NCBI RefSeq assembly: GCF_002572525.1
Contig: NZ_PDBS01000001.1
Location: 2,976,001-3,040,000 of the forward strand
DNA length: 64,000 nucleotides
Reading direction: 5' to 3'
Source of the DNA: Natrinema sp. CBA1119
GTDB lineage: Archaea > Halobacteriota > Halobacteria > Halobacteriales > Natrialbaceae
Under the pieces are notes generated by a model. It was not told where the DNA came from. It saw only the letters and a program-made list of their open reading frames with translations, and searched no databases. Shown in pieces: positions 1 to 64,000 of the stretch. The number at the start of each line of letters is the position of its first letter. Positions within the stretch are counted from its first letter, which is position 1. The translations under genes were made by a program, and so were the position numbers.

Positions 1-474
1 TTCGCCTTTCTCCCATTCGTCTGTCCAGTAGTCCTCGAACGGCGTCCCCTCCTCGGTGACTGGGGTGACGTATTTGGCAGTCACGCGGTCGTCAACAGTG
101 GCGAGGGATACGTGGTCGTCGTTGTACGTAATGGTTCGACCGGTGTACACGACGACGCTCCCTCGGAATTCGGGTTTGCTGGCTTTTTCACCGTCTTCGA
201 TGATGCGATCTTTGCAGTTTCCGAGTGCTGTGGCCGCGAGGTTGCGGGCACTTTGAACGAGGCTGGATTGCAGGGTGAGTTTGTCACGAACGTCAGAATA
301 CGTTTCCTCATGGAGTGTATTCTTCGTGTCCGTGATTTCGTAGGGGTTGTCGTCCCATCCGTGGTCAGCGACGTGTTGCGCCGCTTGACGGAATTGCTCG
401 AACGTCTCATCGAGGACTTCGTAGTCCTCTTCGGAAACGTCGAGTTTGACTTGAATGTTCCGAACAACCTCCAT
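1..474 (-). CDS. tnpB: TnpB (IS200/IS605 OrfB) N-terminal part, cut by window edge
   Basis: The minus-strand frame opens with ATG at 474 and stays open to base 1, so only the first 158 or so residues are seen. They start MEVVRNIQVKLDVSEEDY and carry the helical N-terminal wedge typical of haloarchaeal TnpB (RNA-guided nuclease of IS200/IS605 elements). The RuvC and zinc-finger parts lie outside the window. An element end (CTCAAGGGTCGGGG on the + strand, about 582-596) lies just upstream, where the neighbouring secreted-protein gene stops, so this element probably inserted into that gene. No TnpA is visible. Family assignment is good; completeness cannot be judged. Confidence 0.75.
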   Translation of the reverse strand, partial: MEVVRNIQVKLDVSEEDYEVLDETFEQFRQAAQHVADHGWDDNPYEITDTKNTLHEETYSDVRDKLTLQSSLVQSARNLAATALGNCKDRIIEDGEKASKPEFRGSVVVYTGRTITYNDDHVSLATVDDRVTAKYVTPVTEEGTPFEDYWTDEWEKGE

Positions 475-585
475 ATTTCATTAGTATGCTTGAAGATACT
501 TCATAGTATTTTTATTCAAGTATGGGGAGTCGGACTTGCTATCGCGCGTGGTTTGCGAAAGGTAGTGTCGGCTTCCTCCCCAACC

Positions 586-1038
586 TCAAGGGTCGGGGTA
601 TCCGCCTCGACCACCGATGAATAACCGGTACTGTCCGTCCGTTATACTTGGGATGCCGGTGAACTGGTAGCCGACCGTGGACCCTGTTACCGCCTCCGTT
701 TCGATTTTTAGAACGGTATCGCCTACTGAAGGCGTGGAAAGATCGTACTCCTCCAGTATGGAGCTGGTTCCCGTAACGGTGTTCGAGACCACGCTGATAT
801 TCCTGTCATCGCCGATCCCCAGAACTGAATCGTAGAAGTAAAGGTCTGAAACGTCGAATAGGTAGTCCTGTCCCCAGGTTACAGTGGAGTTGGATCCGGT
901 GATGGTTACTGAATCATCCTCGTAGACGGTCAGTTCAGCGGCCGCATTTGAAACCATGAAGGTGAACACGAGAACCAGTATAAATGTCTCAGTAGAACGT
1001 TTGATAGAAATAGGTCTACGCATGAAATAATAGGCCAT
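586..1038 (-). CDS. Secreted surface-type protein, probably truncated by the TnpB element
   Basis: The product has a basic start and one hydrophobic signal segment (about residues 20-35, ending near SNAAA), then about 110 residues of Thr/Ser/Val-rich beta-type sequence, as in haloarchaeal cell-surface domains. The last codons (GGYPDP) lie in the end sequence of the neighbouring tnpB element, so the C-terminus is probably missing. An AT-rich TATA-like box (TAATTATTAG) lies about 25 nt upstream of the ATG at 1038, which supports a leaderless start there; an ATG at 1023 is an alternative. The function is unknown. It diverges from nothing visible and lies just downstream of cetZ on the same strand. 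Confidence 0.5.
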   Translation of the reverse strand: MAYYFMRRPISIKRSTETFILVLVFTFMVSNAAAELTVYEDDSVTITGSNSTVTWGQDYLFDVSDLYFYDSVLGIGDDRNISVVSNTVTGTSSILEEYDLSTPSVGDTVLKIETEAVTGSTVGYQFTGIPSITDGQYRLFIGGRGGYPDP

Positions 1039-1165
1039 TCAATTGTTTTGTAACTAATAATTACACCATGGATGGTTCCAATAGTGGAATCTCTCTAGGA
1101 AGATCAACAGACCATACCGATACAGTTTCGTGGAGAAAACCTCTGGAAGCCCTCACGATGCTTCG

Positions 1166-2326
1166 TCAGAACAGGGCATCAAGTTCCCCACCGGTATCGA
1201 CAAGAGAGGCAAGTTCGTCGTCGGCATTGGCTTGCAGGGTTTCGGTTCGATTCTGTGCTTCGATCGCGACCTGCTGAAGGTTGTCGATCCGTGGAACATC
1301 AGTGATACCAGACAGGAGCACGATTGCACCGACTTCGTCGCTGTGAGGCATCGGATAATCGCCGCCGCGGATCTCCATGCTACCGGTTTCGTCCTCGAGC
1401 CACTGGCGGCCGCGTTCAACACCTTTTCGGCTCAGTTTCTCTGGTGGCCCGGTCGCAACGACGAGTCCGCGGTCCGCACTTCCAACATCACAGGGAAGTG
1501 TTAGCTGGCCGAGCGCTGCCTTACGGACGAGACTTGTTATCCGGTTCGTTGCAGTTCCTTTCTCGAAACCGGTATCCTCTCTAAACGATGCGAGGATTCC
1601 ATCGCTCGAGGTATTAACCGTTTCACTTGCGTAACCGATGGTCGAGACACCATCCTGAAGCGTGTTGATGATCTCCGAAGAGTCCACGACGCTCTCGGCG
1701 ATCTGATCCCCTTGTCCCACCTCGCCTGCGGCGAACAGCAGGCCGAACCGCTCGACGATCTGGCGGTTGATCTGGCTGTAGCCGTCGGCAACCGATTCGC
1801 CGGCACTGCGCCAGACATCGTTGTCGAAGACGAGCAGGTTGTCCACCTCACGGACGAACGTCTGGAACGAGCGGGCGGCGTTGAGCGTGTAAATTCCGCC
1901 TTCGTCCATCGCCGGGAGAATGCCTAGGCCGAAAACGGGCTGGCTATAGATCCGTTTGAGGTGGGTTGCGAGTACCGGCGCTCCACCGGAGCCGGTTCCA
2001 CCACCCATTCCGGCGACGATGAGGAAGGCATCGATTTCATGGATCGGGATCCGGTCAATCGCTCCCTGGATCTCGTCGATATCCTCCTCAGTCACTATCG
2101 CGCCGAGTTCGTTGTCGGCACCCACACCATGTCCTTTCACGCGTGCTTGGCCGATGAGAACACGGTCCTCCTGTGGAATGTTTTCAAGTCCTTTCAAATC
2201 AGTCGTCGCGGAGTTGACCGCGATTGCTGATTCAATGAAGCCGCCGTTGATTCCTTCGTCATACGCCAGGAATTCGTCGACGACCTTTCCGCCTGCTTGA
2301 CCAAAGCCGATAAGTGCAAGTTTCAT
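1166..2326 (-). CDS. cetZ: CetZ tubulin/FtsZ-superfamily GTPase (CetZ1-like)
   Basis: This 386-aa protein is a CetZ, the archaeal cytoskeletal GTPase family that controls cell shape and motility in Haloferax. The start at MKLALIGFGQAGGK matches the family N-terminus; the frame opens 48 nt earlier, but that extension is not conserved. The tubulin signature GMGGGTGSG is at residues 106-114, the T3-like stretch GQARVKGHGVGADNELG at about 59-75, and T7 keeps the acidic residue E218 in DSSEIIN, equivalent to Haloferax CetZ1 E218. The C-terminus ends ELDALF. All GTP-binding and hydrolysis landmarks look intact. It sits in the IS-rich half, so it may be an accessory paralogue rather than the only CetZ of the cell. 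Confidence 0.93.
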   Translation of the reverse strand: MKLALIGFGQAGGKVVDEFLAYDEGINGGFIESAIAVNSATTDLKGLENIPQEDRVLIGQARVKGHGVGADNELGAIVTEEDIDEIQGAIDRIPIHEIDAFLIVAGMGGGTGSGGAPVLATHLKRIYSQPVFGLGILPAMDEGGIYTLNAARSFQTFVREVDNLLVFDNDVWRSAGESVADGYSQINRQIVERFGLLFAAGEVGQGDQIAESVVDSSEIINTLQDGVSTIGYASETVNTSSDGILASFREDTGFEKGTATNRITSLVRKAALGQLTLPCDVGSADRGLVVATGPPEKLSRKGVERGRQWLEDETGSMEIRGGDYPMPHSDEVGAIVLLSGITDVPRIDNLQQVAIEAQNRTETLQANADDELASLVDTGGELDALF

Positions 2327-2540
2327 GGTTTCTCTCTCATGGTCCATCCCGCTTACCAGACCATAGCTGGTCACTAGATCCCGTCTCTATCTGGTAGGGG
2401 CGGTACCACGTATCAACGGTTACCAGTTCCACCCATTGTTATGGCCGAGATACTAACGGAAATATGAACATTATCAACTGCAGTATTTCTTCTGTACTGG
2501 ATAGTCACTGGTTAATGGTTAACTCGATAGGACCGGTGCC

Positions 2541-2609
2541 GTGAACTATCCTACCGTGCTCGAGGGCTACTCGCCCCAGCCCTGTTGAAGGAAGGAGGGG
2601 GGCTTCCTG
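2541..2609 (+). repeat. Orphan TnpB-element right-end / omegaRNA-like scar
   Basis: The sequence opens GTGAACTATCCTACC and closes GGCTTCCTG. It matches the reverse complement of the end that follows the tnpB remnant at 15.3 kb. No tnpB lies beside it. The remainder of the gap between cetZ (2326) and 2771 shows only AT-rich, promoter-like DNA and no gene. Confidence 0.55.
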
Positions 2610-2770
2610 GTCTCAGGTACAGCTAACGGTGGCCGGAGACCAGCGGTTTCCTGGTATGCCCAACAGATATCGAAAACAATAGTGTACCGATCGGTTATAG
2701 CAATTAACTATATTATTCAAATAAGAAACTATTTTAGTCTGTGATGTAGAGTAGAGGTTGGGAGAGGGGA

Positions 2771-3004
2771 GTGAACGTGGAAAAGACGGATCTCACGGAG
2801 GCAACTCAGAAAGAAGTTGATGAGGCGATCGAAGACATCGAGCACGATCAAGACGGCGGCAAAGAAACCGTCACCACAGGTCAAACCAGTGAACGTGGTT
2901 TTCGGCGGCTTCTGGCTGTTGTCACATCGATCACACTGTTCGCTGTCGCCGTAGCTGTCTTTGTATCGGGGGAAACCGATCCCGGACCTGCAGAACAGGC
3001 TTGA
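2771..3004 (+). CDS. Small single-pass membrane protein, unknown
   Basis: A 77-aa frame starting at GTG. Residues 1-45 are acidic and hydrophilic, followed by a short basic patch (RGFRR) and one membrane helix at about 48-66 (LLAVVTSITLFAVAVAVFV), then a short polar tail. Such a layout fits a membrane-anchored peptide with its N-terminus inside. No family is recognised. A GAGG-like stretch (gagaggggag) precedes the start. A TnpB scar follows within 20 nt, so the tail may be altered. Moderate confidence that it is a real gene. Confidence 0.4.
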   Translation: MNVEKTDLTEATQKEVDEAIEDIEHDQDGGKETVTTGQTSERGFRRLLAVVTSITLFAVAVAVFVSGETDPGPAEQA

Positions 3005-3022
3005 CATCCGTGGGCAATCAAC

Positions 3023-3081
3023 GTGAACTACACCGCCCTAGTTGCCCGCGATTGCGGGGTCGTTGAGGGCGGGGCTTCCTG
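3023..3081 (+). repeat. Orphan TnpB-element right-end / omegaRNA-like scar
   Basis: It starts GTGAACTACACCGCCC, has an internal hairpin (TTGCCCGCGATTGCGGGGT), and ends GGGGCTTCCTG. It is the second copy of the 2541 type in 500 bp and has no tnpB beside it. Confidence 0.55.
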
Positions 3082-3221
3082 ATTCAATCGTCTCGAGCTA
3101 GGCGGTGGTCCCTGCCTGTTGACGAACAGAACAGGCAGTGAGGGAATGGAGTGGGAAGCTTCTGTCCACAAGGAGCAAACGGCTTAGCCTTCCATGTGAG
3201 TGGAGTACGCTAATTTTAGTA

Positions 3222-3386
3222 TTTAACAGACTCTCCGAAACTGTTGTCGGCTTTGAAGGACTTGTACAAACCGCACCCTGGATTTACGGCGGAGCACTGG
3301 CAATCGCTGTAATTATTGGAACCATCGCAGCAGCCATTGCTGGATGGCGTGTAAGCCGAACACCCCCACTAGAAGCACTTCACTGA
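3222..3386 (+). pseudogene. C-terminal remnant of FtsX/MacB-type ABC permease
   Basis: The frame reads ETVVGFEGLVQTAPWIYGG, a membrane helix, and the diagnostic tail GWRVSRTPPLEALH at its stop (3386). That tail is how FtsX/MacB-family permeases end (last TM helix, then W-R-x-S-x-x-x-P-x-E-A-L). Only about 50 residues remain and the rest of the permease and its ATPase are absent, so it is a fragment. TnpB-end-like sequence follows directly (CACCCTACCCCCCTTGACAC, then a CCCTTGAGGTCGGAGG end), which points to deletion through mobile-element activity. Confidence 0.6.
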
Positions 3387-3689
3387 CACCCACCCTACCC
3401 CCCTTGACACGTACGCACCTCGCCCCTTGAGGTCGGAGGCTCCACCTTGACTCATGCTGAACATAGTCGTGCATACCCAGAGAACGGTCATAGTCCATCT
3501 TACCTCTGGCTAGGGTGGTTCCGATTCTTCCGAGACTGTCTTGAAAACGTAGTGGGGATGTGAGTAGGCCTCCGAGGGAAGGGGGAAGGGGGATCGGAGG
3601 CATTCGATTGTTATTGGCCATGACCATTAATAGTTCCGGACAGTATCAATTGGCCAGTAAATTAATACTGCGCTGGTAACAACGAAGAG

Positions 3690-3875
3690 GTGGGGAGGGA
3701 GAGTTTAGTCGTTGTCAGAGAGGATCTACCGATCCAAGACTTACTGTCCCTTGCCTGCCGAGGCCGGTCCGCCGTGAAGTCAATCGCCATATTGTCAAAC
3801 ATAACCGGTCTCGGTTCCACCACCCGCTGAGGCACACTTATCGGGATAGAGCCTCAAACGCTGACACCCCCTGTC
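3690..3875 (+). repeat. Diverged direct repeat, copy 1
   Basis: This copy shares with 4155-4340 the ordered blocks TTAGTCGTTG, AGGATC, CCTTCC/CCTGCC, CGTGAAGTCAAT, GCCATATTGTC, GATCTCGG/GGTCTCGG and CTCAAACGCTG. The two are in the same orientation, clearly related by eye, and contain no gene. The origin is unknown; possibly degenerate mobile-element ends. Confidence 0.5.
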
Positions 3876-4154
3876 GGCGTTTTCTCGAGACACCAATTCA
3901 CTTTGGAGACAGTCCTATCCCCTACGTTCCCGTTATACAAGAATACGGCAGGTCACCGTACTATGCGGTGCCCCTGCCAGCGTACCCTCGACCCCCTCCC
4001 CCATCCCTTCTACGAGTGATCCAGACTAGCAGCGGCCAGCAGGGTCCTATATACGAAGCCGCGGCGATATTACTCTAGCCGGTAACATCGATGTTACCTG
4101 CTTATATGGCCATAGGCCTTAATCAGCGATACTCGAATGATCTACCTGGCGAGG

Positions 4155-4340
4155 GGGCGAGGGGAGGAGGATTCAGTCGTTGCCCGACAAGATCCGCCCG
4201 GCCCGAGACAGACGTTCCCTCGCCTTCCGAGATCGAACCACGTTCCAACGTGAAGCCAATTGCCATATTGTCTCCCGATCTCGGACCCACCCAAGTCGAT
4301 ACCCATTGACATTGGATGGGGGCTCAACGCTGGCCTCTGG
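4155..4340 (+). repeat. Diverged direct repeat, copy 2
   Basis: Second copy of the repeat at 3690-3875, carrying TCAGTCGTTG, AAGATC, CGTGAAGCCAAT, GCCATATTGTC, CGATCTCGG and CTCAACGCTGG in the same order. It is about 465 bp from copy 1 and has small indels relative to it. Confidence 0.5.
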
Positions 4341-4481
4341 CCGGTGTTTCTGCAATACGTGAGTTCATATTGATCATGACATCAGTCCCGGTAAGGCCAT
4401 CGACGTGCTCCAGATTGAGACCGAGTAGTAGAATCAGTCCGGTAGTCACTCTTTTTGAACTAACGGCTTAGATAGACCAAT

Positions 4482-4886
4482 ATGGAATGTCCGTCGTGTA
4501 GGGAGGAGATAGAAGATGGCAGCCAGTTCTGTCGCTTCTGCGGTGAGGATCTCGCCGTACTCCCTGATGATATCGATATCAAACAAAAGCTCCAGTCCAT
4601 GGATGACTATGAGTTTGAGCACTTTGTCGCGGATCTCTGGGAAACTATGGGCTAGGACTGCGAGGTGTCGACCGCGTCGAACGACAAGGGGATCGACGTC
4701 CGGGTCCGGGCAAAGAAAACAACGCCATATAATCAAAAGGCACTGATCCAGGCGAAGCGCTACGGTGAAGGGAACAAGGTGGGCAGCCCCGCGATCCAGC
4801 AGTACTCGAGCCTTAAGCACCAGGAAGACAACGTAGACAAGGTAGTCGTGGTAACGACGTCGTCATACTCGAGAAACGCCAAGGAG
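4482..4886 (+). pseudogene. Zinc-ribbon + Mrr-type restriction endonuclease, 5' part (amber codon, IS-interrupted)
   Basis: The protein begins with a CxxC-x10-CxxC zinc ribbon (MECPSCREE ... FCRFCG), then an Mrr_cat domain: MDDYEFEHFVADLWE, NDKGIDVRV with the catalytic Asp, and LIQAKRYG with the Q-A-K motif. Mrr enzymes cut modified or foreign DNA. A TAG at 4653-4655 sits where a Trp (ATG GGC TGG) is expected, and the frame continues unchanged after it. At 4886 the gene is cut by an IS; its tail resumes in frame at 6263. Two independent lesions make it almost certainly non-functional. Internal re-initiation at 4665 or 4668 would leave out the zinc ribbon. Confidence 0.8.
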
Positions 4887-6262
4887 CATTCGTCTTTAGC
4901 TAAGACTCACACCTCGGTTGTGTAGCGGTAGCGAGCGTCTCTTATAACACTGGCCGTTGCTGGTGGATCTTCTGTGCGTCTTCGATCAGTCGTTCGATCA
5001 GCGGTGGCGGCGAGTAGCCAAGATACTCGCTGAGTTCGTGGAGGATGAGCTGGGCGTGCGACCGGAAGGTCGCCGCCCAGCGTTCTGGTGGGAACATGAT
5101 CTCATCGTCGGCCTGTTCGGTGACCAGATCAAGCAACTCACGACTTACCAGCAGTGACAGCAACGCCGCGTACAGCAGAATTTCGACGACATGCTTCTTC
5201 GTCGTGTCGAACTCATCCAGTTCGTACTGCGTCTTTAACTCACGGAACAGCAACTCCACCTCCCACCGACAGCGATAGAGCGTCGCTAGATCTGACGGTA
5301 GAAACTCATCTCTCGGGAGATTTGTGATATAGAGGTGGTAGTCGTCGGCGTCCTCCTTGCGGACGCCGACGACGCGGAACCGCTTCGTATCGCGTGATTG
5401 CGTACCTGCGTATGATCTTCGGTCAAACGCTACTTCGACTTCGACGTCGATGAACTCACGGTGCAGGTCATCAACGACGTCGTAGATCTGCTCACCTTCC
5501 CGTAATTCCTCCGTTACGACCGGGTTCGAACTCTCTTTCAGCCGACTCACGAAGTAGCCGTCGTTCTCATCGATCAACGCGAAGCGGCGGTACTTGAAGT
5601 AGGCTCGATCGAACAGAACGAGCCGGTCTTCGAGCCACGATCCTGTGTTAAACAACGTGCTGTCGTGCGTTTTCTCGTTAGCAACGTCGAGCCGTTCTAT
5701 CGTCTGCTCGGTGGCATTGTGGAGCAGGTGGAGCCTTGCTCCAGCCTGCTCCTCTTTCCGGGCTTCGTATTCCTCGGAGAGAAATTCGTGCAACCGCAGG
5801 ACGGTTCCATCAGCGATCATCACGTCCCTGAATCGGTCGATATCGGCATCAACAGTGTCAGGGACAGCGACCTCGTTGAGGCCACGCTCGACGAGGTCGC
5901 GGAAGTACTCTGCAAGAGACGGCGTCAACCGATGATAAAATCCGCCGGGAGAGATCGTCTCGTCGGCTGTGGAATTGTAGCTGCGTCTGAAGCCAGCAAG
6001 TGTTCGGCTTTCGCCTGGGGCGAAGCCGAACACAAATGCCCAGACGAAGGCAGGCATCTGGAGTTTGCGGTCACGTTCGACCACGCCGAGTTCCTCGGCG
6101 TGCTCTTCGAGGAACTCGGATGGAAAGAGAGTAGTGAGCCGACGCATAATTCGAGATGAGGAAGTTCGGTTGTGCACAGACTCGACTTCCTCATTCCTCT
6201 CGAAAAGAAGCCTCGATAAGCTACTGCAGTCCAGCGATTCTTCTCCTAACTAAAGACGGATG
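4887..6262 (-). mobile_element. ISH8-like IS (IS4 superfamily), complete, with 10-bp target duplication
   Basis: A 1376-bp element. The left end is CATTCGTCTTTAGCTAAGA; the right end read inwards is CATCCGTCTTTAGTTAGGA, giving a near-perfect inverted repeat. The 10-bp sequence CGCCAAGGAG is present immediately outside both ends (4877-4886 and 6263-6272), the duplicated target. Removing the element and one target copy restores the Mrr reading frame. The exact duplication and intact transposase suggest a recent insertion. Confidence 0.9.
4942..6147 (-). CDS. DDE transposase, ISH8 group of IS4 family
   Basis: A 401-aa transposase filling the IS. I prefer the start at MRRLTTLFPSEFLEEHAEEL over a frame extension of 10 residues because this is the usual ISH8-type N-terminus. 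DDE landmarks are DGTVLRLHEF (first Asp), LFDRAYFKYRRF (second Asp) and the Y-(2)-R-(3)-E-(6)-K signature in LYRCRWEVELLFRELKTQY (Glu). Length and motifs look intact, so the element may still be active. It is transcribed opposite to the gene it disrupts. Confidence 0.9.
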   Translation of the reverse strand: MRRLTTLFPSEFLEEHAEELGVVERDRKLQMPAFVWAFVFGFAPGESRTLAGFRRSYNSTADETISPGGFYHRLTPSLAEYFRDLVERGLNEVAVPDTVDADIDRFRDVMIADGTVLRLHEFLSEEYEARKEEQAGARLHLLHNATEQTIERLDVANEKTHDSTLFNTGSWLEDRLVLFDRAYFKYRRFALIDENDGYFVSRLKESSNPVVTEELREGEQIYDVVDDLHREFIDVEVEVAFDRRSYAGTQSRDTKRFRVVGVRKEDADDYHLYITNLPRDEFLPSDLATLYRCRWEVELLFRELKTQYELDEFDTTKKHVVEILLYAALLSLLVSRELLDLVTEQADDEIMFPPERWAATFRSHAQLILHELSEYLGYSPPPLIERLIEDAQKIHQQRPVL

Positions 6263-7217
6263 CGCCAAGGAGTTAGCCGACGATCTCAATGTGAAGCTCA
6301 TCGATGGTGACGATCTTATCGGACTCGTCGATCAGGAAGGTGCCGAGGAACTGGTCGCGGAGTATATCGACTTTGAACCGGAGGGTTCCGAAGACGATGT
6401 ATCGGAGAGGGGTGATGACTCTGCACTGGCTCAGACCCAGTCAGAACGATCGACAGCACCATCTGGTTTAGAAACGGCCTCAACCCCCTCACACACCGTT
6501 ACTGGCGATATACAGTTACCCGAGACAGTCTGGAAGAAGGGGGCCATCGCCTGTACAGTTGGTATCTGGATTGCAGGGATTTGGATGGATGCTCTCCCCG
6601 CCTTCGTTACCGACCCCCTTTTGTTTATCAGCTGGGTTGGATTACCGATCTGTCTCTATAAAGACTCCCAAGCGACTCGCGATATTGTCCAGTGGCCACA
6701 GCGACGGAAGCTATACATCGGAATCGCTGCGGTACCTGGACTTGGCCTTTTCGTTGGTCCACTGTATCTGCTCATTCGATATGCAGTTCAGAAGGAGTAC
6801 CTCAGCGTCGAACGGAACGCAAGCCGTAGTACAAGTCCGGAAACGGGACCTGATCCAAGCCAAGCCGGTACCTCAACGAGCATCAGCGACCCCGCCGCTA
6901 AATCCGACATTGACAACTATACTGATGCGACCGACCATGTCAAGCAACTCAAACGGGAAGGCGAACACGATGCTGCCGAGGAACTGCTACTGTGGTGTAT
7001 TGGTCAAGCAGTGGCTGAAGCGAGGGCGAACAATTACTCGGCACCACCGAAGTGGTACTACGAACAACTTGGGATTACTTACCGAAAAGAGGAGAGATAC
7101 GTCGACGAACGGATGCTTCTCGAACGATACATGTATACCTGCGAATATCTTGGGGGCGAACCAAGGGAAGAGCTTGTCAACCGACTCGGCCGTGCTCAGC
7201 AGTTGGCAGCACAGTAG
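6263..7217 (+). pseudogene. Mrr-type restriction endonuclease, 3' part with membrane and TPR-like domain
   Basis: The frame resumes with KELADDLNVKLIDGDDLI, the end of the Mrr domain. An acidic linker follows, then three hydrophobic segments (roughly 6535-6620, 6620-6665 and 6715-6790), another linker, and an alpha-helical region with repeated short helices (HVKQLKREGEHDAAEELL and following) resembling TPR units. The parent protein was therefore zinc ribbon, nuclease, membrane anchor and helical repeat. A membrane-tethered Mrr enzyme suggests defence against incoming DNA at the envelope (inference). As it stands it is a fragment without its start. Confidence 0.7.
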
Positions 7218-7267
7218 TAACTTCCGACGGAGGGAATACCATCACGAAACCGTCAAATCGTAGTCGC

Positions 7268-7499
7268 ATGAGCCGACGGAAGCTCCTCCTGGGAAGCGGA
7301 GCCGGCACTCTCAACGATTATCGCCGGCTGCTCAAGCGACGATACTGAGTCAACACCGATCAAGCGCTCGTCACGGATAGAAGGGAAGATGACTGGCCTA
7401 CCGGTTCGGGTAATTCATGAGTTGATCGCCGGTGACGGGATTATCGTTTCTAGGGACGGTGCTGGTCAGGCTTTTCCTTCATCCACTTGGACGTCATAA
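7268..7499 (+). pseudogene. Frameshifted Tat-lipoprotein remnant
   Basis: The frame from ATG 7268 gives MSRRKLLLGSGAGTL, a twin-arginine signal start, and then runs to an early stop. Shifting by +1 near 7311 gives STIIAGCSSDDTESTPIK, with a lipobox (IAGC) as haloarchaeal lipoproteins have, continuing to a stop at 7499. Together they make a short lipoprotein split by one frameshift. The mature part is only about 55 residues and matches no family I know. The rest of the 7218-7774 gap holds a loose GCCCTGG...CCAGGGC inverted repeat at about 7577-7631 and no gene. Confidence 0.5.
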
Positions 7500-7774
7500 C
7501 TGCTCTCACGGCTGAATGATACGGTAACACATGCCCCCTTGTGGGTTATTTATCACGTTTCAATCAGAAGATCAAACTGCCCTGGGAATCCGTTCGAGAC
7601 ATCCGTGGACATCTGCCAAGTCTACCAGGGCAAACAGGTACTCCCCTCACTGACGTACCTGTGAGTCGGTTTATAACCGGCTTTTCAATCATCAATCGGC
7701 TTACTATGTGATCTGTAGAGTGTGGGCCGTTGTCAGCCGCCAGTCTTTTACATTGAAAGGAGAGAATCAGATGT

Positions 7775-8170
7775 ATGGCTGACGAAGCTCCTGACAACAG
7801 TGACGGGCGGACGCGAGAAACTTCAGAGAACGGATCTGAGGAACAATCTTTCCGTGAGCGTGTTGAGAAGATCCGCGAAAACCGGGCTGAAGAGGGTGAC
7901 GGCGAGGATGAGCCACCAGAGAGTCCATTCGGCGGTGATATGGATGGTGGTCCCGGAATGGGTGGCGGTGGAATGATGGGCGGCGGGAATCCAATGGCGC
8001 AGATGATGGGTGGGATGATGGGCGGCGGTCCTGGTGGTCCTCCTAGCGGTGCTGAAGGTCAGGAAACCAGCAACGAGGAACTCGTAAGCGAAGTCCGACA
8101 GCTCCGCGATGAACTACGTGATCAGACTCGCGCCCTCAAGCGCATCGCTGACGCCATTGAGGATTCATAA
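7775..8170 (+). CDS. Acidic protein with Gly/Met-rich centre and C-terminal coiled coil
   Basis: A 131-aa soluble protein. Residues 1-50 are acidic and disordered-looking; residues 52-95 are a Gly-Met-rich stretch with repeated MMGG(G) units (GGGGMMGGGNPMAQMMGG); residues 103-131 form a short coiled coil (LVSEVRQLRDELRDQTRAL). The coiled coil suggests oligomerisation and the Met-rich low-complexity part a flexible linker or condensate-type region. A purine-rich AAGGAGAG stretch lies about 14 nt upstream of the ATG. It is followed by a tRNA gene on the other strand. The function is not known to me; the gene looks genuine (consistent codon use, clean start). Confidence 0.6.
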   Translation: MADEAPDNSDGRTRETSENGSEEQSFRERVEKIRENRAEEGDGEDEPPESPFGGDMDGGPGMGGGGMMGGGNPMAQMMGGMMGGGPGGPPSGAEGQETSNEELVSEVRQLRDELRDQTRALKRIADAIEDS

Positions 8171-8213
8171 AAACAGGGTCACCGCCAACGAAACCGTAGA
8201 ACCACTTACATAT

Positions 8214-8321
8214 GGGCCTTACCGGATTTGAACCAGTGACCACTCGGTATCCCACACGCCCTCACTCGGTGTCAGACTGTGTTATGAGCCGAGAGCTCTC
8301 ACCAGACTAAGCTAAAGGCCC
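8214..8321 (-). tRNA. tRNA with CAU anticodon, 34-nt intron (elongator Met or Ile2)
   Basis: The minus-strand sequence folds as a tRNA: acceptor GGGCCTT/AAGGCCC, D arm GCTT...GAGC, anticodon stem CTCGG/CCGAG with loop CTCATAA (anticodon CAT), T arm ACTGG-TTCAAAT-CCGGT. Between the loop and the 3' anticodon strand lie 34 extra bases (CACAGTCTGAC...GGGATA), the usual place of archaeal introns (after position 37). Mature length is about 74 nt without CCA. Haloarchaeal elongator tRNA-Met is known to carry an intron, which favours Met, but the GGGCC acceptor would also suit Ile2. The gene lies in the mobile half of the window. Confidence 0.85.
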
Positions 8322-8384
8322 TGGTACAGAGAGGAAGAGAAATAAGCTCCATAGCTTTTCCTATCTTTCTGCGAGGAGAGAATC

Positions 8385-8736
8385 CCTCCGTTTACGGCGG
8401 GAGTGAATCCGACAACACCTATACGAATCGCGTTTGACGCAAATATGGATATTTAAGTAGCATCGTGCCGTGGTATTATGTACACCGAGGCGATTCGTCG
8501 CCACCCAAATGCACAATATCGGGACTCCGAGACCCAGAACGTTCGAGACACCCTCTTGAACTGCTGTGGTGTCTCGGTCAAGATAACTCCGAGTCCCCCT
8601 ACCGGGGATAGGAGAACGGTGGTGTGGCCCCGCCATCGGCCCGTCATGCCGACCGGGTTACAAACCAGAAAATATCCCAAATCAGCGGTGCGGTGCCGTG
8701 GGAAGCCTCGCCGTTTACGGCGAGGAGGAGGTCACA
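8385..8736 (+). repeat. TnpB-type end pair without tnpB (MITE-like)
   Basis: Two hairpin ends flank about 280 bp: GAATCCCTCCGTTTACGGCG at 8391-8410 and GAAGCCTCGCCGTTTACGGC at 8702-8721 followed by GAGGAGGAGGTCAC. Both look like tnpB right-end/omegaRNA terminal hairpins. The DNA between has a frame from ATG 8478 with no recognisable product. It may be an internally deleted IS200/IS605 derivative. Nothing else is seen in the 8322-8782 gap. Confidence 0.45.
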
Positions 8737-8782
8737 CTCCGGTAGACGGCCCAATATACTAAGATATATTATATGAAATCGG

Positions 8783-9133
8783 TCATGCATCGAGGTGACC
8801 AACAGCCTCCGAAACGAGTGTGAATCCAAGCGTTTGAAAATCGCCGTCGAACGCAGAGATATACTCGATATCTCGCTTATCAGCTCGTTCAGAAACGTTA
8901 GATTCGCCAGAGGAACCGGGTTCAAACTCCCAGAACGGATTATCCGGATCAACCCCTCGCACAGGATCGTGTTCGTCCACGGTCCACCATACGAACCTGC
9001 CCGCTGTTTTCCGGCTGGCGATGCGTCCCTGTTCCTCCAAGCCACGGATCTTCCAGCGGGCCGGTTCCCGAGAACAATCAAGCGTCTCAGCTACATTCCC
9101 AGAGATGTGATCACTGGACCCTCGACAGCACAC
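8783..9133 (-). pseudogene. Fused remnant: winged-helix N-part and PIN-like C-part
   Basis: The frame carries a winged-helix segment (ISGNVAETLDCSREPARWKI, then LEEQGRIASRKTAGRFVWW) typical of small haloarchaeal HTH proteins found beside PIN toxins. After NPFWEFEPGSSGES it passes into EYISAFDGDFQTLGFTLVSE, which looks like the end of a PIN (VapC-type) domain. The PIN catalytic start is missing. In-frame codons upstream (TETVTCDDVLGV) fit the usual N-terminus of the HTH family but hit a TGA. I read this as a deletion that fused the antitoxin-like gene to the tail of its toxin. Confidence 0.45.
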
Positions 9134-9264
9134 ACCGAGAACATCGTCACATGTGACGGTCTCGGTATATCATCCAGTATCGCCGCGTTTGGAGAGGGTA
9201 GGAGGCTATCTGGATATCAAAGAATTGGATTATTTTTCAACTGCGTCGCTGTCCCTCGACGGGG

Positions 9265-10413
9265 TCAGCGGTCCGTCGACGCCTGTAGTTCCTGCAACCG
9301 TGTTACTGGCTCTACCCCAGCGAAGAGGACGACTGCAAAGACGGTGTCACGGTCCGGTTGCGGCGCGTCACCGGCGAGAATCATCGGTGATTCAATCGTG
9401 GCCTCGAGTTCAGTTCGTCCATCTGCAATCGCTTGACGGTTGAGCCACGCCGGCGGCCCACCAACGATTAGAAGTGCCTCTGTGGCGTTCGCCCGGTCAC
9501 ACTCAAGCGTGAGTGTGCGGTGGATCGCTTTCTGGATGACTGTTGTCATGGCACTGATCGCAGTCGTTGTTTCGACGGCTGTGTCAGACGAGAAGAGTCC
9601 AAGCCCGAACCGTGAGCCAGAAGCTGTGTTAATCGCTTGTTCGCCGTAGCCGAGTGTCGCGATTCCGGTTGTCTCTCCCAGAATCCGGTGGATGTCACTT
9701 GCATCGATGACTGTTTCGGCGCTCTGGTCGGGGGCAGTATCTCCAGCGCCGAAGAGGGCAAGTATTCGTGTTGAAAGCGTTTGGTTGAGACGTGTATACG
9801 CGTCGGGGATGGTGTCGGTAGACTGCAACCAGCGTTCGTTATCGAAACAGATGATCGCATCTGCATGGCCGTCAAGCTGCTCGAGCGTACGTGCTGTGTT
9901 CTTCTCTGCAAGTGGTCGGCTCGTGGAATCGGCAGTCGCTGCCTTGTTTGTGGGCGGCTCACTCACGTGATCGTTCTCTGTATTGTCTGTAGGTGAGAGT
10001 TCCCGCTTTGCGGGCAACGTTGCAAGAACATAGACTGGTTTCTCATATAGCCGTTGTAGATTCTTCACGACTGCAGGTACGGTGCCGCCACCCGTTGCGC
10101 CGCCGAGTCCGACGATTACGAGGAACGCATCGGCTACCGTTGGGTGGCCATCATCTAGTTGATGGCTGAGTTCGTCGACATGGCGCCCTCCGACTTCGAA
10201 TCCGGCCTGTAGATCGCCGTGCAGTCCACCGGTCGCAGTTCCACCGTATTGATGCCGAGTCATCCGCGGGTGAGGAGTGAGGTTCTGGAGACTCTCAGGA
10301 TCAGTATCGAACGCAAACGTGTCGCCAACAAACGAGTCCTGTGGGACGGTGGCACTGATTGTCTGCGCGATACGGCACCCTGCGCCACCGATACCGATCA
10401 ACTCAATTTTCAT
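9265..10413 (-). CDS. Divergent CetZ/FtsZ-superfamily GTPase
   Basis: A 382-aa second tubulin-superfamily protein. It starts MKIELIGIGGAGCRIAQ; the GTP-binding loop is GLGGATGGGT (102-111) instead of GGGTGSG, and T7 reads ETVIDASDIHRIL with Asp240 where CetZ1 has Glu218. Compared with the CetZ at 1166-2326 it has a polar insertion of about 35 residues (138-172, Thr/Glu/Asn-rich) after LATLPAKREL, and lacks the long C-terminal tail. It belongs to the CetZ-like branch but is clearly divergent. A small coiled-coil gene lies 27 nt upstream on the same strand, probably in one operon. Confidence 0.85.
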   Translation of the reverse strand: MKIELIGIGGAGCRIAQTISATVPQDSFVGDTFAFDTDPESLQNLTPHPRMTRHQYGGTATGGLHGDLQAGFEVGGRHVDELSHQLDDGHPTVADAFLVIVGLGGATGGGTVPAVVKNLQRLYEKPVYVLATLPAKRELSPTDNTENDHVSEPPTNKAATADSTSRPLAEKNTARTLEQLDGHADAIICFDNERWLQSTDTIPDAYTRLNQTLSTRILALFGAGDTAPDQSAETVIDASDIHRILGETTGIATLGYGEQAINTASGSRFGLGLFSSDTAVETTTAISAMTTVIQKAIHRTLTLECDRANATEALLIVGGPPAWLNRQAIADGRTELEATIESPMILAGDAPQPDRDTVFAVVLFAGVEPVTRLQELQASTDR

Positions 10414-10440
10414 AGAAAATTCTGATCACACTACTCTCTG

Positions 10441-10734
10441 CTATTTATCTGATGACCGGTCAAACGAGTCTTCATCCGTCGATTCCGGATGGGAATCGAT
10501 CTCCTTCTGAATCTCTAGGAGTGAATGCTGCAGCGCCCAGAGATCGGTCAGTACCATATCGACGACTTCCACTAGTGCTGCTGAGTTCGTCTGTCGTGAG
10601 AGGTCCCACAGCGTTTGCTCCACCTCCTCGAGCTGCGTATCGGCTGTCTCGAGAGAGTTCACAGAATCTCGATCGATCCTGTCGAGGCCATCTTGTTCAG
10701 ACTCATCGCGGTGTGGGTCCGTCATTACTGTCAC
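10441..10734 (-). CDS. Small acidic coiled-coil protein upstream of divergent cetZ
   Basis: A 97-aa protein, strongly acidic at both ends, with a central helical region (LETADTQLEEVEQTLWDLSR and ALVEVVDMVLTDLWALQHSL) whose heptad-like hydrophobics suggest a coiled coil. No signal or membrane segment. It ends 27 nt before the divergent cetZ and shares its direction, so co-transcription is likely and a partner or regulator role for that CetZ is a reasonable guess. No family recognised. ATGs at 10734 and 10725 are both possible starts. Confidence 0.65.
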   Translation of the reverse strand: MTVMTDPHRDESEQDGLDRIDRDSVNSLETADTQLEEVEQTLWDLSRQTNSAALVEVVDMVLTDLWALQHSLLEIQKEIDSHPESTDEDSFDRSSDK

Positions 10735-10845
10735 CTCGATAGTATTTTCGGCAAGTCTCTAGGAGCGACAAGCTTTCCCCCATCATGGTCTGAATGTCAC
10801 CTTCAGAAAGTATTAATCTGCTGGTGTCAGCAACACCTCACCTCA

Positions 10846-10885
10846 CTTGACATCCTCCGGCTGAAGACGGAGGAATCCCGACCGC
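10846..10885 (-). repeat. Orphan TnpB-element right end (minus orientation)
   Basis: Read on the minus strand: CGGTCGGGATTCCTCCGTCT then TCAGCCGGAGGATGTCAAG. It is nearly the same as the right end behind the tnpB at 43.4-44.7 kb (CGGTCGGGAATCCTCGCGCT). No tnpB is attached. Confidence 0.6.
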
Positions 10886-10970
10886 ATTTGGGATATTACG
10901 GTTTGGAGTCTACCACCGGTGCTGTTTCGTTAAGCATGAAAAGTGAGGCGGTACGATTTTGTGGTGCTCT

Positions 10971-11606
10971 ATGCCAAAAATCCGCCGCCTCAGTGGAGAT
11001 AGCGACTGGATCGATTTGAGTTTTGTGGAGCGAGAGCGGACACCGCGTCAGCTCATGGAGCTCGGTATTCGACTCCATCTTGCTGGTCTATCGCTTTCGA
11101 ATACCGTTCGAGAATTAGAGAAGTTCGGTGTCGAACGGAGTCGCAAGGCAGTCCACGATTGGGTCCACAAGTGCAATCTACAGCCAGCGGATGACGAGAA
11201 GCCGAATCACGTCGCACTTGACGAGACAGTGATTCAACTCGACGAACATCGGTATTGGCTGTACACTGCTGTCGATCCAGAAACGAACAAAATTCTCCAT
11301 ATACGGCTGTATTCAACGACTACGACCGCGTTGACAGAATGGTTCCTGCAGGAACTCACTGAGAAACACGATCTCGGCGATGCCGTGTTTCTCGTCGATG
11401 GAGCAAAACATCTCCAAACTGCACTCCGTCGAGCTGGGCTCCGATTTCGATACGAAAAACATGGAAATCGGAACGCTGTTGAGCGTATATTTCGTGAGAT
11501 AAAACGACGTACCTCTTCGTTTTCAAACTATTTCAGCCACGCAAAACCATCAACAGCAGAGTCGTGGCTCCAAGCCTTCGCCGTCTGGCACAATGCTACA
11601 AACTAA
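10971..11606 (+). CDS. IS6-family transposase (complete)
   Basis: A 211-aa transposase starting MPKIRRLSGDSDWIDLSFVE; a frame extension of four codons is not needed. It has an N-terminal HTH (NTVRELEKFGVERSRKAVHDW), then the compact IS6 DDE core: HVALDETVIQLDEHRYWLY (D1), DAVFLVDGAKHLQTAL (D2) and RNAVERIFREIKRRT (E). All three acidic residues are present. The IS ends are unclear; GGTGCTGTTTCGTTAAG near 10918 and GTTAACAACGAGCAGG near 11635 are weak inverted-repeat candidates. The insertion removed the 5' half of the DUF5305 gene that follows. Confidence 0.88.
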   Translation: MPKIRRLSGDSDWIDLSFVERERTPRQLMELGIRLHLAGLSLSNTVRELEKFGVERSRKAVHDWVHKCNLQPADDEKPNHVALDETVIQLDEHRYWLYTAVDPETNKILHIRLYSTTTTALTEWFLQELTEKHDLGDAVFLVDGAKHLQTALRRAGLRFRYEKHGNRNAVERIFREIKRRTSSFSNYFSHAKPSTAESWLQAFAVWHNATN

Positions 11607-11653
11607 ACACGACCATCGATACGGAGGGAACGGTTAACAACGAGCAGGTTGAC

Positions 11654-12193
11654 ATGTCCGAGAAACAGGATCTGTCCATATCGATTGACTCCGCGTTGTA
11701 CCGTGTCACGACACCGTCTGAACAGACAACACAGTACGGAGAGCAAACCAACTCAGTGACAGCAGTGTCCTCGACGCCAGCACCGTACCGTGTTGGCGGG
11801 CCACTCGCACTACTGATCGCTGTTGGTGGGCTGGGCAGCCTCGGATTCCTGCAATCGTCTGGGTGCTTGTCGTTGTCTGATTCAGAACTGATGTGGCTGG
11901 CGTTTCATGATGATAGGGAGGACTTCGACGACTGGATAACGACGATTAGGCTGCCAGACGAGGCATTCGACCGGCCGCGTGCAGAAGCTGATTCGCTCGC
12001 CAGTCTTGTCGACCTTGCAATCGACACGGACAACAGTGTCATCGAGGACCCGGATGAAGACGGGTACTACGTTATTCACGACGAGTATCTGTACACGTAC
12101 GTTCCGCCCGCAGCCGACAACGACTCACAAGACAGCGAGGCATCGTCAGAGACTGACGCAGTCGCGACAGTTACTGGATCGGACGGCGAATAG
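11654..12193 (+). pseudogene. DUF5305-type membrane protein, 5'-truncated by IS6 insertion
   Basis: The remaining 180 codons match the back half of the DUF5305 protein at 18750-19772: end of the extracytoplasmic domain, one TM helix (GPLALLIAVGGLGSLGFL), then a cytoplasmic domain with ASLVDLAIDTDNSVIEDPDE, which parallels GDLVDVAIDTNKRVIYDPDI in the intact copy. The signal segment and first 200 or so residues are missing because the IS6 transposase gene ends just upstream. A start at ATG 11654 is available but would give a protein without its export signal. It indicates that a second export module of the same kind once stood here. Confidence 0.6.
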
Positions 12194-12412
12194 CCGCTAT
12201 CCTCAGTTCCACTTGTACGAGACTGACACACGAGAAAATAGCAGTAGTTGGTAAACCGTCTCGAGGTCGAGCCCACGATGATTCTGTCTTCCTGCAAGTT
12301 TGCTTGATGGAACCATGACCGGCGATCGCAACGATAACAGGGGAATAGTGAGAACAACATCGGAGCACCGACAAACGCTGGGTTTACGGCCCAGCCAACG
12401 AGTTCTAACCTC

Positions 12413-12562
12413 ATGCCACAGTGCCAGAACTGCGGGGAGCATATTACGAGCGACTTCATCCGTGTCTTTGGAATCAACGGTGAGGCCCACAGTTGCCCGG
12501 CGTGTTCAACCTACTCCAACCTGAAAGACGGCGCAGGGACTCAGGACACCACCGATCCATAA
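12413..12562 (+). CDS. Small zinc-ribbon protein, DUF7563-like
   Basis: A 49-aa protein: MPQCQNCGEHITSDFIRVFG, then EAHSCPACSTYSNLKDGAGT. Two CxxC pairs spaced about 20 residues apart make one zinc ribbon. Size and pattern (CQNCG near the start, then an F-x-R-V-F stretch, then CP-x-C) fit the short haloarchaeal DUF7563 family, whose role is unknown. ATG follows a stop-rich spacer; the gene is free-standing. Confidence 0.65.
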   Translation: MPQCQNCGEHITSDFIRVFGINGEAHSCPACSTYSNLKDGAGTQDTTDP

Positions 12563-12572
12563 ACTCCTTGCT

Positions 12573-12698
12573 CTACCCCTCTGTCTCCTCGTTCAACCGT
12601 GTTCTCACCTGTTCCTGAAATACGTTGAACCGGGTCTCAAGCTCGTTGAGTTGCTGCTTTAGTTCTCTGATTTCTCCAATCAGTTCCTTTCTACTCAT
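12573..12698 (-). CDS. Micro-protein with coiled coil
   Basis: A 41-aa frame: MSRKELIGEIRELKQQLNEL followed by ETRFNVFQEQVRTRLNEETE. Heptad-spaced Leu/Ile residues over most of its length indicate a coiled-coil dimer. It runs convergently with the zinc-ribbon gene, ending 10 nt from its stop. An AT/GT-rich tract lies upstream. The function is unknown and its reality rests on the regular heptads alone. Confidence 0.4.
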   Translation of the reverse strand: MSRKELIGEIRELKQQLNELETRFNVFQEQVRTRLNEETEG

Positions 12699-12906
12699 AC
12701 ACACATACGCCTCTCTTTCCACGTCCAAATCCGACAGAGCTGCCTCACCATTCTCTGTCAGACTCCCCTTTTTTGGAGAGCGAAACGTCCGTTTCTGGCC
12801 TTCTATGGGACGAGTTGTATAGCCGTCAGGCCGTTCGACTCCGATAAGGCCTAGCTCTTCTATAGTTACCGTTAGAGCTTTTCACTCGGATATTATTGCT
12901 AGGTGT

Positions 12907-13139
12907 AGTGGATTATCTCGACGAGATATCTGTCGAGGAATTACAGCCGGAACGTTCCACGGATTGAACGAGACACTGGATACGAACAGGCAGCAGATCT
13001 CCTCGAAAACGGGTATTCAGAACTGCCGGACACCGACAAGTTGGGAAAACAGACCGTGGAAGACCGGACAAACCATTTGATCGAAGAACGTAGAGACACG
13101 GAAACATACTGGGATGGGGAAGAGGAAAGCCTGAGATAA
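12907..13139 (+). pseudogene. Remnant beginning with a transposase-associated HTH sequence
   Basis: One frame gives VVDYLDEISVEELQ, the usual start of haloarchaeal IS630-type orfA/HTH proteins, then a stop at 12968. The +1 frame continues RIERDTGYEQAADLLENG and runs to a TAA at 13139. I see a scrambled remnant rather than a gene. The rest of 12699-13340 is AT-rich with no other gene and contains the promoter region of the histidine kinase. Confidence 0.35.
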
Positions 13140-13340
13140 CATCAAATACAGTCCTAACCCAAACACCCCTCCCTCTTATTTTCATCTTTTATAAGAACTA
13201 TGAGGCACATTTTATCAAATATATTATTGTTTTTGTTGAAATCGTCGCATACGAGGACCTAAGGCGGTTGGTTTCACCGGGAGTTAGATCACTAGATATA
13301 AGCCAGTACCTTCTAAACTAGGATATGAGATTTAGCGGGA

Positions 13341-14888
13341 ATGACATCCCATCCTAACACTAGTTCCTCTTACCCCGTCCTCTTCATGTGGTTTGCGGTG
13401 TTCTCCATAACTATCGCACATGGCTTTCGGTTACTGTTTTTCACGAGCAAGTCTACTGCCTCCGTTCTCTTCCGTGACATAGGCCCGTTCATCCTAAGCC
13501 TGGTCGTTCTAGCAGGTATCTACTGGTTATACAAACAACGTCTTCAAAAAGGGTTTCAGTTAAGGGTCTTAGCCTGGTTTCTCGCCGGGTTGAGCATTAT
13601 GAGTGTCATCGGTTTACTAATTGGTATCTCGGAGGGTTCCGACACTGCATTTACTGCACTTTCGCCAACATTGATTTTGAACAGTGCAACGACCGGTGCA
13701 GGAATCGGCTTCATCATAGGCGTGTATGACCTTCGGGGGAAACGGCGAGATTCTGCACTGCTGTTACTGCACAACGTAACTCAAGAACTCCTAGAGGCAG
13801 ATTCCAAGAAGAAGGCTTGTCTGATATCTGTTGACGCCGCCCATTCAATTATACAACTCCCACTCGCCGGTATTTGGCTGGAAAAGAATGGTCGCTTGGA
13901 ACCTGTTGCGGTATCTAACATCGCCGACAACGTTTTCGGTGAACTGCCCACTCTGGAACAGGGAGACAGTTTGGCGTGGGAAGTTTTTGAGGTACAGCAA
14001 CCGAAAACGTTTAACGATCTATCTAACAACCCTCATACGCATAATTCCGAGACAGAAATCAAATCTGAATACATCGTTCCGATAGGAAAACATGGAGTGA
14101 TGATCAGCGGATCGTTTTCTGACAGACAGTTCAGTTCATTGGAGAGAGAGCTTGCGAAGCTTTTAGCCGTGCACACGGAGCTTGTATTAGACAGGATTGA
14201 ACGGACAGTGAACTTGGAGAGACGGGAGAAAGAACTGGAAAAACAGAACAACAAGTTGGACCGGTTCGCAAGTCTTGTCTCCCATGACCTTCGAAATCCC
14301 ATTAACGTTATAGACGGCTACCTAGATATCGCCCGGGAAACCAATGCAGAGGAAGATTTCGATGAAATCCAAGCCGCAGTCGACCGTATGGATACACTCG
14401 TAACCGACCTACTTGCTCTCTCCCAGAGCGGTGATTCAATCCAGGACACCGGCCCGGTAAGCCTGAAGGCCGTAGCTGAGAACGCGTCCAACAATGTTCA
14501 GTTAGAGGGAATAGCCGTTATAATTGATCAAGATCCGGTGATGGTGATAGGCGATGACTCCCGTCTGAAACAGCTGTTCGAGAATCTGTTCAAGAATACT
14601 GTCGAACATGCAGAAACAGCTGATATGATCCGGGTGGATTTTCTGGAGAACGGCTTTACTGTCGAGGACAACGGTGAAGGAATACCTGTAGCTGAGCAAG
14701 ACTCTATTTTCGAGTACGGCTACACCAACTCTAAGAACGGCACCGGACTAGGCTTGGCGATTGTCCGTGAAGTCGTAGACGGCCACGGATGGGATATCTC
14801 AGTGACGAACAGCAGTGGATCCGGTGCACGGTTCGAAGTACGGATACCGGAAGACGATATAATCGAAGGAAGACCGATAAAAGAATAA
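13341..14888 (+). CDS. Membrane sensor histidine kinase (GAF-HisKA-HATPase)
   Basis: A 515-aa kinase. Residues 1-140 hold four hydrophobic segments (about 12-32, 48-66, 77-98, 110-130), a 4TM sensor input of the kind common in haloarchaeal kinases. A GAF-like domain follows (about 150-280), then HisKA with SHDLRNPI (His315) and HATPase_c with N box (LFENLFKNTVEHA), G1 VEDNGEGIP and G2 GTGLGLAIV. No receiver domain is fused and no response regulator gene follows, so the partner is elsewhere or is one of the HalOD1/DUF7504 proteins nearby. It opens the cassette that ends with the SipW/DUF1102 genes. Confidence 0.9.
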   Translation: MTSHPNTSSSYPVLFMWFAVFSITIAHGFRLLFFTSKSTASVLFRDIGPFILSLVVLAGIYWLYKQRLQKGFQLRVLAWFLAGLSIMSVIGLLIGISEGSDTAFTALSPTLILNSATTGAGIGFIIGVYDLRGKRRDSALLLLHNVTQELLEADSKKKACLISVDAAHSIIQLPLAGIWLEKNGRLEPVAVSNIADNVFGELPTLEQGDSLAWEVFEVQQPKTFNDLSNNPHTHNSETEIKSEYIVPIGKHGVMISGSFSDRQFSSLERELAKLLAVHTELVLDRIERTVNLERREKELEKQNNKLDRFASLVSHDLRNPINVIDGYLDIARETNAEEDFDEIQAAVDRMDTLVTDLLALSQSGDSIQDTGPVSLKAVAENASNNVQLEGIAVIIDQDPVMVIGDDSRLKQLFENLFKNTVEHAETADMIRVDFLENGFTVEDNGEGIPVAEQDSIFEYGYTNSKNGTGLGLAIVREVVDGHGWDISVTNSSGSGARFEVRIPEDDIIEGRPIKE

Positions 14889-14970
14889 GTCTGATCTTAT
14901 ATTTCATATCCAAGTATTAATCAAATGAAACAGGGAGCCTGAATGCGTATTTGTAGATCACGTTCCCCTG

Positions 14971-15378
14971 TTGTGGATGGTGTTACAAATGGTTAATGTC
15001 AACCGGACTATACGGTATGTCGACTCTCCGTTGAACACTGTGGATCCGGTGTTAGGCGGCGAACTCGGAGACATCCAAGTGAGAACCGCGCCACTGTGGG
15101 TGAAGCTTGAATACAAGGCCGAAGAACACGGCATCGTCGTAGACCGCAAGAGCGAGCGAGACACGTCAAAGACGTGTTCGTGCTGTGGGCGGAAGCGTGA
15201 CGCGAATGCGGCGTGGAACATTCTTTCTCGCGGCCTCAAAGATATAGGAGTGGGGCACTCCGAATCAACGCCTGTGGAGACTACACTCCCTGTGGATATA
15301 CCCGTATCTGCAAAGCTCGTCGTTGAAACAGGAAGCCCGACCCTCACGGAGCGAACGGCGTCAGCCGTGAGCGAGTAG
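14971..15378 (+). pseudogene. tnpB remnant with collapsed zinc finger
   Basis: The frame includes the TnpB C-terminal signature SERDTSKTCSCCGRKRD but then jumps straight to ANAAWNILSRGL, the helix after the RuvC-III Asp. The second Cys pair and the Asp of the usual N/H-A-D-x-N-A-A stretch are lost, a deletion of about 25 codons compared with the tnpB at 43.4 kb. RuvC-I and RuvC-II are absent. It is followed by an element right end (15329-15393). Non-functional as a nuclease. Confidence 0.7.
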
Positions 15379-15393
15379 GGTAGGGTAGTTCAC
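15329..15393 (-). repeat. TnpB-element right end / omegaRNA region
   Basis: The sequence overlaps the last codons of the tnpB remnant and ends GGGTAGGGTAGTTCAC. Its reverse complement (GTGAACTACCCTACCCTACT ... GGGCTTCCT) is the reference for the orphan scars at 2541, 3023 and 22675. The inner part forms the palindrome CTCACGGAGCGAACGGCGTC-AGCCGTGAGCGAG. Confidence 0.6.
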
Positions 15394-15518
15394 CAACGCT
15401 CACGCGGAAACTGCTGGTCAGTGGCTCAGATCGTTCGCCTTCGCATGGAATCAGCTTATCTGAACACGATAGTTCTGGGGCGGTGAAGTTTTATGCGTAC
15501 AGGCTAGTTCTTGGGTGT

Positions 15519-16391
15519 ATGGGAGAGGACGAGAACGATGAGTCATCTCTATCCGAAGACTCTGAAGAAGAATCCTCATCACCCCTCTCTGAACTCGCGG
15601 ACCAGGTCACAAAAAGATCAAAGAACAGTTTGTTGGGCCCGGACAATAGTTCGAAACCACTGTCAGACCTAGCGGAGTCGGTACAGGAGCAACAGGGTTC
15701 AAGGGAAGATTTTGAGACGTTAGAAGATTCATCCGAGTGGGACCTCATCGACCAGTCTGCAGATTCGTCTAAACCCCGTGAAGCTGCTGACCCGAAGACC
15801 GAGGCGATACTCGAGTTAGTCGGTGATGCATCAAATGTTTTGGTCGTCGGACCTACGGACTGCGCCGCCGAACAAAGCCTTTGTTCAAGGATGATGGCTT
15901 CCCAAGCGAACACTGCGGTTAACCTACTGCTGGTAACGGTCAAACAGACACCAAGCGAACAGTTATCCATCCTCCAAAATTACCTGACGAATCCGGTCTC
16001 AAACACAGTCGTTATCGATCCCCAGACATACAGCACAAACAGATCCTCAAGTAACTACGATGGACCCGTCGATATCAAACCGGTTCCCAGTGCTACTGAC
16101 TTGCGCCGTATCGGGATCTTGATCAGTAAAGTACTCGTGAACTGGGAAGAAAATGATTCCCAGACAGTCATGTGTATACATTCGCTTTCCGACCTGATCG
16201 AGTTGGTGGATGATAATCAGCTAGTGTTCCGGTTCCTCCATGTCCTTCAGGGCCGTGTCGAGTCAGCGAAAGTGAGATCACATTACCATTTTGACCCTGA
16301 TCGTCACAACGAACAGGAAGTCAAAATGTTTTCATCGTTGTTTGATACAATTCTGACGTTTGATGAGGGCGGAAAGATCACGATGGAATAG
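15519..16391 (+). CDS. DUF7504-family (KaiC/RecA-like fold, no P-loop) protein
   Basis: A 290-aa protein with an acidic Ser/Glu-rich N-terminus (1-95) and a domain from about 105 on: ILELVGDASNVLVVGPTDC, then VVIDPQ, SATDLRRIGILISKVL, QTVMCIHSLSDLIELVDD and FRFLHVLQGRVESAKVRSHY, ending in YHFDPDRHNEQEVKMFSSLF. These landmarks match haloarchaeal DUF7504, a RecA/KaiC-like fold that lacks a Walker A motif and is often found near signalling genes. I chose ATG 15519 because the acidic N-terminus starts there; the frame opens 12 codons earlier. A second member lies at 28382-28939. Confidence 0.75.
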   Translation: MGEDENDESSLSEDSEEESSSPLSELADQVTKRSKNSLLGPDNSSKPLSDLAESVQEQQGSREDFETLEDSSEWDLIDQSADSSKPREAADPKTEAILELVGDASNVLVVGPTDCAAEQSLCSRMMASQANTAVNLLLVTVKQTPSEQLSILQNYLTNPVSNTVVIDPQTYSTNRSSSNYDGPVDIKPVPSATDLRRIGILISKVLVNWEENDSQTVMCIHSLSDLIELVDDNQLVFRFLHVLQGRVESAKVRSHYHFDPDRHNEQEVKMFSSLFDTILTFDEGGKITME

Positions 16392-16541
16392 CGAACCATA
16401 TTCATTTACTTGCAGATATATCTATAGGGACCAGCGCTTGCAGGACTCTTCTTCTCAAATATTCCAGAAACGGTGACTGATATCTGTTGTCTAATCAGAA
16501 CCGAAGCTACAAGGTGGTGATCCGTCAAAGATGACTCTAAC

Positions 16542-16904
16542 ATGGATTATCAACGGGTGTTAAACTTCTTTCAAAACCGTGGTGTCAACCAGTTCCGTGG
16601 AATGGCACAGTACAGCAAGGGTGACCTCTCGATCGAGTACTCCCGCGACGATAAATCCTTGAGGGTTCTACGTGCGTACTCTGATGATATACTTTTCCAA
16701 CGGGCGAAGGAAAATGTCCAACCAGGGCAGAGCCAAGGCATTCAGGAGGATCTCAACGCTGTGCTCCATTATTACTCCGACTGTCTGCTCATCCATTTAC
16801 TAGTCCAAGACGGTACCGGCATCATCGCCATCTTTGACCCATCCGTAGCCCCCGACACGTACAAGTTCATAGAGAAATCCCTTCAACTGGCCTCTAGTAA
16901 GTGA
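16542..16904 (+). CDS. Small soluble protein, DUF7522-like
   Basis: A 120-aa alpha/beta protein. It starts MDYQRVLNFFQNRGVNQFRG; the core reads LSIEYSRDDKSLRVLRAYSD then a helix and HYYSDCLLIHLLVQDGTGII and IFDPSVAP. The pattern (a Y-x-R-D-D strand, a helix, then a ligand-like strand ending in G-x-x-x-x-F/V-D) resembles haloarchaeal DUF7522 proteins, which have no known function. No membrane segment. It lies between the DUF7504 and HalOD1 genes on the same strand, so it probably belongs to the same signalling group. Confidence 0.6.
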   Translation: MDYQRVLNFFQNRGVNQFRGMAQYSKGDLSIEYSRDDKSLRVLRAYSDDILFQRAKENVQPGQSQGIQEDLNAVLHYYSDCLLIHLLVQDGTGIIAIFDPSVAPDTYKFIEKSLQLASSK

Positions 16905-17019
16905 AACGCTTGACACCGAACACTTTTTCGTTCAAAAGAAAATATGGGCCCTGGCCATTTCCACTGGCCATCGCCAAAAGATGACAAGGGTTTAAGAGGA
17001 AACATGCGTTAGTGCCTGT

Positions 17020-17328
17020 ATGGGGGAAAGCTACAGTCCAGTGTTGAGTCGCGACACGGAGATCCAGCGGGAATTTGATCCGGATAGTTCAGTCGGATAC
17101 GCCATTTTGGAGGCGATCGCCGAACTTGAAGGAGTCGATGCGACAAATTTATTGAAGGAACACAGCTTTGTTCTCTCCGACCACGTTGATGTTGACGCAC
17201 TCAATTCCCTGATTGATACCGGATCCAGCACGGAAGTCAGGATCAGGGCCGACGATTATGTGATAACGGTCGCCCACGACGTGGTCCATGTAGCAAGGAC
17301 CGAACCGGATGGAACACTAGGCCTGTGA
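17020..17328 (+). CDS. HalOD1 output-domain protein
   Basis: A 102-aa protein that is a single HalOD1 domain: SVGYAILEAIAELEGVDATN, LSDHVDVDALNSLID, then VRIRADDYVITVAHDVVHV. HalOD1 is a haloarchaeal output domain proposed to act downstream of two-component signals; stand-alone copies are common. It could receive the signal of the kinase at 13341, since no classical response regulator is present (inference). Start at ATG 17020, a short AT-rich stretch upstream. Confidence 0.8.
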   Translation: MGESYSPVLSRDTEIQREFDPDSSVGYAILEAIAELEGVDATNLLKEHSFVLSDHVDVDALNSLIDTGSSTEVRIRADDYVITVAHDVVHVARTEPDGTLGL

Positions 17329-17440
17329 ACTGCCTCTGGGCTTGACACCAAGATGCCGGCCTGTTCCGCGTGTAGAGGGATGAGGAGAAGTTCCCAAGGT
17401 TGGTCCCTTCAGTATTGAATTTTTACAGATAGGATGATAG

Positions 17441-18613
17441 TCAGTCATCATTCCATTCGAATCCTTGTTCTTCCTCACCGCGATCATCTTCTTCTTCATC
17501 TTGGGTGAGGTCATTAAGATCTCCGAACGGCATGTCTTCACTCGCCTGATCTTCTGGTACGGGGCTCTGAGATTTATCTTCGGAGCCGAGGTCAAGTGAG
17601 AGGTCTGACGGATCATCTGCATCTGAACCGTTATCCATCACATCCTTCGAAGCGGTCTGCGAGGACAAATCCGGCTGTTTCGAGCCGGTTTCCTGAGGGG
17701 AGTGGTTATCCAACTCTTCTCTGAGGTCATCTCGAGACGGCTTATTAGAAGAACTGGATCGTGAATTCCCCTTGTCTGTTTGGGGCTGTTTTTCGGGGCC
17801 TCCTTTCGTAGTGATCACTGTCTTTGAGAGGATCCACCAGGCTGCTTCCTTTTTCACGCCGGTCAACTGTGAATGACACTGTGAGCAGTGCGGGTCCATT
17901 AGTAAGGCGACATCGATTGCTGTCCCACAGGTTTCGCATTCCCCGGTATATGATCCGACGTCACTGGCATCCTGTTTCAGCTTTTGCAAAAGCTTCTGCT
18001 CTTCCTCTATCAGCTCTACCGTCCCGTAGTAATCTTGTTTGATGTTTGCTATTTGATCGTCGAACTCATCGGTTTTTTCAACCAAGAACTTGAGTATAGT
18101 TTGAAGATCATCGAACTTTGAGGAGAGGTCTGCTTCCAGGTTTTTCCTATCGGAGGTTAGCTCTGTTTCGAGTGACTGGAGCTCATCCCTAATTTCAGTT
18201 ATCTGGGATTCGGACTGGGATTCGACCTCAGCGAGCTTGTTTTCTATCTCAGATATCCGTTCTGCAAGTGTACTGGTCCTGGCCCCGATCTGGTTGCTTC
18301 GGCGAACCTCTGTTTGAAGCTCCTTCTCTATATCCTTGACCAGTTCACGGAGTTCTGTCACCTGATCGGGAGCACTTCCAGCTTTGTCCGACGTTGTGGA
18401 CGGCGGACCGGTTCTGCTGGATGGTCCGTGGTTCGTGTCGGTCTCATCCACCAGTTGAGACATTTCGTTTACTGTCCAGTATGACGATATCAGCTTCTGA
18501 AACAGTTCTTCCTTAGAGACCCCTTCAGAGACGGCTTGTTGGTCTATCCACTCCTCAAGTGAGTTGGAGGATGGGAAGCCATCGTTCTGGTCAGTTGGGT
18601 CCCGAGTCATCAA
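17441..18613 (-). CDS. Long coiled-coil protein with zinc ribbon
   Basis: A 390-aa soluble protein. Residues 10-55 (LEEWIDQQAVSEGVSKEELF then LISSYWTVNEMSQLV) look like an RHH/helical N-domain found in a common haloarchaeal family. About 80-225 is an uninterrupted coiled coil. Residues 230-260 hold a zinc ribbon, CETCGTAIDVALL-(x)-HCSQC. The last 110 residues are acidic, Ser/Asp/Glu-rich and probably disordered. It runs opposite to its neighbours on both sides. The family is widespread in haloarchaea; I know of no proven function. A role as a scaffold or regulator in this cassette is a guess. Confidence 0.75.
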   Translation of the reverse strand: MMTRDPTDQNDGFPSSNSLEEWIDQQAVSEGVSKEELFQKLISSYWTVNEMSQLVDETDTNHGPSSRTGPPSTTSDKAGSAPDQVTELRELVKDIEKELQTEVRRSNQIGARTSTLAERISEIENKLAEVESQSESQITEIRDELQSLETELTSDRKNLEADLSSKFDDLQTILKFLVEKTDEFDDQIANIKQDYYGTVELIEEEQKLLQKLKQDASDVGSYTGECETCGTAIDVALLMDPHCSQCHSQLTGVKKEAAWWILSKTVITTKGGPEKQPQTDKGNSRSSSSNKPSRDDLREELDNHSPQETGSKQPDLSSQTASKDVMDNGSDADDPSDLSLDLGSEDKSQSPVPEDQASEDMPFGDLNDLTQDEEEDDRGEEEQGFEWNDD

Positions 18614-18749
18614 AGGTAACTGAGTAAGTATACTTGACCTCTCGCGTGGCTAGGACAAAAGTTTTGTTGTAAGCCACGAAACTCCGGCTACAGTGACCAT
18701 CGTTGTTTCAACTCCCAACTAATATTCTTCAATTTAGCTTTAGTATATA

Positions 18750-19772
18750 ATGCCTCTCGAGAACCGTATTAAACTGTTTGTGAATCAAAATAGCCGGACA
18801 GTGATCGTGGTCTTAGCGGTTGCTGGAATCCTTTTCTTGGTCGGTGCAGGGTACGTGTTTACCAATCCAGCGACAGGGACGGTCACCGAAGATACAAACC
18901 AACAACAGGTGAGTACAGATGTCTCGACCAGAGCGTTCGTGAGCGGGGAGTCTTCCCTCTATGAACAGGATCTGTGGATAGAAAACCGGTCGGCCTATTT
19001 CATATCATCCGCACCAGAGCTCACTCTCGACCTAAATACAACCGTTCCACTGGACCAAGAGGTGACTGTTTCACATGAGCTGGAGATGGAAACTGTTGGT
19101 CTTCGGGACGGACAGCCGTTCCATAGCTCCGTAGAAACACTGCTCAGTTCGAACTACACGGTTACAAACGGGTCCGTCAACTCATCTACGACGATAGATG
19201 TAGAACAGCTCCGTGAAGACATACAGACAAAGGAATCGGAGACACAGGGGGTCGGTCAGTTCGAAATTCGGCTACGGATGAACACGACATATTCAACAGA
19301 TGACTATGACGGCTCACTCACAGCGACAACCCCTCTAGTTATCTCCGGGGAAGCATACTACCTCGGTGGCAGCCTAAGCGAAAGTCGTACACACTCCACG
19401 GTGGTACAGAGAACTGTTCAGCAGCCATCCAGTCCGCTTGTCTATGGAGGGCTCTCAGTGCTCTCTTTGATCCTTTTCGGCCTATGTGGCGTAGTGAACA
19501 GTTTAAAGGACAGTATCAATTCGGAACGGATGAGGACACAGATAATCCACAGTCGCCATGATGAGTGGATCTCACGGGGAGAGTTCCCCACAAATTCGGA
19601 TCGACAGTACATATCTATTCTAACCTTGGGTGACCTCGTGGACGTCGCCATCGATACCAACAAACGTGTTATTTACGACCCAGACATCGAGACGTATGCA
19701 GTGATCGACACCGAGGAGATCTACTACTACGCAATCGACAGGGAGAGTACCGACAACTGGCTAGATATCTGA
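18750..19772 (+). CDS. DUF5305 membrane protein with large outer domain
   Basis: A 340-aa protein with an N-terminal TM or signal anchor (19-39, VIVVLAVAGILFLVGAGYVF), an outer domain of about 190 residues rich in Asn/Ser/Thr beta strands with several N-glycosylation sequons, a second TM helix (about 231-249) and a cytoplasmic tail with LTLGDLVDVAIDTNKRVIYD. This is the DUF5305 layout, repeatedly seen beside SipW-type peptidases and DUF1102 proteins in haloarchaea. I infer a membrane assembly or anchoring role for the secreted DUF1102 subunits. A truncated paralogue lies at 11654-12193. Confidence 0.85.
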   Translation: MPLENRIKLFVNQNSRTVIVVLAVAGILFLVGAGYVFTNPATGTVTEDTNQQQVSTDVSTRAFVSGESSLYEQDLWIENRSAYFISSAPELTLDLNTTVPLDQEVTVSHELEMETVGLRDGQPFHSSVETLLSSNYTVTNGSVNSSTTIDVEQLREDIQTKESETQGVGQFEIRLRMNTTYSTDDYDGSLTATTPLVISGEAYYLGGSLSESRTHSTVVQRTVQQPSSPLVYGGLSVLSLILFGLCGVVNSLKDSINSERMRTQIIHSRHDEWISRGEFPTNSDRQYISILTLGDLVDVAIDTNKRVIYDPDIETYAVIDTEEIYYYAIDRESTDNWLDI

Positions 19773-19803
19773 TAGGAAGTGTCGTCTGCTGCACCGCCCC
19801 TTC

Positions 19804-20334
19804 TCAAGGAGGCTTCTCGAAGTTCTCGAGATTCTGCTTATGGTTCAGATACGCATGACATGATGCTGAAATCAACATGATGCCCACAATCAGGGTTGGG
19901 TACACAAGGGTGGGAACTGGATCCGTTGGAAGGATATCTATCCAGAGAGCCGCCATCACAACGAAAGCGAGAGAGGAAAGGCCGAGATAGTATATACTCC
20001 AGGGAATCGAATTCTCGGGGACAAAATCCAGGTAAATACTGATTTTATCTATCTCATCGGTAAGCTCTATCACCCCGTTCGACTCAGTTAAGACGCCGGC
20101 CCTCTCCAAACGTGGTATATGTGTCTGCTGAAGGGAGGTGTACACCGTCTTACGTTGGTCTGAGGTGAGTTCCTCAATCTTCTTGTCCTGCTCCCAAGCC
20201 GCAACCTGTTCGGCAAGATCGGAAAGCGTGACAGCCTCACCAGTTCTTTTGCAGTAATGGATTACGTAGCGTCGGCGCTGGCTGCTCATCAGATCAAATA
20301 TTTCGTTTTTCGGAAGCTTCTCACCAGTTCCCAT
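19804..20334 (-). CDS. DUF7344 winged-helix membrane regulator
   Basis: A 176-aa protein starting MGTGEKLPKNEIFDLMSSQR (an ATG 11 codons upstream is less likely). The N-terminal winged helix carries QRRRYVIHYCKR and LSDLAEQVAAWE, then RKTVYTSLQQTHIPRLERAG, the DUF7344 signature. Two TM helices follow (about 122-141 and 146-166). A DNA-binding domain tethered to the membrane suggests that it senses envelope state and controls the export genes around it. It runs convergently with the DUF5305 gene and in the same direction as the three DUF1102-type genes. Confidence 0.8.
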   Translation of the reverse strand: MGTGEKLPKNEIFDLMSSQRRRYVIHYCKRTGEAVTLSDLAEQVAAWEQDKKIEELTSDQRKTVYTSLQQTHIPRLERAGVLTESNGVIELTDEIDKISIYLDFVPENSIPWSIYYLGLSSLAFVVMAALWIDILPTDPVPTLVYPTLIVGIMLISASCHAYLNHKQNLENFEKPP

Positions 20335-20495
20335 ACTCCCCCTTCCTTCGAATCGTTCCCCCTCCATCAGTCACTTCGAAATCAAAGTGTTGGCCTAATA
20401 TAGATACCGACCATACCTGAAGTTTGGTTGTTCTCTCCCTGAATACAGAAGTGGACAAGATTCTGTACAGACAGAAGGGGACTATAAGACGTGTA

Positions 20496-21098
20496 CTACT
20501 CGAGACTCACAGAGAGTGTGATATCGAAGTCTGTTTGACTTGGATAGAGTTCGATTGAACTCGGGCCTATACTGGAGATGAGGTTGACCTGTAAGCCGAA
20601 AGGGATTGCTTCGCCCGGTGAAAGCAGTCCATCAACGGCGTTACCGTGGTCACTTTTGGCCAGAAGATTGTCTCCGTTATCTACTCCCCCGGATTCAAGC
20701 GTCTTGTCCGCAGCTGTTACTTGAAGTGAGTTTTCGATTTCTGTGAGTTCTTGGTTCGTGAGAGTACTGCTTGTGGCGTTGAATGAGAAGTAGATACTGT
20801 CTATCCTTCTGGAACTTACGTTCGAGATCAATACTATGTCTTCAAAACGAGTGATCGCCTTCTGTGTCAGGCCTTCCCCGTCTCCGCCAGGCGCAATAGC
20901 GGTCACTCGGCTCTGACTATCTGTTTGGACATGGATCGGCGGGTCGTTAGCCGGAACCAGCTCCAACGAACTATGTGATACGACACGGAAATCCGCAGAT
21001 GCGGATGAGTTCTCGGTGAATGAGGCAGCTGCACCTATAACACCGCCTCCGATGAACAGGCCACCGGTACCAAGGATCATCTTCCTACGTGTTGTCAT
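20496..21098 (-). CDS. Secreted DUF1102/TasA-like protein (1)
   Basis: A 200-aa exported protein. The signal starts MTTRRKMILGTGGLFIGGGV and ends near AASFTENSSASA; the RR is Tat-like, and the region just after the hydrophobic core is where SipW-type peptidases cut TasA-like proteins. The mature part is beta-rich: ADFRVVSHSSLELVPAND, TRFEDIVLISNVSSRRIDSI (the conserved F/L-x-D-I/V-x-x-I/V-x-N-x-S strand of DUF1102), and GLLSPGEAIPFGLQVNLI. It lacks a C-terminal anchor. The most divergent of the three. Confidence 0.72.
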   Translation of the reverse strand: MTTRRKMILGTGGLFIGGGVIGAAASFTENSSASADFRVVSHSSLELVPANDPPIHVQTDSQSRVTAIAPGGDGEGLTQKAITRFEDIVLISNVSSRRIDSIYFSFNATSSTLTNQELTEIENSLQVTAADKTLESGGVDNGDNLLAKSDHGNAVDGLLSPGEAIPFGLQVNLISSIGPSSIELYPSQTDFDITLSVSLE

Positions 21099-21127
21099 TC
21101 TTCAATTACCTGGATGTAAGATGGTCT

Positions 21128-21835
21128 TCACCTTGTCTGTTCTACTTCCGCAGTCACTTCCTCAATCAGTTGAACCGACCGAGACCGGTTACTTCCACCG
21201 ACATTGCCGAATACGTTGTCAGACAGCTCTTCATGCAGACCGGGGACATCGTTTCTCGTAGTATTGGTCTCCAGCCCGATAGTGAAGCTTTCACCCTGCA
21301 TTATCCCTACCGTGTCCGCCGGCTCCCCTTGAGTATCACCTTCAGGATCCGGCGAGAGAAGCGTTCCATCGGAGACCAGTTGAAATACCTCACATGCATC
21401 CCTAGCGCTGAGATTCGTCCCTGAGTCTTCACGTAAAAGATCAGGGAAACTATAGCCGAAACCGACATCAAAGCGGGTTTCCCGGTCTGAATTATTCGTT
21501 ATCTTGAATAATTTTTCAAAGGTATAATTTCTCCCAAGGCCGACAACGACCTGAACCGTAACCATCTCTCCATCGCTGCCTGAAACGTATATCTGGGGTA
21601 GATCGGAGACATTCGGCGACGATCCACCGAACATGCCGCCATCCTCAATGCTGACGTTGTCACCATACTCGTCCTCTCCAAAAAGTTGGATAGTCAGGCT
21701 GGCCTGCGGAGCCACCACCGGGAAACTGGAATCTGAGCCACGGCTTCTGGCCACGTCCACAGCGCCAGTACCAAGCGCCGCACCCGAACCGGCGGCGAAC
21801 AATGCCAATCCGACCACCACATTACGGCGTTTCAT
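21128..21835 (-). CDS. Secreted DUF1102/TasA-like protein (2)
   Basis: A 235-aa exported protein with a Tat-like start (MKRRNVVVGLALFAAGSGAA). The mature part reads FPVVAPQASLTIQLFGEDEY, then FEKLFKITNNSDRETRFDVG, which is the DUF1102/TasA I-x-N-x-S-x-x strand pair, and MQGESFTIGLETNTTRNDVP near the end. The extra segment 125-190 (Cys-containing loop, LLREDSGTNLSARDACEVF) makes it longer than typical DUF1102 proteins. It follows the third copy (21906-22484) by 70 nt and precedes copy 1 by 29 nt, all on one strand. Confidence 0.72.
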   Translation of the reverse strand: MKRRNVVVGLALFAAGSGAALGTGAVDVARSRGSDSSFPVVAPQASLTIQLFGEDEYGDNVSIEDGGMFGGSSPNVSDLPQIYVSGSDGEMVTVQVVVGLGRNYTFEKLFKITNNSDRETRFDVGFGYSFPDLLREDSGTNLSARDACEVFQLVSDGTLLSPDPEGDTQGEPADTVGIMQGESFTIGLETNTTRNDVPGLHEELSDNVFGNVGGSNRSRSVQLIEEVTAEVEQTR

Positions 21836-21905
21836 ATCTTAGAGATTTCCCATTCTTCCCCACAAGCGATAGAGTATTTGTAGACATATAGGAGAGATTG
21901 TAGTA

Positions 21906-22484
21906 TTAGTTAGCGACGATAGTTAGATCGCCGGTACTCGCACCCGGATCGTCTAAAGTGTCATCAGTTGTACCAATCTCAATATCAAGGTATACTGAGT
22001 CACCAGATCCCACATTTATAGTGCTACCACTACCAATAGAGTTATCGCCAGATTTTCCGACATAGAAGGTTACAACAGCCTCATTATTATTCCCATCCTG
22101 CAGAAGCAAGGAAGCCTCCCCATAAGCTGTCGGATCGTTACTCGCCCCTTCTGGGGAGACACCTACTGTCGTGGATTCTCCATCAGCTGAATTATTTGTG
22201 ATTTCCACTACGTCTTCAAGCGTGATTATCGCGTTTTGGTTAAATCCCCCGTCCTCGCCTTCAGGCCCCCCAAGGTCAATCGTCAGTGTCTCACCATTAT
22301 CAGCATTAGTCACATAAGAGCTATTACCGGTGATAGTAAGATAAGCGCTGTTGTCACCAGCTGTATTTACATCAACAGACCGTTCGGCGCTAGCTGTTGA
22401 AAACGCGCCCGTGCTCATGAGGAGACCGCCTCCCCCAACTATTCCTCCGAGTCCGATTAATACGTTGCGTCTACTGAGTACCAT
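21906..22484 (-). CDS. Secreted DUF1102/TasA-like protein (3), canonical copy
   Basis: A 192-aa protein that is the clearest DUF1102 member: SRRNVLIGLGGIVGGGGLLM, then STGAFSTASAERSVDVNTAG with the GAF-S-(x)-AER-(x)-V motif, AYLTITGNSSYVTN, and LEDVVEITNNSADGESTTVG. It is acidic and Asn/Gly/Ser-rich with no anchor, like fibre subunits. The N-terminal strand right after the cleavage region would be the donor strand in a TasA/AbpA-type fibre (inference). First gene of the three-gene run, so likely the major subunit. Confidence 0.82.
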   Translation of the reverse strand: MVLSRRNVLIGLGGIVGGGGLLMSTGAFSTASAERSVDVNTAGDNSAYLTITGNSSYVTNADNGETLTIDLGGPEGEDGGFNQNAIITLEDVVEITNNSADGESTTVGVSPEGASNDPTAYGEASLLLQDGNNNEAVVTFYVGKSGDNSIGSGSTINVGSGDSVYLDIEIGTTDDTLDDPGASTGDLTIVAN

Positions 22485-22564
22485 TGTTCTGATTTGGTTT
22501 TGACACAGGTAGTACTGTGTTCCTAACCTGTTAATGAACTCCTACCCACTTTGTATTTTCCAGC

Positions 22565-22737
22565 TTGAAAGACTTCTCGCCAGGCTTTCCTGTCAGAAAG
22601 CCCGGCTTGAATCCGATTCTATATAAAAAGGGAGTAGCGTACACGCAAATATCTCCTGATTTAACTCCGATGTTGTGAACTATCCTGTCCCCTCGCTTGC
22701 CGCTAATGCGGTTCGCTCCTTGAGGAAGGCGACTCCT
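22565..22737 (+). repeat. Remnant IS200/605 hairpin and right-end scar
   Basis: The DNA between the DUF1102 gene and the divergent sipW (22485-22881) holds a hairpin GGCTTTCCTGTCAGAAAGCC at about 22581-22600 and, from 22675, GTGAACTATCCTGTCCCCTC, another orphan tnpB-end scar. Beyond that lies the sipW promoter (CGTTTTATCAC around 22842). No gene is seen. Confidence 0.45.
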
Positions 22738-22881
22738 CGAAAGACGTTGAACCGACTCAGGGTCGAGCCTCGAGACACCTTGTTCATCTATAGAGCTGGT
22801 TACAGAGTCGAAAAGCTGTTTTCCATATTGCCTCTCTGATAACGCGTTTTATCACTGTCCAGTACTATGGTACAGTGAGAA

Positions 22882-24042
22882 GTGAAATTCAGCGATATCA
22901 TTCAGTATACTGTGTTAATACTGATTTTCCTAGCGGTGGCTGCCTTATTTTTCGGTCAGGCCCTTGGACAGCCTGTTCTTCTTGGCTATGTGGAGACCGG
23001 TAGCATGGAACCCAAACTCGAGCCAGGAGATGGATTCATTGCTGTTCCAACTGCCTTGACAGGTCCACCTGAGTCTGGAGACGTCGTTGTCTTTAACGCC
23101 GAGGAGCTACAGGGAGGGGGGTTGACCACACACCGTGTCGTCGATCAAACAGAGGAGGGGTATATCACCCAGGGTGATGCGAATGCATTCACGGATCAAG
23201 ATGGCCCTGAGCCGCCGGTTTCGGAGTCTCAAATCGTTGCGAAGGCGTTACAGTTTAACGGCGGGATCGTCGTTATTCCAAACCTTGGATCCGGTGTTTT
23301 AGCAATCCAGGGCGTGATATCAGGTATTGTTGCGGTTTTTGTAGGAGTTCCAGGGCTGGGAGATTTGGTCAACGGTGAGTTTTCTCCGAGGGCATTGGTA
23401 GTTGTCGGAGGTTTACTTATCGTAGTCAATTTGGTAGCGGACTCTCTTACAGGGAATCGGAAGAGAGAAAACCATAGCCGTCGACGTCGCGGATACTATA
23501 CTTCTGGAATGATTTTTCTTATCATAGCAATTGTCATTATCGCTCCCGCAACGGCTAGTATGGTGCTGGGGTCCGGTTCAAACAGCCTTGACATTGTTAG
23601 TTCGGAATCACCCAACGATAACCCGCTTGTTGTGCCCGAAGGAGAAACATCGACGATTGAGTACCAGGTGAGCAATGACGGGTATATTCCCATGATGACC
23701 GTTCTCGAGACGGATAATCAGGATATTTCATTTTCAAAATCGGTTGTCAGTCTTTCCCCTCGTTCGGAAGAAACGATCGGCCTGACGATACAGGCACCAG
23801 CAGAGACCGGTGCATATAGTAGGGATGTCTCCCAGCACCGTTATCTACCGTTTCTACCCCGTTCAGTTATTCTTGCACTGCATGAAATACACCCGCTTCT
23901 GGCTGTTGCGGCAGTGAACTCTGTACTGCTTGTTGGGGCACTTAGTCTCGGTATTGTCACTATCGGGTTTGACTCTGTCCGTCTCCGTTCGGCCAGTCGA
24001 AACATCTCGTTCCTCGAAAAGCTGAAGAGACGATTCCTGTGA
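22882..24042 (+). CDS. sipW: ER/SipW-type signal peptidase I with C-terminal extra domain
   Basis: A 386-aa serine peptidase of family S26B. Start is GTG (MKFSDIIQYT). The first TM helix is at 9-26. Catalytic Ser41 sits in ETGSMEPKLEPGD and His84 in TTHRVVDQ; the His instead of Lys marks the ER/SipW type. The third box is ITQGDANAFTDQD (Asp99/105). After three more TM segments (about 118-145, 171-186, 206-228) comes an outer beta domain (235-325, EGETSTIEYQVSNDGYIPMM) and a last TM (about 340-365). Such peptidases process TasA/camelysin-like fibre subunits. It is divergent from the DUF1102 genes and convergent with the beta-solenoid gene. Confidence 0.88.
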   Translation: MKFSDIIQYTVLILIFLAVAALFFGQALGQPVLLGYVETGSMEPKLEPGDGFIAVPTALTGPPESGDVVVFNAEELQGGGLTTHRVVDQTEEGYITQGDANAFTDQDGPEPPVSESQIVAKALQFNGGIVVIPNLGSGVLAIQGVISGIVAVFVGVPGLGDLVNGEFSPRALVVVGGLLIVVNLVADSLTGNRKRENHSRRRRGYYTSGMIFLIIAIVIIAPATASMVLGSGSNSLDIVSSESPNDNPLVVPEGETSTIEYQVSNDGYIPMMTVLETDNQDISFSKSVVSLSPRSEETIGLTIQAPAETGAYSRDVSQHRYLPFLPRSVILALHEIHPLLAVAAVNSVLLVGALSLGIVTIGFDSVRLRSASRNISFLEKLKRRFL

Positions 24043-24098
24043 CATCCTCTTTGCCCTCAACGGGCTTTCTCCTTGAATCCCCGTAACAGCCAAGATTG

Positions 24099-25667
24099 TT
24101 ATCCAGGTGTGACTTGACCGGTCTCCGGTGTTCCGTTAACAGTTACACTGTTTGGGCTGTAAACCAGGTTGTTGTCGTTGTCCTCAATCAAAGCTCCATC
24201 AACTTCTAATGTCGACGAACCATTGTTGAGGGCTACCGTTGCTTCCCCGTAGTCAGTCCTGATTTCCGAGTTGTTCAACAGGAGATTTTCTACGGAGCTA
24301 ACTGTTACTTCGGCATCGGTTTCAAAAACCGTGTTTGACGCATCAAGGTCTGCCGCGGAGATCACTTCGATATTACTGTAGTCTGAGGTCAGTAATGCGT
24401 CTACCATGCTGATCGACTCGGCATCCGATTCTACCGTTATCGAGGATTCAGTTTCCAGCGAGGCTTTGTTAGCAGTAACCGAGCCGCCTGTAATCGTGAT
24501 TTCGCCGCTCTTTGAGGAAATAGTTCCCTGACTGATACCAACCGGTCCTGAATCACCGGTAAGCGTTATCTGTTCATCTGTTTCAACGGTGGCTCCAGCG
24601 GCACTGACGGAACCTCCATTGATGTCTATTGATCCATAGTCCGAATTTATATTCGCATTGTCGAGGTTCAGATCTGCTTCCGTGGAAACTTCGATCGAAC
24701 TCTCAGTATCTATCTGTACGTCTTCCGCGTCAACAGAGACAGCTGAAACCTCTACTTCCCCGTATCTCGAGTTCAAAGTACTCCCGGTTAAATCGACTGT
24801 TCCAGAATCTCCCGTTACGGTGATCGCAGAATCTGTTAGTATTTCCGAGTTGGTGGACGTAACGGAATCGGCCTCTAACTCGATCTCCCCGTAGTTAGAT
24901 CTCACCGTGGATTCCTCAAGGTGTATTCCCCCGTCCTCTGCCGAAATAGATATATCGCTGTCGCTTTCGAGTTCTGTTCCATAGACAGTAACCGATTTTG
25001 CTTCGATCTCTACTTCTTGATACCCATAGAAGATGGTTTCACCGGAGCTAACAACCAGGTTCGCCGAATCATCGTCGAATGACCTCAGCTCCGATCTGTC
25101 AAGGACCTCCTCGTTTTCATCGTACACGCTGTTATCGTTGCTGTCGATAAACGCAACGCTGTTCTCCGGTAGGTCTCCGCCTTCGCCCGGCGGTCCACCG
25201 GGTTTGCCCGGACAGTCATAATTTACAGACGCTTCTAACGTCGCTTCGGAAAGGGTAGTGCCATCGGCCTCCGCCTCATGGACAGTGACGGTCAATGTGG
25301 CAGTCCCGCTCCCACCGTTTGGAGGAGCACAAGTAGCTCGGATGGCCTGGTTGCTACCCTGGCTTATTGTAACAGACTCAGATGGCTCCTCTAAGGACAC
25401 TGCATCGGAGTCGATACTGGCTTCGTACGAGACGGTCAGGCTTGAGTCAAAGTTGTTCCTGATCTCCGCCACTCGGACGGCTTTGGTCGGATGGTTGACT
25501 TCAATCCCTGTTTCATGCATGCCAAGAAACGCATTGCCGTCGTCAGCGAGAGAGATGTCGACCGGGCGGTCACCCCCAATAGAGCTGAAGCTGCCGGTGG
25601 GCACAGCAAAAAGACCGACACCAACCACCATTAGGGCAAGTCCGACGTAAAGTAACAGGCGTGCCAT
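24099..25667 (-). CDS. Secreted TasA-like N-domain fused to 43-residue beta-solenoid repeats
   Basis: A 522-aa protein. A hydrophobic signal (4-22) is followed by GSFSSIGGDRPVDISLADDG, which resembles the processed N-terminus of DUF1102 proteins, and a beta domain to about 152. A Gly/Pro linker (153-165) and a region with DSNDNSVYDENEE (possible calcium site) lead to about six tandem repeats of 42-44 residues (215-480), each opening YGEIEL/YGSIDI-like and containing a T-(E/D)-(S/T) ... I-T-V strand. The repeats would stack as a right-handed beta-helix. There is no membrane anchor. It is acidic throughout. Function unknown; adhesin or fibre-tip role is inferred from context. Confidence 0.8.
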   Translation of the reverse strand: MARLLLYVGLALMVVGVGLFAVPTGSFSSIGGDRPVDISLADDGNAFLGMHETGIEVNHPTKAVRVAEIRNNFDSSLTVSYEASIDSDAVSLEEPSESVTISQGSNQAIRATCAPPNGGSGTATLTVTVHEAEADGTTLSEATLEASVNYDCPGKPGGPPGEGGDLPENSVAFIDSNDNSVYDENEEVLDRSELRSFDDDSANLVVSSGETIFYGYQEVEIEAKSVTVYGTELESDSDISISAEDGGIHLEESTVRSNYGEIELEADSVTSTNSEILTDSAITVTGDSGTVDLTGSTLNSRYGEVEVSAVSVDAEDVQIDTESSIEVSTEADLNLDNANINSDYGSIDINGGSVSAAGATVETDEQITLTGDSGPVGISQGTISSKSGEITITGGSVTANKASLETESSITVESDAESISMVDALLTSDYSNIEVISAADLDASNTVFETDAEVTVSSVENLLLNNSEIRTDYGEATVALNNGSSTLEVDGALIEDNDNNLVYSPNSVTVNGTPETGQVTPG

Positions 25668-26024
25668 GGTCTAACCGGAGGATTCTAACCTAGTATTGTT
25701 CTGAAACGGCTTGTACACTTCGAATTTGATTACATTCTCTCAGAGAGACTTAGTACCTCAGAAGGCGTCTTCAGCTGGGTGAGTTTAAAGCCAGTTTCGC
25801 GGTATCCGGTTGTCTTTTTCTCAAAGAACTCGATGAGATACCGCTGTTTCATTTCGTCACCAAGACCTACTACCGGTAGAAACGTTTGAGAGTGGCAGTG
25901 AACGATTCACACAGCGTGAATTGCCTCGGGGTCAAGGCCCAAGGTATTCTCCTATACCGCTTGATAAATCCCGCACAGTCCTGAGCGAATCGTTGATAAC
26001 TACGCGTGTGTACATACCGCTGGG
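25668..26024. other. Gap between beta-solenoid gene and IS6-type element
   Basis: No confident gene. A 40-codon minus-strand frame at 25730-25852 (MKQRYLIEFFEKKTTGYRET...) remains open upstream of its ATG and may be the tail of a lost gene. The segment ends at the IS6-type left terminus, 26025. Confidence 0.3.
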
Positions 26025-26032
26025 GGCACTGT

Positions 26033-26206
26033 CTAGTTCTGTACCTCCTCAATCGGCGTCTTTCCATCGAGAGCTTGATGCGGTCTCTGATGATTGTAGT
26101 ACTGCATGAATTGTTCAAGCCACTCGCGGACGCTCGACCGACTGCCCACCCACGAGTTATGGAAGCGGTCGATACGCATTTTGAGGGTGTGAAACCACTT
26201 TTCGAT
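26033..26206 (-). pseudogene. IS6-type transposase, C-terminal fragment
   Basis: It encodes IEKWFHTLKMRIDRFHNSWV, then VREWLEQFMQYYNHQRPHQA and ends GKTPIEEVQN, the normal end of an IS6-type transposase with the catalytic Glu (IEKWF). It belongs with 27687-28189; the IS4-type element splits them. Confidence 0.8.
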
Positions 26207-27678
26207 CTGTGCCATTTCGAGTACTTAAATCCGATCTCAGCCCGTTAGATTGAGCGAGACGATGACAGAAGCAGTTCATTCTCAGACACAGCGTTCTTCG
26301 CGTCAGACCCGATCCGAGGAGTACAGTCAGTCACCAACGACCGCAAGTAAATTTTACTCGTTGCTCGACGAAGTCGACAGCGAGTTCATCGCCGACCAGT
26401 TCAAGATCGGCAAGTACACTGCCAAGCACGACTTTGAGAATCATCTCAAGATCGGTGTCTTCGAAGGGATTCACCCGTCTGATTCACTCGCTGAACTGGC
26501 CGAGAAGACGGCCACGCATAATCAACTGGAAGAAATGGCTGCGTCGACGTTCTCCCGGCATACGAACGACCGCGACTATCGCGCGGTCGTTCGTGTCCTC
26601 TTTGGGCTACTCCATTCATCGCAGCTGTATCACCAACGTAATGTCCAGCGTAAGCGGTTGGAACGGCTCGATCGAGCAGTCGTCGCTCTCGATGGAACAA
26701 ATCTAGCTCTCACTAGATCAGTTACTATTCCGAGTGAATTTGATGATGACGAAGTCATTGACGAGATCAACCCAGGTAACTGGGGTCTCAAACTCAATCT
26801 TGCTGCACGTGTGGACGGACACGCCAAGCAGCCTCTTGGCGTGTCCGTCACAGCGGGTGAGACACGTGAACCAACCCAGTTCGATCATCTCCAAGACGAC
26901 GTCGAGGTCTTCGCAGACCTCGACTCGCCGATTCACGTGTTCGATCGTGGCTATCTTGATTATGACCGCTTCTGTGCGTTGAAAGAGCGGGAAAAGGACT
27001 TCGTGTGTTTATTGCAATCAGATTCTCGGGTCGATGTCCTGGAGGAAATCCAGGACATCGACATCACTGACGAAGCAGGAACGCGCCACGTACGTGACGA
27101 ACTGATTGAACTCGCCGAGACCGGCGAAACGTTTCGACGGATCCTGTTTGAGGACGTGGACGGAGAGGAGATAGCGTATCTAACAACGCTATCTTCTGCA
27201 AATTACGATCCCATAGATGTGATGAATATCTACACACTTCGGACATTGATCGAGATTCTGTTCCGAGAGTTGAAGCAGTATACGAACATCGAGAATTTCC
27301 ACTCACAATCGGTGAACGGTGTGTTGTTCGAGCTGTTCTGTACATTGATTGGTTACGTCCTGATCGAATGGTTCCGGCACTGCCACCCCCTTCGGGGTGG
27401 CGTGCCGGAAGCGATCCGTCTCATCCGTACACGCTGGAATCAGTCGCTTCCCGTGTACGGGTGACTCACTCAAGACTCCATGAGAGCGCCGCCGCAGGAG
27501 CGGCGGCACTCTCCAGAGGGGGAGAGTCACGCATAATTGGAACTGAATCTAGAGAATTACGGCTGGTTGAGTACATTTGCAGCAGGTTCCTTCAGCATTG
27601 ACCGCTTCGTGATCTGATGAATCACAGCCTCTCGTGTCGTCGATCGCTCAGTAGTCTTATCAAGTCGAAACAGGACAG
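26207..27678 (+). mobile_element. IS4-type ISH element, complete, with 8-bp target duplication
   Basis: A 1472-bp element. The left end is CTGTGCCATTTCGAGTAC; the right end read inwards is CTGTCCTGTTTCGACTTG (12 of the first 16 bases agree). TTTTCGAT flanks it on both sides (26199-26206 and 27679-27686), the duplicated target, inside the IS6-type transposase gene. Confidence 0.88.
26262..27464 (+). CDS. DDE transposase of the IS4-type element
   Basis: A 400-aa transposase; ATG 26262 is preferred over a TTG four codons earlier. Core landmarks are VVALDGTNLALT (first Asp), SPIHVFDRGYLDYDRF (second Asp) and the Y-(2)-R-(3)-E-(6)-K/Q signature in YTLRTLIEILFRELKQY (Glu). An N-terminal region (about 30-110) is helical with DFENHLKIGVFEGI. 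It looks intact and has exact target duplications, so recent transposition is likely. Different group from the ISH8-like transposase at 4942. Confidence 0.87.
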   Translation: MTEAVHSQTQRSSRQTRSEEYSQSPTTASKFYSLLDEVDSEFIADQFKIGKYTAKHDFENHLKIGVFEGIHPSDSLAELAEKTATHNQLEEMAASTFSRHTNDRDYRAVVRVLFGLLHSSQLYHQRNVQRKRLERLDRAVVALDGTNLALTRSVTIPSEFDDDEVIDEINPGNWGLKLNLAARVDGHAKQPLGVSVTAGETREPTQFDHLQDDVEVFADLDSPIHVFDRGYLDYDRFCALKEREKDFVCLLQSDSRVDVLEEIQDIDITDEAGTRHVRDELIELAETGETFRRILFEDVDGEEIAYLTTLSSANYDPIDVMNIYTLRTLIEILFRELKQYTNIENFHSQSVNGVLFELFCTLIGYVLIEWFRHCHPLRGGVPEAIRLIRTRWNQSLPVYG

Positions 27679-27686
27679 TTTTCGAT

Positions 27687-28189
27687 GAGGTTTCGGTCGG
27701 TATAGTTGACCTGACCGCTCAATCCTAATCGAGCAAGGGCAGTCCGGTAGCCGAATTGTCAACGAGAAACTCAGCATCCGAGAGATCGTGTTTCTCGGTG
27801 AGTCGATGGAGAAACGCAGCCGCCGGATCGGTGCCCTGCCGCCCAAATAACGCAACATCGAGAATCAACTTTGTCTCGGTGTCTATTGCAGCGTATAACC
27901 AAGACCATTCGCCGTTAATCTTGACAGCGGTTTCGTCAACGGCGACCCGCTTCGGCTGCGCCTCAGGCGGGTCGCGTCCGCTGTCAGATAGCCGATGAAC
28001 CCAGTTCCAAATCGCTCCGTAAGAGCGTTGAACGCCTAATTCAGCGAGAATCGTTGTTGTCTCTCGAAGCAAACAACCGGTCTGATGGAGGCGGACGGCG
28101 AACGCCCTGACGGGCGTCGCCGTCCGCTCATTCTCCCAAGATTCTTCAAAATCCGGTTCATAGCTCTCGCTGAGCAGGTCTGCGAGCAT
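27687..28189 (-). pseudogene. IS6-type transposase, N-terminal fragment with frameshift
   Basis: It starts MLADLLSESYEPDFEESWEN, carries the HTH and RVAVDETAVKINGEWSWLYA (first Asp), then LSDAEFLVDN (second Asp). At about 27755 one base is missing: the annotated frame ends TGLPLLD, but the +1 frame continues QFGYRTALARLGLSGQVNYT and DRNLIEK, and then meets the IS4-type insertion. So this transposase was broken twice. Confidence 0.8.
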
Positions 28190-28262
28190 CTGACCAATTC
28201 ACTCAACGACCTGCTCACTTCTCAAATTGCCTCAACTAGACAGTGCCCGTTGTTCCAAACTA

Positions 28263-28342
28263 TAGTAGCCACTGAAAGTCAATTCATATCTGATTGCGTG
28301 ACGGCGTTTCGATCAGTGTGTGAATTGTTTCAGTGGCTACTA
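28263..28342. repeat. 80-bp palindromic MITE
   Basis: Both ends carry the same inverted repeat: TAGTAGCCACTGAAAGTCAA at the left and TTG-TTTCAGTGGCTACTA at the right, joined by about 35 bases. It codes for nothing. This is the form of a small non-autonomous element mobilised by an IS located elsewhere. Confidence 0.7.
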
Positions 28343-28381
28343 GAGGAGGAGATAACTGCCTCCGTTCGATTCAGGGCCACA

Positions 28382-28939
28382 CTAGTCCGTTTCGAGAACG
28401 GTGTCGAACAGGTACGTGAGACTCGTCACGGTCTGCGGATCGTGGGCCGTGGGATCGATGAAGTAGAACGCGGTGGCACCTGTGCGCTCGATGCGAGCGG
28501 TGAGGATGTGGAGAAATCTAAACACCCGCTCGAAGTCGCTGGCGTGGATCAACGACGTGACCGAATCGAACCAGAGCTCCACCGGAGCGTCGTGATCGCG
28601 CCGTGAGAGTAATTCACTGATCTCGATTCCGAGACCAGTCAAGTCGCTCCGATTGACCGCACTCAGCTGTCCGGTATGCCTCTCAGTCACGTCAGGATGT
28701 ACCGGTGAACCGTGATTCATCTCACTGACTGAAATTATATCTATCCTCGAGGAGCAGGAGTCGCTGGTCTGTCGGCAATCGAGAATCGTCGATGGCGGAT
28801 GACGAGTCGAAATGACCACTTTCGGCGCGGCTCGGTCGGACGGTCGCACGCGCTCGAGATACAAGGGGATCTCCCCCTCGTCCGGCAGTGGGCCAAGCAG
28901 TAATCGATTCGATCCCCGCTCCGAAGTACCCCCATCCAT
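28382..28939 (-). CDS. Short DUF7504-family protein
   Basis: A 185-aa protein of the same family as 15519-16391: SNRLLLGPLPDEGEIPLYLE, then RSDLTGLGIEISELLSRRDH, WFDSVTSLIHASDFERVFRF, LHILTARIERTGATAFYFID and LTYLFDTVLETD. The order D-L-x-x-L-G-I, D-S-(V/L)-T-(x)-L and F-R-F-L-H-(I/V)-L matches. It lacks the long acidic N-terminus of its neighbour and has no P-loop. It stands alone between a MITE and a tnpB element. Confidence 0.7.
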   Translation of the reverse strand: MDGGTSERGSNRLLLGPLPDEGEIPLYLERVRPSDRAAPKVVISTRHPPSTILDCRQTSDSCSSRIDIISVSEMNHGSPVHPDVTERHTGQLSAVNRSDLTGLGIEISELLSRRDHDAPVELWFDSVTSLIHASDFERVFRFLHILTARIERTGATAFYFIDPTAHDPQTVTSLTYLFDTVLETD

Positions 28940-29078
28940 ATCGTATTCGCTACTATGGTATTGTGGTTGATAAGTACGTGCAAAAGGGCAAGCGAGGGAG
29001 TTGGTAAGAATTTAAGGATAATAGAAATAGTAGCAACAGTTATCGAAAATATCTCTATAAAAAATAGCAGTGCGAGTA

Positions 29079-30533
29079 CCACGGGCCACCGTGCCCGTGG
29101 GTGAAGCACGTCAAACACAACAGTTAACAAGTATCAAACCATACTGGAATATAGTGCAGTCGTCTGAACTCACCCACACTTTGTCGTTCGGACTAGACAT
29201 CCAGACAGGGAGTGGCGACGACTTGCAAACCGGCTGTCTCGAAGCCCGACGCATCCGCAACGAAGCCAACCGTCTCGACCGACATGGCTGGGATTGGGGC
29301 GACATTAAATCAACCGTTGTTGACAACGCCAACCACGTCAAAAACACCAGCCAACTCATCGTTGGCAAAGCACTCAGTGAAATTGAAACCTATCACGACA
29401 ACAAAGATGACGGGTGGGGCCGACCCTATCCATACATTGACGAGTCGTACCCGGTGGTGATGAACCACGAGGAAGGCTACCGCCTATTCTTCGAAGACGA
29501 CGGTACGGTTCGATTCCGTGTCACTGCCACGAGAGGAACGCACGTCAAAGGCGAACTCTGTGGCAGCCCTGACCATTTCGATCGTCTACGGACTGCCTTC
29601 AACGACGAGGAGTGGCGGGTTGGTACCGCTGAAGTCGTTCACAAACACAGTGAGTGGCGACTCCACGTCACCGTCACGCACGAGAATCATCAAGTCGCCA
29701 GCAAGGTCGATGCAGACACGATTATCGGCGTGGATGTAAACGAGGACTGCATCGCTCTCATTGCGATGAGTCGGAGCAGTTCGGTGAAAGACTCCGTGGT
29801 GTTTGAGTATCCATCAGTCAAAGAACAACGCCACGAGTTCTTCACCAAGCGCAAGCGGATGCAGAAAGCCAAGCAGACCGCATTTGAGACAGTCGTACAG
29901 ACTGAAGAACGCGACTACGTTCACGACTGCCTGCACAAAGTATCGCGGAAAGTAGTCGAATGGGTCTCGCAGTTTTCGAACCCGCTTATTGTCTTTGAAA
30001 ACCTCAAAGACATGCGAGACTCCATTGACTACGGAACGCGGATGAACCGTCGCCTACACTCGCTGCCATTTGCAGCACTCCAAGAGATGGTCTCCTACAA
30101 GGCTGCGTGGGATGGGATTCCCAGCGATGAGGTTGACCCTGAATACACGAGTCAGCGATGCCCGAGAACGGAGTGCCAGCATACGGTACGAGCGAATCGC
30201 CATAAGAAGCGATTCAAGTGCCGTCAGTGTGAGTTCCAAGACCATTCTGATAGGAAGGCGGCGGTGTGCGTCGTGCAGAATTGGTTTGACGAACAGAATG
30301 AGAATGTGCCGTCTCTCGAAACCCTTCCACGAGTGAAGAAGGTGAGATGGGCGGCATCGGGGGCTGGTGGAGGCCCCGGCTCTCACGGACTCATTTTGAG
30401 TTCGGGTGTTGACCGACACGGAACGTCGGCGCAACCAGAGATGGAAGCGCGAGAGGAATTAAAATCCGTTGCCTCAGCAGTGCCAGAGTAAACACGGACG
30501 CCCCGCGCCACCGTGCGCGGGGTACTTCACACG
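29079..30533 (+). mobile_element. IS200/IS605-type element with tnpB only
   Basis: The left hairpin is CCACGGGC-CACC-GTGCCCGTGG (29079-29100), the right hairpin CCCCGCGCCACCGTGCGCGG at about 30501-30522; both ends share the GCCACCGTGC core. The tnpB gene fills the interior and there is no tnpA. The element ends where a truncated gene tail (30534-30626) resumes. Confidence 0.65.
29154..30491 (+). CDS. tnpB: TnpB RNA-guided nuclease with full RuvC triad
   Basis: A 445-aa TnpB. The frame opens at 29070, inside the terminal hairpin; I prefer the GTG at 29154 just before LTHTLSFGLDIQTG. The wedge and REC helices occupy about 1-180. RuvC-I Asp194 is in GVDVNEDCIAL, RuvC-II Glu282 in IVFENLKDM, RuvC-III Asp366 in QDHSDRKAA. 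The zinc finger is CPRTECQH ... FKCRQCE, with an unusual first pair (CxxxxC). The tail after residue 380 is long and low in structure. All three catalytic acids are present, so it could be an active nuclease if its omegaRNA is made. Confidence 0.85.
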   Translation: MQSSELTHTLSFGLDIQTGSGDDLQTGCLEARRIRNEANRLDRHGWDWGDIKSTVVDNANHVKNTSQLIVGKALSEIETYHDNKDDGWGRPYPYIDESYPVVMNHEEGYRLFFEDDGTVRFRVTATRGTHVKGELCGSPDHFDRLRTAFNDEEWRVGTAEVVHKHSEWRLHVTVTHENHQVASKVDADTIIGVDVNEDCIALIAMSRSSSVKDSVVFEYPSVKEQRHEFFTKRKRMQKAKQTAFETVVQTEERDYVHDCLHKVSRKVVEWVSQFSNPLIVFENLKDMRDSIDYGTRMNRRLHSLPFAALQEMVSYKAAWDGIPSDEVDPEYTSQRCPRTECQHTVRANRHKKRFKCRQCEFQDHSDRKAAVCVVQNWFDEQNENVPSLETLPRVKKVRWAASGAGGGPGSHGLILSSGVDRHGTSAQPEMEAREELKSVASAVPE

Positions 30534-30626
30534 CTCTTCGAGGAAAGTCTTAGTGTCCCTCGCCTCGAAGAGTGGGTAACGCGGCTCGACGTTGAAACCG
30601 AATATGAGCGACTCAAACGCGCGTGA
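30534..30626 (+). pseudogene. C-terminal tail of a gene cut by the tnpB element
   Basis: The open frame reads LFEESLSVPRLEEWVTRLDV then ETEYERLKRA and a stop at 30626. It overlaps the start of the next gene by 23 bases, the spacing of a coupled operon. The front of the gene is gone. Its family cannot be told from this tail. Confidence 0.4.
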
Positions 30627-30870
30627 GCACCTCGACGCGAAGCACGAACGGAACCGTGAGCAACGCATTGAAGGCATCAAGCGCTGGGTCAAATACATCG
30701 AATCCGAGCCGCCAGAAACGTGGGGGCCACAACAGAACGCGGTCGTCAATGACCAACTCGATGCGGCCAAAAGCGTACGGACTTCGGCTGCCCACCAGCA
30801 GCACGTGAAAGACGTAGCGGCGGAGATAATCGAAGTACGCGACGGGTCCAACGACAACGATTCGAATTGA
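30604..30870 (+). CDS. Small charged helical protein, unknown
   Basis: An 88-aa protein starting at ATG 30604 (MSDSNAREHLDAKHERNREQ). It is highly charged, with two predicted helices (IEGIKRWVKYIESEPPETWG and AVVNDQLDAAKSVRTSAAHQ) and an Asn/Asp tail. No membrane or zinc motif. Its start lies within the end of a truncated upstream gene, so it was once the second gene of an operon. It is followed at once by a tnpB-type right end. No family known to me. Confidence 0.55.
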   Translation: MSDSNAREHLDAKHERNREQRIEGIKRWVKYIESEPPETWGPQQNAVVNDQLDAAKSVRTSAAHQQHVKDVAAEIIEVRDGSNDNDSN

Positions 30871-30922
30871 CGTTCTCCCACCCTCAACACGCCGAAGGCG
30901 TGTAGGATGGGGTAGTTGACAC
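30871..30922 (+). repeat. Orphan TnpB-element right end
   Basis: The sequence CCCACCCTCAACACGCCGAA then GGCGTGTAGGATGGGGTAGT and TGACAC contains the hairpin ACACGCC-GAA-GGCGTGT. The GGATGGGGTAGTTGAC end is like GGGTAGGGTAGTTCAC at 15378. It marks the end of the nitronate monooxygenase remnant. Confidence 0.55.
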
Positions 30923-30925
30923 GGG

Positions 30926-31250
30926 GATGAGTGATAGGTAGCCTTGCGTGGCGATGGTGTCGACCCTGGCTTCGAGAGTCACCTCGAGATACTCGTCCCT
31001 CTCACCCATCATCGTCGCATCGTCGTCCACGAGAGTGACCGCGGATGGCCGGTCAATCAGCGCACGCGTTTCGTGACCCACGCCCCGTCTGCGTTTCCTC
31101 GAGGTCGCGCCACGTGACCGCGAGGTGGCCGAGGCCGCCGGCGTTCGAGACGGCTGCCGCGAGTTGGGGGGTCGTCGCGCTGCCGATCGGTGCCTGCACG
31201 ATCGGGTACTCGATCCCAAACAGAACATACAGCGGTCTCGTCAGCGTCAT
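30926..31250 (-). pseudogene. Nitronate monooxygenase remnant
   Basis: The start MTLTRPLYVLFGIEYPIVQA then PIGSATTPQLAAAVSNAGGL and GHLAVTWRDLEETQ is a textbook nitronate monooxygenase (2-nitropropane dioxygenase family, FMN-dependent) N-terminus. After about 31085 the frame is lost. In another frame further on (about 31025-30945) TLVDDDATMMGERDEYLEVT and LEARVDTIA look like a further piece of the gene (less certain). About 250 codons are missing at the end, where a tnpB scar begins. It lies just beyond moaC, so the gene was disrupted at the edge of the core genome. Confidence 0.65.
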
Positions 31251-31270
31251 CTCGGCAGTCACCTCCCCAC

Positions 31271-31792
31271 TTACGCTCGCTCCTTCTCCTTCGCGAGCAC
31301 GCGCACGTTCTCGATACCCGTATCGGGGTACTGTCCGTCCGCGTCCTTCTCGACGGCCTTGACCATGTCCCAGACGACGTTGAGGCCGGTCGTGACGCCC
31401 TCGAGGGCCTCCATCTCGCAGCCCGTCTTGCCGGTGGTCTCGACGGCAACCCGGAGTTCGATTCGATCCTCACTGAGCGAGAAGTCGGTGTCGACGTTCG
31501 TGATCGGAATCTGGTGACACATCGGGATCGTCTCCCACGTGTGTTTGACGGCCTGGATCGCGCCGACGCGGGCGGTCGCGAGGACGTCCCCCTTACCGAT
31601 TCCGTCCGCTCGGATGGCCTCGACCGTCGACGGCTGCAGGCGGATCTCGCCGACGGCGACCGCGCGTCGCTCGCTGTCGGGTTTGTCGCCGACGTCGACC
31701 ATCTGCACGTCGCCCTCGTCGGTCGTGTGCGTGAGGTCGTCGGCGTCCGCGGCTCCCTCCGGTGTCGCCCGTTCGTCGGGGGTCTCACTCAT
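31271..31792 (-). CDS. moaC: Cyclic pyranopterin monophosphate synthase MoaC
   Basis: A 173-aa enzyme of molybdenum-cofactor synthesis that makes cyclic pyranopterin monophosphate from the MoaA product. After an acidic N-terminal extension (1-30) come MVDVGDKPDSERRAVAVGEI, IPMCHQIPI and GKTGCEMEALEGVTTGLNVV, the MoaC landmarks, and the C-terminal VRVLAKEKERA. The start at ATG 31792 overlaps the end of the upstream nnr gene by 8 bases, which suggests translational coupling. A frame extension of three codons exists. Confidence 0.95.
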   Translation of the reverse strand: MSETPDERATPEGAADADDLTHTTDEGDVQMVDVGDKPDSERRAVAVGEIRLQPSTVEAIRADGIGKGDVLATARVGAIQAVKHTWETIPMCHQIPITNVDTDFSLSEDRIELRVAVETTGKTGCEMEALEGVTTGLNVVWDMVKAVEKDADGQYPDTGIENVRVLAKEKERA

Positions 31793-33233
31793 CCGAACCA
31801 CCCCACAGGACCGCGGGAATTTCCTCGAGCATGTCAGAGGCGAGAAAACCGAAGGCCTGGGTTTCCGCCAGCCGTTCGCCCGCGAGGCCGTTGACGTGAG
31901 CGCCCGCTGCGGCGGCGTCGAGCGGCTCGGCGTGTTCCAGCAGCGCCGCGACGATTCCCGCGAGCGTGTCGCCCGTGCCGCCGACTTTCATCCCCACGGT
32001 TCCCGAGCGACTGATCCGCGTGCGTTCGCCGTCGGTGATGACGTCGTTCGCGCCCTTCGCGAGCACGATGTGACCCAGCTCGGCCGCGAACGCTTCGACC
32101 TCCTCGGCCGCATCCGCCAGATCGTCGACGTCCGGGCCGCTCATTCTCGCGAGTTCCCGTCTGTTGGGCGTACAGACCAGCGTCGCATCCGTCTCGAGGT
32201 CGGGGACGACCGCCAGCGCGTCCGCGTCGACGACGACGCGACCGGTGTACGACTCGAGGAACTGCCGGGCCGCCTCGAGGGTCTCGTCGGCGGTGCCGAG
32301 CCCCGGGCCCAGCACGACCACGTTGTCGTACTGTTCGGCCGTCTCGACGAGGTCCGCGGCCCGCTCGGGCGTGAGAACGTCGCTCTCGTAGGACTGGACG
32401 ATGAGGTCCTCGCCGTAGCCCTGGATCTCGCCGGCGACGGACTCGGGCGCGGCGACGAAGGAGAGTTCGGCGCTGGCGCGAAGCGCGGCCTGTGCCGCGA
32501 GCGCCGGCGCGCCGGTGTAGGGACCACCGCCGATGATGTAGGGCCGACCCGCGCGGCCGTCGGGTCGCGCGAGATCGATGTCTCCGGGGCCGACGAACCG
32601 TTCCGCCGCGGCCGGAATGCCGATATCCGCGACGGTGACCTCGGCCGCGAGTTCGTCCAACCCCGGTTTCGTGTCGTGGAAGGTGACGACGCGGTCGGCC
32701 GCCACGGCGTTGTCCGCGTGGTCGCCCCCGTCGGCGTCGAACCCGGAGGGCACGTCGACCGCGACGACGGTCGCGTCGGCCTCGTTGATCGCCCGCGCCG
32801 CGCTCGCCGCCGGTTCCCGAAGGTCGCCGCTGATCCCCGTTCCCAGCATCGCGTCGACGATCACGTCCGCCTCGGCGAGATCGGACGCAGTTGCGTCGGA
32901 TTCGAACTCGCTCGAGTCGGTCACCGCTCGCGTCTCGTAGGCGGACCGCTGCAGGGCGTCCCAGTTCTCGCGAGCGATGTCGGTGCCGATCAGCTCCGCG
33001 CGGCCGAGCAACAGCGTCGTCACGTCGTACTCATTCAGAAATCGAGCCGCGACGAACGCGTCGCCCCCGTTGTTCCCGCGGCCGGCGACGACGACGACTC
33101 GAGCGCCCGACTCCGCAACGTCCCGAACCGCCCGGGCGACGGCGTGTCCGCTCGACTCCATCAGCTGCTTTCGCGGCACGCCGAGCGCCGCGGCGTTCGC
33201 GTCGACGGCGGCCATTCGCTCGCCTGTGATCAT
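31785..33233 (-). CDS. nnrD: Bifunctional NAD(P)H-hydrate epimerase / dehydratase
   Basis: A 482-aa repair enzyme that restores hydrated NAD(P)H. The N-terminal epimerase domain (1-205) has AVDANAAALGVPRKQLMESS and VVVAGRGNNGGDAFVAARFL; the C-terminal ADP/ATP-dependent dehydratase domain (215-480) has DADALAVVPDLETDATLVCT, VLAKGANDVITDG and the GGTGDTLAGIVAALL signature. Fusion of both activities is the normal archaeal form. It forms an operon with moaC. Confidence 0.95.
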   Translation of the reverse strand: MITGERMAAVDANAAALGVPRKQLMESSGHAVARAVRDVAESGARVVVVAGRGNNGGDAFVAARFLNEYDVTTLLLGRAELIGTDIARENWDALQRSAYETRAVTDSSEFESDATASDLAEADVIVDAMLGTGISGDLREPAASAARAINEADATVVAVDVPSGFDADGGDHADNAVAADRVVTFHDTKPGLDELAAEVTVADIGIPAAAERFVGPGDIDLARPDGRAGRPYIIGGGPYTGAPALAAQAALRASAELSFVAAPESVAGEIQGYGEDLIVQSYESDVLTPERAADLVETAEQYDNVVVLGPGLGTADETLEAARQFLESYTGRVVVDADALAVVPDLETDATLVCTPNRRELARMSGPDVDDLADAAEEVEAFAAELGHIVLAKGANDVITDGERTRISRSGTVGMKVGGTGDTLAGIVAALLEHAEPLDAAAAGAHVNGLAGERLAETQAFGFLASDMLEEIPAVLWGGSDE

Positions 33234-33449
33234 GGGCGAGGGTTCGACCGGCCGACCGTTGAAGATTGCGGACAGCGGGCCGCGCAGCGGTCGGCCTCGA
33301 AAGGGGTCGTCTCCGACCCGCGTTCGGATCGAACTCTCGAGCGAACCGCGTCGAATCGAGATGACGCCGGAACGACGGTCGAATCAACAACTCGTCGGTT
33401 CCGCTACCAGCATTGTTATTATCAATTCGTGAGAATAGCTCGTCGTTCA

Positions 33450-34217
33450 ATGGCTGCAATTCGCGTGGACGGGCTGCGGAAGTCCTACGGATCCGTCGAG
33501 GCGGTGGCCGGGATGGAGTTCGCCGTCGACCGGGGGGAGCTGTACGGCTTTCTCGGGCCGAACGGTGCCGGCAAGACGACGACGATTCGGACGCTGACGG
33601 GACAGATCCGACCGGACGCGGGAACGGTGCGCGTCCTCGAGACCGATCCGACGACGGAGCCGATCGAGACGCGCCGGCGGGTCGGCATCCTGCCGGAACA
33701 GGGGTCGCCGCCGAGTTTTCTCACGCCCCGCGAGTACCTCGAGTTCGTCGGCGAGGTCCGCGACCTCCGTCCGGAGCGAGTCACTGACCAGACCGCGGCG
33801 TGGGCCGAACGACTCGGATTCGAGAGCAAGCTCGACACGCTGCACACCGATCTCTCCCGCGGGCAACAACAGAAGGTGATGATCGCGCAGGCGTTCGTCC
33901 ACGAGCCGGACGTGGTCTTCATCGACGAGCCGCTGGCGAATCTCGATCCGCTCGTCCAGGAGCAGGTCAAGCGGTTCCTCGTCTCCTACGCGGCCGGCGA
34001 CAACGCCGTCTTCGTCTCGACGCACAACATCGACGTCGCCGAGGACATCTGCACCCGCGTCGGCATCGTCGCCGACGGCCAACTCGTCACGGAGCGATCG
34101 ATCAACGACGGCGACGCGGACGACGAATCGCTACTCGAGCTCTTCCTCGAGCGCGTCAACGGGGCCGACGCGCGAGATATGCCGACGCTCGAGGGGATGG
34201 ACGGGCCGGACGCATGA
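33450..34217 (+). CDS. ABC transporter ATP-binding protein
   Basis: A 255-aa ATPase. Walker A is GPNGAGKTT (about 35-43), the Q-loop region is GILPEQGSPPSFLT, the signature is LSRGQQQKVMIAQAF and Walker B is DVVFIDEPLANLDP, followed by STHN for the H-loop. The start at ATG 33450 comes about 28 nt after a TATTATC box, so the mRNA is probably leaderless. The stop overlaps the permease start by 4 bases (ATGA), a coupled pair. Substrate not predictable. A long upstream frame extension is antisense shadow of moaC/nnr and was discarded. Confidence 0.95.
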   Translation: MAAIRVDGLRKSYGSVEAVAGMEFAVDRGELYGFLGPNGAGKTTTIRTLTGQIRPDAGTVRVLETDPTTEPIETRRRVGILPEQGSPPSFLTPREYLEFVGEVRDLRPERVTDQTAAWAERLGFESKLDTLHTDLSRGQQQKVMIAQAFVHEPDVVFIDEPLANLDPLVQEQVKRFLVSYAAGDNAVFVSTHNIDVAEDICTRVGIVADGQLVTERSINDGDADDESLLELFLERVNGADARDMPTLEGMDGPDA

Positions 34218-35719
34218 GTGGGACCGAAACCGGAACTGGAACCGGAACCGGAACCGAGCCCGCGGCTCGAGGAGGTTCGAATCACGCCAGTTCGGGGCTC
34301 TCGTTCCGACGGCTGCTCGCGATCCTCTTTCTCGAGGAGTGGCGCATGCACACCCAGCTGTTCGGCGGCTGGCGCTTCGCGCTCTTCCCGTTCGTGATCG
34401 CGCTGCTCACCGTGGGGGCGACGGTCGCCCTCGTCGAAACCGGCACCGCACCGGGGACGATCGTGAGCGGCCTTCACGTCCTCGCCCTCGCCTTCGGGCT
34501 CTACAGCGGCACCGCCGGATTCGCCGGCTCCGACATGCTCGAGAACGTCTTTGGACGGCTCTCCTTACTGCTCTCGTCGTCGACAACGCTGCCGCTCTCG
34601 CGGCGGCGGTTGCTGGGCGCGTTCCTCCTGAAGGACGCGCTGTTCTACGGCGTCGCGTTCGTGCTCCCGATGGCGCTCGGGAGCGCGGCCCTGGACGGAC
34701 TGTCGGCCGCGACGCCGGTCGAGGTCGGGCTGTTCTGGCTCTCGCTCTTCCTCGTCTTCGCCGTCGGAATGGCCGTCACCGTCGGGCTGATCGCCGTCCG
34801 AACGCGGGGCGCGCCGACGTGGACCATCGGGCTGGCGATCGGCCTCGCCGTCGTCGGCGGCTGGGCAGCGGGCGGATTCGGTCCTGTCGGGTCCGTTCTC
34901 GTTCCGCTGCGCGGATCCGCGCTCACCGCGGGCGGGCTGGCTGTCGGAACCCTCGTCGTCGCGACGGGCGCGCTCGCGATCTACGATCCGACCTACGGGC
35001 GGCCCTCGCGGACGGCGACCGATCGCTTCGCTCGACTCAGTGACGCGCTTCCCATCGACGACGCGCCGCTGGTCACGAAGACCCTGCTCGACCTCGCGCG
35101 CTCCTCCGGCGGCGTCTGGAAGCCGTTCGTCTCCGCGAGCATTCTGCTCGCGCTCGTCGCCACGCTCGTCGGCGTCGTCGACTCGATCACCGGCATCGCG
35201 CCCGCGCCGGGGATCTTCTTCGGCGGCGTCCTCGGCCTCTCGGCGTTTACGACCTACAACTGGCTGACGCAGTTCGACTCGCTCGAGGACTACCTCACGT
35301 ACCCCGTCTCGATCGCGGACGTCTTCCGGGCGAAGCGGATCGCGTTCGTCCTGGTCGGCGCGCCGACGGTCGCGGTGCCCTACCTCGCGGCCGTCATCTG
35401 GTTCGACGCGACGCTCGTCGACGCCGTCGTCGGGGCCGTTTTGCTGGCGGGCTACGCGCTGTACTACTACGGCCTGACGGTCTACATCGCCGGCTTCGAT
35501 CCCAACGAGTTCCTCTTCGACGCCGTCCGGTTCATGACGTTCACCGTCGGCGTCGCCGTCGCGCTCGTCCCGACGCTGGTCGCCGGGTTCGTCGTCGTCC
35601 CGCCGACACTGGAACTCGCCGCCGTCCTCGGAACCGGCGGACTTGTCCTCGGGATCGTCGGGGTCGTGCTCTCGAGTCGCGCCGGGCCGCGATGGGACGC
35701 ACGCTATCGGGCAGAATAG
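34214..35719 (+). CDS. ABC transporter permease, 12 or so TM helices
   Basis: A 501-aa membrane protein that follows the ATPase. The N-terminal 35 residues are a polar leader made of a GTETGT repeat (a GGAACC hexanucleotide tract at 34226-34258). Then come hydrophobic segments spread through 55-495, in two halves separated by a cytoplasmic stretch near 250-300 (DPTYGRPSRTATDRFARLSD). The layout is that of ABC-2 type export permeases. With its ATPase it forms a two-gene exporter of unknown substrate. Confidence 0.88.
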   Translation: MSGTETGTGTGTGTEPAARGGSNHASSGLSFRRLLAILFLEEWRMHTQLFGGWRFALFPFVIALLTVGATVALVETGTAPGTIVSGLHVLALAFGLYSGTAGFAGSDMLENVFGRLSLLLSSSTTLPLSRRRLLGAFLLKDALFYGVAFVLPMALGSAALDGLSAATPVEVGLFWLSLFLVFAVGMAVTVGLIAVRTRGAPTWTIGLAIGLAVVGGWAAGGFGPVGSVLVPLRGSALTAGGLAVGTLVVATGALAIYDPTYGRPSRTATDRFARLSDALPIDDAPLVTKTLLDLARSSGGVWKPFVSASILLALVATLVGVVDSITGIAPAPGIFFGGVLGLSAFTTYNWLTQFDSLEDYLTYPVSIADVFRAKRIAFVLVGAPTVAVPYLAAVIWFDATLVDAVVGAVLLAGYALYYYGLTVYIAGFDPNEFLFDAVRFMTFTVGVAVALVPTLVAGFVVVPPTLELAAVLGTGGLVLGIVGVVLSSRAGPRWDARYRAE

Positions 35720-35880
35720 TCGCTCGCAAACGACTGGAATCGGAGCCCAAGGAGACTGAACAGTCGTGAAGGAGGCGAGAGCGGGATAGATCTACTCACA
35801 CGGATCTCTTTGCTCTCCTTCCTTCCTATTAACTTTGGAGAAAACCTTTTAGTAATACTGTGGCGTAATACGACTACGTA

Positions 35881-36104
35881 TGTCGACAGTATCAGCGAAG
35901 ATCCCCGATGACCTAAAGAAGGAACTGGAACAGGAAGATATCAATGTGAGCGAGGTTATTCGTAATGCTCTCGAGGAGGAAATCACCGAACGTAGGAGGG
36001 AAAAACTGAGACGAGATGTGGATTCCCTCAGAAAGAAGGTAGATGATGGTATAGACACTGATGAGATCGTTGAAGCAGTTCGTGAAACCCGTCAGGAGAA
36101 CTAA
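35881..36104 (+). CDS. vapB: VapB-type antitoxin
   Basis: A 74-aa protein: MSTVSAKIPDDLKKELEQED is a ribbon-helix-helix/AbrB-like antitoxin N-terminus, followed by INVSEVIRNALEEEITERRR, a helical toxin-binding tail. A TATA-like TTTTAGTAATA box at 35847-35857 places transcription close to the ATG (leaderless). The stop overlaps the toxin start by one base. The pair sits in an AT-rich islet inside the GC-rich core, a sign of transfer. Confidence 0.85.
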
Positions 36105-36529
36105 TGCCTGAATATCTCTTTGATGCTAGCTCTGTGGTAGATATACTCATTGGCGAAAGTGGTTCCGATTTAGATATCGCCATCTTGTTTGATGAATATA
36201 TGTTGGATTTGACGATGTATGAGGTGGCGAATTCGCTTTGGAAGATTGGGATGGTCAACGATAATCTGACTGATGATGAGTTGGAAGACGCGATTGATAT
36301 TCTCGATCGACTTGGGACGGAAATGAGACGGAGTACCGTGATTAACGAAAACCTCTCTCCAACAATGGATGTCGCTCAAGCGAACGGACTCACGTTCTAT
36401 GACGCGGCTTATCTTGCTACTGCAGAGCGGAATGATCTCACACTGGTGACTGAAGATAGCGCGCTTCGTGATTCCGCATGTGATCAAGATATTTCAGTGG
36501 ATAACGTGCGTACCAGCTCTCTGAGGTAA
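36104..36529 (+). CDS. vapC: VapC-type PIN-domain toxin
   Basis: A 141-aa PIN-domain ribonuclease. The catalytic acids are visible: Asp in LFDASSVVDIL, Glu in TMYEVANSLWK, and Asp in LTFYDAAYLATAERN and VTEDSAL. VapC toxins cleave tRNA or rRNA and are held in check by the VapB partner. Complete and probably functional. AT-rich codon use sets it off from the flanking core genes. Confidence 0.88.
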   Translation: MPEYLFDASSVVDILIGESGSDLDIAILFDEYMLDLTMYEVANSLWKIGMVNDNLTDDELEDAIDILDRLGTEMRRSTVINENLSPTMDVAQANGLTFYDAAYLATAERNDLTLVTEDSALRDSACDQDISVDNVRTSSLR

Positions 36530-36617
36530 GGTGGCTCAGCCACAAGGTGTCCTAGAAAAATTCTAATACCCTCTCTCTGTGACTACCCGACAAATGGTAA
36601 GTCCAGGCCGAGGAGTT

Positions 36618-36860
36618 ACCGCTGCCAGCATCCGCGAGCGAAGCGAGCAGTTTGCTACGAGAGAGCATCGCTCTCTCGGCATCAAGCGAAACCGAAGGTT
36701 TCGCGGACCTCGCGGAGCTTTGCTCCGCTCAGTCACGAAAGCGCGCTGAGCGCTTTCGAACGACACCGCCGGAACGGGCGAAGCCCGTAACGGCGGCCTT
36801 TTTAGCGTAGATTTTTGCAAGCGGTTCGAGTGAGCGAAGCGAACGAGGACCCGCAGCAAA
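36618..36860. repeat. Cluster of short palindromes
   Basis: At least six short hairpins follow one another: GCGAGCGAAGCGAGC, GAGAGCATCGCTCTC, GCGAAACCGAAGGTTTCGC, GCGGAGCTTTGCTCCGC, GAAAGCGCGCTGAGCGCTTTC with one extra base, and ACGGGCGAAGCCCGT. No gene is seen in 36530-37004. Such clusters occur near integrated genes in haloarchaea; the purpose is unknown. Confidence 0.55.
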
Positions 36861-36903
36861 AAGGTACGTATACATCTGTAGTTCCCCAGATTCGAGGAGA
36901 AAT

Positions 36904-36932
36904 CCCACGATTTCAGTCGTGGGAGTAGTCAC
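36904..36932 (+). repeat. TnpB-type terminal hairpin scar
   Basis: CCCACGATTTCAGTCGTGGG then AGTAGTCAC is a hairpin with the usual tnpB right-end form. No tnpB is nearby. Confidence 0.5.
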
Positions 36933-37004
36933 TGGTAACGAGTGCGGTATGAACACGAACCGATAGGACGATACTCCCCGCTACTCGAGTCCCACTCAAC
37001 GCGG

Positions 37005-38603
37005 ATGACCAGAACCCTCCTCGTCGCCGGAACCGCGAGCCACGTCGGCAAGTCGACGGTCGCCGCCGGCCTCTGCAGGCTGCTCGCCGATAGCGGAGTC
37101 GACGTCGCGCCGTTCAAGGGCCAGAACATGAGCAACAACGCTCGAGTCGTCGTTCGGCCGGACGCGGACGGCCAGCAGAGCGTCGAAGCCGACGACGGCA
37201 CCGAATCGAGCGGCACGGACAATCAGTGGGGCGAAATCGGCGTCTCGCAGTTCGTCCAGGCTCGAGCGGCTCGAACCACTCCGACCACGGACTGCAATCC
37301 GGTGCTCCTCAAGCCCCGCGGCGACGGCGAGAGCCAGCTGGTGGTGCAGGGCGAGGCCCACGAGCACGTGCCCGCCGGCACGTACTACGATGAGTACTGG
37401 GAGCGGGCGCGCGAGGCGGCCGAGAAATCGTATCGCAGACTCGCGGCCGACAACGACGTGATCGTCGCCGAGGGTGCGGGCAGTATCGGCGAGATCAACC
37501 TGCACGATCGAGATCTCGCAAACGTCGAAACGGCTCGGTTCGCCGACGCCGACATCCTTCTGCTGGTCGACATCGAACGCGGCGGGGCCTTCGCCAGCCT
37601 CTACGGGACGATCGAACTCGTTCCCGACGCCCTCCGCGAGCGCATCGTCGGCGCGCTCATCACCAAATTCCGGGGCGATCCGTCACTGCTCGAGCCCGGG
37701 ATCGAGGAGATCGAGTCGAAGACCGGCGTGCCGATTCTGGGCGTGCTCCCCTACGACGATCCCGGCCTCCCCGAGGAGGACAGCGTCGGCCTCCCCGGGA
37801 GCGAAGAACGGGGCGTCGTCGGCGACGACGACGGTGTTCCCGCAAAGAGCCGGATTTGGATCGCAGTCCCCCGACTGCCCCGAATCTCGAACGCGACCGA
37901 TCTCGAGGCGCTGGCGGCCGAACCCGGTGTCTCGGTGGTTTACGTGCCGGTCGACGCCAACGCGGCCGATCCACTCGAGGGCGTCGACGCCGACGCGGTC
38001 GTCCTCCCGGGCACGAAGAACACGGTCGACGATCTGCTTGCACTCCACGACGCCGGCTTCGCCGACGCGCTCGCAGCCTTCGAGGGACCGATCGTCGGCG
38101 TCTGCGGCGGCTATCAGCTGCTCGGCGAGCGGATCACCAACGCCGCGCTCGAGGGGACCGGCGAGGCCGACGTCGTCGAGGGACTGGGCCTGTTACCGGT
38201 TGAGACTCGTTTCGAGGGCGACAAGCGCCTCGAGCAGACGGCGGTTCCCGTCGACGGGGACGCATCGCCGCTGCTCGAGGGAGCCACGGGTCCCGCGTCG
38301 GGCTACGAGATTCACGCCGGTCGGACCCGCGCGCTCGAAGACGTGAGCCGACCGCTCGGGGACTCGAGTGCGGCCAGGGGGCGGGTGCTGGGAACCTACC
38401 TGCACGGCCTGTTCGACAACGCGTCGGTCCTAACGGCGTTTCTCGACGCCGTCGCGGCGAGTGCGGGGGTCGACCGGGACGCCGCGGACTCGGCAGGGGC
38501 GGGGCAGGAACCCGGTGAGACGCCTGCCGACCGGGCGGCGCGGCTGGTTCGTGATCACGTCGAGCTAGCGACCCTGGGCGAACCGTTTGAGCGACTCGAG
38601 TAG
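37005..38603 (+). CDS. cobQ: Cobyric acid synthase CobQ/CbiP
   Basis: A 532-aa enzyme that amidates adenosylcobyrinic acid a,c-diamide on four side chains in cobalamin synthesis. ATP-binding N-domain: [47 protein letters not shown]-terminal class I glutamine amidotransferase: [11 protein letters not shown] with the nucleophile Cys and [16 protein letters not shown] with the His. A polar loop (about residues 50-75, [17 protein letters not shown]) is longer than usual. The ATG at 37005 fits the conserved N-terminus. No other cobalamin genes lie in the window. Confidence 0.95.
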
Positions 38604-38623
38604 CGAAAACGGAACGGCAGCGG

Positions 38624-39013
38624 CTACGACGGCCCGTCGCGGTAGGTCCCGAGCAACTCCTCGAGGATGATACACTCCTGGTCGGTCTCGTCGTAGTGGG
38701 TGTCGATGAAGCGTTCGGCGGCCTCGTAGTTGCCGCGCAGACCGTGTTTTCGGACGTTTATCACGGCGTCGAGGAAGAAGGTCCCGCCGTCGGCGCCCAG
38801 CGCTTCGGCGTGGTCGCGGTCGCTGATGTCGAGTTCGGACTTGATCTCGTCGAAGTTGAACGTCTTGACATCGTGGTCCGAATCGATCAGGGTGAGGACG
38901 TACTCCGCGGAGAACCGATAGAACTCCGACTTGCTCTCGAACATACCGTCGTCGACGAGCGTGTCGATCTCCGTGACCACGTCGTCGGGGTATCTGACGG
39001 TATCTTTTGCCAT
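38624..39013 (-). CDS. Ribbon-helix-helix regulator
   Basis: A 129-aa protein with an N-terminal RHH domain (MAKDTVRYPDDVVTEIDTLV, then MFESKSEFYRFSAEYVLTLI) of the CopG/CdrS-like kind, followed by a helical C-domain (LDAVINVRKHGLRGNYEAAE). RHH proteins bind DNA as dimers. The extra domain probably binds a partner or ligand. Haloarchaeal RHH proteins of this size include the CdrS/CdrL division regulators, but no cell-division gene lies beside it. It converges with cobQ, 21 bases apart. Confidence 0.8.
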   Translation of the reverse strand: MAKDTVRYPDDVVTEIDTLVDDGMFESKSEFYRFSAEYVLTLIDSDHDVKTFNFDEIKSELDISDRDHAEALGADGGTFFLDAVINVRKHGLRGNYEAAERFIDTHYDETDQECIILEELLGTYRDGPS

Positions 39014-39052
39014 ATCGACATACTGTTCGCCGCTGATTAATTACTGTTTCGA

Positions 39053-39147
39053 CCGTCCATCGAGCGGCGTCTGACCGTGACGGGCGTCCGTCGAACGGCG
39101 TCTGACCGTGATGAGCGTCCGTCGAACGGCGGCGTCTCGTGACGAGC
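39053..39147. repeat. Tandem repeat, three imperfect units of about 31 bp
   Basis: Three units built on CGTCCGTCGAACGGCGTCTG and ACCGTGA(C/T)G(A/G)G follow in direct order upstream of the RHH gene. They are non-coding and could be operator sites. Confidence 0.55.
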
Positions 39148-39193
39148 GATGGCTCAAGCGCCGACGCACGCAGACACGTACTCGAGCCTATCA

Positions 39194-39270
39194 GTCGTCG
39201 TCGTGCAAGTCGGTCGTCGTCGTACCAGTCGGTCGTCGTCGTGCAAGTCGGTCGTCGTCGTACCAGTCAG
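39194..39270. repeat. Tandem repeat, four 19-bp units
   Basis: Four units GTCGTCGTCGT(GCAA/ACCA)GTCG alternate in the centre (GCAA, ACCA, GCAA, ACCA), so it is also a 38-bp repeat present twice. It lies just upstream of the membrane protein gene. No gene is in 39014-39361 apart from these repeats and a TTAAAGG box at 39330. Confidence 0.6.
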
Positions 39271-39361
39271 TCGATCGGCGTACCCGTCGACCGTCGGGGC
39301 TCGTATCGAGTCTCGAAACGGAACGAACGTTAAAGGCACGGGGCCGACTCCACTCGGACGA

Positions 39362-40072
39362 GTGGGTGTAATCGTGTCTTATGGCGTTCTCTTCAGTTCC
39401 CTCCCGTGGTGGATTGCGGCCCCGCTGATCCAGCTCTCGGTGCTCGTGTTCGGGATGGCGCTCGACGAGACCTACGTCAACAGAACGACGGTACTTACGG
39501 GTGCGATCGCAGTCCACATCCACGGATTCGTCGCGGGTGACGTCGGACTGCTCGTCGGGCTCTACGCCGACGTCGGCCTGCTTGTCGGTGCGTACGGACT
39601 CTACGCGTACGTCGTCGACGGCTACGTCGGTGACGCCTTCCGGGTGGTCGCCTTTTTCCTCTACTCGCCGCTGTCGGTCTTTCTCGTCATCCTGACCGCC
39701 GGACCGACGTTGTTCGGGATCGAGCCGCTGTTCGTTCCCGCGCTGGCGCTGGCCGGCTACGCGAACGTCCGCCTCCGGGGCTCGCTTCCCGCCGACCCCT
39801 ACTACTTCGGTCCCGAATCCGAAGCCGAGTTTCAGGCGACCGTCGACGCCGAGTCCGACGCATCGAACGGAACGGCCACGGCGGGAACAAACGGCGGGAC
39901 CCCAGCTGAACCCGACGGCACGCCGGCCGGCTCAGGGAGCGCCGGTGATGGGGATCCCAACTCGTTTCAGGACACCGGCGACGCAGAGATTGACCCCCCC
40001 GGTGCCGAGCCGGCCGCGGCGACCGACTCGAGTGAGCGGGGGATCCTCCCCGAGTTCATGCGACGGCTCTAG
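39362..40072 (+). CDS. Membrane protein with disordered acidic tail
   Basis: A 236-aa protein. GTG 39362 is about 30 nt downstream of a GTTAAAGG box, so I chose it; GTG 39374 is also possible. Three to five TM helices lie in residues 5-140 (SSLPWWIAAPLIQLSVLVFG, VFLVILTAGPTLFGIEPLF). The last 85 residues (SESDASNG... GTPAEPDG...) are acidic and disordered, ending LPEFMRRL. No known family. The gene runs divergently from the RHH regulator, with repeats between them that could serve both. Confidence 0.65.
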   Translation: MGVIVSYGVLFSSLPWWIAAPLIQLSVLVFGMALDETYVNRTTVLTGAIAVHIHGFVAGDVGLLVGLYADVGLLVGAYGLYAYVVDGYVGDAFRVVAFFLYSPLSVFLVILTAGPTLFGIEPLFVPALALAGYANVRLRGSLPADPYYFGPESEAEFQATVDAESDASNGTATAGTNGGTPAEPDGTPAGSGSAGDGDPNSFQDTGDAEIDPPGAEPAAATDSSERGILPEFMRRL

Positions 40073-40180
40073 TCGCTTGCGTCTGGTGAGTGGCCGTCCG
40101 TGACCAGGTCTGATCGCGATCGCCGACTGGTCGACGGGCCCCCTGTAGAGTTATTGGTGTCCGCGCGGAAACACAAACTC

Positions 40181-40432
40181 ATGACAGACGAAGCCGAACT
40201 CCGCGAACAGCTGATCGACGCGTTCGAGAACGCTGACTATCCGGTTTCGGGTCCGATGGAACTCGTGCCGGCGCTGCCCGACGGGCCGGGGACGAGGTTC
40301 GAGTGCGGCGACTTCTCGATGACCGCGATGGAGCTCAACGCCACAACTGACGGCGGGGAATTCCCCTACGAGGACGTCGACTCCCTCGTCGACGACCTGA
40401 TCGCGGAACTGAAAGCGGCGGACGAGCTGTGA
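40181..40432 (+). CDS. MTH865-like family protein
   Basis: An 83-aa protein: MTDEAELREQLIDAFENADY, PVSGPMELVPALPDGPGTRF, then ECGDFSMTAMELNATT and FPYEDVDSLVDDLI. This matches the small archaeal MTH865 family (EF-hand-like fold, no known function). Start is ATG 40181. The stop codon lies inside the stem of a strong hairpin (40424-40457). Confidence 0.85.
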   Translation: MTDEAELREQLIDAFENADYPVSGPMELVPALPDGPGTRFECGDFSMTAMELNATTDGGEFPYEDVDSLVDDLIAELKAADEL

Positions 40433-40457
40433 GACGGACTCCTGTGTCTCACAGCTC
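40424..40457 (+). terminator. Hairpin across the stop of the MTH865-like gene
   Basis: A perfect 12-bp stem, GAGCTGTGAGAC / GTCTCACAGCTC, with a 10-base loop, begins 6 bases before the TGA. It has no strong T-run after it. It may end transcription or protect the 3' end. Confidence 0.5.
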
Positions 40458-40644
40458 GGGGACTCCTGCCAACCTGACGCACCCGAGACCCGCCGTGTCG
40501 GCGCTCCGGGATACGGTGCATCGATCACCGGCCGTGAGGTGTCTGCCGGTCGAACGACGACCAGCAGATTTTTATTTCACAGCGTAGTTGTGGGAGAAAG
40601 GAGTGCGGAAACGGACCGATCAGGTTGCGGACGGGGATACACGG

Positions 40645-42654
40645 ATGAACGCTGCACATCGAACGAGACCGATCATCATCGTAACTGACGCGCGGGGCCA
40701 GGAGAGCCGTCTTCCGGCCCGTCTCGAGCGGGCCACCGAGAACGACGTTCGAACGGTGCCCGCGAGCGCGGATCTCGAGTCGGCGATGGAGCGACGCGAC
40801 GACGAGCCGGCATCGATTACGCCGAGTGCCGTCGTCATCGAACTCGACTGTCCCGGCGAGATAGAAACCGTGCTCCGGCAAGTCCACGCCAGCCTGGCTG
40901 GCGTGCCGACGATCGTTGCGCCACGCGAGGGCACCGAACGACTCGCCACGGTCGCGCTCCGGGCCGACGCGACCGAGTACGTGCCGACGACGTGCAACGA
41001 GGACCCGATCGATCGGATCGTCTCGACGGTCCGATCTTCCACCTCGGTTCCAGCGGACGGCGGCGACGACCGATATCATCACATCCTCGCGAACGAACTG
41101 CCCGACGAAGCCTTCGTCATCGGCGAGAACGGCACGTATCTCGAGGCGAAGGTTCGGTCCGAATCCGCGGATCTGTACTCGATGCCGGCGGACGACCTCG
41201 TCGGAACCGCACTCGACGACGCGTTCCCCGACGCAGTCGCCGTGAAGTTACAGGAGTGTGTCGATCGGGCGATCCGGTCCGACGACGTCCAGTCGGTCGA
41301 GTACGAGGCGGACACGACCGACGGCCGCCGACAGTTCGAGGCTCGCGTCGTCCCGATCGACGAACGGATTCAGGGCCGGCGCGCCGTCGTCTGGCTGGCG
41401 CGGGATATCACCGAACGCGTCGAGCGCGAGCGGCAACTCCGCTCGCGCCAGGACCAACTCGAGACGCTCAACCGGATCAACGCGGTCGTCCGACGAGTTA
41501 TCGAAACGCTGGTCGAGGCCCCGGCCAGAGACGCCATCGAACGCGAAGTCTGCGAGCAACTCGTCGACTCGGAGCTGTACTGCGGCTCGTGGATCGCCGA
41601 ACGGACCGGGGACGGGCGACTGTCCTACCGGACCGGCGCGGGCGAGGCGGAGACCGTCCTCGAGCGCATTCGCGAGTATCCCGGTGACGATCACGATAAC
41701 CCGGTGGCGAAGGCGGCACAAACCAACGAGTTACGGACGACCAACCGCATTCTCGAGGACGAGTCGATCTCCGACGAATTGCGGGCGGCGGCCCGTGAGG
41801 ACGACGTCAGGTCCGCGATCGCCGTCCCCATCACGCACGAAGACGCGACCTACGGCGTGCTTACCGTGCTCGCGAGTCGCGACGACGCCTTCAGCGAGCG
41901 CGAGCGGGCCGGGTTCAGACTGCTCGGCGAGACGATCGGCTTTACGATCATGGCAGTCAAGAACCGTCAGCTACTCTTCGCCGACTCCGTCGTCGAACTC
42001 GAGTTCCGAATCGACGGCGGCGACACGTTCTCGTTTGACCTCTCGACGAAGTACGGCTGTACTTGCTCGCTCGAGTGGGCCGGCACGACCGCCGGCGGAC
42101 GCACGTTCCAGTACGTGACGATCGATGGGCTGGACGGCGAGACGGTGCTCGAGGAGGCGGCGACCCACGACTCGGTCGAGGAGTGTCGGCTCATCCACGA
42201 CGGGGAGGAGAGCTGCACGATCGAGATGCGACTGTCGAAGTCGGGGGTCCGGACGCTCACGAACCACGGCGCGACGATCCGGGACGTCTCTGTCGAGGGC
42301 GGGGTCGGAACCTGTCTGGTCGAGGTCTCACAGGACGCCGATATCAGGGAGATCGCGGAGGCGCTGACTGTGATCTACGAGAACACCGAACTCGTCGCCA
42401 GACGGGAAGTGGATCGACCGGTCAGGACGGCGGCCGAGCGACGGAACCGGATCCTCGACGGGCTCACTGACCGCCAGCTCACGACGTTGCGACTCGCCTA
42501 CTACAGCGGGTTCTTCGACTGGCCGCGCGAGAGTACCGGCGAGGATATCGCCGACGCGATGGACATCTCGCCGCCGACGATGCACCAGCACCTGCGAAAG
42601 GGACTCAAATCGATTCTCGGTGAATTCTTCGAGGACGGCAGAAACCCTGAGTAG
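40645..42654 (+). CDS. Bat-family sensory transcription regulator (PAS-GAF-HTH10)
   Basis: A 669-aa regulator. Residues 5-130 are a degenerate receiver-like domain (PIIIVTDARGQESRLPARLE); about 140-275 a PAS domain (HHILANELPDEAFVIGENGT ... WLARDITERVERERQL); about 290-450 a GAF domain; about 455-610 the Bat-specific domain (VVELEFRIDGGDTFSFDL); the C-terminus is an HTH-10 (LTDRQLTTLRLAYYSGFFDW, then DISPPTMHQHLRKGL). Proteins of this family (bacterio-opsin activator) sense light, oxygen or redox state. The start at ATG 40645 is chosen over an upstream frame opening at 40588. Confidence 0.92.
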   Translation: MNAAHRTRPIIIVTDARGQESRLPARLERATENDVRTVPASADLESAMERRDDEPASITPSAVVIELDCPGEIETVLRQVHASLAGVPTIVAPREGTERLATVALRADATEYVPTTCNEDPIDRIVSTVRSSTSVPADGGDDRYHHILANELPDEAFVIGENGTYLEAKVRSESADLYSMPADDLVGTALDDAFPDAVAVKLQECVDRAIRSDDVQSVEYEADTTDGRRQFEARVVPIDERIQGRRAVVWLARDITERVERERQLRSRQDQLETLNRINAVVRRVIETLVEAPARDAIEREVCEQLVDSELYCGSWIAERTGDGRLSYRTGAGEAETVLERIREYPGDDHDNPVAKAAQTNELRTTNRILEDESISDELRAAAREDDVRSAIAVPITHEDATYGVLTVLASRDDAFSERERAGFRLLGETIGFTIMAVKNRQLLFADSVVELEFRIDGGDTFSFDLSTKYGCTCSLEWAGTTAGGRTFQYVTIDGLDGETVLEEAATHDSVEECRLIHDGEESCTIEMRLSKSGVRTLTNHGATIRDVSVEGGVGTCLVEVSQDADIREIAEALTVIYENTELVARREVDRPVRTAAERRNRILDGLTDRQLTTLRLAYYSGFFDWPRESTGEDIADAMDISPPTMHQHLRKGLKSILGEFFEDGRNPE

Positions 42655-42918
42655 TCGTTCTCAGCGGCGAACTCGAGCGAGCCGTGAAGCGCCTCACAAC
42701 TGCAGTCGGCGGTCCGTCAACCAGTGAACCCGCATGTCTCTGACTATCACACCCGGTTGAAAGTAACGCTCGCTTAAACGTCGTCCATATGAATCCGAGT
42801 GCCGACGTGCGTGACGGTCGTTCGATGCTGTAGGAATGACCGGGGCCGTTCGAATCGCCCACACCGTTGCCAGTTCGTACGGAAGCTCCAACTCTCGAGC
42901 ACAAGGGGTGGCGACCTC

Positions 42919-43185
42919 GTGGTAGCACTCCCGTTCGAGACCGTTTTCGAGGGGTCGGACGGTCGGTACTACACCGACTGGCAGGTCAGTCAACGGCTTC
43001 GGGACGGCGAGTGGGCGGTTTGTATGTACCAGCGCGCACCGCACCGACAACTGGTCGAAACTGCGGACGACGCGTTGCTCTTGCTCACACCGACCGACCC
43101 AGACGAACTTCCCGACGGGCTCGAGATCCGCGTCATCGAGCGCCGTGCCCGCGTCGTCGATACTCGGCGCGTGCCGCCGCGGTAA
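42919..43185 (+). CDS. Small conserved-looking protein, unknown
   Basis: An 88-aa frame from GTG 42919: VVALPFETVFEGSDGRYYTD, then WQVSQRLRDGEWAVCMYQRA and ETADDALLLLTPTDPDEL. Composition and codon use fit the core genes, and the sequence has regular alternation of strands. A longer frame opens at 42799, but that part is Arg/Cys-rich and unlike a haloarchaeal protein. No family recognised. The 42655-42918 stretch before it holds only a promoter region. Confidence 0.5.
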   Translation: MVALPFETVFEGSDGRYYTDWQVSQRLRDGEWAVCMYQRAPHRQLVETADDALLLLTPTDPDELPDGLEIRVIERRARVVDTRRVPPR

Positions 43186-43298
43186 GTTGCGTCGGCCGAA
43201 CGCACGGATCCCGTCTGTATGGCCCTCGGCACCGCACGTGACCGGGCCCCGGCACGCACTTCGAGGCGGCCGTGTCGGTTACGGATTGAGCAGGCGCA

Positions 43299-44765
43299 AA
43301 GCCTCGCCGTTCACGGCGGGGATACGCGCCGTCGCACGGTGACGCTATCCACTGACGATGGCACGACTGGATATTCCACGCAAACACGAAACCAAACCCT
43401 CAAGTAACTATATTGTCATAGGTTACGCATGGCGAATAAGGTCGTCCCACGCACTTTCAAAGCGAGTCTCCGCAACCACTCGCAAGTGGAGGGCGACCTT
43501 GACTCCCTCGGGTTCTCCGGCTCCAAACTCTGGAATGTTGGACGATGGACCGTTCAGCGCGTCTGGGACGAAATCGAACACATTCCAGAACACGACGAAC
43601 TCACCGCGTACCTCAAGAACCACGAACGCTATGATGACCTACACTCGCAGTCAAGTCAGCGAATTCTGCAAGAACTCGCTGAAGCGTTCCACTCATGGTA
43701 CGGCAAGCGAACCAACGGAGACACCCGAGCCAATCCACCCGGCTACCGCAAACACGGCGACGAACACCCACGCTCCACCATCACGTTCAAAAATAAAGGG
43801 TTCAAACTTGACACAGAAAACAACCGCGTCCGCCTCTCCAAAGGCAAGAACACGAAAGACTACTGGTCCGACTTCGCACTCTGTGAGTACGAAACGCGGC
43901 CGGATGTCGACCTCCCTACTGTAGAGAGTGTTCAACAAGTCCGCGCGGTATGGACGGGCGACAAGTGGGAACTCCACTTCGTCTGCCGCGTCGAAATCGA
44001 AGTCGCCGACGCCCCCGGCGAATCAACCGTCGGAATCGACCTCGGCATTTGCACGTTTGCTGCACTTGCCTACGAAGATGAAACTGCGGAATTGTACCCG
44101 CTTGGCTGTCTGAAAGAAGACGGCTACTACTTCAGCAAGCACATCGCGAACTGCGATGACTCTTCGTCAGAGCGGGCGGAGCAACTCCACCGTAAGTGGT
44201 CGAATCGCCGCACTCACTACTTCCACGCTCTCGCGAAACACATCGTCGAACAGTGTGTGGAGAAACGAGTGGGTTCCATCACTATCGGTGACTTGAGTGG
44301 AGTTCGTGAAGACGAAGATGACGAAGTGAAAAACTGGGGAACGCACGGCAATCTTGATTTGCATGGCTGGGCGTTCGACCGGTTCACGAACATTCTCACG
44401 TACAAGGCTGAGATGCAGGGTGTCGAGGTGAACCCTGTGTCCGAGCGTGACACGTCGAAAACGTGCTCGTGTTGTGGGCGGGAGCGGGATTCGAATCGTG
44501 TGGAGCGTGGGTTGTACGTATGTGATTCGTGTGAGTTGGTTGCGAATGCGGATGTGAACGGGGCGGAGAATATTCGGCAAGTACCTCTGAGTCCGTCGGC
44601 TGTTTCGGCCGCGGATAGGAGTAACGGCTGGTTGGCGCAGCCTTCGACAGTCTTGTTTGACAAGGAAACTGGCGCGTTCGTACCTCAAGAACAAGTCCGC
44701 TCGTAGACCTTAATATCCCAACGCGGTCGGGAATCCTCGCGCTTCAGCGCGGGGAGGACGTCAAC
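43299..44765 (+). mobile_element. IS200/IS605-type element with tnpB only
   Basis: A terminal hairpin CCTCGCCGTTCACGGCGGGG lies at 43302-43321 before tnpB, and GGGAATCCTCGCGCTTCAGC followed by GCGGGGAGGACGTCAACG (about 44729-44766) lies after it. No tnpA. It is the only IS in the GC-rich core half. Confidence 0.6.
43429..44706 (+). CDS. tnpB: TnpB with altered RuvC-II motif
   Basis: A 425-aa TnpB with a full length range. RuvC-I Asp204 is in GIDLGICTFAAL, RuvC-III Asp375 in VANADVNGAENI, and the zinc finger CSCCGRERD ... YVCDSCE is complete. At RuvC-II the family motif is I-x-(I/F)-E-(D/N)-L; here it is ITIGDLSGV, with Gly287 where the catalytic Glu should be. It may be inactive as a nuclease or use another acidic residue (Asp288 is next to it). 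Start ATG 43429 follows an AACTATATT box. The tail after 385 is Ser-rich and variable. Confidence 0.87.
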   Translation: MANKVVPRTFKASLRNHSQVEGDLDSLGFSGSKLWNVGRWTVQRVWDEIEHIPEHDELTAYLKNHERYDDLHSQSSQRILQELAEAFHSWYGKRTNGDTRANPPGYRKHGDEHPRSTITFKNKGFKLDTENNRVRLSKGKNTKDYWSDFALCEYETRPDVDLPTVESVQQVRAVWTGDKWELHFVCRVEIEVADAPGESTVGIDLGICTFAALAYEDETAELYPLGCLKEDGYYFSKHIANCDDSSSERAEQLHRKWSNRRTHYFHALAKHIVEQCVEKRVGSITIGDLSGVREDEDDEVKNWGTHGNLDLHGWAFDRFTNILTYKAEMQGVEVNPVSERDTSKTCSCCGRERDSNRVERGLYVCDSCELVANADVNGAENIRQVPLSPSAVSAADRSNGWLAQPSTVLFDKETGAFVPQEQVRS

Positions 44766-44802
44766 GTGGTCCGTATCGCAGGGAGCGACCAACAGTTAAC
44801 GC

Positions 44803-45606
44803 GTGTCCATAGACACCCGCAGACACTCCGACCTCGTTGCGAGACGCACGCTCGTGAAACGCCGTGTGTTCCTCGGGACGGTCGGATCGACGGCCTCGTT
44901 CGGGACGCTGGCGTATGCGACACGTAGGACGAGCGACACGCTCGAGGTGCGGATCTGGCTCTCCGAACAGGCCGCTACCTACGACGGAGTCGGCGATCGG
45001 ATTCGATCGTATCTCGACGAAACCCTCTCCCTCAAGTACTGGGCACTCGAGGCTTCGATCGGCGGAACCGTCTCGGTTTCGACCGAAGACGCCGCACGCC
45101 TCACTCGCCGTGGGGAGTGGCCCGTGGCAGTCGCGGCGGGGACGCTCGGCGGGCGCAACCTCGAGCCCGCGTCGGACGTCAACCTGCTGGTGACCGACGG
45201 GGGGATGGAACAGGCTCCAACCGGATACGGCGTGCCTCACATCGCATCGGTCGGCGGGGCCCGACATCTCGCCGCCCTCGAGTCGTTCGACGACGTGGTC
45301 ACCGACGACGCCCGCGCGATCGCGCCGAACACGACGCCAGTGCGGACGATGCAGGTCCTCCTCCACGAGATCGGACACGCGCTCGGTCTGAACCACCAAG
45401 ACGGCGTCGCGTTCGTGTACGACGGTGCCCTGACCGCGACGCCGATGCTCAGCAGTTACGCGTGGGATCCCGCGTACAAGAGTGACGCATCACCGTGTGG
45501 GTCGGCGATCCCCGCCGCTGCAGACCGGGAACGGACGCTCAGCTTCGCCTTTTCGGCCTGTGCCCGCCGCCGTCTCGCCAGCTACGACGGGGAGATCCCC
45601 TTCTGA
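44803..45606 (+). CDS. Tat-exported metzincin-like zinc protease
   Basis: A 267-aa protein with a Tat-like signal in its first 40 residues (VKRRVFLGTVGSTASFGTLA). The zinc-binding motif HEIGHALGLNH (His188, His192, His198) is the extended HExxHxxGxxH of metzincins, and about 35 residues on SSYAWDPAYKSD may hold the Met-turn region (TPMLSSY). Between signal and motif lies a domain with SEQAATYDGVGDRIRSYLDE. Size and motif suggest a small secreted peptidase. The start is uncertain: ATG 44803 or a GTG at VKRRVFLG. Lies directly behind the TnpB element end. Confidence 0.78.
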   Translation: MSIDTRRHSDLVARRTLVKRRVFLGTVGSTASFGTLAYATRRTSDTLEVRIWLSEQAATYDGVGDRIRSYLDETLSLKYWALEASIGGTVSVSTEDAARLTRRGEWPVAVAAGTLGGRNLEPASDVNLLVTDGGMEQAPTGYGVPHIASVGGARHLAALESFDDVVTDDARAIAPNTTPVRTMQVLLHEIGHALGLNHQDGVAFVYDGALTATPMLSSYAWDPAYKSDASPCGSAIPAAADRERTLSFAFSACARRRLASYDGEIPF

Positions 45607-45728
45607 CTCGCGGTGACCGAAGTTGTGACTATTTGACGGATGCCGCGACCGACTCGCCGTTGCGGAACTCGGTACGACGCCGACTCGAGACGGAGTGAAG
45701 GCGGCCGAATACGGGCCGCGTCGTCAGG

Positions 45729-46076
45729 TCACTCGTCGGATTCGTCGTCGTTTTCGCCGCGGGCGAAACTCGCCTGTGCCTCCCCCTGCTCGGCACTGGC
45801 ACTCGGGCCTTCGATGAGCGCCTCGAAGTCGTCGGCTTCGTCGTACTGGTCCTGGTAGACTAGCGCCGCCTTCCCCGTCGAGGAGATCTCGTACAGCCCG
45901 GATCGCTCCGCGGGACCGATCTTGCGGACGAGACCGTAGTCCTCTAACACCGGCAGTCTGGTATTGATGTTCTTCCGGCTCTTTCCCGTATGCGCGGCCA
46001 GGTTCGTTGCGACGTTTCGACCCTTGTCCTCGAGCGCCTCGAGGATCAGGAAATCAGTTGGTTGTCGGAGTTTCAC
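45729..46076 (-). CDS. PhiH1 repressor-like winged-helix protein
   Basis: A 115-aa winged-helix protein: MKLRQPTDFLILEALEDKGR, NVATNLAAHTGKSRKNINTR, LPVLEDYGLVRKIGPAERSG, LYEISSTGKAAL, the pattern of the haloarchaeal PhiH1 repressor-like family, followed by an acidic tail. It is likely a DNA-binding regulator with unknown target. Its start is preceded by a run of CTTTC/GAAAG repeats (46077-46090). Confidence 0.82.
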   Translation of the reverse strand: MKLRQPTDFLILEALEDKGRNVATNLAAHTGKSRKNINTRLPVLEDYGLVRKIGPAERSGLYEISSTGKAALVYQDQYDEADDFEALIEGPSASAEQGEAQASFARGENDDESDE

Positions 46077-46291
46077 TCTCTTTCACTCTCGTACCGTACT
46101 ATATTTCCAGTGGTAACTAATACTTTCGGCTCGAACGTTCCTGTAACTTCTGGTTATTTGATTCAGTTAGGATAGTAATGCAGGACCAGTTACCCGACGA
46201 AATGGCGTCTGATAGATGTTTGGCGCGTAACGATGGTGTGGCTCGTAACGGTAGTGCAGTTCCTCCAACGATATCATTCCCCTCGAAATCG

Positions 46292-47140
46292 TTACTGTGC
46301 CTCGATAGGGGTCGCGGTGGGCACATCGGACCGAGCGACCAGATCGGCTCCGGTCGATCCCAGCCACGAGAGAAACGACGCGACCTCGGCCGGCGACTCC
46401 ACCCGACAGGACGCGCTCGAGGGCGCGTCGTCACCAACCCGGACCCCGATCCCGTCCGGTTCGACCGCCTGGAACGCCGACTCGTCGGTGACGTCGTCCC
46501 CGATATATATGCTGGCGGTCGCCGGCGGTTCGTCCGCGGCGATCAGTTCGACGGCGTTGCCCTTTCCCCACGGGAAGTCCGGTCCGATCTCGAGGATCCG
46601 TTTCCCCGCCGAAATCTCGAGGGCGTCGCCGCCGAAGCGCTCGACCACCTCGCGGGTGATGCGGCGGGCGATCGGTTCGGCGGCCGACGGGACGGATCTG
46701 AAGTGGACCGTCCCGGTCAGGCGCTTGTTTTCGATCCGGCAGTTCGGAACGGGGCGGAGCGCGGTCTCGAGAACGGCGCAGATCCGATCGAGGCGGGCGG
46801 CGCGTTTGCGCGCGACCGGATGGACGGCGATCGTTCCCGTGCGCGCGAGCTCGAGGCCGTGGTTTCCGGCGTAGATCGACGGCCCGTCGATGCGTTTGCG
46901 GACGTCCGTGAGCGCGCGGCCGCTGACGACCGCCGTCGTCACCGATGACGTGTCTGCCAGTGTCGCTACCGCAGACCGATTCTGTTCGGTCGGAACCGCG
47001 GCGTCCGGATCCTCGACGATCGGCGCGAGCGTGCCGTCGAAATCCAGACAGACGAGCAACCCCTCCGCCCGCTCGAGTGTCTCTCGAATCCGGGGCAGAT
47101 GCTCGTCGATCGGCAGCGGTGGTGACTCGGTCCTCGTCAT
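46292..47140 (-). CDS. otsB: Trehalose-6-phosphate phosphatase
   Basis: A 282-aa HAD-type phosphatase that removes phosphate from trehalose-6-phosphate. HAD motif I is LVCLDFDGTLAPI, motif II VVSGRALTDV, motif IV region SIYIGDDVTDESAFQAV. Trehalose is a compatible solute in Natrialbales-type haloarchaea. It follows otsA by 3 bases on the same strand, so the two enzymes are made together. Confidence 0.93.
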   Translation of the reverse strand: MTRTESPPLPIDEHLPRIRETLERAEGLLVCLDFDGTLAPIVEDPDAAVPTEQNRSAVATLADTSSVTTAVVSGRALTDVRKRIDGPSIYAGNHGLELARTGTIAVHPVARKRAARLDRICAVLETALRPVPNCRIENKRLTGTVHFRSVPSAAEPIARRITREVVERFGGDALEISAGKRILEIGPDFPWGKGNAVELIAADEPPATASIYIGDDVTDESAFQAVEPDGIGVRVGDDAPSSASCRVESPAEVASFLSWLGSTGADLVARSDVPTATPIEAQ

Positions 47141-47143
47141 CGA

Positions 47144-48847
47144 CTATATTGGTGGCGTGGGTTCGCGGGAGTCCGAATCGCGTTCGGACCGCGGTTCGGT
47201 CGTCCGGGAATCGTCGTGGACACGTCGGATCCAGTCGAACTGCGTCTCCATCCACGACTCGATGTCCCCGTCGAAGACGCGCTGACGAAGCGTGTTCATT
47301 CGCCGTTGGCGTTCGTATGTGGATAGGGAGAGAGCGTGCTCGATCTGGGCCGCGAACCTGTCGGTATCGGTCGGATCGATCGTTAGTGCGTGCGAACCGA
47401 GCTGCTCGTGGGCTCCGGTCCGGTCGCTCAGCAACAATGCGGAGTCGCCGTCGACGCTCGCGGCGACGTACTCCTGTGCGACCAGATTCATCCCGTCGAT
47501 CAGCGGACTTACGACCATCACGTCCGCGTGTCGATAGAGCGCACAGATGTCCTCGCGCGGCAACACGTCCTCCGTGTAGACGATCGGCCGCCAGTCGGCG
47601 GTCTCGAAGCGTCGATTGATCCGCTGGACCTCGCTGCGGACGAGTTCGCCGTAGCGTTCGTAGGTCTCGATATCTGTCCGGGAGGGCGTCGCCTTCTGAA
47701 TGAACGTGAACTCACCGCGCCAGTCCGGGTTCCGCTCGAAGAACCGCTCGAGCGCCGCCAGCCGCTCCGGAATCCCCTTGCTGTAGTCGAGGCGGTCGAG
47801 CCCCAGTCCGACCGCGGTCCCCTTCGGGATTCCGTACTCCTCGAACAGGGCGGAGAGGCGGTCCAGATCAGCCGATCGTGCGTCCCGGTCGTACGATTCG
47901 GCGTCGACGCCCATCGGTGTCGCGACGACGCGGGTCGTCCGCCCGTCGTACCGGATCGTTCGACGAGCGAAGTCGACGGACGCACTCGGCAGGAACTGAT
48001 CGACGCACTGCAGGAACTGATCGGCGTACCGATCGACGTGAAAGCCCAGCAGATCGTTCCCGAGCAGCCCCTCGAGGACGTGGCCACCTGCCGGACAGCG
48101 CTGGAAGGTTTCCGGCGTCGGCCACGGAATGTGCCAGAAGTGAGCGACGGTCGCGCTCTCGGGGATCGAGTTCCGGATCATCCGCGGCGCGAGCGCGAGG
48201 TGGTAGTCCTGCAGCCAGATCACCGAGTCGTCCTCGGCGTGCTCGCCGACCGCGTCGGCGAACTGTTCGTTGACCGTCCGATACCACTCGAAGTCGTTCG
48301 CTCGATCCTCGATCAGGTCGGGAAAGCCGTGGCAGAGCGGCCAGAGCACGCGATTACTGAACCCGTAGTAGTAGGACTCGACCGCCTCCTCGGATAGCTC
48401 GAGCCGTTGGAGCGTGTACGCCTCTTCGTCCGGCGGGACGGCAACGCAGTTTCGCTCGTCCGTGACAGCGAAGTCGGCGTCGCCGTCGCCCCAGGCGATC
48501 CATGTTCCGTCGGTTGCCTGAACCACGGGATCGAGGCCGGCAGTCAGCCCACCGGTCGGTTCGTCGACCGTGATGGACCGCTGTGTTCCCGTCTGCGCCC
48601 CGCCGTTCGTTCCCGCCGGCGGGCTCTCGTCGGTGTCCGCGGGATCGGACGCCCGTTCCGCGGTCGGCTCGTCTTCATACTTATGACGATACGGTTGCCG
48701 GTTCGAGACCACGATCAACGAACCGGGACAGGTGGGGCCGTCGTCGTCGGACGTTTCGTCCGCTCGTCCGCGGCCGTCGGCCCGAAGCTGTCGACTGTGC
48801 ACAAGCATCGACGACAACCGCTCGGTAACTCGCATTCGCTGAGACAA
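47144..48847 (-). CDS. otsA: Trehalose-6-phosphate synthase
   Basis: A 567-aa GT20 glycosyltransferase that joins UDP-glucose (or another NDP-glucose) with glucose-6-phosphate. Landmarks: LIVVSNRQPYRHKYEDE, SVIWLQDYHLALAPRMIRNS, FWHIPWPTPETFQRCP, LLGFHVDRYADQFL, LGLDRLDYSKGIPERLAALE and LSDRTGAHEQLG. An acidic loop (about 62-95) is specific to haloarchaea. The start could be ATG 48847 or one of two ATGs 4 or 13 codons later. First gene of the otsA-otsB operon. Confidence 0.93.
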   Translation of the reverse strand: MSQRMRVTERLSSMLVHSRQLRADGRGRADETSDDDGPTCPGSLIVVSNRQPYRHKYEDEPTAERASDPADTDESPPAGTNGGAQTGTQRSITVDEPTGGLTAGLDPVVQATDGTWIAWGDGDADFAVTDERNCVAVPPDEEAYTLQRLELSEEAVESYYYGFSNRVLWPLCHGFPDLIEDRANDFEWYRTVNEQFADAVGEHAEDDSVIWLQDYHLALAPRMIRNSIPESATVAHFWHIPWPTPETFQRCPAGGHVLEGLLGNDLLGFHVDRYADQFLQCVDQFLPSASVDFARRTIRYDGRTTRVVATPMGVDAESYDRDARSADLDRLSALFEEYGIPKGTAVGLGLDRLDYSKGIPERLAALERFFERNPDWRGEFTFIQKATPSRTDIETYERYGELVRSEVQRINRRFETADWRPIVYTEDVLPREDICALYRHADVMVVSPLIDGMNLVAQEYVAASVDGDSALLLSDRTGAHEQLGSHALTIDPTDTDRFAAQIEHALSLSTYERQRRMNTLRQRVFDGDIESWMETQFDWIRRVHDDSRTTEPRSERDSDSREPTPPI

Positions 48848-49272
48848 CAGAGCGCCCCGACTGGTTGCTTCGCGGCCTGCGACCGCAGGGACGCTAATAG
48901 GTTCCCGCTACTACTCGCGTCCGGCCGACTATCCGCTCGAGGAGACAGTCGCCGATCGGCACTAACCCGGTGCTGGCGGCGAGGTCGTTACGGTCCGCCA
49001 ACGGATCGCTCGGGACTGATTCGACTCTGTGATTAGCAAGCGGTGCTCGATAAAGGGAAGCAGCGTATCGCTCCAGCTCCATTCACACCGTCCATCGAGG
49101 GTCACTTCGATCGACGGACGCTGAGACGCTGGTGGTCCTCCGGATCGTCGGTTTCGCCGCGTCCGACTCCTCGAGCCACGACCAGAACGCTGATCTCCGG
49201 CGTGCATACCGCCCTCTCTGCTCTCGTTTCGGCAACCAAACGTTGATTTCTCGCTCGAGCGAACCCCACTCC
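48848..49272. other. Intergenic DNA between otsA and the M24 peptidase gene
   Basis: Both flanking genes are transcribed outwards, so this stretch holds two promoters. No gene, RNA or repeat that I can support. Frames found here are GC-rich shadows. Confidence 0.4.
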
Positions 49273-50421
49273 ATGAAACCGCCGTTCGAAACACGGATCG
49301 CGGCCTGTCAGGATCGCCTCGCGGCGGCCGGAGCCGACCTGATGGTCTGTTTCCCGAGCCCGAATCTGACCTACCTGACCGGATTCGCGGAATCGCCGTC
49401 TGAACGGCACCTGTTGCTGTTCGTTCCCGCGCGCGGCGATCCCGCGCTCGTCGCGCCGGCGATGTACGAGGCCGAACTCTCCGACCTGCCGATCGCGGAC
49501 CTGAAACTACAATGGTGGACTGATTCCGACGACCCGCTCGAGGCCGTCGAAACCGTTTTGGAAGCCGATTCGCTGGGCGGCCCCGATTCGGCGACCGTGC
49601 TCGTCGACGATCGAATGTGGGCGACGTTCACGCAGGACCTCCGAGAACTGCTCCCCGACGCCGACTTCGGGCTCGCGAGTACCGTCCTCGAGCCGTTGCG
49701 GATCCGCAAGGACGAAGTCGAACTCGCGGCGCTCCGCCGGGCCGGCGAACTCGCAGATCGCGTTTCGCTCGAGATTCGCGAGCGCGGTGATGAACTGCTT
49801 GGGATGACCGAAGCCGAACTGGCGGCCGAGATCGACCGTTTGCTCGCGGCGGACGGCGGCGAGGAACCGGCCTTCGAGACGATCGTCGCGAGCGGCCCGA
49901 ACGGGGCTCGCCCGCACCACCACGGCGGTTCGCGCGAGATCGAATCGGGCGATCCCGTCGTCCTCGATTTCGGTGCATTCGTCGCGGCCGATCTCGAGGC
50001 GGGAACCGGTCTGTATCCGGGCGATCAGACCCGAACGATCGTCGTCGGCGAGCCGCCCGCGGAGTACGAGCGCGTTCACGACACCGTCAGGGAAGCACAG
50101 CGAGCCGCAATCGACGCCGTCGAGCCGGGGGTCACCGCCGGGTCGATCGACCGCGCCGCCCGATCGGTTATCGAGGACGCCGGCTACGGCGACGCCTTCG
50201 CCCATCGGACCGGCCACGGGGTCGGCCTCGAGGTGCACGAACCACCCTACATCGCGGCGGGCAACGACCGTGAACTCAAGCCGGGGATGGTCTTCAGCGT
50301 CGAACCGGGGATCTACCTCGAGGGCGAGTTCGGCGTCAGAATAGAGGACCTCGTCGCGGTGACCGAGGACGGTTCCGAGCGGTTGAACGAGACGCCGCGC
50401 GGCTGGGAGACCGGCCGGTGA
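49273..50421 (+). CDS. M24-family Xaa-Pro dipeptidase/aminopeptidase
   Basis: A 382-aa metallopeptidase. The N-terminal creatinase-like domain spans 1-140; the pita-bread domain follows with ligands in VVLDFGAF (Asp), GDQTRT (Asp), THRTGHGVGLEVHEPP-type box HRTGHGVGLEVHE (His), SVEPGIYLEGEFG (Glu) and GVRIEDL (Glu). All five metal-binding residues are present. It removes N-terminal residues next to proline. ATG 49273 fits the conserved start (MKPPFETRIAACQDRLAAAG); a frame extension upstream is not conserved. Confidence 0.92.
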   Translation: MKPPFETRIAACQDRLAAAGADLMVCFPSPNLTYLTGFAESPSERHLLLFVPARGDPALVAPAMYEAELSDLPIADLKLQWWTDSDDPLEAVETVLEADSLGGPDSATVLVDDRMWATFTQDLRELLPDADFGLASTVLEPLRIRKDEVELAALRRAGELADRVSLEIRERGDELLGMTEAELAAEIDRLLAADGGEEPAFETIVASGPNGARPHHHGGSREIESGDPVVLDFGAFVAADLEAGTGLYPGDQTRTIVVGEPPAEYERVHDTVREAQRAAIDAVEPGVTAGSIDRAARSVIEDAGYGDAFAHRTGHGVGLEVHEPPYIAAGNDRELKPGMVFSVEPGIYLEGEFGVRIEDLVAVTEDGSERLNETPRGWETGR

Positions 50422-50572
50422 GTCGAAACGGCGAGCCGCTGCGAGCAAACGCTGCGGTCAGGGGGACGACTACGGCGTCGATACCGTCCGTCGAGAACCT
50501 GAATTCGAATCGCCGTCAGTCACGTCGTTTCAGTTGTCTCAAACGCCGTTTCACCTGTGTCAGACGCGCCAT

Positions 50573-50725
50573 TCAGTAGTAGTACAGCTCGAGTTCGTGA
50601 CCGCAGTTCCGGCATCGCGTTTCCTTTCCGAGGAGGCGGTTCGAATCGCTCTCCGAGTGGATTCCCGGGCCTGGCGGGATGGATGCGGCTATCGTCGTAT
50701 CACACTCCGGACACCCGATATCCAT
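50573..50725 (-). CDS. Small double-CxxC zinc-ribbon protein
   Basis: A 50-aa protein: MDIGCPECDTTIAASIPPGP, then LLGKETRCRNCGHELELYYY. Two CxxC pairs about 31 residues apart form one zinc ribbon. ATG 50725 begins just before the first pair; an ATG at 50749 would add eight residues. It resembles the zinc-ribbon protein at 54609-54740 in its C-terminal pair (C-R-N-C-G-H). Function unknown, perhaps nucleic-acid binding. The 50750-51053 gap upstream shows no gene. Confidence 0.7.
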   Translation of the reverse strand: MDIGCPECDTTIAASIPPGPGIHSESDSNRLLGKETRCRNCGHELELYYY

Positions 50726-51053
50726 GGCTGCGTGACCTGTACGAGACATGCTTCGGACGTATTCGACGATCCCCGATAGTTATCATAACCGTAAGGAACT
50801 ACCAGTATCCGGTCCAAATCGATCGGTTACGGTACGAACGAATTTATGGGCTGAAACAGAGCCCCGGCGAGAACGGTTTTCGACGATCGACCGGCTCTTA
50901 TCGTTGTTCCGCCCGAAAGCCGTGGTTTCCACGCTGAAATCGACAACTTACATCCGGAGACTATCGCAACGAGTGGCTCCGCCTCGTCCGACCCGAGACG
51001 GGTGGTGAACTGTCTCATGAACGATCGCAAACCGTTTCGGCCATCGAACCGGC

Positions 51054-52193
51054 TCAGACCGTATAGCTCAGTTCGTCGAAGTCGAAAAACGCGGTCTCGT
51101 AGCCGTCGTGACGGGACACTTGCGGCGGCGAGTCGACCGAGACCGTCACGCGGTCGCCGGCTGCGAGACCGTCGATCGCGACCCCGTAGTGGTGGCCGAT
51201 CTCGTGATCGAGCGCTTCCACGAGTTCGTTCTGGCGGACCGAACCGCTGCCCTCGACGGCCGCTGACAGGGACGTAAACGGGAGGACAATGTCGTTGTAC
51301 GGCGTTCTGGGACTGATCGCCAGATAGGAACTCCCGTCGGTGAACCGATCGGCGTCGGAGACGAGCGCGGCGAACGTCGCGTCACCGCTGCGCTGGGGTT
51401 CGAAGACCTGGCCGGGGAGGTCCTCGACCGGCACCCCCCGTCCCATCGGCGGTTGTCCGGCCCCACCGTTGTGCCCGCCATTGCCGTCTCCTCCACCGTC
51501 GCCGCCGTGACTCATCAGCGATAACGCCTCGCGACTCCCCCGCCGGTCCTCGGGGATCGTCTCGAACGAGAGGTCGTGAATGTCCGACCGAGCGTACTCG
51601 AAGTTGATCTCGAGCGAGCCCGGCGACTCGAGACGCCCCTCGAACGAACCGGTCCGATTGATCCCGGTGACGGGGGTGACAGTGACTCGAACGGTGTACG
51701 CGCCCTCCCCGGGGAGCTGGACGTTATCGCCGTAGTGAAACCCCATTCGCTGGGAGATCATGGGCCACGGCGCCGAGGTGCCGGTGTCGACCGGTTCGCC
51801 GTCCTGGGAGACCTCGAGGCGCAGGGTCGCCGGGAGGGCGGTGTGCGTCTCGCGATCCCAGACGGAGACCATGAGGTGGAGGCTGTCGTCGGCGTCGACC
51901 TCGACGAGCGTTTTCCCCTCGCTGGTGGCTTCGACGGTCCAGAACCGATGGGGGAAGGTGTACGACAGCGCGGCCGCGTAGTCGCCGTCGGTCGCCGTCC
52001 CGTAGGTGCCCATCTCCTCGCGTGATGCCGGGAGGTAGACCGCGTCGGGTCTGTTCTCGACGAGCGGCGGATTCGCCCACGCCGATTCCTCTTCGAACCC
52101 GAGTCGCTCGAGACAGCCGGCAAGTCCGGCGATTCCGGCTGTCCCGACTGCACCGATCCCTGCTGTTCCGCGGAGAAAACCCCGGCGTTTCAT
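51054..52193 (-). CDS. Tat lipoprotein, DUF7350 / P19-Tp34-like metal-binding protein
   Basis: A 379-aa exported lipoprotein. Signal MKRRGFLRGTAGIGAVGTAG with RR and lipobox LAGC (Cys27). The middle domain (about 75-210) reads SYTFPHRFWTVEATSEGKTL, HLMVSVWDRETHTALPATLR and GFHYGDNVQLPGEGAYTVRV, the layout of the P19/Tp34 iron/copper-binding fold. A Gly/His-rich linker (about 232-250, HGGDGGGDGNGGHNGGAG) precedes a second domain with EALDHEIGHHYGVAIDG; this resembles a zinc-protease helix (HEIGHH) but I would not assign activity from it. Divergent from the SCO1 gene. Confidence 0.75.
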   Translation of the reverse strand: MKRRGFLRGTAGIGAVGTAGIAGLAGCLERLGFEEESAWANPPLVENRPDAVYLPASREEMGTYGTATDGDYAAALSYTFPHRFWTVEATSEGKTLVEVDADDSLHLMVSVWDRETHTALPATLRLEVSQDGEPVDTGTSAPWPMISQRMGFHYGDNVQLPGEGAYTVRVTVTPVTGINRTGSFEGRLESPGSLEINFEYARSDIHDLSFETIPEDRRGSREALSLMSHGGDGGGDGNGGHNGGAGQPPMGRGVPVEDLPGQVFEPQRSGDATFAALVSDADRFTDGSSYLAISPRTPYNDIVLPFTSLSAAVEGSGSVRQNELVEALDHEIGHHYGVAIDGLAAGDRVTVSVDSPPQVSRHDGYETAFFDFDELSYTV

Positions 52194-52422
52194 CGGGTGA
52201 GGGTTGGGTATCGGCGATCAAACGCCTGTTGGTTCGTCACTCGAACGGCCGGAGACGGGCTCACGATCGGTTCACTGAATTGAATCACCGCTCTGAGTGC
52301 CCGCTCGATCGGCGGCGGATGGCGGCACGTCCGAGTGTCGTATATCGAGAACGAAACGCACAGGGGCTGCCTTCGGCGATCGAACCAATGAACCTTTGAT
52401 TACGGGTTCCATCGAATTAACT

Positions 52423-53193
52423 ATGGAACGGCGGACATACCTCGGCTCGCTCGGGACGGTGGGGATCACGAGCGTTGCCGGCTGTCTCGGTGATCTACTC
52501 GGCGGTGACTCCAACCCGGATACGATACTCGAACCCCCGGAAGAGGAGGCCCAACACGCGGATTATTCGTATTATACGTATGGCGAGGAGTTCCCCTCGT
52601 TCTCGCTCACCGATCCGATCGCGGAGGAGACGGTCTCTCGCGACGATTTCGTCGGCGAACGCCCGTTCGTCATCACGTATTTTTATGGATCCTGTCCGGA
52701 CGGCATGTGTGACGCGCTCCTCCAGCACCTCGCTCGGATACAGGAAGACGCCATCGAGAGCGGCTACGAGGACGAGGTCGGCTTGCTCGCGGTGACGTTC
52801 GACCCCGACCGAGACACGGCCGACGCCCTTCGGGCCTACAGTACAGAGCGAGGGATCGATCCCGACGCGGGACACTGGCATTACCTCCGTCCCGAGGACA
52901 ACGAGACGGCCAAAACGGTTCTCAATGAGACGTTCGGGCTCCCGCTTCGGCGAGACGAGGAGTCGTCGAATAACGAATCGACGAACGAAACCGCTGCAGG
53001 GAACGAATCCGGGAACGAATCGTCCGGTAGCGATGGTCTCGAGTACACGTTCACCCACTCCGCGCTCGTCCAGATCGTCAACGAACGCGGAATCGTCGAG
53101 CGCGCGTATCCGAGGGCGAGCAGGCAACGCGACGCAGTGAACACCCGGGTGATGGTCGAAGACACGAGAACGGTCGTGGGGGTGGACGAGTAG
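52423..53193 (+). CDS. SCO1/SenC-type lipoprotein with CX4C site
   Basis: A 256-aa lipoprotein (lipobox VAGC, Cys21). The thioredoxin-like domain has GEEFPSFSLTDP, FVITYFYGSCPDGMCDALLQ and LAVTFDPDRDTADALRAYST. SCO proteins deliver copper to cytochrome oxidase through a CxxxC pair and a distant His; here the pair is Cys91-x4-Cys96, one residue longer than normal, while the His is kept (TFTHSALVQIV). An Asn/Ser/Glu-rich insert (about 190-205) separates the two halves. First of three genes separated by 2 bases each. Confidence 0.85.
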   Translation: MERRTYLGSLGTVGITSVAGCLGDLLGGDSNPDTILEPPEEEAQHADYSYYTYGEEFPSFSLTDPIAEETVSRDDFVGERPFVITYFYGSCPDGMCDALLQHLARIQEDAIESGYEDEVGLLAVTFDPDRDTADALRAYSTERGIDPDAGHWHYLRPEDNETAKTVLNETFGLPLRRDEESSNNESTNETAAGNESGNESSGSDGLEYTFTHSALVQIVNERGIVERAYPRASRQRDAVNTRVMVEDTRTVVGVDE

Positions 53194-53195
53194 CG

Positions 53196-53765
53196 ATGCG
53201 TCGCCGTGAGGTCCTCGCCGGTCTCGGCAGTGTGGGCGTCGTCGCCGGTGCCGGTGCCGTCGCAGCGTTCGGCGTCCCCTCGTTCGACGACGACTCCGAC
53301 GGATCGTCCGGACTCGTCGGCCGACAACACGACCCCTACGAGATCGAGACGGTCGACGCGCCGGGGAGCGAAGCAGGCACCGTCACCGTCCCCGCGCCGG
53401 ATCGACCGACGTTCATCGACTTCTTCGCGACGTGGTGTGACCCCTGTATCAAACAGATGGACGCCCTCGCCACGACCCACGACCGAGTCGGCGATGACGT
53501 CCTCTTTCTGTCCGTCACGAGCGAACCGGTCGGCGACACGATTTCCGAGGCTGAGCTCGCCGAGTGGTGGGACGAAAACGACGGCGACTGGACGATCGGC
53601 CTCGACCCGACCTCGGAGCTCACCAGCCGATACTGGGGATCGCCCTATCCGTCCGCCGTGGCGATCGACGCCTCGGGGACCGTCCGATGGCACGATTCCG
53701 GCATCAAAACCGCCGACGAACTCGTCGCGGGAATCGATCGCGCCCTCGAGGGCGGGGCCGAGTGA
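53196..53765 (+). CDS. TlpA-like membrane-anchored thioredoxin
   Basis: A 189-aa protein with a Tat-like signal anchor (MRRREVLAGLGSVGVVAGAG) and a thioredoxin fold: PTFIDFFATWCDPCIKQMDA with Cys81 and Cys84, cis-Pro region YPSAVAIDASGTVRW. Faces the outside and is probably recharged by the CcdA protein encoded next. Together with SCO1 it fits copper delivery or cytochrome maturation. Confidence 0.9.
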   Translation: MRRREVLAGLGSVGVVAGAGAVAAFGVPSFDDDSDGSSGLVGRQHDPYEIETVDAPGSEAGTVTVPAPDRPTFIDFFATWCDPCIKQMDALATTHDRVGDDVLFLSVTSEPVGDTISEAELAEWWDENDGDWTIGLDPTSELTSRYWGSPYPSAVAIDASGTVRWHDSGIKTADELVAGIDRALEGGAE

Positions 53766-53767
53766 GG

Positions 53768-54463
53768 ATGGTCGACGCGACGGGCACCACGTCGATCGTG
53801 TTCGCGCTGTCGACCGGGATCGCGACGTTCTTCTCCCCGTGTGCGTACCCGCTCCTGCCGGGGTACGTGGGATTTTACGTGAGTCAGACCGACGGGGAGC
53901 GGGCGTCGCTCGGCGGTGCGCTGAGCCGCGGTCTGCTCGCGGGGCTCGGCGTCCTCGTCACGTTTACCGCCCTGCTGGGGGCGACGTTCTGGGTCGGCCA
54001 GTCGACGCTGTCGTCGATCAAGTGGTTCGAAGCCATCGCCGGCTTCGTCCTGATCGGCTTCGGCGTGTTGATCGTCCTCGAGCGCGCGCCGTCGCTCTCG
54101 ATTCCGCTTCCGAAGCGCCGCTCGAGCACGCTCGGCTTCGGGGTCTTCGGCGTCGGCTACGCGCTGGCGTCGGCCGGCTGCGTCGCGCCGCTGTTCATCA
54201 GCGTCGTCACCCGCGCATTATCGCTGTCGACGACCGACGCGATGGTCCTCCTGGGAACGTACGTCGGTACCGTCGTCGTGCTCATGATCGCGTTGACCGT
54301 CGCGACGGGGATGGGGCTCGTCGCCGGTGCCGGCCGGTTCGCGGCCTATTCCGGCCTGCTCAAGCGGATCGCGGGAGTCGTGATGATCGCCGCCGGGATC
54401 GGGCAACTGTATCTCGCGATCGTCGTTTTCGAGTTGCATCACGCGATCCTCGAGTTGCTCTGA
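53768..54463 (+). CDS. ccdA: CcdA-type thiol-electron transporter
   Basis: A 231-aa membrane protein with six hydrophobic segments. The two redox cysteines are Cys25 in FFSPCAYPLLPGY and Cys138 in SAGCVAPLF. CcdA moves electrons from cytoplasmic thioredoxin to outside thioredoxins such as the TlpA-like protein just upstream (2-base gap). The start at ATG 53768 fits the family (an antisense-like extension upstream was discarded). Last gene of the operon. Confidence 0.93.
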   Translation: MVDATGTTSIVFALSTGIATFFSPCAYPLLPGYVGFYVSQTDGERASLGGALSRGLLAGLGVLVTFTALLGATFWVGQSTLSSIKWFEAIAGFVLIGFGVLIVLERAPSLSIPLPKRRSSTLGFGVFGVGYALASAGCVAPLFISVVTRALSLSTTDAMVLLGTYVGTVVVLMIALTVATGMGLVAGAGRFAAYSGLLKRIAGVVMIAAGIGQLYLAIVVFELHHAILELL

Positions 54464-54608
54464 CGTCGACGCTCGCGGCGCGACGATTCGGCCCGGAATT
54501 CAGCGGTCCGATCGACCGATCGGGTTCCGCGTGAAACGAAACGAATTGGTCTCAATCATCCCGAAACGAGTCGGCTCTTTATGTCCGACTGTGTGCTGCC
54601 ACAAGCGC

Positions 54609-54740
54609 ATGAGCCGGTATCGTTGCCCGAACTGTCTCGAGGGGTCGGGAGAAGAAGCGGATCGATCGGTGACCGATGCGGGGTTGAAGCGTCGCTTCGA
54701 GTGCCGGAACTGCGGGCACGGGTGGGAGGTGGTGTTCTGA
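54609..54740 (+). CDS. Small zinc-ribbon protein
   Basis: A 43-aa protein: MSRYRCPNCLEGSGEEADRS, then LKRRFECRNCGHGWEVVF. Two CxxC pairs make a rubredoxin-like zinc ribbon; the end CRNCGHGWEV is common in small haloarchaeal zinc fingers. ATG 54609 is chosen because the extension upstream is rich in Cys/Lys and not conserved in type. No operon partner. Confidence 0.7.
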   Translation: MSRYRCPNCLEGSGEEADRSVTDAGLKRRFECRNCGHGWEVVF

Positions 54741-54821
54741 GGACGTCCGATCGACGCATAGCCGGCAGGCAACGGCAGGTAAGGGATGTATCCGGGCGTC
54801 GCTCCAACGGATAGTCAACCG

Positions 54822-55244
54822 ATGTATCAGGATATACTCCTCGCGACGGACGGGAGCGACGCGGCCCGTCGGGCGACCGATCACGGGATCGAACTCGCAA
54901 ATCAACTCGACGCGACCCTGCACGTCCTCTCGGTGTCGGAGGACGGCCCGCACGCGGAGGACCAACAGGATCAGCTCCGGAACGATCCCGAGGAGGCGGC
55001 CGCCACGGCCGCCACGGAGGCCGAGGAGTCGGCGACTCGCGAGGGTGTCGACGTGACCACGGACATCCGCCACGGCGTTCCTCAAGAGCAGGTCGTCGAC
55101 TTCGCGGAGACGAATCCGGTCGATATGATCATCGTCGGGACGGCCGGTCGATCAGGGCTCGATCACCTCATCTCGGGCAGCGTCGCCGAGGAGATCGTCC
55201 GGAACGCGCCGGTCCCGGTCCTCACGGTTCGAGCGAAATCATAA
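54822..55244 (+). CDS. Universal stress protein (UspA family)
   Basis: A 140-aa protein: MYQDILLATDGSDAARRATD at the start and MIIVGTAGRSGLDHLISGSV near the end with the nucleotide-binding G-2x-G-9x-G-S motif, then AEEIVRNAPVPVLTVRAKS. Haloarchaea have many Usp proteins that bind ATP and respond to stress. The acidic centre (EDQQDQLRNDPEEAAATAAT) is typical. ATG 54822 chosen, matching the family start. Confidence 0.93.
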   Translation: MYQDILLATDGSDAARRATDHGIELANQLDATLHVLSVSEDGPHAEDQQDQLRNDPEEAAATAATEAEESATREGVDVTTDIRHGVPQEQVVDFAETNPVDMIIVGTAGRSGLDHLISGSVAEEIVRNAPVPVLTVRAKS

Positions 55245-55521
55245 CAGTGCAGTCATAACGGCCTCCGAATCCGGTGGTGAGTCCGCCTACTCTCCCGCGA
55301 CGCGCGGGTACGAGATCCATAGTTATCTTGCGGGAGAGCGATCCGGCCGGTATTGTGGCCCCTTTCGTGGCTGCTTGCTCGGCTCGTGCTCTCGGTCGTC
55401 CGGTACCCGCTCGTTCGGTACCCGATCGTCCGGCGATTCATCGAGCAGGGATCGATCAGACTGGACGGTATCGATTCGGGATGCAAGACCTGAATCGGGC
55501 CAGACTGGAGGTGACCGCTGG

Positions 55522-58500
55522 GTGAGCGACGGTACCGCAACCGTCGTCGGTGACGCCCCTTGCGTCCTGGTCGTCGGCGATTCCGCTGCCGCCGACGATG
55601 CGATGGAGACGCTCGCCGCCCGGTTCGATGGCGCTTCGCTACTCAGGGAGCGAACGCTCGAGGGGACCCGCGAGCGACTCGCCGAGCGCGAGGTGCACTG
55701 TCTCGTCTGCCCGTTCGTCCCGGCCGACGGCGACGGACGATCGGAACCGAGCGGAACGTTGCTCGAGCGCCTCGCCGCCGGAGCCGACGACCGGTCGATC
55801 GTGGCCGTCCTCGATGGCGACGACGCCGACCGCACGGACCGTGCTGACTGCGCCGACGGCACAGACCCAGACTGCGCCGACCGCGCGCTCGCGGCGGGAG
55901 CGAGCGACGTCGTTGCTCGTGACGAATCCCCGACGGTGCTGACCGCTCGAGTGAGAAACGCGGCCGAGCGAGCGCGATTCCGTCTGGCCGCGGCGGAAAC
56001 CGATCTTCGCTACCGATCGATCCTCGAGAGCGCCGGCGCGGTCGTCTGGGTGCTCGACGCGGACGGCGACATCGAGTACGCGACGCCGGCGGTCGAGTCG
56101 CGGATGGGGTACACGCCGACCGAACTCGAGCGAACGGCGATTGACCGGCTCGTCCACCCGGACGATCGGGCGGCGGTTCGTGAGACGCTCGCTTTCGTGA
56201 CCGACGCGCCGGTTGGGACGACCGACCGCGTGACGCCGCGGCTCGGCCACGCCGACGGCACGTGGCAGGTTTCGGAACTGACCCTCACGAACCGGCTCGC
56301 TGATCCGACCGTCGAGGGGGTCGTCGTCACCCGAACCGGGACGGGGCCGGCGGCCGATTCGGTGGCCGACGACGTTCGCGCGGGCGTCGACCGGCTCGCG
56401 GACGCGTTTTTCACCCTCGGCCCGCGGGACGAGCTCCGGTACGCCAACGATGCCGCGATGTCGCTGTTCACCGGCACCGATACCGGTATCGGTGGGGGAA
56501 CTGGGACCGAGACGAGCACTGCGGAGCGCTCGAGTGACCGCGCCGACCCGATCGGAACCGTCGTCTGGGACCTCCTTCCGGACGAGCTCGGCGAGGCGCT
56601 CTACGACGGCGTTCGAGCGGCCGAGACGACGGGCTCCGCCGAGACGCTCGAAACGGCCCTTCCTCCACTCGAGGGGCGACTCGCCGTGACCGTTCACCCC
56701 GGTGACGACGGCGTCTCGGTCCACGCGCGGGAACAGTCCCCCGACGCTGCGACCTCGGTGACCGAAGACCGCCTCGAGCTCCTCGAGTCCGTCGTCGACG
56801 CGCTAGACGACGGGATCGCCGTCCTCGAGGGGACGACGATTCGGCTGGCGAACCCGGCGCTGCTCGATCTCGCCGATGCGGACGCGCTCGTCGGACGGGA
56901 ACTCGAGGACGTGTTCGCCGACGACCTCGCGACGACGATTCGGGAGCGCGCTCGATCACCTGTCGTCCGGTGGATGGAACCGGTTTCGGGTGCTCTCGCG
57001 ACCGACGCGTCCCCACCGGTCGACGTCTTCGTCGCGCCACTGTCGGACCCCGATCGAACGCTCTGTGTCGTCCGCGACAGGCGCGGCTCTCGAGGGGCCG
57101 CCCTGTCGTCGATCCGACGCGCGCTCGTCGCGCTCCGTCAGGCCGAGACGCCGTCGGCCGTTCGAGACACCGCCACGGCTGCCGTCCGGGAATTGGCCGG
57201 CGCTGACGTAGCCGTCTGGTATCGCGCCGAAGACGATCGCTTTCGTCCGGCGACGGTCGCGGCGGCGGAGCGCACCGGTGGCGACAAGCGCTCGCTCGAG
57301 CCGCCACCGATCGATCCTGACGGGAGCCCGCTGTCCGATGTTCTCGAGAACGAAAGATCGATTGCTCAGGCAGACGATGACGGAGCGGCCGATCACCCGG
57401 AGACCGGTGGACTGACAGTCTACGAGCGGGCGGACTTGGCGGATCTCCTCGAGCGCGCTGGGATCCGGGCCGAGCGAGTTCTCGCCGTCCCGGTCGCGAA
57501 CCGTGCCGTGGTCCTTGCGACCAGTACTGAACCGATGGCGTTCGACGGACTCGAGTCGGACCCGATCGATGCGGTGTCGGACGCCGCGACCGTCGCCCTC
57601 GAGTCGCTCGAGCGTGCCGACGGCCTCCGGGCGTCCCGGAACGAGCGAGACCGTCTCGAAGCCGTCATCGAGCGGACGGAACGGGTGTGGGAGGCGGGGC
57701 AGTCGATACTGGCGGCCGACACGCGCGAGGCGGTCGAGCGACGGCTCTGTGAAGCGATCGTCTCCCTGGATCCGCTCGAGTCGGCCGGCGAAATAGGGCT
57801 CGCGTGGGTCGGTCACGCGGACGACGGTCGCGAACGAGTCGTCCCGTCGACGTGGGTCGGCCGCGACGGCGAGTTCCTCGAGTCGGCGACCGTTCCCCTG
57901 AAGACTGACGTCGACGCGCCGGCGGGAGCGGCGGCCGCGGCACGCGAGCCGGTCGTCCTCGACGACCTCTCGGTCGATCGGCGCGAGGACACGGCCGAGG
58001 ACCGGTCGTGGCGACGGCGGCTCCGCGAGCGCGGATTCCGGTCCGCGCTCGGCGTGGCGCTCACCGCTGACGGGGTCCGATACGGGACGCTGACCGCGTA
58101 CGCGAACCGACCGTCGGCGTTCGACGATCGAACTCGCCGCGCCTGTCGCCACCTCGCTTCGATCGCCGGGGCTGTGATCGGGGCGATCGAGACGAAACGC
58201 GCGTTGCTCGCCGATCGGATCACCGAACTCGAGGTCGTCGTCCGGGACGAGGGCGAAGCGCTGTCATCGATCGCCCGCGGCATCGACCGGCCGCTCGACG
58301 TGCGAGCGATCGTCCCGCGGTCATCGGGCGGATCGACGGTGTTCTGTGCAGTTGACGGAGGCGATACGGACGCGATTCGAGAGACGATCGAGTCGCTGTC
58401 GGCGGTCGACGCGATTTCGATCGTCGACCGCGACACTGGCGGAACCGTCCTCGAAATCGGCCTGCGGGAACCCACTGTCGCGCGAGCGATCGCGGAGCAC

Positions 58501-58881
58501 GGTGGCGTCCTCCGATCCGTCACGCCGGTTGACGGTCGCTGCCGGCTCGTGATCGAACTCGGCGACCCTGTCGACGTTCGCTCGTTCCTCGACCACCTCG
58601 AGCGGGCCCATCCCGGCATGGAACTGGTCGCTCGCCGGAAACGCGATCGATCGTCCCGGCCGGTGCGCCCGTTCGACGAGTTGAGCCAGCACCTCTCAGA
58701 GCGACAGCGACGGACGCTCGAGGCGGCCTACTACGGCGGCTTTTTCGAGTGGCCGCGCGAGCACACCGGCGAGGAGGTGGCCGAATCGATCGGGATCTCC
58801 CAGCCGACGTTCAGTCGCCATCTCCGGCTGGCCCAGCGAAAACTGTTCGAACTGTTGTTCGACGAACTCGAGGCCGATTGA
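55522..58881 (+). CDS. Large Bat-like multi-sensor regulator (receiver-like, PAS, GAF, HTH10)
   Basis: A 1119-aa regulator. Residues about 1-145 are receiver-like (PCVLVVGDSAAADDAMETLA, without a clear phospho-Asp); about 155-275 and 285-410 are PAS-type domains (SILESAGAVVWVLDADGDIE; FFTLGPRDELRYANDAAMSL); a third lies at about 415-530; two GAF domains follow (about 540-700 and 710-885, the second with EIGLAWVGHADDGRERVVPS). The Bat domain (ADRITELEVVVRDEGEALSS) and HTH-10 (LSERQRRTLEAAYYGGFFEW, then ISQPTFSRHLRLAQRK) end it. GTG 55522 is chosen; the frame runs on to 55375 but that part is Ser/Arg-rich shadow. Confidence 0.9.
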   Translation: MSDGTATVVGDAPCVLVVGDSAAADDAMETLAARFDGASLLRERTLEGTRERLAEREVHCLVCPFVPADGDGRSEPSGTLLERLAAGADDRSIVAVLDGDDADRTDRADCADGTDPDCADRALAAGASDVVARDESPTVLTARVRNAAERARFRLAAAETDLRYRSILESAGAVVWVLDADGDIEYATPAVESRMGYTPTELERTAIDRLVHPDDRAAVRETLAFVTDAPVGTTDRVTPRLGHADGTWQVSELTLTNRLADPTVEGVVVTRTGTGPAADSVADDVRAGVDRLADAFFTLGPRDELRYANDAAMSLFTGTDTGIGGGTGTETSTAERSSDRADPIGTVVWDLLPDELGEALYDGVRAAETTGSAETLETALPPLEGRLAVTVHPGDDGVSVHAREQSPDAATSVTEDRLELLESVVDALDDGIAVLEGTTIRLANPALLDLADADALVGRELEDVFADDLATTIRERARSPVVRWMEPVSGALATDASPPVDVFVAPLSDPDRTLCVVRDRRGSRGAALSSIRRALVALRQAETPSAVRDTATAAVRELAGADVAVWYRAEDDRFRPATVAAAERTGGDKRSLEPPPIDPDGSPLSDVLENERSIAQADDDGAADHPETGGLTVYERADLADLLERAGIRAERVLAVPVANRAVVLATSTEPMAFDGLESDPIDAVSDAATVALESLERADGLRASRNERDRLEAVIERTERVWEAGQSILAADTREAVERRLCEAIVSLDPLESAGEIGLAWVGHADDGRERVVPSTWVGRDGEFLESATVPLKTDVDAPAGAAAAAREPVVLDDLSVDRREDTAEDRSWRRRLRERGFRSALGVALTADGVRYGTLTAYANRPSAFDDRTRRACRHLASIAGAVIGAIETKRALLADRITELEVVVRDEGEALSSIARGIDRPLDVRAIVPRSSGGSTVFCAVDGGDTDAIRETIESLSAVDAISIVDRDTGGTVLEIGLREPTVARAIAEHGGVLRSVTPVDGRCRLVIELGDPVDVRSFLDHLERAHPGMELVARRKRDRSSRPVRPFDELSQHLSERQRRTLEAAYYGGFFEWPREHTGEEVAESIGISQPTFSRHLRLAQRKLFELLFDELEAD

Positions 58882-59244
58882 GACGGTCTGCTGTCCCGGT
58901 GCACTGGCGCGTGTCCCGATGTACCGGCACGACTGCAGCGATGTCCAGGCACGACCACAGGACGGATCGCGGTCGCGCCGAAACTACCTGACAGCAGTCC
59001 GTACGAGCCGCTATTACCCGGTATCGTCACCGGTATACCTGTCTTACTTCGATCCGTTCGGGTCGGTAATACCGTCTTTCCGCCGGTACCGATACCGATC
59101 AACACGCCGATAGATGAATATAGATTGGGGGGCGAACCCGATTCGTTTCCGTATATAGCGCCCACGATCATGTTCCAGGCTCCTAATGAGGCATTCGATG
59201 AGTGCGTTCGAGGTAAGACGTAATTACGCCGGTCATCTCTCCGG
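58882..59244. other. Gap between the two HTH-10 genes
   Basis: No gene seen. It holds an AT-rich stretch (TAGATGAATATAGATTGG near 59111-59128) that may be the promoter of the next regulator and repeated GGTAC/CCGGT bases near 59030-59105. Confidence 0.4.
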
Positions 59245-60054
59245 ATGGCGGATGAATTCGTGAGCATCGATATCACCGACGCCGAGGAGGGCGTCGAGGA
59301 AGTCACCGATGCCGATCCTGAGACGAGCGTCGAGGGAGTCACCGACGCCGGGGAGCCTATCGAATCGATTAGCGACGCGACCGGTGACCGGTCGGGCGTT
59401 CGATCGGAAGCCGACGGCGGGATCGTCGCTCAGCTTCGACTCGACCACCCGAAACTGTTCTTGCGCCCGACGATTCGGCACGCGTCGGACGTCACCGTCG
59501 AACCCGACTACTGGACCACCGTCGAGCCGGGTCGGACGCTCGTGTTCGTCACCGTCTACGGCACCGCGTTCGACGCGTTCGAGACCGCCCTCGAGACGGA
59601 TCCGACGGTCACCGACCCCGTCCTCGTCGATCGCTACCCCGATAGACGAATCTACCGGGTCACGCGTACCGACCGCGCGACGACGTTCACCGCCGAGATC
59701 GCCGACGTCGGCGGCCGCCTGCTCGACCTCTCGAGCGCTCGAGACGGCTGGCAGGTGCAGCTTCGGTTCGCCGACCGGGATCGACTCGTCGCGTTCAATG
59801 ACTACTGTCGCGAGCGCGGGATCTCGGTCACCGTCGATCACCTGCGCGTCTCCGACGACGGCGACGACGGCGTCGTCGCGCTGACGGCGAAACAGCAGAA
59901 ACTGCTCACTGTCGCCTACGAGGAGGGCTATTTCGACGTCCCGCGTGGCATCTCCCAGAACGAACTCGCGGATCGACTCGACGTCTCGAAGTCGGCCGTC
60001 TCCCAGCGACTGCGGCGGGCGATCGGTGAACTCTGTTCCGCGACCCTCTGCTGA
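59245..60054 (+). CDS. HTH-10 transcription regulator (Bat-like, short form)
   Basis: A 269-aa regulator without PAS or GAF domains. After an acidic N-terminus (1-55) comes a Bat-type central domain (AQLRLDHPKLFLRPTIRHAS ... ARDGWQVQLRFADRDRLVAF), then HTH-10 (LTAKQQKLLTVAYEEGYFDV, ELADRLDVSKSAVSQRLRRA). The third protein of this kind in 20 kb. It probably controls genes nearby or works in a network with the large sensor just upstream. Confidence 0.9.
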   Translation: MADEFVSIDITDAEEGVEEVTDADPETSVEGVTDAGEPIESISDATGDRSGVRSEADGGIVAQLRLDHPKLFLRPTIRHASDVTVEPDYWTTVEPGRTLVFVTVYGTAFDAFETALETDPTVTDPVLVDRYPDRRIYRVTRTDRATTFTAEIADVGGRLLDLSSARDGWQVQLRFADRDRLVAFNDYCRERGISVTVDHLRVSDDGDDGVVALTAKQQKLLTVAYEEGYFDVPRGISQNELADRLDVSKSAVSQRLRRAIGELCSATLC

Positions 60055-60240
60055 CTCGGATCCGGCTATTGACGCAGCGATCTCTCGAGTACCCACTCGT
60101 TTCGATCGACTCGACGGCTCGAGCCACAGTTGCGAGAAAAAGCGAAGTAGCGATCGGATCGATAGCGCTCGACGACGCGCGAGCGATCGCCGTCGACCGC
60201 GGACGGCCGGACCAGTATCGTGTCCGTTACGGTCGGGTCG

Positions 60241-60432
60241 TTATTCGTCGGACTCGTCGGACTCGTCTTCTTTCATCGAGCCCAGCTGGGAGACGAGTTC
60301 GTCCGTCGAGACGTCGGATTCGAACGACATTTCCCCCTTATGTTCGTGTTCGTGGACGTTGACGGCTTCTACGTCCTCATCGTCCGTGCTCTGGTCCTGT
60401 TGTTCGGATTCATCGTAGCTACCAAAACCCAT
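60241..60432 (-). CDS. DUF5786-family small acidic protein
   Basis: A 63-aa protein starting MGFGSYDESEQQDQSTDDED, the conserved DUF5786 start, then VNVHEHEHKGEMSFESDVST and DELVSQLGSMKEDESDESDE. ATG 60432 is chosen over a longer frame because the family begins with MGFGSYDES. A very acidic, conserved haloarchaeal protein of unknown role. Confidence 0.8.
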   Translation of the reverse strand: MGFGSYDESEQQDQSTDDEDVEAVNVHEHEHKGEMSFESDVSTDELVSQLGSMKEDESDESDE

Positions 60433-61072
60433 ACGCGTACAACCCGGTCCACCGCAAAAGGTGTGGCGGTTCGAGCCCCCATCCCAGCGGTCGGCCCATC
60501 GAGCGTCTCCCGGCGTCTCGGCTCGGAACACAGTCTGTAGTCACGGTTTCGTCATGCAGCGACCGACCGCCGAAACGTGCTGCGTGTGGCGTTGGGAACC
60601 GCGGCGACTGTTTTCCGTTCCTACGTCAGTTGGGTGGTCGCTACCGCCCGTTCGACGCTCCATACTCGAGTGCCGATTCCCTGTTTGTTCGGCGTACTTT
60701 TGAGACCGATCTGACAGCTCGAACGTTTTTCGAGGAGAGAGCGCCTCAAACCGACAGTTCGTGTCCGATGTCGGGTCGCGGTTCCGTTCGGCTGTGCGGC
60801 CGACAGTCGCCGCGGTCGACAGCCAGCAGTGGAGTACCCTGTGACTACGGCGCTCAGTAGTCCGTCTATAGTAATGGGTTCAGGAGGTTTGACTTCCTCT
60901 CATGGTTGCGTACCGTTCGTCGTCTCGACCAGTTGCTGCGAGTCAGCAGCCCTCCACGATACTTCTATCGCAGTGTTCGGGGGCAGGCAAGGCGTTGTCT
61001 CGTCAGCGGAAATCGAACCCGTGTCCGGACCGCGCGAGCACCCCGAGCGTCCCGACGGGTGGTGACTAACAG
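60433..61072. other. 640-bp gap upstream of glmS
   Basis: The two flanking genes run outwards. Frames here are GC-rich shadows without haloarchaeal acidic composition, and I see no RNA fold I can defend. A GGAGGTTTGACTTCCTC imperfect hairpin lies at about 60882-60898. Confidence 0.35.
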
Positions 61073-62884
61073 ATGTGTGGAATCATCGGCCGCGTCGGAG
61101 ACGGCAACGCCCTCGAGCCACTGCTGACCGGGCTCGAGAACCTCGAGTACCGGGGTTACGACTCGGCGGGCGTCGCCGTCCAGAACGGCTCCGGCATCAA
61201 CGTCGAAAAACGCTCGGGGAAGGTCGAGGACCTGAAGGAATCGATCGGTGAACCGCTCGACGGGGAAGTCGGAATCGGGCACACCCGCTGGAGTACGCAC
61301 GGGCCGCCGACCGACGCGAACGCCCACCCGCACACGGACGAGAGCGAGGACGTCGCGGTCGTCCACAACGGGATCATCGAGAACTACGTCGAACTCAGGG
61401 AGCGACTGGCCGAGAACGGGTACGTGTTCACGAGCGACACCGACACCGAAGTCATTCCGCACCTCGTCCAGTACTACCTCGACGCCGGCTTCGACAGCGA
61501 GTCGGCCTTCAGGCAGGCGATCGACGAACTCGAGGGCAGTTACGCCGTGACCGCGATGGTGTCGGGCGAACACGTCCTCTACGCGGCCCGGCAGGGCTCC
61601 CCGCTCGTCGTGGGGATGGAAGACGGCGAGTACTTCCTCGCGAGCGACGTCCCGGCCTTCCTGGAGTACACGGACAGCGTGGTCTACCTCGAGGACGGCG
61701 ACGTCGTCATCGTCGACGAGGACGGCGTCGAGTTCACTGACCTCGAGGGGAACCCGATCGTGCGCACGTCCGAGACGGTCGAGTGGGATCCCGAACAGGC
61801 AGGGAAGGGCGAGTACGATCACTTCATGCTCAAAGAGATCAACGAGCAGCCGACGTCGCTGACCCAGGCGATCGAGGGGCGGATCGATTCCCTGAACGGC
61901 CGGATCGCGCTCTCCGATTTCGAACCGGGGACGTTCGACGACGTCGACAGCGTCCAGTTCGTCGCTTGCGGCACCTCGTATCACGCCGCCCTGTACGGGT
62001 CGCTCGCGCTGAACCAGGCGGGGGTGCACTCGACCGCGTTACTGGCCAACGAGTACAGCGTCTCCGCGCCGCCGATCGACGACGACACGCTGGTGATCGC
62101 GGTCACCCAGAGCGGCGAGACGGCCGATACCCTGAACGCGCTCCGCCAGGCCGCCGCCGAGGGTGCTCGCACGCTCACCGTGACCAACGTCGTCGGCTCG
62201 ACGGCCGCTCGCGAGGCCGACGACACCCTCTTCATCCGCGCCGGGCCGGAGATCGGCGTCGCCGCGACGAAGACGTTCTCCTCGCAGGCGGTCATGCTCA
62301 CGCTGCTCGGCCAGCGCATCGCCGACGACGCCCGGGGCGAACCGCCGGCCGACCTCGAGTCGCTGTTGCCGGAACTCGAGTCGATGCCCGCCAAAATCGA
62401 CGAGCTCCTCGAGTACTCGACCGCCGAGGCGATCGCAGATAAGTACAGCCGGAGCGAGGCGTACTTCTTCATCGGTCGCGGGCTCGGCTTCCCCGTGGCG
62501 CTCGAGGGGGCCCTGAAGTTCAAGGAGATCACCTACGAGCATGCCGAGGGCTTCGCCTCGGGCGAACTGAAACACGGCCCACTGGCGCTGGTCACGCCCC
62601 AGACGCCGGTGTTCGCGATCTTCACCGGACAGGAAGACGAGAAGACGCTGAAAAACGCCGAGGAGGCACAGACCCGCGGTGCACCCGTCATCGCGGTCTG
62701 TCCCGACGGCCACCCCGCCGTCGAGGTGGCCGACGAACACCTGCGGATTCCCGACACCGATCCCGATCTGGCGGGGCTGGTCGCGAACGTCCAGCTCCAG
62801 CTCGTCTCCTATCACGCCGCCGACCTGCTTGACCGGCCGATCGATAAACCGCGAAACCTCGCCAAGAGCGTCACCGTCGAGTGA
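61073..62884 (+). CDS. glmS: Glutamine--fructose-6-phosphate aminotransferase
   Basis: A 603-aa enzyme that makes glucosamine-6-phosphate. The N-terminal glutaminase starts MCGIIGRVGDGNALEPLLTG with Cys as nucleophile after Met removal, and has YRGYDSAGVAV and GHTRWSTHGPPTDANAHPHT. Two SIS domains follow (VACGTSYHAALYGSLALNQA, VTQSGETADTLNALRQAAAE; FIGRGLGFPVALEGALKFKE, AEGFASGELKHGPLALV). The end KPRNLAKSVTVE is standard. With the GlmU-like gene 570 bases downstream on the other strand it supplies UDP-GlcNAc for glycans. Confidence 0.96.
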   Translation: MCGIIGRVGDGNALEPLLTGLENLEYRGYDSAGVAVQNGSGINVEKRSGKVEDLKESIGEPLDGEVGIGHTRWSTHGPPTDANAHPHTDESEDVAVVHNGIIENYVELRERLAENGYVFTSDTDTEVIPHLVQYYLDAGFDSESAFRQAIDELEGSYAVTAMVSGEHVLYAARQGSPLVVGMEDGEYFLASDVPAFLEYTDSVVYLEDGDVVIVDEDGVEFTDLEGNPIVRTSETVEWDPEQAGKGEYDHFMLKEINEQPTSLTQAIEGRIDSLNGRIALSDFEPGTFDDVDSVQFVACGTSYHAALYGSLALNQAGVHSTALLANEYSVSAPPIDDDTLVIAVTQSGETADTLNALRQAAAEGARTLTVTNVVGSTAAREADDTLFIRAGPEIGVAATKTFSSQAVMLTLLGQRIADDARGEPPADLESLLPELESMPAKIDELLEYSTAEAIADKYSRSEAYFFIGRGLGFPVALEGALKFKEITYEHAEGFASGELKHGPLALVTPQTPVFAIFTGQEDEKTLKNAEEAQTRGAPVIAVCPDGHPAVEVADEHLRIPDTDPDLAGLVANVQLQLVSYHAADLLDRPIDKPRNLAKSVTVE

Positions 62885-63457
62885 CGCAGCACATTCGACT
62901 GCGACTCAGACGCGACTGACGCCGCTCGCGCTCGAGTCCTCCCTTCCCACGTCTTTCGAATCCTCCCAGTCGAGTCGCTCCACTACCCGACGCAGTCGAG
63001 TCGCTGGGCTCGTGCGTCGATTCGTTTGTACTCGAACGTCCGTCTCGAGATGGCGTTCCTCTCGGTCATCGATACAGAACATCGTCTTCGGATAGCAGCG
63101 CCGTCCCCAATCAGCGGGTAAACCGATCGATCGGACTCGAGTAAGGGTCTCGAGGCCGCAGGACGCGAAACCACCCCCGTAGTCTCGAATCCACACGGCG
63201 TCGGTCGTGACGACCCGTACTCGAACGCTGTCGGAATCGAACGTGGAGGGTCACTGTGGCGATCGAGTCACGGTGACGGCGTCACCGATGTCGTGGGTAT
63301 CGACCGATACCCTCCAAGTAGTCTAGGTGTTCGCCACTGCATAAAGGGCACACCTGATTGCTCCGGGCGGCCGAAACGTCCGCCTGCGCTCGACCGCGAC
63401 GGGGAGACGAACTATCAGTTCGACGGCGATTACGACGGATCGGATCGCGGCCCGCCG
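62885..63457. other. 573-bp gap between glmS and the GlmU-like gene
   Basis: The genes on both sides end here. A 96-codon minus-strand frame at 62906-63196 exists but has neutral, Arg/Cys-rich composition and no recognisable motif; I do not call it. No repeats or RNAs seen. Confidence 0.4.
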
Positions 63458-64000
63458 TCATCGATCCCGGTCGACCGTTTCACCGGGTGCCGTGGTCGTG
63501 CCGGTCGCGAGTTTCAGCCCGGGAGTCAGACTCGTGTTGATGCCGGTCTTCGCCCCGTCTCCCGCGACGACGCCGAACGTCCGCCGGCCCGTCGAGAGTC
63601 GTTCGCCCTTGACCGTAAACGAGACGTCCGCGTCGTCGTGGCGGCGATTCGCCACCGTCGTTCCCGCACCGAAGTTGACGTTCCGACCGAGGATGCTATC
63701 GGCGACGGCAGAGAGGTGGTTCACCGATACCCCCCGCGAGAGGACGCTGTTTTTCACCTCGACACCGTTTCCGATCGAAACGCCTTCACCGATCACCGTC
63801 GCACCTCGGACGGACGCGTTCGGGCCGACGGTGGCCCCCGACCGGAGCAGCACCGGTCCCTCGATCACAACGCCGGGCTCGACCGTCGCTCCCGCTTCGA
63901 CCACGACCCGCCCCTCGAGGTGCGCCGCGTCGCTGACCGCGCCGTCGATCCGGCGCTCGAGCTCGCCGACTTTCCACTCGTTGGCCGCGAGCAGTTCCCA
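63458..64000 (-). CDS. GlmU-like sugar nucleotidyltransferase, C-terminal beta-helix part, cut by window edge
   Basis: The frame is open from the window edge to a stop at 63458, giving the last 180 residues. They are left-handed beta-helix hexapeptide repeats ([LIV]-G-x(4) type): GATVEPGVVIEGPVLLRSGA, TVGPNASVRGATVIGEGVSI, then NGVEVKNSVLSRGVSVNH and FGAGTTVANRRHDDADVSFT. This is the acetyltransferase half of archaeal GlmU-like bifunctional enzymes that make UDP-GlcNAc or related sugars. Its position beside glmS supports that. The nucleotidyltransferase half lies outside the window. Confidence 0.85.
   Translation of the reverse strand, partial: WELLAANEWKVGELERRIDGAVSDAAHLEGRVVVEAGATVEPGVVIEGPVLLRSGATVGPNASVRGATVIGEGVSIGNGVEVKNSVLSRGVSVNHLSAVADSILGRNVNFGAGTTVANRRHDDADVSFTVKGERLSTGRRTFGVVAGDGAKTGINTSLTPGLKLATGTTTAPGETVDRDR

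Follow-up and report, generated by a model that had tools for sequence, protein, structure and literature searches.

Gene content and setting of the cluster

The window, a 64,000-nucleotide stretch of the genome of Natrinema sp. CBA1119, contains a cluster of nine genes (Table 1). Three of them encode small exported proteins, for which the labels PilX, PilY and PilZ were coined here, and these are accompanied by a SipW-type signal peptidase, a TafC-like protein, membrane proteins of the families DUF5305 and DUF7344, a soluble DUF7504 protein and an acidic coiled-coil protein. An earlier note on this DNA had described seven ORFs at 18750-25667, all of which are present there and open. The true span of the cluster is longer (15483-25667) and takes in, to the left of the DUF5305 gene, the syntenic genes of the DUF7504 and zinc-ribbon coiled-coil proteins. 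Reading frames and signals confirmed the three consecutive exported proteins of the note, its repetitive exported protein was recovered as well, and profile searches agreed with its assignment of a DUF5305 membrane protein and of a winged-helix DUF7344 membrane protein, the latter with about two hydrophobic segments at its C-terminus. All nine ORFs are open, and no damage is seen in the catalytic residues, the twin-arginine (RR) motifs or the export boxes.

Table 1. Genes of the cluster and their positions in the window
Product	Coordinates	Strand	Characteristics
DUF7504 protein	15483..16391	+	302 aa, no TM segment; Pfam DUF7504 E 2.4e-36; left cluster end
Acidic coiled-coil protein, Cys4 zinc-ribbon-like motif	17441..18613	-	390 aa; coiled-coil-type matches (Pfam, NCBIfam)
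DUF5305 membrane protein	18750..19772	+	Pfam E 3.7e-44; two TM helices
DUF7344 winged-helix protein	19804..20367	-	Pfam E 1.2e-26; C-terminal membrane segments
Pilin PilX, predicted Tat signal	20496..21098	-	200 aa; RR motif; profile match to PilY/PilZ
Pilin PilY, predicted Tat signal	21128..21835	-	235 aa; RR motif; TafA signal-region match 6e-5
Pilin PilZ, predicted Tat signal	21906..22484	-	192 aa; NCBIfam TafE 4e-16, TafA 1.7e-9
SipW-type S26 signal peptidase	22882..24042	+	TIGR02228 above cut-off; SipW NF046067 4e-9
TafC-like protein	24099..25667	-	522 aa; NCBIfam TafC 1.7e-13; Sec-type signal

The surroundings, which the earlier note had called full of broken genes, do contain transposases and a truncated DUF5305 gene (11564-12193). 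The same genome has a second, related and intact tafi-like locus (L012), which the earlier note had overlooked. The GC content of the cluster is 49.5%, that of L012 is 58%, and the window past 30 kb is mostly at 60-70%. The low GC content, the surrounding IS elements and the occurrence of the closest relatives in another family make it likely that the cluster was acquired horizontally. These relatives, found in Haloferax and Halobellus, have a GC content of 56-65% and peptidases sharing 54-58% identity with that of the window; this identity and the GC difference argue against a recent transfer from such donors.

The DUF5305 protein comprises a beta-rich extracytoplasmic domain and a C-terminal cytoplasmic part. 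Its model (pLDDT 74.7, ectodomain blocks mostly 80-94) matched only common beta-sandwiches (transglutaminase, RbmA and arrestin-like domains; Z 7-9.6), which are uninformative. The protein may serve as an anchor or assembly platform. The DUF7344 protein is probably a transcription regulator; as a marker gene it was discarded because it is too common, being encountered in six of 20 control regions. The DUF7504 profile found no match in the PDB. To our eyes only, the family resembles a degenerate KaiC-like P-loop protein, and its function could lie in cytoplasmic control or positioning. The zinc-ribbon-like motif of the coiled-coil protein is formed by C226, C229, C243 and C246.

Pilins, TafC-like protein and signal peptidase

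Haloarchaea use the Tat pathway to export components of thin surface appendages, the Tat-fimbriae or 'tafi', whose core component is TafA (PMC12687288). The three small proteins of the cluster had been labelled DUF1102 in the earlier note, a label that the searches do not support: none of them matched any Pfam family at E<=10, and the nine PilZ homologues gave no match to DUF1102 either. Among NCBIfam profiles, PilZ scored 59 bits with TafE (cut-off 155) and 38 bits with TafA (cut-off 190), both below the curated thresholds, and PilY matched TafA over the signal region alone, again under the cut-off. Profile-profile comparison linked PilX to PilY (E 5e-11), PilY to PilZ (E 5e-9) and PilX to PilZ (E 3e-7); by this measure the three proteins are mutually homologous. 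In each of the 12 clusters of this type, all three have an RR in their n-region (36/36 orthologues), and Tat export is predicted for them. These twin-arginine motifs had been overlooked in the earlier note.

A profile of the nine PilZ homologues found a sole match in the PDB, 9p0a (E 6e-25), which is entitled 'Structure of Natrinema sp. J7-2 Tafi pilus'; the PilX sequence matched none of the solved structures. The AlphaFold2 model of PilZ is all-beta (pLDDT 69, pTM 0.66), with its first 33 residues below a pLDDT of 50. Foldseek ranked 9p0a first for this model (E 3e-5) and the Pyrobaculum bundling pilus 7ueg second. VIA-align gave a Z of 8.6 with 9p0a (3.1 A over 124 residues), 7.7 with 7ueg, 6.4 with the Sulfolobus thread 7pnb and about 6 with FimA, although a Z of about 8 is weak by itself, unrelated beta-sandwiches giving nearly as much; after the Sulfolobus thread, the FimA and Csu pilins are indeed listed among such unrelated folds. 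At the confidence of this model, the predicted PilZ fold is a jelly-roll matching solved donor-strand filaments, on which the fibre proposal of the earlier note depended. For the placement of PilZ, the profile match to 9p0a is stronger evidence than the fold. Nearest to TafE/TafA and to 9p0a, PilZ is the probable main shaft subunit, and PilX and PilY are probably minor, tip or base subunits.

The TafC-like protein attains 50 of the 410 bits set as cut-off for NCBIfam TafC. It has an N-terminal domain with two cysteines and a repeat region of variable length, which changes or is missing between species in the alignment of its relatives and which we read as beta-solenoid-like. In the subtype represented by the window, TafC carries no RR and has a Sec-type look, whereas the TafC of a canonical locus (L149, see below) has an RR. 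PilZ and the TafC-like protein have in common a TG(A/S)FS box (TGSFS in the TafC-like protein) located ahead of an acidic/arginine segment, and the match of TafC to PilZ is restricted to this signal box. Cleavage by the peptidase may take place within the box and leave an N-terminal donor strand.

The signal peptidase had been described as a SipW/ER-type enzyme with Ser41 and His84. This description proved sound: the TIGR02228 score exceeds the cut-off and both residues are kept in 77 of 78 relatives. Asp105 is kept as often, so that the catalytic set is S41/H84/D105, the Ser-His-Asp rather than Ser-Lys arrangement that distinguishes SipW-type members of S26. A membrane and extracytoplasmic extension with hydrophobic segments forms the C-terminus. 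In a tree of the 78 peptidase sequences, the window-type clade (n=12, support 99/100) is distinct from the Haloarcula-type clade (n=15, support 100/99), and the peptidase of the second locus L012 groups with its own genus, elsewhere from the window type. Related peptidase genes are also borne by haloarchaeal plasmids.

Linkage, distribution and definition of the subtype

DUF5305 is present in 58 of the 61 genomes of the window's family. Forty neighbourhoods from this family were picked by DUF5305, so the figures describe what accompanies this protein: 38 possess pilins and a peptidase gene at most 600 bp away on the same strand, 24 possess TafC and 26 DUF7344. None of 20 control regions, taken at fixed arbitrary coordinates, gave a match with the profiles of the peptidase, the pilins, TafC or DUF5305. 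The linkage (38/40 versus 0/20) lies far above chance; the random co-occurrence that the earlier note had named as a refutation was not seen.

An alignment-based scan of genome contigs, where a single-sequence scan had given no match, uncovered PilX-bearing relatives in Haloferax (marinum, marisrubri, sp. Q22, prahovense, gibbonsii and profundi) and Halobellus (clavatus, captivus and rufus). Full-length PilX orthologues with 45-51% identity occur in 11 genomes of another family, and PilX is the cluster member most diagnostic of the subtype. All 11 Haloferax/Halobellus clusters encode DUF5305, DUF7344, PilX, PilY, PilZ, the peptidase and TafC; two gene orders occur among them, distinguished by an inversion. 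A homologue of the coiled-coil gene holds the same place in ten of them, with a trace in the eleventh, which is cut by a contig end; by profile, this gene is absent from the 40 Natrialbaceae-type loci, the 20 controls and the Haloarcula-type loci. A DUF7504 homologue adjoins the coiled-coil gene in 10/11 clusters and a diverged form exists in Halorubrum-type ones; the DUF7504 profile also matched in two of the 40 Natrialbaceae-family loci and in none of the 20 controls or 20 Haloarcula-type loci.

Of 292 Halobacteria genomes, 22 contained loci with a pilin above the TafA cut-off. The canonical locus L149 consists of DUF5305, TafF, TafE, TafA, a DUF7344 protein, TafC and a SipW-type peptidase, with TafA, TafC, TafE and TafF all above the NCBIfam cut-offs, and the Haloarcula amylolytica neighbourhood (L220, L166) is near-identical. 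The peptidase gene of the window is the counterpart of the canonical one, and its DUF7344 gene that of the one lying between tafA and tafC; to judge from gene order and from the name tafABCDEF, these are presumably tafD and tafB, respectively. In canonical loci TafF resembles the pilins but has a Sec-type signal and, at its C-terminus, membrane segments. Its profile gave 19 matches (16 strong, three weak) in the 20 loci retrieved through TafA and no full-length match in any of the 12 window-type clusters. The subtype is characterized by three linked pilins, the lack of TafF, the DUF7504 and coiled-coil genes and a peptidase clade of its own.

The cluster displays TafA/TafE-homologous subunits, RR signals and linked TafC, DUF7344 and peptidase genes, which define tafi broadly; it lacks the TafF and the above-threshold TafA, TafC and TafE that define tafABCDEF in the strict sense. 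Because no protein attains a curated TafA, TafC or TafE cut-off, the assignment is limited to the broad sense: on sequence grounds, the cluster is a tafi in this sense and not a tafABCDEF equivalog.

Proposed assembly and relation to known fibre systems

The earlier note had proposed a TasA/archaeal-bundling-pilus-type fibre system equipped with its own SipW-type peptidase, and the matches to 9p0a, 7ueg, the Sulfolobus thread and FimA support this view, as does the linkage. We consider it probable (roughly 0.8) that the genes form a complete Tat-fimbria cluster of tafi type, a distinct subtype standing beside the other tafi-like locus of the genome and working in the following manner. PilX, PilY and PilZ would reach their folded state in the cytoplasm before the Tat system carries them across the membrane. 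The dedicated SipW-type peptidase would then cut the pilins at the conserved TG(A/S)F box that follows the hydrophobic core, freeing an N-terminal strand that would start at about F28 in PilZ. As the fold suggests, the freed strand would slot into a groove offered by the following jelly-roll subunit, and donor-strand exchange of the kind known from the Pyrobaculum bundling pilus would lengthen the fibre, with PilZ composing the shaft and PilX and PilY in the accessory positions named above. TafC, in which the repeat region differs from one species to the next and may be absent, would be an outward-facing tip or side element. Since the subtype has no TafF, the base of the growing fibre would probably be held by the two-TM DUF5305 protein or by the peptidase extension. 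DUF7344 would act on transcription; control of production or placement would come from inside, through the soluble DUF7504 protein and the zinc-ribbon coiled-coil protein.

The TafA/E-type pilins, DUF7344, TafC, peptidase and DUF5305 are shared with the Haloarcula tafABCDEF locus, and the cluster could be a plain canonical tafi, rearranged and diverged, in which the DUF7504 and coiled-coil genes are bystanders. We regard this as unlikely: the peptidases belong to separate supported clades, TafF is missing in 12/12 clusters, the Taf scores remain far under the curated cut-offs, and the supposed bystanders are syntenic in 10/11 related clusters and absent from 20 Haloarcula-type loci. There is similarly little probability that the acquired genes are the remnant of a decayed island whose expression was lost in this host. 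The low-GC, IS-rich region, the truncated DUF5305 and transposases close by and the other intact tafi-like locus of the host would suit such a decay; the nine open ORFs with intact catalytic residues, RR motifs and export boxes run against it.

In Bacillus, SipW-type peptidases also process non-fibre proteins, and the RR proteins might accordingly remain unpolymerized, as SipW-processed, camelysin-like monomers in a cell-surface or S-layer-associated matrix. This is very improbable, considering that the best match in both sequence and fold is the solved pilus subunit 9p0a, that three linked homologous subunits with TafC look like a shaft with minor subunits, and that homologues are fimbrial in Haloarcula according to work cited in PMC12687288. 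Beyond a tafi subtype, the cluster could represent a fibre class of its own, Tat-exported and built by donor-strand exchange, having several pilins without TafF, a DUF5305 platform and cytoplasmic control by DUF7504 and the coiled-coil protein, spread horizontally and kept beside an ordinary tafi-like locus; we put this forward tentatively and with more doubt than belief. The preferred reading, a tafi subtype, raises testable questions: what replaces TafF, whether fibres are assembled on DUF5305 as a platform, and for what reason two fimbrial loci are kept in one genome. Several close relatives of the cluster belong to Haloferax, where gene deletion is routine.

Compared with known systems, the cluster resembles chaperone-usher pili (FimA, Csu) in fold class and donor-strand principle; it differs from them by the absence of chaperone and usher genes, by its export route and by its archaeal host. 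The predicted PilZ fold is close to that of the Pyrobaculum bundling pilus, with only 8% identity, a different organism and a different cluster; to our knowledge, the Pyrobaculum pilus has no Tat signals. The TasA/TapA-SipW biofilm system of Bacillus subtilis also links a dedicated SipW-type peptidase to jelly-roll subunits, but no sequence match to TasA was found and that system has no DUF5305, TafC or DUF7504. We know of no Tat export of TasA. Donor-strand assembly of TasA is the subject of PMC9674648.

The closest system is tafi itself. The earlier note knew of no characterized haloarchaeal system of such composition; this statement gives way to a named and recently solved one, since tafi (tafABCDEF) has been published (Galeva et al., iScience 2025;28:111793, as cited in PMC12687288), the 9p0a structure exists and Haloarcula-type loci have the same parts. 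Both clusters unite RR-signal jelly-roll pilins, a TafC-like protein, DUF7344, a SipW-type peptidase and DUF5305. The cluster of the window departs from canonical tafi by three linked pilins, the lack of TafF, a Sec-type instead of Tat-type TafC, the additional DUF7504 and coiled-coil genes, another gene order and its own clade. The kind of fibre is a known one, and what is new is a variant conserved in gene content, synteny and tree, which Haloferax and Halobellus have as well.

Related loci in the same genome

Natrinema sp. CBA1119 carries a second, intact tafi-like locus (L012), which encodes a TafF-like protein. It also encodes a von Willebrand-type protein of 878 aa, with an N-terminus resembling an archaeal type IV pilin signal; the gene for this protein sits between those for TafC/DUF7344 and the pilin gene. 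Locus L013 holds an orphan gene for a TafC-like protein, whose signal carries the RR motif, next to a DUF7344 gene, and contains neither peptidase nor pilins.

Coordinates of additional features
Feature	Window or locus	G000:C1
Tafi-like locus	L012 5994-15539	1878993-1888539
Orphan TafC-like	L013 6691-8264	422691-424264
Truncated DUF5305	window 11564-12193	
DUF7504 fragment	window 28382-28939	
CetZ	window 1166-2374	
CetZ	window 9265-10413	

Remnants and CetZ genes in the window

The truncated DUF5305, directly preceded by a transposase gene, is a leftover of another DUF5305-type locus. The further DUF7504 protein fragment is surrounded by transposase remnants. Two genes in the window encode CetZ tubulin-like proteins, and five Haloferax loci likewise have a CetZ-like gene (~30% identity) close to the cluster.

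A third gene arrangement

Loci L114-L118, L120 and L121, mostly of the Halorubrum type, display a third arrangement, in which DUF7344 is flanked by two or three PilX/PilY-type pilins and which includes coiled-coil and DUF7504 genes, both diverged.
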